Below, piece after piece: positions 1 to 24,488 of a DNA stretch of 24,488 nucleotides. The DNA lies in assembly GCA_025774805.1 (NCBI GenBank), contig JALGZR010000056.1:1-24488 (forward strand). The letters run 5' to 3'. Numbering within the stretch: position 1 is the stretch's first letter; each line of letters begins with the position of its first letter. The notes below the pieces were generated by a model. The model worked only from the letters and a program-made list of their open reading frames with translations. It was not told the origin of the DNA and made no database searches. The DNA is from a bacterium. Its GTDB lineage: Bacteria > ARS69. Position numbers and translations under genes: made by a program.

Positions 1-385
1 GCACCGGGTCCGGCAGGACGCCCTCTTCATGATGGGGGACAACCGGAACAACAGCCAGGACAGCCGGTTCTGGAGTGACCTCAGTCCCCACCTCAGTCCC
101 GACCTCGATCTCGACCGCGTCGTGGGACGCGCTTTCGTCCTCTACTGGTCCACGGATCCCCGGCGTGCACCGCGGTGGGTGCAGAACATGACGGAATCCT
201 GGATCAAGGGTTTCTTCTCCCTGTTCCTCGGCCGACCGCGCCTGTCCCGGATCGGAACCTGGCTGGCGAAGGACTACACCGATTCCTACGAGGCCGGCTT
301 CTCCGCCTCGCCTTCCGGAGGCGGGCGGACCGGGAGGACGGGCGGCTCCGCCCCGGCGGCCGACCCTTCTCCCGGAGCTCCATGA
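1..385 (+). CDS. lepB: Signal peptidase I, C-terminal part (5' end outside window)
   Basis: This is the C-terminal part of the type I leader peptidase, the membrane-anchored serine protease that removes signal peptides from exported proteins. The frame is open from base 2. The visible region holds the conserved box E: Met-Gly-Asp-Asn-Arg-Asn-Asn-Ser followed by Asp-Ser-Arg and Trp, then VVGRAF and a YWS segment typical of the family's C-terminal end. The catalytic Ser and Lys and the transmembrane anchor lie upstream of the window. After the conserved end there is a Gly/Pro/Ala-rich tail of some 60 residues that looks lineage-specific. The stop TGA overlaps the lepA ATG by four bases (ATGA), so the two genes are probably translationally coupled. 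lepA-lepB adjacency is common in bacteria, usually in the opposite order. Confidence 0.92.
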   Translation, partial: HRVRQDALFMMGDNRNNSQDSRFWSDLSPHLSPDLDLDRVVGRAFVLYWSTDPRRAPRWVQNMTESWIKGFFSLFLGRPRLSRIGTWLAKDYTDSYEAGFSASPSGGGRTGRTGGSAPAADPSPGAP

Positions 386-2184
386 CCGACCTCTCCCGGA
401 TCCGCAACTTCTGCATCATCGCCCACATCGATCACGGGAAGTCGACCCTCGCCGATCGACTTCTCGCGATCACGGGGACGCTCACCCCCGAGCAGGCGCA
501 GGGGCAGGTCCTCGACACGATGGATCTGGAGCGGGAGCGGGGCATCACGATCAAGGCCCACGCGATCCGGATGATCCACCGCGCCGGCGCAGGCGAGGCG
601 TACGTCCTCAACCTGATCGACACGCCGGGCCACGTCGACTTCTCGTACGAGGTCTCCCGCAGTCTGGCCGCGTGTGAGGGAGCGCTCCTGATCGTGGATG
701 CGAGCCAGGGGGTGGAGGCGCAGACGATCTCCAATCTCCACCTCGCGCTCGACGCCGATCTGGAGATTCTCCCCGTGATCAACAAGATCGACTTGCCGGG
801 GGCGCGGCCCGACCAGGCCGCACGCCAGGTTCACGAGCTGGTCGGCGGGGATCCCGACGAAATCCTCCGGATCAGCGCCAAGGACGGCCTCGGAGTGGAT
901 CGGATCATCCCGGCGATGATCGAGAGAATCCCTCCCCCCCGGGGGGACGTCGAAGCTCCGCTCCGCGCCCTCATCTTCGACTCGGCGTTCGATCAGTACC
1001 GCGGTGCGATCGCGTACGTGCGGGTCGTCGAAGGGGTGATCCGCCCCGGGATGACGATCCGGTTCTTCTCGAACGGGAGGGAGTATCCGGTCGACGAGGT
1101 CGGCGTGCTTCAGCTCCGCATGGTCCCGAGGCGAGAGCTGCACGCGGGCGAGGTCGGCTACGTCGTCGCGGGCGTCAAGAACATCGCGGACGCGAAGGTC
1201 GGCGACACAATCACCGACGCCGCCCGGCCCGCGAGCGATCCGCTTCCCGGCTATGTGGACGCGAAGTCGATGGTGTTCTCCGGCTTCTACCCGGTCGACA
1301 GCGAGAACTTCAGCGATCTGCGAGACGCGCTCGACAAGCTCCGACTCAACGACGCGGCGTTCCACTACGAGCCCGAGACCTCCGCCGCCCTCGGGTTCGG
1401 ATTCCGCTGCGGATTCCTCGGAATGCTGCACCGGGAGATCGTGCAGGAGCGCCTCGAGAGGGAGTACGATCTCGGACTCATCGCCACGGTGCCCACGGTC
1501 CCCTACCGGGTGTGCCGCAGGGATGGCTCGGTGCGGGAGATCGAGAGCCCCGCGCAGCTTCCTCCCTTCGCGGAGATCGGGCACATCGAGGAGCCGATCA
1601 TCGCCGCGGAGATCGTGGTGCCGACCGACTACATCGGGAGCATCATGAAGATCGGCCAGGAGCGGCGCGCCACGCAGACGGGGATGGAATCCCTCGATCC
1701 TGGCCGAGTGATCATGCACTTCGAGTTTCCGCTGGCCGAGGTCATCTACGATTTCTACGACCGGCTGAAGTCGATGACGAGAGGGTACGCGAGCTTCGAC
1801 TACGAACACGCCGGATACCGGGAGGCGCCGGTGCAGAGGCTCGACATCCTGCTCAACGGAGATCCGGTCGACGCGCTCTCGATCATCGTGCACCGGGACA
1901 AGGCGGCCGAGTGGGGGCGGAGTCTCTGCCGGAAACTCAAGGAGGTCATTCCCCGACAGCAGTTCTCGATCGCCATCCAGGCCAGCGCCGGCAACCGGAT
2001 CATCTCCCGGGAGACGATCTCGCCTCTTCGCAAGAACGTCACCGCGAAGTGCTACGGCGGCGACATCACCCGAAAGCGCAAGCTCCTCGAACGGCAGAAA
2101 GAGGGGAAGAGGCGAATGAAGAAAGTGGGGTCGGTGAATGTCCCCCAGGAGGCCTTCCTCTCGGTGCTGAAGATCGAACGCTAG
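382..2184 (+). CDS. lepA: Elongation factor 4, ribosome back-translocating GTPase
   Basis: LepA (EF4) is a translational GTPase acting on the 70S ribosome. From the ATG at 382 it is 600 residues, matching the family's usual length of about 600. The GTPase motifs are visible: AHIDHGKST (G1, residues 14-22), DTPGHVDF (G3), NKID (G4) and SAK (G5). The LepA-specific C-terminal domain is intact, with CYGGDITRKRKLLERQKEGK and the VPQEAFLSVL ending. The ATG overlaps the lepB stop, which decides the start; the longer open frame upstream is only the shadow of lepB. The TAG stop at 2182-2184 lies inside the terminal CTAG of the 184-bp repeat that follows, so the repeat edge supplies the stop codon. hemW follows in the same direction. 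Confidence 0.98.
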   Translation: MTDLSRIRNFCIIAHIDHGKSTLADRLLAITGTLTPEQAQGQVLDTMDLERERGITIKAHAIRMIHRAGAGEAYVLNLIDTPGHVDFSYEVSRSLAACEGALLIVDASQGVEAQTISNLHLALDADLEILPVINKIDLPGARPDQAARQVHELVGGDPDEILRISAKDGLGVDRIIPAMIERIPPPRGDVEAPLRALIFDSAFDQYRGAIAYVRVVEGVIRPGMTIRFFSNGREYPVDEVGVLQLRMVPRRELHAGEVGYVVAGVKNIADAKVGDTITDAARPASDPLPGYVDAKSMVFSGFYPVDSENFSDLRDALDKLRLNDAAFHYEPETSAALGFGFRCGFLGMLHREIVQERLEREYDLGLIATVPTVPYRVCRRDGSVREIESPAQLPPFAEIGHIEEPIIAAEIVVPTDYIGSIMKIGQERRATQTGMESLDPGRVIMHFEFPLAEVIYDFYDRLKSMTRGYASFDYEHAGYREAPVQRLDILLNGDPVDALSIIVHRDKAAEWGRSLCRKLKEVIPRQQFSIAIQASAGNRIISRETISPLRKNVTAKCYGGDITRKRKLLERQKEGKRRMKKVGSVNVPQEAFLSVLKIER

Positions 2185-2364
2185 CCCGGACCATTCATGA
2201 AGGATCTACTACGATCACCGATACGCTCCACCGGACGGGCGTCCTCGGGATCCGTACCCTGCGACGTATCGTCGAGATACGCCTCGGGTCCGAACCCCTG
2301 CGGGTGCCCGTCCGGTGGGCGTCTCCGCGATCTCGTGACGATCTTCACGAATGGTCCGGGCTAG
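2181..2364 (+). repeat. 184-bp nested inverted-repeat element, copy 1
   Basis: A near-palindromic element fills the whole lepA-hemW gap. Its ends are inverted repeats: CTAGCCCGGACCATTC at 2181-2196 recurs in reverse complement at 2349-2364, and 19 of the first 20 bases pair. A second, inner inverted repeat is perfect over 13 bp (CCACCGGACGGGC at 2228-2240 with its complement at 2306-2318). A small central hairpin pairs 2265-2270 with 2276-2281. The same element occurs in reverse orientation at 7534-7717, alignable over 184 bp without gaps (my count: 32 differences overall, 7 in the 113-bp core 2235-2347). No transposase gene is present. The hemW frame runs open through it, but the differences between copies do not favour synonymous changes, so I do not call it coding. 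Confidence 0.88.
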
Positions 2365-2366
2365 CC

Positions 2367-3548
2367 TTGACCGAGCCGACTTCCGCTTCCCCTCGCTCTT
2401 CCGGGTCCCCGTTCGGGCTCTACGTGCACCTCCCCTTCTGCCGCTCCCGCTGTCACTACTGCGCGTTCTTCTTCGTGGTGGGTCGCGCGGAGCTCCGGGA
2501 GGACTACCGGTCGGCTCTGGAGCGGGAGATCGACGGGTGGGCGAACGATCCCCGCTGGGCGGGTCGGCCGGTCGAATCGGTCTACTTCGGGGGCGGAACC
2601 CCGAGCCTGATGGAGCCGGCCGCGGTCGACCGCCTCGTGAAACGGGCGGACCTGCGATTCGGCCTCCTGCCCGGGGCGGAGATCAGCCTCGAGGCGAACC
2701 CCGACGATCTCGAGCTCTCCCGGCTCGAGGGATTTCGCGCGGCCGGCTGCAATCGCCTCTCCTTGGGGTGGCAATCGACCCGGCGGGAGAACCTGCGGGC
2801 GCTGACCCGCACGCACGGACCCGAGGACAACCGCGCCGCCCTGGAGCGCGCCCGGGACGCCGGATTCGGCAACGTGGGCGTGGATCTCATCTTCGGTCTG
2901 CCCGGCCAGACCTCGGACTCGTGGCTCGGTGAGCTCGACGAGGTCGCCGCCTCCGGTCCCGAGCACGTGAGCGCGTACGAGCTCACGTTCGAGGAGGGCA
3001 CGCGTCTCACCCGACGCCACCGAGAGGGTCGCTTCGCCGTCCCCGACGACGACGAGCGGGCCCGCATGTTCGAGGGCGCGGAGGACGTTCTCCAAGGCCA
3101 CGGGATCCGCCGCTACGAGATCTCCAACTTCGCCCGGCCCGGTCACGAGTGCGTCCACAACGTCTCCGGATGGAAGGGGGGAGACGTGCTGGGGGTCGGG
3201 GCGAGCGCCGCGTCGCACTTCGGGGCGAGCCGATGGACGAACGTCGCCGACCTCGACGACTACGTGGCCCGAGCCGGGAGCGACGAGGGTGTGATCTCGG
3301 AGATCGAGGAGCTGGACGAGACGACCTGCACCGCCGAGGAGCTCTACCTCGGTCTCCGGACGACGGAGGGGGTCCTCCTCGGCGGGCGGATCGACCGGCT
3401 CCCCCAAGCGGAAGGGCGCCGGCTGCTCGAGGTGCTCGACCGGGCGCAGGCGTCGGGCTGGCTCCTCCGCGAAGGAGACCGAGTGCGTCTCACCCGCGCC
3501 GGGCGGCTCTTCGCGGACACCGTATTCGACCAGCTTCTCGGAGGTTAG
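2367..3548 (+). CDS. hemW: HemW-type radical SAM protein (haem chaperone / coproporphyrinogen III oxidase-like)
   Basis: From TTG 2367 this is a 393-residue radical SAM protein of the HemN/HemW group. The [4Fe-4S]-binding CxxxCxxC is CRSRCHYC (Cys25, Cys29, Cys32), following GLYVHLPF. YFGGGTPSL, a Gly-rich VDLIFGLPGQT segment and YEISNFARPGHECVHN follow in family order. The family's His-Asn-x-x-Tyr-Trp motif appears here as HNVSGW, with Gly replacing Tyr. The short length and lack of an N-terminal extension favour HemW, which binds haem and delivers it to cytochromes, over true oxygen-independent CPDH; this is known of the family, not seen here. No ATG/GTG start fits well. TTG 2367 is three bases past the repeat and has no clear Shine-Dalgarno, so the start is uncertain. 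The gene probably lies in the lepB-lepA-hemW operon. Confidence 0.88.
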   Translation: MTEPTSASPRSSGSPFGLYVHLPFCRSRCHYCAFFFVVGRAELREDYRSALEREIDGWANDPRWAGRPVESVYFGGGTPSLMEPAAVDRLVKRADLRFGLLPGAEISLEANPDDLELSRLEGFRAAGCNRLSLGWQSTRRENLRALTRTHGPEDNRAALERARDAGFGNVGVDLIFGLPGQTSDSWLGELDEVAASGPEHVSAYELTFEEGTRLTRRHREGRFAVPDDDERARMFEGAEDVLQGHGIRRYEISNFARPGHECVHNVSGWKGGDVLGVGASAASHFGASRWTNVADLDDYVARAGSDEGVISEIEELDETTCTAEELYLGLRTTEGVLLGGRIDRLPQAEGRRLLEVLDRAQASGWLLREGDRVRLTRAGRLFADTVFDQLLGG

Positions 3549-3560
3549 AAGGCCTTCTCC

Positions 3561-3590
3561 TTGGTCTCCTCCGGCCCACTCTGGTAAGCT
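3561..3590 (+). promoter_or_regulatory. Weak candidate promoter for the M28 peptidase gene
   Basis: TTGGTC (3561-3566), 18 bp, TAAGCT (3585-3590) lies in the gap between hemW and the peptidase gene. It matches the sigma70 consensus only partly. Just upstream, a 12-bp perfect palindrome AGAAGGCCTTCT (3547-3558) overlaps the hemW stop and could be a small terminator stem, though no T-run follows it. Beyond a Shine-Dalgarno CGGAGG at 3707-3712, I see nothing else in this gap. Confidence 0.25.
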
Positions 3591-3719
3591 GGAGCGGAAG
3601 CTCCCGAACCCGATCGCCCACCCCCCACCTTCGCACTCCGCTTCGGGGCCGTCGGGGGAGACGATTCCGAAGCCCGGATAACGCCCGGACGCCCAGGGAT
3701 CTCCCCCGGAGGCCTGACC

Positions 3720-6221
3720 ATGAACCGGACCCGCCGAGCGACCTGGACCCTCGGGCTGTTCTGCGCCGCGATCGTCATCCTCGCCCCCGCCGCGTTCGCC
3801 TCTCCCGCTCTCGTCTCCATTGAGGAACCGGAGATCGGAACCGCCGGGGAGCTGCTCGCGGACGGGATCACCGTCGTGCGCGACCTCGAGCGCTATCTTC
3901 TCGCCACGGTCGAGCCGGAAGGAGAGTCGCGTCTCGAGTCCCGGGGTCTTCGCTACCGGGTGCTGGCTCCCACGATCGAAGGTCGCACGTTCTACACCGT
4001 GACCGCGCGCACGACCGCGTTCGTCGAAGCGTCACCCGGGGTCCGGTTGCTGCGCTTCGACGGTTACGACGCCGTGATCGAGGCGTCGCCCGCGGACGCG
4101 GAGAAGGTCGCGGAGGCCGGGTTCGAGATCGCGCGGGTCTTCCTGCGTCCGATCCGGGTCGTCGACCGGGACCCGCCGCAGCGCCTCTCCGGACTCCGCG
4201 CCGGCGACCCCGCCATCCAGGCGCTCGTGAACGACGTGTCCACGACCGCGATCGACGCCTCGGTCCAACGGCTTCAGAACTTCGTCACCCGGTACGCGGC
4301 CCACGACAGCTGCCAGGCGGCGGCGAACTGGATCAAGGCGGAGTTCGAGTCGTTCGGGATCGACAGCGTCTTCTTCCACTCCTTCCACCCGGCATACAAG
4401 GACAACGTCGTCGCCGTCATTCCCGGGAAGGGGAATCCCGCGAAACAGGTCGTGATCGGCGGCCACTACGATTCGATCACGTCCGACCACAACAACTGCC
4501 CGGGCGCCGATGACGACGCCTCGGGTACCGCCTGCGTCATCGAGTGCGCGCGGGTGCTCGCCGGCACCGACTTCGACTACACGCTCGTGTTCATCGCCTT
4601 CGGCGGGGAGGAGCTGGGTCTCTACGGGAGCGAAGGATACGCGGCCGACGCCGCGGCCCGGGGCGACGACATCATCGGGATGGTCGCCGTCGACATGATC
4701 GGATACGTCGCCGGCGGGGACGCCATCGACCTCGACATCGTCGACAACGCGAGCTCGGACTGGCTGCGGGATCTCATCATGTCGACCGCGGCCGACTACG
4801 TCCCCGAGCTCACCGTCGTCGACGGCTCGCTTCCCGGGGGGGCGAGCAGCGATCACGCCTCGTTCTGGGCGCACGGGTACGACGCGATCCTGTTCTTCGA
4901 GGACACGGGCAACTACAGTCCCTATATCCACACGACGAGCGACGTGGTCGGGGTGAGCTACAACAACCCGACGCTGGCCCTCCGGTCGGTGAAAGCGGCG
5001 GTGGGGTTGATCGCCACGATGGCGCGGCCGTTCACGATCTCCATCACTCACGATCCGCTCCCCGACACCGAGGACACCTCGAATCCGTACCGCGTAGCGG
5101 CCACGATCGTCTCCGCGAGCCCGCTCGAGCCGGACTCCCTCCTCGTGCGCTACGCGACGGGTGGACCGGCGACGGCCGTGACGATGACCCCGACGGTCAC
5201 GCCCGACGAGTACGAGGCCTACATTCCGGCCCAGTCCGGCGGCACGTTCGTGGACTACTGGCTGATCGCCGGCGACACGGTCGGGAACCGCGTGACCGAT
5301 CCCGAGGGGGCGCCGGCCTCGTCACACCGGTTCTTCGTGGGGACGATCACCGCCGCGGTCACCGACGAGTTCGAGACGGAGAGCGGATGGACGGCGGGCG
5401 CCCCCGGAGACGGAGCGACGACCGGGAGCTGGGAGAGGGGAGACCCGCACGGAACCTACTCGGGCAGCATCCTCGTCCAACCCGAGGACGATCACACGGC
5501 CGCGCCCGGGATCCGGTGCTGGGTGACGGGCAATGCCGCCGGAGCGGGCCACGGCGACGACGACGTGGACAACGGAAAGACCACGCTCTTGAGCCCGATC
5601 TACGATCTCTCGTCGTACACGAACGCGAGCGTGCGGTACTACCGCTGGTACACGAACGACACGGGAGCCGGCCCGGAGACGGACGACTGGGTCGTCGACA
5701 TCTCCACGAACGGAGGGGGGAGCTGGTCGAATGTCGAGACCCTCGGGTCGAGCGACCGGAGCTGGACCCTCGTCGAGTGGGACATCGGAGCAAACGTGGA
5801 CCTGACATCGCAGATGCAGTTCCGCTTCATCGCGACCGACGACTCTCCCGGGTCGATCGTCGAGGCGGGCGTCGACGACTTCTCGATCGTCGTCTACCAG
5901 GAGGGCACGACCCCGGCGCCCTGGCCGCTCGCCGCGGCCGAGCACCTGCTTCTCCACCCGGCGAGGCCGAATCCGTTCACCGATCGGACGGCCCTGCGAT
6001 TCCGCGTGCCCGAGCCCGGACGTCCGGTCTCGCTCTCGATCTACGGGGTCGGCGGGCGACGTCTCGCCCGGCTCCTCAACGGGGTGCCGATGGTGGGAGA
6101 ACAGGTCGTCTGGTGGGACGGGCGCGATCACCGGGGACAGAGGGTCGCGAGCGGGATCTACTGGGTGCGGCTGGAGACCGAGGACGGGACCCGGTCGCGG
6201 AAAGTGACGCTTCTCAGATAG
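3720..6221 (+). CDS. Secreted M28-family zinc metallopeptidase with FlgD/T9SS-like C-terminal domain
   Basis: An exported aminopeptidase-type protein of 833 residues. Residues 1-28 form a signal peptide (basic start, hydrophobic core, AFAS cleavage region). Residues about 30-170 look like a propeptide. The M28 domain (about 180-440) has the expected dizinc ligands: His249 in GGHYDS, Asp265 in PGADDDASG, Glu297/Glu298 in FGGEELGLYGS, Asp325 in VDMIGY and His404 in HTTSD. Two beta-rich domains follow (about 445-545 and 550-730), the second resembling a jelly-roll/MAM-like fold with DDFS near its end. Residues about 745-833 carry an NPF motif and end in WDGRDHRGQRVASGIYWVRL, the FlgD-Ig/type-A sorting-like fold common in FCB-type bacteria. 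CGGAGG at 3707-3712 supports the ATG. It is probably monocistronic, with a strong hairpin following. The substrate is unknown. Confidence 0.9.
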   Translation: MNRTRRATWTLGLFCAAIVILAPAAFASPALVSIEEPEIGTAGELLADGITVVRDLERYLLATVEPEGESRLESRGLRYRVLAPTIEGRTFYTVTARTTAFVEASPGVRLLRFDGYDAVIEASPADAEKVAEAGFEIARVFLRPIRVVDRDPPQRLSGLRAGDPAIQALVNDVSTTAIDASVQRLQNFVTRYAAHDSCQAAANWIKAEFESFGIDSVFFHSFHPAYKDNVVAVIPGKGNPAKQVVIGGHYDSITSDHNNCPGADDDASGTACVIECARVLAGTDFDYTLVFIAFGGEELGLYGSEGYAADAAARGDDIIGMVAVDMIGYVAGGDAIDLDIVDNASSDWLRDLIMSTAADYVPELTVVDGSLPGGASSDHASFWAHGYDAILFFEDTGNYSPYIHTTSDVVGVSYNNPTLALRSVKAAVGLIATMARPFTISITHDPLPDTEDTSNPYRVAATIVSASPLEPDSLLVRYATGGPATAVTMTPTVTPDEYEAYIPAQSGGTFVDYWLIAGDTVGNRVTDPEGAPASSHRFFVGTITAAVTDEFETESGWTAGAPGDGATTGSWERGDPHGTYSGSILVQPEDDHTAAPGIRCWVTGNAAGAGHGDDDVDNGKTTLLSPIYDLSSYTNASVRYYRWYTNDTGAGPETDDWVVDISTNGGGSWSNVETLGSSDRSWTLVEWDIGANVDLTSQMQFRFIATDDSPGSIVEAGVDDFSIVVYQEGTTPAPWPLAAAEHLLLHPARPNPFTDRTALRFRVPEPGRPVSLSIYGVGGRRLARLLNGVPMVGEQVVWWDGRDHRGQRVASGIYWVRLETEDGTRSRKVTLLR

Positions 6222-6262
6222 GGTCGGAGCCTCGCCGGTCCCTCGCCGGGGCCGGCCCGCGT

Positions 6263-6300
6263 CTCCCCCGGCCCGCGCCGCTGGCACCGGGCCGGGGGAG
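6263..6300 (+). terminator. GC-rich hairpin after the peptidase gene
   Basis: A perfect 13-bp stem, CTCCCCCGGCCCG (6263-6275) with its reverse complement at 6288-6300, closes a 12-base loop. It lies about 40 bases past the peptidase stop and about 20 bases before the hrcA -35 box. No T-run follows, so it is either a GC-only terminator or an insulator between the two transcription units. Confidence 0.6.
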
Positions 6301-6318
6301 GTGCGCCGCCCGCCCCCC

Positions 6319-6347
6319 TTGACTCGCCGCCCGATGGTTCCTATCTT
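6319..6347 (+). promoter_or_regulatory. Sigma70-type promoter of the hrcA-grpE-dnaJ operon
   Basis: TTGACT (6319-6324), 17-bp spacer, TATCTT (6342-6347). The predicted transcription start at about 6354 falls at the edge of the CIRCE operator, the usual geometry for HrcA repression. This also rules out any hrcA start upstream of this site. Confidence 0.8.
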
Positions 6348-6354
6348 CCCGCGA

Positions 6355-6382
6355 CTGGCACTCCATCCCCCCAGAGTGCTAA
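6355..6382 (+). promoter_or_regulatory. CIRCE operator (HrcA binding site)
   Basis: The right arm GAGTGCTAA (6374-6382) matches the CIRCE consensus exactly. The left arm CTGGCACTC (6355-6363) matches TTAGCACTC at 7 of 9 positions. The spacer counts as 10 bases (6364-6373) rather than the canonical 9. HrcA binding here would block the promoter directly upstream and so autoregulate the operon. Confidence 0.88.
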
Positions 6383-6471
6383 CCACGGAGTGCGAACACC
6401 CGGTCCCGAAGGCGGCCGCGTGGCCGCCTCGAAATCCGAGCCGAGGCCGGGAGATCCGGCCGGATGATGCC

Positions 6472-7527
6472 GTGACGCGTTCTTTCTCGCCCAGCGCCCC
6501 CGAGGTCTCCGACCGCGAAAAGACGGTCCTGGGGACCGTGGTCCGAGGGTATGTCGAGTCCATGCACGCGGTGGGGTCGCGCTGGGTGGCCCGTCACTCG
6601 GGGCTCGGTCTCTCTCCCGCGTCCATCCGGAACTGCATGATGGACCTCGAGGAGAAGGGCTATCTGACGCATCTCCACACCTCCGGAGGGCGGCTGCCCA
6701 CGAATGCGGGTTACCGGCTCTTCGTCGACGAGCTGATGAAGCGCGTCTCCGTCGGGCGCAAGGTCGAGCGGTCCATCGAGGAGGCCCTGATCCGCGATCG
6801 CTATGGCAGTCTGGAGGGTCTCCTCGACGCGACCTGCACGCTCCTCGGACGGTTCTCCGATCAGCTCTCGGTGGTGCTCTCCCCTCGCTACGATCAGAGC
6901 GTGGTCGACCGGATCGGGCTGAACCAGGTCGACGAGCGGCAGCTTCTGGTGGTCTTCCGGATGACCTCGGGGCTCGAGCGGGCGGTCGTCGTCGCCAGCA
7001 ACGTCGAGATCGGCTCCGACGACCTGCGGGAGACCCTGCGGGTGATGAGCTCGATGGCGCGGGGGAAGACCCTCGGGGAGCTGCTCGAGACCCGGGACGA
7101 CGAGGAGTCCCGGGTGCGGCTGCGCGGACTGGCTCTCGCTCCCGCGGTCTACGCGGGAGCCGAGGAGCTGCGGAACGGAGAGAGCGATTCCCACTTCCAT
7201 CTGTGGGGGACTTCGAACATCCTCGCGCAGCCGGAGTTCGCGGATCCGAATCGGCTGCGGGACGTCCTGCGGGCGCTCGAGGCCAAGGAGGTCCTGACCG
7301 GCCTCTTCGAGCCGACACGGCACCGGAGGAAGGTGTCGATCACCATCGGCGACGAGATTCCCGTAGCGGAGCTGCGCTCGTGCAGTATCGTCGCCAATTC
7401 CTACCGCTTCGGCGTCTTCGGGGGAACGGTGGGCGTGATCGGCCCGACTCGGATGCCCTACGAGTACGTGGTCGCCCTCGTGGACCACGTCGCCGAGACG
7501 ATCGGCAAGGCGTTGGTTCGTCACTGA
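6472..7527 (+). CDS. hrcA: Heat-inducible transcription repressor HrcA
   Basis: HrcA is the repressor that binds CIRCE and keeps class I heat-shock genes off until GroEL can no longer fold it. The N-terminal winged helix is clear: SDREKTVLGTVVRGYV, then SPASIRNCMMDLEEKGYL and the family signature HTSGGRLPTNAGYRLFVDEL. The central dimerisation/GAF-like region and the ending GVIGPTRMPYEYVVALVDHV are also typical. GTG 6472 gives 351 residues, close to the family norm; the open frame extends upstream to 6301 but would start before the promoter and CIRCE. No strong Shine-Dalgarno precedes the GTG (GGGAG at 6450-6454 is too far away). It is the first gene of the operon, followed by the second 184-bp repeat and grpE. 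Confidence 0.95.
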   Translation: MTRSFSPSAPEVSDREKTVLGTVVRGYVESMHAVGSRWVARHSGLGLSPASIRNCMMDLEEKGYLTHLHTSGGRLPTNAGYRLFVDELMKRVSVGRKVERSIEEALIRDRYGSLEGLLDATCTLLGRFSDQLSVVLSPRYDQSVVDRIGLNQVDERQLLVVFRMTSGLERAVVVASNVEIGSDDLRETLRVMSSMARGKTLGELLETRDDEESRVRLRGLALAPAVYAGAEELRNGESDSHFHLWGTSNILAQPEFADPNRLRDVLRALEAKEVLTGLFEPTRHRRKVSITIGDEIPVAELRSCSIVANSYRFGVFGGTVGVIGPTRMPYEYVVALVDHVAETIGKALVRH

Positions 7528-7533
7528 GACACG

Positions 7534-7717
7534 TTCACCCGGACCGGTAATGAAGATCGTCGCGAGATTGCGGAGACGCCCACCGGACGGGCACCCACGG
7601 GAGTTCGGACCCGAGGCGTATCTCGACGATTCGTCGCAGGGTACGGACCCCGAGGACGCCCGTCTGGTGGCGTGGTTCCGCCATCGCGGCAGATCGTTCA
7701 CGATCGGTCCGGGTTGA
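7534..7717 (-). repeat. 184-bp nested inverted-repeat element, copy 2 (inverted)
   Basis: The reverse complement of this stretch aligns without gaps to 2181-2364. The core 7551-7663 differs from copy 1 at 7 of 113 positions by my count. The outer parts are only about 60-67% identical, yet remain self-complementary around CCCGGACC (7538-7545) and GGTCCGGG (7706-7713); 15 of the outer 20 base pairs are kept. The inner stem has one mismatch relative to copy 1, and the central hairpin loses one pair. The element begins six bases after the hrcA stop and ends exactly where the grpE Shine-Dalgarno GGAGGAG (7718-7724) begins, so it fills the operon gap. Confidence 0.88.
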
Positions 7718-7730
7718 GGAGGAGCCGAGC

Positions 7731-8432
7731 TTGGCGCGGAAGAAGAGCGGAAAGGCCGGCCCGAAGGGCCGGAAGAAGAAGAGAGACGAGGCGAACGTCA
7801 CCGAAAACTCCGGCCCCGTGAAGGAGGAGGCGTCCGGGAGCGCGACCGGATCGGGTGGGGATCCCCCCGTCGCCACCGAGGAGGCAGAGGACGGAATCGA
7901 TTCCTCCGAGGACTCTTCCGCGGCCACCGAGACCGCGACCGAGACGGTGGAGATCCCGCTCGAGGAACGGCTCGAGCGGGCCGAGCGCGACGCGGCCGCC
8001 GCCGCGGACCGGGCGCTCCGCACCCTCGCCGAGTTCGACAACTACCGCCGCCGAATGCAGAGAGAGCTCCAGAGCGCACGGGATCGAAGTGCGGCCGAGG
8101 TGCTGACCGAGACGCTCGATGTCGTGGACAACTTCGACCGGGCCCTGGAGCACGCGGGAGAGGGCGTGCCCGAGGCGTTTCTCGAGGGCATGCGTCTCGT
8201 GGCGCGCGGGCTCCACGATCTCCTGGAGCGCCGGGGCGTCGCGCGGATCGAGACCGTGGGCACGCCGTTCGACCCCGAGCTGCACGACGCGCTCACGAGC
8301 CAGCCCTCGGAGGACGTGGAGCCGAACACGATTCTGACGGAGATCCAGTCCGGTTACCGTATGGGTGATCGGGTGCTCCGCCCGGCCAAAGTGATCGTGG
8401 CCCGCATCGTCGAGGTCGAGAAGGACCCATGA
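7731..8432 (+). CDS. grpE: GrpE, nucleotide exchange factor of DnaK
   Basis: GrpE releases ADP from DnaK in the cytoplasmic Hsp70 cycle. The TTG start at 7731 is set by GGAGGAG (7718-7724) six bases upstream and gives 233 residues. The first 75 or so residues are a low-complexity, Lys- then Glu/Ser/Thr-rich extension. A long helical/coiled-coil part follows, with [10 protein letters not shown] and [11 protein letters not shown], then the C-terminal beta domain with [12 protein letters not shown] and a [17 protein letters not shown] ending, all family hallmarks. The stop overlaps the dnaJ ATG by four bases (ATGA), indicating coupling. The gene lies downstream of hrcA, in the CIRCE-controlled operon, separated from it by the 184-bp repeat. 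Confidence 0.96.
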
Positions 8433-9586
8433 GCAAGCGCGACTACTACGAGGTCCTCGGTGTCGATCGGAGCTCGTCCGCCGACGAGATCAAGAAGGCC
8501 TACCGGAAGAAGGCCGTCCAGTACCATCCGGACAAGAACCCGGGGGACCGCGAGGCCGAAGAGCGGTTCAAGGAGGCGACCGAGGCGTACGAGGTCCTCC
8601 GTGACGACGAGAAGAGAAAGCGCTACGACCAGTTCGGTCACTCCGGAGTCGACGGTGGTTTCGGCGGCCCGGGCGCGGGCTTCGGGGGCTTCGATCTCTC
8701 CGACGCGTTGCGTGCCTTCATGCGCGACTTCGGCGGCATGGGTCTCGACGATCTGTTCGGCGGATTCGGGGCCGGAGGCGCGACGCGCGAACGATCCGTG
8801 CGGAGGGGGCAGAATCTCCAGGTCCGGCTGAAGCTCACGCTCGAAGAGGTCGCCGCGGGAGTCTCCAAGAAGATCAAGCTGAGGCGGATGTCTCCGTGCG
8901 AGACGTGTCGCGGTTCGGGCGCGCGCCCCGGCAGCTCGCCCGCGACCTGTCCCGATTGCCGAGGCGTCGGACAGGTGCGGCAGGTGCAGCGGTCGATCCT
9001 CGGCCAGTTCGTGAGCGTGGCCCCCTGCCGACGCTGCGGAGGTGTCGGGGAGGTCATTCTCGATCCCTGCGACGCGTGCCACGGTGAAGGCCGGGGGCAG
9101 ATTACCGAGACCCTCTCGGTCGACATTCCGGCGGGAGTAAGCCAGGGGAACTACATCCCGATCGAGAGCAAGGGGCACGCCGGTCCGCGCGGGGGGCCCC
9201 CCGGCGATCTCGTGATCATCATCGAGGAGAAGGACCACCACGTCTTCGAGCGACACGGCGACGACGTTCTCTGCGAGGTTCCGATCTCCTATCCGACGGC
9301 GGCCCTCGGCGGCAAGATCGAGGTTCCGACCCTGAGCGGCACGGCCCGTCTCGAGATCCCGGCCGGCACCCAGACCCACCAGGTATTCCGGCTGCGCGGC
9401 CAAGGCATCCCGCATCTCCACTCGTCGCGCCGGGGCGATCAGCTCGTGCGCGCCCGGATCTGGACTCCGAAGAAGCTCTCGCCCGAGGAGCGGATGATCC
9501 TCGAGAAGCTGGGCGAGATTCAGGGTAAGCTCCCCAAGCCCGGACGGGGCATCTTCGAGAGGATTCGCGACGCCATCACCGGCTAG
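8429..9586 (+). CDS. dnaJ: Molecular chaperone DnaJ (Hsp40, type I)
   Basis: DnaJ delivers unfolded clients to DnaK and stimulates its ATPase. The 385-residue protein has all type I domains. The J domain is residues 1-70, with HPD at 33-35 and [11 protein letters not shown] Gly/Phe-rich linker (about 75-130) follows. The zinc region, from residue 157, has four CxxCxGxG repeats: [24 protein letters not shown] and CDACHGEG. The two C-terminal client-binding domains contain [15 protein letters not shown] and a [11 protein letters not shown] segment. Translation is coupled to grpE by the ATGA overlap. dnaK, normally between grpE and dnaJ, is not here and must be encoded elsewhere. The TAG stop lies in a CTAG followed by a recurrent GCATCTCTC motif. 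Confidence 0.98.
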
Positions 9587-9602
9587 CCCGCATCTCTCAT
9601 CC
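9583..9602 (+). repeat. Stop-adjacent motif CTA-R-CC-N-GCATYTCTC, copy after dnaJ
   Basis: CTAGCC-C-GCATCTCTCATCC begins at the dnaJ stop. Close relatives start at the OPT transporter stop (13748) and the MFS transporter stop (22018). The copy at 22018 forms one arm of a long hairpin, and its other arm in reverse complement (CCCGCATCTCTC) matches this copy almost exactly. This is probably a remnant or variant of a short dispersed hairpin repeat. Confidence 0.5.
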
Positions 9603-9626
9603 ACCCCTGCTGCGGCAGCGGCTCCC

Positions 9627-9651
9627 CGCGCCCGGCTTCGTCGCTGGCGCG
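9627..9651 (+). terminator. Candidate terminator of the hrcA operon
   Basis: CGCGCC (9627-9632) pairs with GGCGCG (9646-9651), followed directly by TTT. The stem is short and the T-run weak, but the position 40 bases after dnaJ and before the next promoter fits a terminator. Confidence 0.35.
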
Positions 9652-9773
9652 TTTCCGCCCTGCGACGGGACTGCGGCCCCGCCTCGAGCGAAAGCCCCCC
9701 AGATCCTCGCCGGACACGACGAGCGCCGCCTCGCGACGAGCCTGTCGAGACACGCGCGCTCGCGTCGCTCGCC

Positions 9774-9802
9774 TTGACGCGACCGGGGGCAGAACCTAGA
9801 GT
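9774..9802 (+). promoter_or_regulatory. Sigma70-type promoter for the small exported protein
   Basis: TTGACG (9774-9779), 17-bp spacer, TAGAGT (9797-9802). It lies 37 bases before an ATG preceded by AGGAG (9825-9829). The -10 box contains one of the few CTAG tetranucleotides in the window. Confidence 0.6.
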
Positions 9803-9838
9803 TCCGGCGCACTCATTCCTCCGCAGGAGTATCGACCG

Positions 9839-10306
9839 ATGTCCGGAGTCAAGCCTCACGGCGTGCTGGTGTCCATCGCCCTCGGGATCGCTCTCATCGC
9901 GATGATCCCGTCCGGCGCTTCCGCTCAGATCGTCGAGACGCGGGAGGGGGACGCCAATCCCATGGTGTCCGTCTTCAAGTCGACGATCTACGGAGGTCTG
10001 GCCGGGCTCGTCGTCGGGCTGGCCATCGAGGTCGCCGACGACGACGACTCCAACGACGCGCTCCGCTGGAGCTTCGTCGGTGGGACCTTCGTCGGCCTCG
10101 GCTTCGGCATCTACCACGTGATGTCGCGTCCGGGGCCCGGCCAAGCCCTTCTCGAGGGAGGCTCGGACGGTTGGGCGTTGCGCCCGCCGACGCCGATCCT
10201 GGCGGCCCGCGCTCCCGGTCCGGAGGCGAGAGGGGTCGCCGGGATCCGATCCGCCGAGCTCGTCCTCTCCGAGGTCCGCGCGCGACTCGTCACGGTCTCC
10301 TTCTGA
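9839..10306 (+). CDS. Small exported glycine-rich protein of unknown function
   Basis: I do not recognise the family. From ATG 9839 (AGGAG nine bases upstream) it is 155 residues. Residues 1-30 form a clear signal peptide ending SGASAQ. Residues 51-65 (YGGLAGLVVGLAIEV) form a glycine-zipper-like hydrophobic stretch, followed by an Asp4 cluster (67-70). A second Gly-rich hydrophobic stretch lies at about 80-94 (VGGTFVGLGFGIYHV). The last 60 residues are Pro/Ala/Arg-rich and poorly structured. The two-segment layout suggests a small envelope protein whose hydrophobic segments pack as a hairpin in a membrane. It has its own promoter and is followed by a strong hairpin before rsmE. The ORF is supported by promoter, RBS and signal peptide rather than homology. 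Confidence 0.7.
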   Translation: MSGVKPHGVLVSIALGIALIAMIPSGASAQIVETREGDANPMVSVFKSTIYGGLAGLVVGLAIEVADDDDSNDALRWSFVGGTFVGLGFGIYHVMSRPGPGQALLEGGSDGWALRPPTPILAARAPGPEARGVAGIRSAELVLSEVRARLVTVSF

Positions 10307-10311
10307 CCCCG

Positions 10312-10334
10312 TCCGGGCGGAGGAGCCGCCCGGA
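10312..10334 (+). terminator. Perfect 9-bp hairpin between the small exported protein gene and rsmE
   Basis: TCCGGGCGG (10312-10320) pairs perfectly with CCGCCCGGA (10326-10334) around the loop AGGAG, six bases after the upstream stop. No T-run follows. The loop and stem edge contain a GGAGGAG, but it is about 21 bases from the rsmE ATG. The nearer AGGA at 10337-10340 is the likelier ribosome site. The hairpin may be a terminator or an RNA element tuning rsmE. Confidence 0.5.
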
Positions 10335-10346
10335 ACAGGATCTCGG

Positions 10347-11114
10347 ATGCACCGGGTCTTCTTCACCGACCCCACGGTCGATGGCTCGCGAGTGGTCGTG
10401 AACGACGCGAGCCGGCGTCACCTCGCCGACAGCCTCCGCGTTCGAGTCGGCGAGCGATTCCTGGCCACGAACGGTCGCGGCATCGAGTGGTTGCTCGAGA
10501 TCGAGCTCTTGGACCGGCGCGAGCTGGTGGCTCGGGTCGTCGAGGAGCGCAGTCGGCCGGCCGGACCGGGCCGGGGGCTCACGCTGGCGATCGCTCCCCC
10601 CAAAGGGGGGCGCATGGAGACCGCGATCGAGAAGACCGTGGAGATCGGGGTCGGCCGCGTCGTGCCGCTCCGCACCGAGCGATCGGTGGTCCTGGGCCGC
10701 GACGACTCGTCCCGGGGCGAGCGGTGGAGACGGGTGGCGGCCTCCGCGACGGCGCAGTCCGGTCGATTCCGGGTTCCGGAGATCGCGCCGGTGCGGACCC
10801 TGACGGACGCCGTGAGGGAGGCCCGAGCCGGCCGGATTCTCCTGCTTCATCCCGGGCCGGAGGCGGCTCCCCTCCCCGCGGCCATGCGGAACGTCCGTCC
10901 GGGCGACCCGGTGGCCCTCTTCGTGGGGCCCGAAGGGGGCTTCTCCGAGACCGAACTCGAGAGCGCCCGACGGGCGCGGGCGGACGTGGTGACCCTGGGA
11001 GAGAATCGGCTTCGTACGGAAACCGCCGCGATCGTCGCCGTCACACTCGCCCTGGCGGCGATTCGGGGGCAATCCGAGGAGGCGGAGCGGTCGGAAGGGG
11101 GCCGGGCAGGCTAG
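10347..11114 (+). CDS. rsmE: 16S rRNA m3U1498 methyltransferase RsmE
   Basis: RsmE methylates N3 of U1498 of 16S rRNA using SAM; it is a SPOUT-class enzyme with a trefoil knot. The 255-residue length is normal for the family. An N-terminal PUA-like part (HRVFFTDP, then ASRRHLADSLRVRVGE) is followed by LAIAPPKGGRMETAIEKTVEIGV, AQSGRFRVPEI and the knot motifs FVGPEGGFSETELE and TLGENRLRTETAAI. These are the family signatures. AGGA at 10337-10340 supports the ATG. rsmE commonly follows dnaJ (often with prmA) in bacteria, and here it lies just downstream of the heat-shock operon. Its stop shares a CTAG with the stop of the convergent Rrf2 gene (four-base overlap). Confidence 0.95.
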   Translation: MHRVFFTDPTVDGSRVVVNDASRRHLADSLRVRVGERFLATNGRGIEWLLEIELLDRRELVARVVEERSRPAGPGRGLTLAIAPPKGGRMETAIEKTVEIGVGRVVPLRTERSVVLGRDDSSRGERWRRVAASATAQSGRFRVPEIAPVRTLTDAVREARAGRILLLHPGPEAAPLPAAMRNVRPGDPVALFVGPEGGFSETELESARRARADVVTLGENRLRTETAAIVAVTLALAAIRGQSEEAERSEGGRAG

Positions 11115-11575
11115 CCGGAGCCCAGCTCCGGCGCCTCCTGCTCCTCTCCGGAGAAGTCGCGCTTCTGGACGAGCGTCTTGCCCATGTCACGAAGGGTGAG
11201 GCCCGAGATCCCCTGGAGGAACGTCTCGCGGAACTCCTTCCAGGACTCGTGAAGAGAGCACGGCTCCTCGTCCAGGCACTCGTCCAGACCCAGCACGCAG
11301 CGCCGCCGGATCGAGTCGAAGCCGTCGATCGCTTCGACAATATCCCTCACGAAGAGCTCGTCCGCCGGCTTCGTGAGCAGAAATCCCCCGCCCGGGCCGC
11401 GGAGCGCGCGCACGAGCCCCTTGTACGTCAGCTGATTCAGGATCTTCGCCAGGAAGTGCCGGGGGATCTTCTCCGATTCCGCGATGTCCTTGACCTGGAT
11501 GGGGCGCTCGTCGCCGTAGACCGCGAGGTGGGTCAGGGCGCGGATCGCGTATTCGCATACCGTCGTGAAAAACAT
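11111..11575 (-). CDS. Rrf2-family Fe-S-dependent transcriptional regulator
   Basis: A 154-residue winged-helix regulator of the Rrf2 family (IscR/NsrR/RsrR group). It begins MFFTTVCEYAIRALTHLA, typical of the family. The HTH is around residues 25-60, with VKDIAESEKIPRHFLAKIL and the wing GLVRALRGPGGGFLL. Three cysteines, Cys93, Cys100 and Cys106 (C-x6-C-x5-C), sit where IscR and NsrR bind their cluster, so an Fe-S cluster sensing redox state, NO or Fe-S status is inferred; the spacing is one residue longer than IscR's. A GAGGGTGG-like Shine-Dalgarno lies upstream of the ATG. The gene is divergent from the OPT transporter and convergent with rsmE, so its targets may be itself and the transporter. 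No isc/suf genes are near, so I give no symbol. Confidence 0.93.
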   Translation of the reverse strand: MFFTTVCEYAIRALTHLAVYGDERPIQVKDIAESEKIPRHFLAKILNQLTYKGLVRALRGPGGGFLLTKPADELFVRDIVEAIDGFDSIRRRCVLGLDECLDEEPCSLHESWKEFRETFLQGISGLTLRDMGKTLVQKRDFSGEEQEAPELGSG

Positions 11576-11610
11576 GGGCCACCCTCTGCTGCGTGAAATG
11601 ACGAGAACCC

Positions 11611-11658
11611 AGCGTAGGGGACCCCAGGGGGCCCGTCAAGCGGGTCTGTTGGGGTCCC
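11611..11658 (-). promoter_or_regulatory. Promoter of the Rrf2 gene with paired palindromic sites
   Basis: On the minus strand TTGACG (11634-11639) and TACGCT (11611-11616) are 17 bp apart. The core is bracketed by a perfect 9-bp inverted repeat: GGGACCCCA at 11618-11626 and TGGGGTCCC at 11650-11658. Each half is itself nearly palindromic (GGGG-A/T-CCC), so two operator-like sites lie in the spacer and just upstream of -35. Autoregulation by the Rrf2 protein is inferred. Confidence 0.6.
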
Positions 11659-11691
11659 GGGACGGACTCGGCGGCCATGGGCCCTCGCGGC

Positions 11692-11721
11692 TGGACGGAG
11701 CGGCGGGGCCCGGGCTATGGT
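11692..11721 (+). promoter_or_regulatory. Weak candidate promoter of the OPT transporter gene
   Basis: TGGACG (11692-11697), 18 bp, TATGGT (11716-11721), about 90 bases before the ATG at 11811. It is a modest match only. It lies within 40 bp of the GGGG-A/T-CCC sites at the divergent Rrf2 promoter, so one regulator could act on both. Confidence 0.3.
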
Positions 11722-11810
11722 CGGAGGCCGTGCCTCGGGCGCGCCGCGGCCCGCGGATCGCAGCGCGAGGGGCTCTCCGGCGGACGTCCTCCCCGCGACC
11801 AGGGTACGAG

Positions 11811-13751
11811 ATGATCGAGGCCCGGGAACCGAAGCCCGCTCTCCCCCACGAGGCCTACGAGGAGCTTCCCGAGGGCGTCGCGTTCCCTTCGGTGATTCCG
11901 GCCTCGGTGCTGCAGGCCGAGTTCACGTTCAAGGCGATTCTGGTGGGAATCATCGTCGGTGTCGTCTTCGGCGCCGCGAACGCCTACCTCGGCCTGAAGG
12001 TCGGACTGACGGTCTCGGCGAGCATTCCCGCCGCGGTCATCGGCGTCGCGGTCTTCCGGATTCTCCGGTCCGGGACCCTGCTCGAGACGAACATCGTCCA
12101 GACCGTCGGCTCCGCCGGGGAGTCGCTGGCGGCCGGAGTCATCTTCACTCTCCCGGTGCTCTTCCTGTGGGAGCTCTCGCCCGGCTTCTGGCCGATCTTC
12201 CCTCTGGCGATGATCGGCGGACTCCTGGGCGTGATGTTCATGATTCCGCTGCGCCGCTTTCTCATCGTGCGCGAGCACGGGCGACTCACGTACCCGGAGG
12301 GGACCGCCTGCGCGGAGGTCCTCGTCGCCAGCCAGGCCGGGGGAAACCAGGCGCGGCAGCTCTTCCAGGGGATGGGCGTCGGCGCGCTCTACATGACGCT
12401 CGCGAAGTTCTTCCACCTCTGGCCGGAGGAGCCCGACGTCGCCATCGACCGGGGCAACTACCGGACCTCGTTCGGGGGGTCGCTGAGCCCCGAGCTGCTC
12501 GGGGTCGGCTTCATCATCGGGCCGCGCGTGTCGGCCGTGATGCTCGCGGGCGGCGTGGTCGGGTGGGGCGTCATCATTCCGCTGATCTACCTCTTCGGCT
12601 CGGGGGTCGACACGCCCCTCGCCCCCGAGACCGAGCGGGCCATTCGGGACATGGGCTCCTTCGACATCTGGAGCCGCTATCTCCGTTACATCGGCGCGGG
12701 CGGCGTCGCCTTCGGAGGGCTCTTCACGCTGATCAAGTCGTTCCCGGTGATCGTGTCGAGCTTTCGTCTCGCCGTCGCGAATCTCGGCCGCGCCGCCGCG
12801 GACGGCGTGGAGCGGACGAGCCGAGACATCCCGATCCACTGGGTGGGCGGCGGGGCGCTCCTGTTCGCCCTTCTCGCGGCGTTTCTTCCGCTGAAGGTCA
12901 CCGGAGGACAGATCGGTCTCCTGGCCGGCGTGTTCGTGGTGGTCTTCGGCTTCTTCTTCGTGACGGTCTCGTCGCGGATCGTCGGGCTGCTCGGCTCGTC
13001 GTCGAACCCGATCTCCGGGATGACCATCGCGACGGTCCTCCTCTGCGCGCTCGCGTTCGGGGCGAACGCCGCCGGTATCGACGCCAAGGTCACCGTGCTC
13101 ACGGTGGGGGCGATGGTGTGCATAGCCGCCGCGATCGCCGGCGACACGTCCCAGGATCTGAAGACGGGACATCTCGTCGGGGCCACGCCGCGAAACCAGC
13201 AGGTCGGGGAGATCATCGGTGTCGTCGCCGCGGCGATCGCGATGTCGACCGTGCTGGCCCTCTTCCGCGCGGACGTGGTCTCGGGCGAGTTCAAGGCCCC
13301 CCAGGCGAACCTCATCCGGCTCGTCATCGACGGCGTGCTCGACGGGGACCTCCCCTGGGCGCTCGTCTTCAGCGGCATGTTCCTGGCGTTCTGCGTGGAG
13401 ATCATGGGACTGCCCACGCTGGCCTTCGCGGTCGGCCTCTACCTCCCGGTGCACCTGGCGGTTCCGATCATGGTCGGGGGCCTGATCCGCCTCGGGGTGG
13501 AGCGGAGATACACCGGCGAGGAGCGGTCGGACCGACGCGAGAACGGGGTTCTCTACTCGTCGGGCATGATCGCGGGAGCGGCGATGATCGGTGTGATCGG
13601 AGCCGCCTTCACGTTCCTCGACTTCCATCCCTTCGAGGCGATCGCCCCCGAGGAGCCCGACCCCTCCGTGTGGCACTGGGCCACGCTGGCCTTCCTGATC
13701 CTCGGGGGGACCCTGGCCGGAAAGGTGTCCGGGCGGCTCCACCGAGCCTAG
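11811..13751 (+). CDS. OPT-family oligopeptide/metal-chelate transporter
   Basis: A polytopic inner-membrane protein of 646 residues from ATG 11811 (AGGG at 11801-11804), the usual size for bacterial OPT members. These are secondary transporters of oligopeptides or, in the YSL branch, metal chelates. The N-terminal part reads ILVGIIVGVVFGAANAYLGL then KVGLTVSASIPAAVIGVAVF, the family's first conserved helices, followed by ETNIVQTVGSAGESLAAGVI and a TYPEGTACAEVL loop. More than ten hydrophobic segments continue to the C-terminus, including GLLGSSSNPISGMTIATVLL and AGDTSQDLKTGHLVGATP, also typical of the family. The open frame extends upstream to 11565, overlapping the Rrf2 promoter, and that part lacks protein-like character. 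The substrate cannot be told from sequence. The divergent Rrf2 gene is a candidate regulator. Confidence 0.93.
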   Translation: MIEAREPKPALPHEAYEELPEGVAFPSVIPASVLQAEFTFKAILVGIIVGVVFGAANAYLGLKVGLTVSASIPAAVIGVAVFRILRSGTLLETNIVQTVGSAGESLAAGVIFTLPVLFLWELSPGFWPIFPLAMIGGLLGVMFMIPLRRFLIVREHGRLTYPEGTACAEVLVASQAGGNQARQLFQGMGVGALYMTLAKFFHLWPEEPDVAIDRGNYRTSFGGSLSPELLGVGFIIGPRVSAVMLAGGVVGWGVIIPLIYLFGSGVDTPLAPETERAIRDMGSFDIWSRYLRYIGAGGVAFGGLFTLIKSFPVIVSSFRLAVANLGRAAADGVERTSRDIPIHWVGGGALLFALLAAFLPLKVTGGQIGLLAGVFVVVFGFFFVTVSSRIVGLLGSSSNPISGMTIATVLLCALAFGANAAGIDAKVTVLTVGAMVCIAAAIAGDTSQDLKTGHLVGATPRNQQVGEIIGVVAAAIAMSTVLALFRADVVSGEFKAPQANLIRLVIDGVLDGDLPWALVFSGMFLAFCVEIMGLPTLAFAVGLYLPVHLAVPIMVGGLIRLGVERRYTGEERSDRRENGVLYSSGMIAGAAMIGVIGAAFTFLDFHPFEAIAPEEPDPSVWHWATLAFLILGGTLAGKVSGRLHRA

Positions 13752-13767
13752 CCAGCATTTCTCCCAC
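13748..13767 (+). repeat. Stop-adjacent motif, copy after the OPT transporter
   Basis: CTAGCC-A-GCATTTCTCCCACC starts one base before the OPT TAG stop. It is related to the copies at 9583 and 22018. It is directly followed by the mutS2 -35 box at 13771. Confidence 0.45.
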
Positions 13768-13769
13768 CC

Positions 13770-13806
13770 CTTGACAGGCCCCGGGGCCGATGGCTATCTT
13801 GTCAAG
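13770..13806 (+). promoter_or_regulatory. mutS2 promoter embedded in an inverted repeat
   Basis: TTGACA (13771-13776), 18 bp, TATCTT (13795-13800), a strong sigma70-type match. CTTGACA (13770-13776) recurs in reverse complement as TGTCAAG (13800-13806) at the expected start site. The spacer contains a 12-bp perfect palindrome GGCCCCGGGGCC (13777-13788). The geometry looks like an operator over the promoter. Confidence 0.7.
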
Positions 13807-13815
13807 GGCCGCCGT

Positions 13816-13863
13816 ATGGCATTGGTCAGGGAATTCAGAAGGCCCTGCAAAAGCGCGAGTTAG
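13816..13863 (+). CDS. Possible 15-residue leader ORF upstream of mutS2
   Basis: ATG 13816 opens a 15-codon frame ending TAG at 13861-13863, encoding MALVREFRRPCKSAS. It starts about ten bases after the predicted transcription start, with AAGGG at 13804-13808 as its only possible ribosome site. A hairpin follows within ten bases. It could be a leader peptide, but a chance ORF of this length is common. It is not ribosomal protein S21, which often occupies this operon position. Confidence 0.2.
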   Translation: MALVREFRRPCKSAS

Positions 13864-13868
13864 GAGAC

Positions 13869-13896
13869 GCCGCAGAACCGGTCGGGGATCTGCGGC
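13869..13896 (+). promoter_or_regulatory. Leader hairpin in the mutS2 5' untranslated region
   Basis: GCCGCAGA (13869-13876) pairs perfectly with TCTGCGGC (13889-13896) around a 12-base loop. It lies in the approximately 180-base leader between the promoter and mutS2. No T-run follows, so it is more likely a structured leader than a terminator. Apart from this, the tiny ORF and the promoter, I see nothing else in 13752-13985. Confidence 0.4.
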
Positions 13897-13985
13897 TTCG
13901 TCGTCCTCCTCGCCGCCGTTCCGAACCGACCGCGAGGGCGCCCGGGCTCTCGCCCGGTCGGACCACCTCCTGGGCCCCGGAGATC

Positions 13986-16370
13986 ATGAACCAGCACTCC
14001 CTGCGCGTTCTGGAGTTCGCCAAGATCCGGGATGCCCTCGTCGAACGGGCCACGTTTCCGGGGGGCGCCCGCCGGGTGCTGCGCCTCGCTCCGGAGACCG
14101 ATCCGTCCTCCATCTCCGGTCGCCTGGGGCTCGTGTCGGAGATCCGCCGGATCCTCGAGGACTCCGATCTGCCGATCCACGGCCTGCCCGATCTGGAGGA
14201 CGTGCTCGGCGCGGTCGAGCCGGTCGGGGCGGTGCTGTCCGGACCGCAGATCGCGCCGGTCGCGAGGTCCCTCCGGGGCGTTCGGGCGCTCGTTGCGTAC
14301 CTCCACGAACGGAGCGAGACGCTCCCGCTTCTCCACGCCCGAAGCCGGGATCTCGACGGGCTCCCCGAGCTGCGGGAGACGATCGATCGGCATCTCGAAC
14401 CCGCGGGGGAAGTGCGCGACGCGGCCACGCCGGCGCTCCGGCGCATCCGGCGCGACCAGGAGCGCGTCCGGGGACGCGTGCTCGATCTTCTGGCGAAGAT
14501 CGTCCGGTCGTCGTCGGCGGCCGGCTCGGAGCCGGTGGTCACGCTCCGCAACGACCGCTACGTGATCGGGATCCGACGCGATGCCCTCGGCGACCTCAAG
14601 GGGGTCGTCCACGGGCAGTCGAGCAGCGGGGTCTCGGTCTACCTCGAGCCGCAGGCTGCGGTCGGACCGAACAACGAGCTGGCCGAGCTGCGCAGCGCCG
14701 AGGAGGAGGAGATCCGGCGCATCCTGACCGAGCTGAGCGACGCGGTGCGTGCCGCCCTTCCGCCCCTCGGGACGAACGAGAGCACGCTCGCGGACCTGGA
14801 TGCCGTGTACGCCGCGGGCCGGCTCTCGCGCGATCTGGATGCCCGTCCGGCGGTGCCGTCGGCGGACGGGTCGATCGTCATCCGAAAGGGACGACACCCG
14901 CTGCTCGAGATGGCGAGCCGGACGTCCGGCGCGCCCGTGGTTCCCCTCGATCTCGAGCTCGGTGGGGAACGCGCGGGCACGCTCGTCATCACCGGGCCGA
15001 ACACCGGCGGCAAGACCGTCGCGCTGAAGACGGTGGGGCTCTTCGCGTTGATGCATCAGGCCGGGCTTCACCTCCCTGCGGCCGAGGGCACGCGCTTTCC
15101 GGTGTTCACGCACGTCTTCGCGGACATCGGGGACGAGCAGTCGATCGAGGCGAGCCTGTCGACGTTCTCGTCGCACATGGCCCAGGTCAACGGGGTGCTG
15201 CGGTCGGCGACCGAGGACACGCTCGTCCTGCTCGACGAGCTCGGAGTCGGCACCGACCCGGAGGAGGGCGCGGCGCTCGGCAAGGCCATCCTCACCGAGC
15301 TGACGCGGGTGGGGGCCCGGACGGTCGTGACGACGCACTACGGGTCGCTAAAGGTCTTCGCCCACGAGGCGGAGGGAATGGAGAACGCCTCGCTCGAGTT
15401 CGATCGCGAGAGCCTCGCCCCGACGTATCGGTTCCGGCAGGGCGTGCCGGGCTCCTCGGAGGGGCTGGCGATCGCGCGGCGGCTCGGCTTTCCCGAGCGC
15501 CTCGTCGCGGAGGCGCGGGCCACCCTCGGAGAGGATCAGGAGGCGATCGAGGCCCTGCTGCGGGACCTGCAGGAACGGCGCCGCGAGCTCGATCGACGCG
15601 GCGAGGAGCTCGAGCGTGAGCGGGCGGAGACGCGGGAAGTGCGGAATCGGGCCGCGGGCCGGCTCGCCCGCCTGGACGAGGAGCGGCACCGGCTCCGGGG
15701 AGAGGCCGCGGAGAAGGCGCGCCGCCTCGTCGAGCGGACCAAGGCGGAGCTGGGCGCGCTGATGGATGCGGTTCGACGCGAGGGGGCGGCCGGCCGCGCG
15801 GCCGGTCGGGCGCGGACCCGCCTCGGGGAGCTGAAGAACGACCTCGAGCGGGAGGTCGCGGCGGCCACGGGGGATCGCGGCCCGACCCGCCCCGCCGATC
15901 CCGCGGAGATCGAGGACGGGACGCCGGTCTTCATCCCGAAGACGGGCTGGACGGGAACCGCCCAGGGAGCCCCCGGCGCGAACGGGAAGGTGACGGTGAT
16001 GGTCGGCTCCCTTCGGGTCGAGGTACCGCTCGACTCTCTCGAGGTGCGCCCCGGGTCCGCCCCGGCGCGGAACGGACGCGGCGCTTGTCACCGGCCGCCG
16101 AGCCCGATCGCCCGTCCGGAGCGCGAGGTGAGAACCGAGGTCGACCTCCGGGGCCAGACGGTGGAGGAGGCCGTCGAGGAAGTGGACCGGACTCTCGACG
16201 GCCTGGTGGTGTCCGGGGGCACGTGGTTGCGCATCATTCACGGCCGGGGAACCGGCGCCCTCCGCGGCGCCATCACCGAGCAGCTCGCCGCGGACGACCG
16301 GATCAAGTCGCACCGTCCGGGCGAGCCGGGCGAGGGAGGCGACGGCGTCACCATCGCCGAGCTGAAGTAG
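13986..16370 (+). CDS. mutS2: MutS2 ATPase/endonuclease with Smr domain
   Basis: MutS2 is a MutS paralogue acting on branched DNA and, in some bacteria, on collided ribosomes; it does not do mismatch repair. The protein is 794 residues, normal length (about 780). The family core and clamp (1-300) are followed by the ABC-type ATPase: Walker A GPNTGGKT at about 338-345, Walker B LVLLDELGVGTDPEEG at about 414, and TTHYGSLK as the switch. A long charged coiled coil (about 515-640) leads to a KOW-like segment, then the C-terminal Smr nuclease domain (about 717-794) with VDLRGQTVEEA and HGRGTGALR. GGAG lies only three bases before ATG 13986, tighter than usual. The gene has its own promoter and is followed by dnaG in the same direction. 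Confidence 0.96.
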   Translation: MNQHSLRVLEFAKIRDALVERATFPGGARRVLRLAPETDPSSISGRLGLVSEIRRILEDSDLPIHGLPDLEDVLGAVEPVGAVLSGPQIAPVARSLRGVRALVAYLHERSETLPLLHARSRDLDGLPELRETIDRHLEPAGEVRDAATPALRRIRRDQERVRGRVLDLLAKIVRSSSAAGSEPVVTLRNDRYVIGIRRDALGDLKGVVHGQSSSGVSVYLEPQAAVGPNNELAELRSAEEEEIRRILTELSDAVRAALPPLGTNESTLADLDAVYAAGRLSRDLDARPAVPSADGSIVIRKGRHPLLEMASRTSGAPVVPLDLELGGERAGTLVITGPNTGGKTVALKTVGLFALMHQAGLHLPAAEGTRFPVFTHVFADIGDEQSIEASLSTFSSHMAQVNGVLRSATEDTLVLLDELGVGTDPEEGAALGKAILTELTRVGARTVVTTHYGSLKVFAHEAEGMENASLEFDRESLAPTYRFRQGVPGSSEGLAIARRLGFPERLVAEARATLGEDQEAIEALLRDLQERRRELDRRGEELERERAETREVRNRAAGRLARLDEERHRLRGEAAEKARRLVERTKAELGALMDAVRREGAAGRAAGRARTRLGELKNDLEREVAAATGDRGPTRPADPAEIEDGTPVFIPKTGWTGTAQGAPGANGKVTVMVGSLRVEVPLDSLEVRPGSAPARNGRGACHRPPSPIARPEREVRTEVDLRGQTVEEAVEEVDRTLDGLVVSGGTWLRIIHGRGTGALRGAITEQLAADDRIKSHRPGEPGEGGDGVTIAELK

Positions 16371-16393
16371 CGAACGAAGGAAGGGGGCGCGCC

Positions 16394-16420
16394 CGCCGGT
16401 CCCTCCGACGGACCCCGGCG
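16394..16420 (+). terminator. Imperfect hairpin between mutS2 and dnaG
   Basis: CGCCGGTCC (16394-16402) pairs with GGACCCCGGCG (16410-16420) with a two-base bulge. It is preceded by a 10-bp palindrome GGGCGCGCCC (16385-16394). It may attenuate read-through from mutS2. There is no T-run. Confidence 0.3.
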
Positions 16421-16446
16421 GCACCCCCGAGGAGAGAGCGCAGATC

Positions 16447-18339
16447 ATGGGCAGGGTACCCGAAGCCGTCATCCGCGAGATACGGGACCGGACCGATCTC
16501 GTCGAGCTGATCGGCGGCTACGTCCGTCTGAAGCGATCGGGACGAAACTGGCTCGGGCTCTGTCCCTTTCACCAGGAAAAGACTCCCTCGTTCAACGTGA
16601 GCCCGGAGCGGGGGATCTACCACTGCTTCGGGTGCGGGGTCACCGGCGACGCGATCAAGTTCCTGACGGAGCACGACCACCAGAGCTTTCCCGAGGCGCT
16701 CAAGGAGCTTGCGGGGCGGGTGGGCGTCGACCTCTCCCCCTACGAGGGTCGAGGGGGAGAGGCGGACGAGTACGATCTCCTCTACCGGGCCCACGCCATC
16801 GCGGAGCGACTGTACCGGCAGACGCTCGGGGGAAGGGAGGGCCGACGCGCCCGCGAGGAGATCTCCCGCCGAGGCCTGTCCCCGCAGGTCGTGGAGGAGT
16901 ACCGTCTGGGAACCTCCCCCGATGCGTGGGACCGGCTTCTCTCGGCCTGCGGCCGCGAAGGGGTGGCTCCGGCGGTTCTGGAGAGGGCGGGGCTCGCGAT
17001 TGCCCGCGGGTCGGGGGGCGGACACTACGATCGCTTCCGCGGTCGACTCATGTTCCCGATCCAGGCTCCCGGAGCCAAGGTCGTCGGATTCGGGGGAAGG
17101 ATCCTGGGGGAGGGAGAGCCGAAGTACCTCAACTCCCCCGAGTCGCCCCTCTTCCAGAAGCGAAAGACCCTCTACGGAGTCCCGCAGGCGCAACCCGTCT
17201 TCCGGCAGCGGGGAGAGGCGATTCTCGTGGAGGGGTACACCGACGTCCTGGCGCTCGCGAACGCCGGGATCCTTGGGGCGCTGGCCGCCCTCGGGACCGC
17301 GTTCACGCCCGAGCACGCCCGATCCCTCGCGCGCCACTGCCGTCGGGTTCTGGTGCTCTTCGACGGAGACGAGGCGGGGCGCCGCGCGGCGATCGCGAGC
17401 AGCGGTCCGCTCCTGGGGGCGGGGCTGGAGGTGCGCATGGGACTTCTGCCTCCGGGAGAGGATCCCGACAGCCTTCTCCGGCGCGAGGGACCGGACGCCT
17501 TCCGCCGGCGCATGGAGAGCGCGGGCGGGGTGCTCGACGCCCTGCTGGGTGACGACGCGTACGCGGAGGGCGCGGCGAGGGAGCGAGCCGTGCGGCGGGC
17601 CCTCGAGGCGCTCGCGCCGGTCGACGACGAGCTGCGCCGCCGCGTCTACGTGGAGGACCTGGCGAACCGGGTCGGGCTCCCGGCGGACATGCTCGAGGAG
17701 CAGGTCCGGGCCCTCCGGCAAACCCTGCGACAGACCCTGCGGCGGAGAGCCGCGGAGGCGGGACCTCCGGCGCGGGGAGAGCGCGGAGAGCGCTCCGGCG
17801 TGGCCGCGCGGGAGGTTCCACCGGCCGCGCGCGTCGTGCGGACCGGAGGGGAGGGAGCGGACGAGGCCGATTCCGCGGATCCCGACGTCCCGCTGCCCGC
17901 CGGGGAGAGAACGTTCGTGGGGCTCCTGATGCACGGCGGGGCGGACGGGGCGGCGCTCCTCGAGCGGTTCGGTCCCAAGGACTTCGAGCATCCCGTGGCG
18001 CGGCGCATCGTGGAAAAGGCGAGCGCGTTGACCGCGGGGGGGCGAAGCCCCGACTCGCATGCGCTGCTCGACGAGCTGTCGGAGGATCCGCCCGCCCGCC
18101 GTCTGTTGGGACGGCTCGGGGTTGCGGAGCAGTACCGGATGGAGATCGAGCGCCAGGCGGAGGACTGCCGGGCGTGGATGGAGCGCCGGTCCCTCGAGCG
18201 GAAGATGGACCGGGTGATGACCGAGATGAGAAAGGCCAAGGCCAAAGGTGACAGCGCCCGGGTCGGCGAGTGCGCCCGGGAGCGGAACGAGATCGCGAAG
18301 GGGATTGCGGCGCTCGGGGCGCCGCGGACCGAGATCTGA
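16447..18339 (+). CDS. dnaG: DNA primase
   Basis: DnaG makes RNA primers for replication at the fork together with DnaB. The 630-residue protein has the three expected parts. The N-terminal CHC2 zinc ribbon has Cys39, His42, Cys60 and Cys63 ([19 protein letters not shown]). The catalytic core with Toprim motifs has [12 protein letters not shown] at about 258 and [11 protein letters not shown] at about 302, and FRGRLMFPI upstream. The C-terminal DnaB-binding helical region follows after a low-complexity linker (about 435-480). GAGGAG lies at 16429-16434, 12 bases before ATG 16447, slightly long. It lies between mutS2 and rpoD, with rpoD starting 68 bases after its stop. This corresponds to the macromolecular-synthesis operon (rpsU-dnaG-rpoD in E. 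coli), without rpsU. Confidence 0.97.
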
Positions 18340-18407
18340 CACGAAGCAGGAGGATCGCCGGAGACGAGACCGGCGACGTGGCACCACCCCCGGAGGAAGA
18401 CCACTCG

Positions 18408-20141
18408 ATGGCGAAGAAGTCACAGACCAGGGTCATGGAGTCGCTCAAGAAGCTCGGCGGCCGGCAGGGCTTCCTGACGTATGACCAGATCAACGACTAC
18501 CTCGACGAAGACGCCAGCCTCGAGGAGATGGACGAGATCTACGCGTCCCTGGGGAAGCTGAAAGTCGATGTCGTCGACACGATCGAAGAGGGCAAGGCCC
18601 GACTCGAGAGGAAGAAGGCGAAGAAGAAGCCGGCCGAGGCGATACTCCCCAGCCAACCGGTTCGTTTCGACGATCCGGTCCGCATGTACCTTCGGGAGAT
18701 GGGGCGCGTGCCCCTACTCGATCGGCACGGGGAGATCGAGATCGCGAAGCGCATCGAGACGGGCCAGGACATGGTGATGCAGACCGTCTTCCGGAGCGCG
18801 GGCTCGGTCAAGGACCTCCAGGCGATCGCCCACAAGGTGGAGAAGAGCAAGGTGAACCTCGACGAGTTCGTCCGGGTCGATGCGGGCGGATTCGGGCCGA
18901 CCGGACAGCCGGCCAGGGAAGAGGTGTCGGGGATCATGACGAGGGTCCGGAGGATCGCGCGGGCGCACAACGAGCTCGAGAAGCTGGTGAAGACACCACC
19001 GCGCGCCACGTGGACCGAGAAGCAGCGGCAGGACTACGACCGCAGGCGAGCGACCCTTCGCGCCCGGGTCAACGACGAGCTCAAGGAGCTGAAGCTCAAC
19101 CCGAAACTGGGGGAGAAGTTCGTCGAGCGGATCAAGGAGCTCCACGAAAGGGTCAAGGAGTGCGATCAGGAGGTCCGCCGCATCGAGGCGTCCACCGGGC
19201 TCACCGCCGAGGAGATCAACCTCCTGGTCCGCGGGAAGGAGCTGAGGCCCTCCCGCCGGCGGAGCCGTCTCTCCGCGGAGGACCTCGAGGAGTACGCCAA
19301 GCAGATCAAGAACGCGAGACGGAAAGTCCGTCGGATCGAGCACGAGGCGCAGTGCCGGCCGGTGGAGCTGGCCGAGCTCTGCTCTTCCATTCGCTCCGGC
19401 GAGAAGATGACCGAGCAGGCGAAGCGGGAGATGATCGAGGCCAACGTCCGTTTGGTGATCTCGATCGCGAAGCGATACACGAATCGCGGTCTGGAGTTCC
19501 TCGACCTGATCCAGGAGGGCAACTCCGGGTTGATGCGGGCCGTCGACAAGTTCGACTACAAGAAGGGCTACAAGTTCTCCACCTACGCGACCTGGTGGAT
19601 CCGACAGGCCATCACCCGGGCCATCGCCGACCAGGCCCGGACCATTCGCGTCCCCGTCCACATGATCGAGGCGATCAACAAGGTGGTGAGGGCCTCCCGC
19701 CGGCTGGTGCAGGAGTTCGGACGGGAGCCGCTGCCGGAGGAGGTCGCGAAACGCCTCAACATGCCGGTGGAGAAGGTCAAGTCCGTCCTCAAGGCGGCGC
19801 AGGAGCCGATCTCCCTCGACCGGCCCATCGGAGAGGATGAGGACTCGAACCTCGGCGACTTCATCGAGGACACCTCGGCGATCAACCCCGCCCACTCCGC
19901 CGCGTTCGCGATGCTTCAGGAGCAGATGTCCAACGTTCTCTCGACCCTCACCCGGCGGGAGGAAAAGGTGATCCGCCTGCGCTTCGGGCTCGGAGACGGC
20001 TGTCCCCGAACGCTCGAAGAGGTGGGAGCGATCTTCAACGTGACGCGGGAGCGCGTCCGTCAGATCGAGTCCAAGGCGCTCCGAAAACTCCGCCACCCGT
20101 CGCGGGCGCGGAAGCTCCAGGGTTACGTGGATCTACCGTAA
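18408..20141 (+). CDS. rpoD: Primary RNA polymerase sigma factor (sigma70/RpoD)
   Basis: The housekeeping sigma factor, 577 residues. ATG 18408 is fixed by CGGAGGAAG at 18391-18399; the longer frame upstream overlaps dnaG. Region 1.1 (about 1-75) reads [12 protein letters not shown] and leads to a Lys-rich linker. Region 1.2 is [22 protein letters not shown] moderately long non-conserved region (about 130-330) follows. Region 2 contains [36 protein letters not shown] and the -10 recognising helix; regions 3 and 4 follow. The -35 binding HTH is [20 protein letters not shown]. The canonical GNIGLM of region 2 is GNSGLM here. This factor presumably reads the TTGACN-N17/18-TATCTT promoters seen in the window. 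rfbC follows nine bases downstream. Confidence 0.97.
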
Positions 20142-20150
20142 GGGGTCTCG

Positions 20151-20696
20151 GTGAAGGTCGAAGAGGCGTCCATACCGGGTGTGTACATCCTCGAGCCGAA
20201 GGTCTTCCGGGACGACCGGGGGTTCTTCCTGGAGACCTTTCGGAAGGAAGTCCTCGAAAGGGCGGGAATCCCGGCGGATCTCGTCCAGGACAACCACTCC
20301 CGGTCGGTGCGTCACACGATACGGGCGCTCCACTTCCAGACGCCGCCGGGGCAGCCGAAGCTCGTCCGCTGCGCTCGCGGATCGGTGTTCGACGTCGTCG
20401 TCGACCTGCGCAAGTCCTCACCCACGTTCGGATCCGCGTTCTCTCTCGATCTGTCCGACGAGAACCACTTGCAGCTCTACATTCCGGTCGGTCTGGCCCA
20501 CGGTTTCTGCGTGACGTCCGACGTCGCCGACTTCGTCTACCGCTGCGGCAGCTACTTCAATCCGGAGTCGGAGCGGGGAATCGCCTGGAACAGCCCGGAG
20601 CTGGGCATCGCGTGGCCGACCGATTCACCGATCCTCTCCGAACGCGATCGGGGCAACCCGACCTTCTCCGACTACCCGGGCCCCTGGTTTCCGTGA
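20151..20696 (+). CDS. rfbC: dTDP-4-dehydrorhamnose 3,5-epimerase
   Basis: RfbC/RmlC epimerises C3 and C5 of dTDP-4-keto-6-deoxyglucose, the third step to dTDP-L-rhamnose for cell-surface polysaccharide. The 181-residue cupin matches family length. Visible motifs: FRDDRGFFLETF, QDNHSRS, the catalytic base His61 in RALHFQ followed by PPGQPKLVR, VVDLRKSSPTFG, VGLAHGFCVTSD and the catalytic Tyr130 in FVYRC, then IAWP and LSERD near the end. The usual RGLH is RALH here. The start is GTG 20151 with AGGGG at 20141-20145. It is the only rhamnose gene in the window; rfbA, rfbB and rfbD are not here. It lies nine bases after rpoD and overlaps the start of the MFS gene, so it is probably co-transcribed with both. 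Confidence 0.95.
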   Translation: MKVEEASIPGVYILEPKVFRDDRGFFLETFRKEVLERAGIPADLVQDNHSRSVRHTIRALHFQTPPGQPKLVRCARGSVFDVVVDLRKSSPTFGSAFSLDLSDENHLQLYIPVGLAHGFCVTSDVADFVYRCGSYFNPESERGIAWNSPELGIAWPTDSPILSERDRGNPTFSDYPGPWFP

Positions 20697-22021
20697 GGAG
20701 CGGGGGCGGGGTCCGCGAGGCGGAGCGCTCCCCGGAGACCGCCGAGGGCCCGGCCGACGGGCTCCCGGACGGCGAGGATCCCGCCGGAGCCCCCCGACGT
20801 CCGGTCTGGAAACGCAACCTCGTCGTTCTCGCCGCCGGTCAGCTCGTCACCGTCTCGGCGATGGGGATCATCCTCCCGTTCATCCCCTTCTTCGTGCGCG
20901 AGCTCGGGGTCGAGGACCGCGCCGCGGTGGAGCGGTGGTCGGGATTGATCTTCTCGGGCCCCTTCCTGACCGCGGGCCTGATGTCTCCCGTCTGGGGCCA
21001 CCTGGGCGATCGCTTCGGCCACCGCCTGATGGTGATCCGGGCCATCGTCGGCCTCGCGCTGGTGAACTTCCTGCTCGTGTTCGTGCAGTCGCCGATGCAG
21101 TTCTGGCTGCTCCGACTGGCCCAGGGCATCGTCACCGGCTTCATTCCCGCCTCCCTCGCGATCACGTCCGCCTCGACCCCCTCGGACCGGATGACCGGCG
21201 CCGTGGGCAGGCTTCAGGCGTCAGCCTCCGCCGGCCGGCTCATCGGACCCGCGTTCGGCGGGATGCTGGCCGGCTTCATCGCCTTCCGCTCGATCTTCGT
21301 CGTCGTAGGAACGATGATCTCGGTGGCCGCTCTCGCGATCATCCTATTCCTGCGTGAGCCTCCCCGTCCTGCCGCCAAGCGAGAGGCGACGGTGCGGACC
21401 GGGTTCCTGTCCGTGCTCGCCGATCGCCGGATCCGACTCGGACTTCTCGGGCTTCTCGTCACGATGGCCGCGGTCAGCATGGTGATGCCGGTCTTTCCGC
21501 TCTTCGTCGAGGACCTGCTGCCCGAGGGAATGGACGCCTCGGTCTGGACCGGAATCGGCTTCGCGACGGTGGCCGCCTTCACGCTGTTGACCGCCGGATT
21601 CGTGGGGCGGATCACGAGGCGGTTCGGGCTCAAGCCGGTGCTGCTCGTCGCCCTCGGCGCCACGGCCGCCTCGCTCGCAGTACACCCCCTCGTGACCGGC
21701 ATCCCGGGGCTTCTCGCGGTGAGAGCGCTCCTGGGGATCGGCGTCGCCGGCGTACAGCCCGTCCTCTTCTCGATGGTGAGCCGTCTCGCCCCGGAGGGAC
21801 GGGGGGGAGGCGTCGCCGGGTTCGCGTCCTCCGCCACGATCTTCGGCTTCTTCCTCGGTCCCTTTTCGGGAGGGTGGCTCGCGAATCACGTGGGAGTGCA
21901 GGGGCTCTTCCTGCTCTCGGCCGCGGCCACGGTCTCCTGCGCGGTCGGCGCCGCGCTGATCGCCCGCCGCGAGGGTCGGGAGCCCGGGCTCCTGCTCCGT
22001 CCGGAGAGCACCCCCCGCTAA
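20693..22021 (+). CDS. Major facilitator superfamily transporter
   Basis: A 442-residue inner-membrane MFS protein with about 12 hydrophobic segments in two halves of six. After a hydrophilic Pro/Glu-rich N-terminal extension of about 40 residues, helix 1 begins at WKRNLVVLAAGQL. The loop 2-3 motif A is present as WGHLGDRFGHRLMV (about residue 100). LRLAQGIVTGFIPASLAI and GRLIGPAFGGMLAGFI resemble helices 4-5 of drug:H+ antiporters of the DHA1 group, including the motif-C-like glycines. The GTG at 20693 overlaps the rfbC stop (GTGA), implying coupling; no Shine-Dalgarno is seen. The frame is open upstream to 20612, but that overlaps rfbC. Substrate unknown: efflux of drugs or metabolites is the family default. 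It is the last gene of the mutS2-dnaG-rpoD-rfbC run. Confidence 0.9.
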   Translation: MRSGGGVREAERSPETAEGPADGLPDGEDPAGAPRRPVWKRNLVVLAAGQLVTVSAMGIILPFIPFFVRELGVEDRAAVERWSGLIFSGPFLTAGLMSPVWGHLGDRFGHRLMVIRAIVGLALVNFLLVFVQSPMQFWLLRLAQGIVTGFIPASLAITSASTPSDRMTGAVGRLQASASAGRLIGPAFGGMLAGFIAFRSIFVVVGTMISVAALAIILFLREPPRPAAKREATVRTGFLSVLADRRIRLGLLGLLVTMAAVSMVMPVFPLFVEDLLPEGMDASVWTGIGFATVAAFTLLTAGFVGRITRRFGLKPVLLVALGATAASLAVHPLVTGIPGLLAVRALLGIGVAGVQPVLFSMVSRLAPEGRGGGVAGFASSATIFGFFLGPFSGGWLANHVGVQGLFLLSAAATVSCAVGAALIARREGREPGLLLRPESTPR

Positions 22022-22037
22022 CCTGCATTTCTCACCG
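22018..22037 (+). repeat. Stop-adjacent motif, copy after the MFS transporter
   Basis: CTAACC-T-GCATTTCTCACCGG begins at the MFS stop (TAA 22019-22021) and forms the left arm of the hairpin at 22022-22067. It is the third copy of the motif seen at 9583 and 13748. Confidence 0.5.
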
Positions 22038-22067
22038 GCTTCGCGACGGGCCGGGGAGAGATGCGGG
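22022..22067 (+). terminator. Long hairpin terminator-like repeat after the MFS gene
   Basis: The arms 22022-22038 and 22051-22067 form a 17-bp stem with one mismatch and two G-U wobbles (if transcribed rightward) around a 12-base loop. It directly follows the MFS stop and sits between convergent genes. The left arm carries the GCATTTCTC motif also found after dnaJ and the OPT gene, so this may be the complete form of that short repeat. The remaining bases to the cytochrome stop hold nothing I recognise. Confidence 0.65.
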
Positions 22068-22157
22068 CCGGCCGATGAAGAGAGGGGACCGCCGCCGCCG
22101 ATCCCGCTCGTCGTCTTCCGTGCCTTCCGCGAATCGCCGCCGCGAGGGCTCTGCCGG

Positions 22158-23546
22158 TTACTGAGCGTAGCGCTTCTCGAACTCCGCGGCGGCTCTCTTG
22201 CGGGCGGCCCTCTCCTCCGGGTCCATCTCACCGAGGAACCACTTGTGGTCGTCCATGTGGAGGACCTCGTCGATGACGGCGAGAACCGCCTCTCCGCCTT
22301 CCCGGTTGCCGTTGTGGATGGCGTGCTCCGCGAGCTCCTTCGCCTGCGGAACGAGCTCGATGTAGAAGCGGTCGGCCACCTCGTAGAACCCGTGCCACTG
22401 CGTGTAGTCGGGCGCCATCATGGCCGCCCCGTGACGTGCCCGGCGTCCCTCGTGGTGCCAGAGGTAGAACCACGTCCACTCGATCTCGTCGTCGAACGGG
22501 GTGTCCGTGGTGATCATCTCGTGCTCCTTGAGGGCATTCATGATCCGAGTCCCCGGGATCGCGAACTTGTCGTTGTAGAGGTTCACCGCGGAATCGAACT
22601 GGAAGTAGAAGGACTCGACGAACTGGGGCGAGTGGCAGGAGGAGCACACGCTCTGCATGTCGTCGCGCCGCTTCTTCCACGGCTTCACCTTCTTGCCCTC
22701 TTTCAGGGCCTTCGCGTCGACCTTCTCCGAGATCGGCGGCCTGAGGGTCCAGCTGATCCGCGCCCCGATGTCGTGGCTGATCGGCAGCTCGCTCGTCGCG
22801 CTCATGTGGCAGGTCGCGCACGTCGGAGCGGCCCAGTAGTCCTCGCCCACGATCCACTTGGAGTTGTCCAGGTTCATGCGATCGATGTTGCCGTAGTACG
22901 CGATCCCGTGCTTGGACTCCTCGTAGATCTCCTTCTGGGGATGGTCGGGACCCAGGTGGCACTTGCCGCAGTTCTCCGGCTGCCGGGCCTGGGAGGCGGA
23001 AAATGCGTGTCGGGAGTGGCAGGCGGCGCAGGATCCGTTGCTCCCGTCGGGGTTGATTCGCCCCATGCCCGTGTTCGGCCAGGTGGCCGGGTCGAGCTGA
23101 CCCTCCCCCGTGACCTTCACCTCGGAGCCGTGGCACTGCTTGCAGCCGTTCATGGCGGCGGCGGGCCCCTCGACGACCTCTCCCAGAAAGTTGTCGAGCG
23201 AGCCGAGGATCTTGCCGGCCGACGCGTGGTGGCTGGCCATGAACTCCTCGGTCTCCTTCTCGTGGCATTTCTTGCAGTCGAGGGGTGAAACGATGATCGA
23301 GATGTTCCAGCCTTCGTGATCGAAGGCGTCGGCGTCGGATGCCTCCGCCCCGTGACACTCGTAGCAGCCGACGTTCGCACCGAAGTGCTTGCTCATGCCC
23401 CACTGTCCGTACAGACCGGGGCTGACCTCCTTGTGGCAATCGACGCACTCCGCACTGATCTCCGAAAGCGCCTCCAGGAACTCGCCGCCAGCGGCCGGGA
23501 CCGCGACGAGCAGGGACGCCAGGAAGACCGCAGGAAACCTCTTCAT
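22158..23546 (-). CDS. Octahaem c-type cytochrome, hydroxylamine oxidoreductase family
   Basis: A 462-residue exported protein. Residues 1-20 are a signal peptide ending VPAAGG. Eight CxxCH haem sites are present: starts at Cys34, 61, 91, 135, 173, 193, 243 and 301. After the last haem, the C-terminal helical part has WHHEGRRARHGAAMMAPDYT then QWHGFYEV (364-390), which I recognise as typical of the HAO/octahaem nitrite reductase family rather than NrfA or tetrathionate reductase. Members oxidise hydroxylamine or hydrazine, or reduce nitrite or hydroxylamine, in the periplasm. The catalytic fourth haem would be at Cys135-His139. Whether the haem-crosslinking tyrosine of oxidative HAO is present (Tyr381 is a candidate) needs alignment. 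GGAG (minus strand, 23555-23558) supports the ATG. No partner cytochrome or quinol oxidase is adjacent. Confidence 0.88.
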   Translation of the reverse strand: MKRFPAVFLASLLVAVPAAGGEFLEALSEISAECVDCHKEVSPGLYGQWGMSKHFGANVGCYECHGAEASDADAFDHEGWNISIIVSPLDCKKCHEKETEEFMASHHASAGKILGSLDNFLGEVVEGPAAAMNGCKQCHGSEVKVTGEGQLDPATWPNTGMGRINPDGSNGSCAACHSRHAFSASQARQPENCGKCHLGPDHPQKEIYEESKHGIAYYGNIDRMNLDNSKWIVGEDYWAAPTCATCHMSATSELPISHDIGARISWTLRPPISEKVDAKALKEGKKVKPWKKRRDDMQSVCSSCHSPQFVESFYFQFDSAVNLYNDKFAIPGTRIMNALKEHEMITTDTPFDDEIEWTWFYLWHHEGRRARHGAAMMAPDYTQWHGFYEVADRFYIELVPQAKELAEHAIHNGNREGGEAVLAVIDEVLHMDDHKWFLGEMDPEERAARKRAAAEFEKRYAQ

Positions 23547-23732
23547 TCGGGGGGCTCCAGTTTTCGGTTCACTCGTTTCGGATCGAAGAGGGGTTCAGGG
23601 ATCCGGTCGACCGCGATGTCGAGCGCTCCCGCCCATGAATACCGGCTTCCCCGGGGCCGATCAACCGTCGGGCGGAGGGGGGCGTTCTGGGGGGGGAAGG
23701 GACTTTCGCTCCCCCGGCCACCCCGGCGAGCC

Positions 23733-23760
23733 TTGACCGACGCGCGGGCCGCGTGATACA
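23733..23760 (+). promoter_or_regulatory. Promoter of the tRNA-Met/tRNA-Val unit
   Basis: TTGACC (23733-23738), 16 bp, GATACA (23755-23760), about 30 bases before tRNA-Met. It is the only good promoter match in the gap between the divergent cytochrome gene and the tRNAs. I found no convincing minus-strand promoter for the cytochrome in the same gap. Confidence 0.6.
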
Positions 23761-23789
23761 CGTCGAGATTCGTTCGGTTCTCTACAATC

Positions 23790-23866
23790 GGGCCCATAGC
23801 TCAGTCGGTCAGAGCAACCGGCTCATAACCGGTCCGTCCTTGGTTCGAGTCCAAGTGGGCCCACCA
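23790..23866 (+). tRNA. tRNA-Met (anticodon CAT)
   Basis: A complete cloverleaf: acceptor GGGCCCA/TGGGCCC, D stem GCTC/GAGC, anticodon stem ACCGG/CCGGT with loop CTCATAA (anticodon CAT), T stem CTTGG/CCAAG with TTCGAGT, and an encoded CCA end. The paired G1-C72 and the absence of three G-C pairs in the anticodon stem argue for elongator rather than initiator Met. A lysidine-modified Ile(CAT) cannot be fully excluded. Confidence 0.93.
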
Positions 23867-23886
23867 GAGGTCGCGGATCGCGGATC

Positions 23887-23964
23887 GGGCGATTAGCTCA
23901 GTTGGTCCAGAGCGCCCGCCTCACACGCGGGAGGTCACTGGTTCAAGTCCAGTATCGCCCACCA
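23887..23964 (+). tRNA. tRNA-Val (anticodon CAC)
   Basis: A complete cloverleaf: acceptor GGGCGAT/ATCGCCC, D stem GCTC/GAGC, anticodon stem CCCGC/GCGGG with loop CTCACAC (anticodon CAC), T stem ACTGG/CCAGT with TTCAAGT, and encoded CCA. It lies 20 bases after tRNA-Met, separated by two tandem GCGGATC units, and is probably co-transcribed with it. Confidence 0.94.
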
Positions 23965-24072
23965 TTCGAACCGCATTCTTCGAGCAAGGAGTGATTCCCG
24001 GCCCAGCCACCTTTCCTCCACACGAGATCCCTCGTCAGGAACGGGACCGGCCGGGTGCTCCTATCTCTGGAT

Positions 24073-24093
24073 GCACCCGCTTTTCGTGGGTGC
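24073..24093 (+). terminator. Hairpin between tRNA-Val and the zinc-ribbon gene
   Basis: GCACCCGC (24073-24080) pairs with GTGGGTGC (24086-24093), one G-U wobble, with loop TTTTC. It lies about 110 bases after tRNA-Val and 18 bases before the next ATG. It could be a late terminator or a structured leader. No T-run follows. Confidence 0.35.
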
Positions 24094-24111
24094 GACGGCA
24101 GGGAAGGAGAA

Positions 24112-24488
24112 ATGGTGTCACCCGAGGAAATCCAGGCCCTCATCGATCTCCAGGAGCTCGACCTCAAGCTCATCGAATACGAGTCCCACCAGAAGGAGCT
24201 TCCCCGACTCGTGCAGGCCATCGAGGGGCCGCTGCAGGTGGCCCGGGAGGCCCGGGAGAGAGTGGAGGCGGATCACGCTCTCGCGAAGAACCGGCACCGC
24301 CAGGTCGAGCGGGACCTCGCCGCGAACAACGAGCAATTCAAGAGGCTCCAGACCCGGCAGATGAGCGTGCGCAACCAGATCGAGTACGAGGCCATCCAGC
24401 ACGAGATGGAGATCCTGAAGGACCGTGCCGACGAGCTGGAAGAGCGGGGCCTGGAGTGGATCGATCGGGCCGACGCGGCGGAGCTCCA
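24112..24488 (+). CDS. Coiled-coil/C4-type zinc-ribbon protein, N-terminal part (3' end outside window)
   Basis: The open frame runs off the window end; 125 codons are visible. It starts MVSPEEIQALIDLQELDLKL and is almost wholly charged and helical, predicting a long coiled-coil hairpin. The segment VRNQIEYEAIQHEMEIL matches the conserved VKTNKEYQALxxEIE-like turn of the DUF164/C4 zinc-ribbon family (CT398/CdsZ-like). The four cysteines of the ribbon would lie downstream and are not visible. The family is widespread with poorly defined, possibly scaffold or chaperone, roles. AAGGAG at 24104-24109 is two bases from ATG 24112 but five from the in-frame GTG 24115, so GTG may be the true start. 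Confidence 0.75.
   Translation, partial: MVSPEEIQALIDLQELDLKLIEYESHQKELPRLVQAIEGPLQVAREARERVEADHALAKNRHRQVERDLAANNEQFKRLQTRQMSVRNQIEYEAIQHEMEILKDRADELEERGLEWIDRADAAEL

Follow-up and report, generated by a model that had tools for sequence, protein, structure and literature searches.

IS1380-type ends and a widely conserved core in a 176-bp palindromic repeat, a probable MITE from a bacterium of the ARS69 lineage

Transposons of the IS1380 family measure about 1.65 kb, have ends of the form CCCGGA(T/C).(A/T)TTCA.. and insert at YTAR words with a 4-bp target duplication. Bacterial MITEs are short, non-coding, extragenic elements of high copy number bounded by terminal inverted repeats (TIRs) and target-site duplications (TSDs); the text of a 2024 review on them does not mention IS1380 (PMC10969869). 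Two other groups of multicopy palindromes have been described. A study of Geobacter metallireducens reports 24 intergenic multicopy "short RNA elements" with a central palindrome, GRCGTAGCGCTGCTACGCC, which also occur in other deltaproteobacteria and were interpreted as RNA (Aklujkar 2009, PMC2700814). MRSC-65-2 has a long covarying stem, a conserved repeat, UYCCGG, and more than 20,000 examples, dozens per genome, spread over diverse phyla, and was proposed to be a selfish element possibly acting as DNA (Narunsky 2024, PMC11109978). Here we analyse a repeat found in two copies between housekeeping genes, each of which is very probably a MITE, a palindromic transposon of 176 bp that has no coding capacity, bears IS1380-type ends and is moved by an IS1380-family transposase.

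Two palindromic copies and their relatives in the genome

The window, by which we mean the whole stretch of 24,488 nucleotides analysed here, contains two inverted copies of the repeat, both of subfamily A: copy 1 at 2185-2360 (+) and copy 2, which is more diverged, at 7538-7713 (-). A preliminary description had given them as self-complementary elements of 184 bp. Copy 1 (2181-2364, +) and copy 2 (7534-7717, -) do align without gaps over 184 columns, but the element proper, which opens with CCCGG and closes with CCGGG, covers 176 bp; on either side, the outer 4 bp derive from the target. The two copies are 85% complementary over 176 nt and each folds into one long hairpin, with predicted energies of -116.4 kcal/mol (z -9.4) for copy 1 and -103.8 kcal/mol (z -5.4) for copy 2, a stability equalled by 0/200 shuffles in either case. 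The inner 13-bp repeat, CCACCGGACGGGC, is as first described, perfect in copy 1 and with one mismatch in copy 2.

The left terminal inverted repeat of copy 1, CCCGGACCATTCATGAA (2185-2201, +), matches IS1380 ends, and its right counterpart reads CCCGGACCATTCGTGAA on the minus strand (2344-2360). Between them, at approximately 2258-2287 (+), lies a conserved core with an apical palindrome, CCTGCGACGTATC-GTCGA-GATACGCCTCGGG, recognised by cross-genome covariation. The target-site copies on the two sides are both CTAG (2181-2184 and 2361-2364), the left one including the TAG stop codon of lepA (2182-2184). Copy 2, which is the older of the two, lies between the non-identical flanks TTCA (7534-7537) and TTGA (7714-7717). 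NCBIfam models confirmed the neighbours that had been named, lepA and hemW for copy 1, hrcA and grpE for copy 2; hrcA extends to 7527 and grpE begins at 7731. Elsewhere in the window, the interval between hemW and hrcA encodes an 833-aa aminopeptidase LapA-like protein with a weak type IX secretion sorting-like C-terminus (3720-6221), and a tandem pair of tRNA genes is found at 23790-23961.

Used as a query on its own genome (G000; 5.1 Mb in 284 contigs), copy 1 retrieved copy 2 at E = 3e-52 and, overall, 22 copies of nearly full length along with about 15 partial ones. The family total for subfamilies A (176 bp) and B (177 bp), which alignments separate by single-base indels, is about 38 copies. 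A covariance model further revealed a subfamily C, roughly 45 elements about 172-175 bp long (L278-L297; L028:197-369; L006:1332-1503), with ends reading CCTGCAT.TCTCACCAG, which likewise occupies CTAG sites, often at stop codons. With the E-value, these dozens of further copies exclude a chance resemblance and a repeat limited to the window, and they agree with the many-copied, short dispersed element that had been predicted, their length being constant at 176-177 bp. A search pattern covering the first 18 bases, with one fully ambiguous position and up to 3 mismatches allowed, gave 77 matches in the genome versus 5 with a reversed control. The 17-bp terminal inverted repeats are paired in 95.7% of cells and covary; within this genome, 7 pairs of the terminal arms show double changes, in 20 cells versus 4 by shuffling.

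Many half-length copies stop exactly at a 41-bp core common to all copies. At L027:1613-1634 this core flanks both sides of a 20-N scaffold gap, and the contig ends at the start of C8 and the end of C22 also fall inside the element, indicating that the repeat breaks the assembly; the half-length copies, considered as a separate form, are therefore probably assembly breaks. True short derivatives that keep both ends also exist (L034, L036, L038, L039, L077), and two tiny ones, L040:1286-1348 (63 bp) and L077:1160-1218 (59 bp), consist of both terminal repeats and almost no interior. Since the L077 derivative has CTAG on both sides, the core may be dispensable for transposition. At L018:1681-1760, L026:1654-1750 and L006:1332-1683, A/B copies directly adjoin C copies or derivatives with one CTAG in common, an arrangement that represents side-by-side insertion of two subfamilies.

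Target sites, gene context and the link to IS1380

In the genome of the window and in G039, which belongs to a different family, the two flanks of a copy are identical in 21/52 pairs versus 10.6 expected by permutation. Five of these identical pairs are not CTAG (0.85 expected, p = 0.0009), namely TTAA twice, CTTG, CAAG and CTGG, three of which are non-palindromic and thus direct duplications rather than extensions of the inverted repeats. Eleven other genomes gave 15 identical pairs out of 41 (7.3 expected, p = 0.0003 overall); taken alone, their non-CTAG pairs fall short of significance (3 versus 1.2 expected, p = 0.11). The 4-bp YTAR duplications hence exceed permutation expectation, as is characteristic of a MITE, and many flanks, those of copy 2 included, lack an exact duplication.

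A gene stop codon lies inside the target copy of 18 of the 33 copies in the window's genome, a share that does not differ from the CTAG background: outside the elements, 140 kb contain 23 CTAG words, 2 in coding sequence, 11 at stops and 10 in intergenic DNA. With CTAG nearly absent from coding sequence, insertions land on stops or between genes. The proposed confinement of the copies to same-strand gaps, by contrast, was not borne out. Co-directional neighbours surround 24/32 copies versus 74/98 background gene pairs, with genes predicted by an in-house codon-usage caller whose output was checked against those of the window, and selection for such gaps was rejected for want of any excess. The filled operon gaps are explained by target choice and the purging of genic insertions, with no same-strand preference. 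Subfamily C was found between convergent genes at 9 of the 19 loci examined versus 13/98 background pairs (p = 0.002).

The terminal repeats, CCCGGA..ATTCATGA, match the ends of IS1380 elements, and ends of this kind are present in Tectomicrobia (L053), Nitrospira (L055) and Acidovorax (L056). The terminal repeats, searched for in other genomes, pointed us to a contig of Candidatus Tectomicrobia (G035) whose transposase scores as IS1380 family (DDE_Tnp_1_4, NF033539); the ends of this element are CTAA followed by CCCGGATTATTCACGA on one side and, beyond a nested ISKra4, TCATGAATAATGCAGG followed by CTAG on the other. Ends of this kind, flanked by CTAG, also bound the IS1380 copies of Nitrospira and Acidovorax, and a complete 1,629-bp IS1380 in G033 has perfect CCCGGATATTTCATAA repeats with TTAG on both sides. 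The ISKra4-family transposase (UPF0236-like) nested in the Tectomicrobia copy maps to L049:1981-3282. A contig of a Micromonosporaceae MAG (L054) encodes an IS1380 transposase that shares 71% identity with its Tectomicrobia counterpart, possibly through recent transfer or because the contig is mis-binned.

The element is thus short, multicopy and non-coding, bears terminal inverted repeats and has its ends in common with an autonomous transposon, IS1380, a homology that identifies it as a MITE. It had been presented as matching no recognised repeat. While it is not REP- or BIME-like and has no Rfam match, homology of its ends to those of a known transposon family contradicts the proposal of an unrelated new kind.

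Where IS1380 copies are resident, their ends resemble the MITE variant of the same genome (16/16 in G359, 15 in G275, 15 in G208, 14 in G351); this likeness supports, short of proof, a pairing of IS1380 with the MITE, the variants being found in some other genomes too. An IS1380 transposase is present in 7/13 genomes with IS1380-ended elements versus 42/373 others (p = 3e-4, the grouping having been made after the elements were seen), and is intact in G275. In G198, the ends of intact IS1380s differ from those of the MITE, and G039 has no IS1380 transposase despite dozens of element copies. The sole IS1380 transposase match in the genome of the window is a C-terminal fragment, far from any repeat and with no terminal repeats around it; no intact parental transposase was found there, and an autonomous copy was rejected, paired terminal repeats at IS distance being absent. 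MITEs typically, but not necessarily, share their genome with an intact parental transposase. The interior of the element matched none of the IS1380 interiors examined. Carriage by viruses or plasmids was considered and rejected: all 40 pattern matches in viral contigs were due to chance by an inverted-repeat test, and a terminal-sequence search of plasmids returned chance matches only.

We propose that a DDE transposase of the IS1380 family, provided in trans, would bind the terminal repeats of ~17 bp, move the element and insert it at a YTAR site, preferably CTAG, with duplication of 4 bp. On a TAG stop, the duplicated CTAG would recreate the stop codon and spare the upstream gene; the other tolerated insertions would be those in intergenic DNA, CTAG being nearly absent from the coding sequence of this GC-rich genome. 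The palindrome may be maintained by templated repair, by selection on folded or symmetric DNA, or by both. This mechanism is well supported; mobility, and mobilisation by an IS1380 transposase in the element's own lineage, we infer from sequence comparisons.

A core conserved across bacteria and rival readings

Exact paired terminal repeats were found in 4 of the 386 genomes sampled, and the relationship between elements extends beyond their ends: interiors are similar between a copy of the window's genome and G039 (z = 7.2) and between G039 and G208 (z = 5.3), other comparisons being weak. A covariance model built from these elements has matches in 33/386 bacterial genomes (E <= 0.01), the strongest of them full-length and mostly 174-178 bp, the weakest partial and perhaps due to chance. 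The ends are of the IS1380 type (CCCG/CCTG) in 13 of the 33 genomes, mostly at YTAR words. The core is joined to unrelated ends in G260, G047 (which has two end types), G002, G299, G297 and G134, examples being GGCTGTTGAAAAAGG in G134 and GAGCCAATTGCAAAATT in G260, and the interiors of these other-ended elements exceed shuffles in their similarity to several IS1380-ended members. A core conserved across phyla to this degree exceeds what a local MITE would show.

It is conceivable, and we suggest it tentatively, that the element is a pan-bacterial mobile DNA hairpin whose core is maintained as DNA, the ends being swapped to suit whichever transposase is resident. The core, consisting of the apical palindrome TC[GA]ACG-stem-loop-stem-CGCCT and internal motifs, might then be a functional structured-DNA module joined to different transposon ends, the IS1380 type being one case of several; core rather than ends would persist, perhaps by way of a putative host replication or repair factor. 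The unrelated ends, the interior similarity and a length that stays mostly at 174-178 bp across distant families argue for such a module, as does the behaviour of the apical stem described below; drift of the ends with compensatory change could nevertheless look alike.

Across 23 sequences, 97% of the apical stem is paired, with double changes in all 6 pairs, versus 18-41% in controls slid by 1 to 3 columns, and none of its 138 cells is G-U; the alignment was hand-cut around the stem, which tilts the paired percentage towards structure and leaves the absence of wobble unaffected. A-C mismatches in the arms are not rarer than G-U, a comparison that lends no support to selection acting on RNA. 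Watson-Crick covariation without G-U fits a DNA-level palindrome better than RNA, and we read the palindrome as being kept as DNA, via templated correction, selection, or both.

The same observations make it improbable that the repeat is a structured non-coding RNA or a cis-regulatory hairpin (or a terminator) that spread among operons and persists because of an RNA function. Such a role would suit the strong fold energy, the covariation of the arms, the term short RNA elements applied to the related Geobacter family (PMC2700814) and the finding that the core strand has the direction of transcription in 18 of the 24 A/B copies with codirectional neighbours in the window's genome (p = 0.02). 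This bias, however, is absent in G039 (2:6) and in subfamily C (4:3), no terminator-like site was found, and Rfam covariance models gave no family match at gathering score. An origin from tRNA, suggested by a T-loop-like GGGTTCGAGCCC in subfamily B, was rejected as well, there being no Rfam tRNA match and the segment pairing within the long hairpin.

We consider it very unlikely that the element is a MITE of another DDE family with a YTAR-like preference, such as IS5, for which CTAG/YTAR target words are reported as well, given that in several genomes its ends agree with those of IS1380 copies, each host's variant with its own. Scarcely credible is a REP/BIME-type repeat mobilised by a RAYT (Y1) transposase, palindromic, extragenic and many-copied as such repeats are, because the genome has no Y1_Tnp domain, insertion of the IS200/IS605 type leaves no target duplication, and REP/BIME units measure 20-40 bp and lack TSDs, which a 176-bp element with terminal repeats and 4-bp target duplications contradicts.

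Significance and comparison with known systems

The MITE identification gives an anonymous repeat a mechanism, with IS1380-type ends, a CTAG target and a landing on stop codons that is harmless to the upstream gene, and would tie repeats noticed separately (the Geobacter elements and possibly MRSC-65-2) to one transposase family. If the ends prove exchangeable, bacteria would share a widespread DNA hairpin module with a conserved core; it is this core, present across phyla with differing ends, that deserves pursuit. In the open PMC literature, we found no paper linking the element to IS1380 or CTAG, and text searches with repeat fragments returned no relevant published sequence match.

The closest relatives on the transposon side are IS1380 elements, with which the repeat shares the form of its ends, the YTAR target and the 4-bp duplication; it differs in having no transposase and in its length of 176 bp. 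It resembles other bacterial MITEs in being short, non-coding, extragenic and of high copy number with TIRs and TSDs (PMC10969869), but it does not represent a recent deletion within a local IS, its core being conserved across distant families.

The short RNA elements reported from Geobacter in 2009 are probably an earlier sighting of part of this superfamily, as repeats that had no explanation. Compared by eye, their palindrome, GRCGTAGCGCTGCTACGCC, matches the apical core, for instance GACGTAG...CTACGCC in G351; the main text of that report mentions neither ends nor target duplication nor a transposon link (PMC2700814). The main text on MRSC-65-2 names no IS family or target site, and the UYCCGG repeat, as described there, is not consistent in the copies studied here (PMC11109978). 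The long covarying stem, the many copies and the spread over diverse phyla described for MRSC-65-2 are all seen in the present elements, and MRSC-65-2 may belong to the same superfamily.
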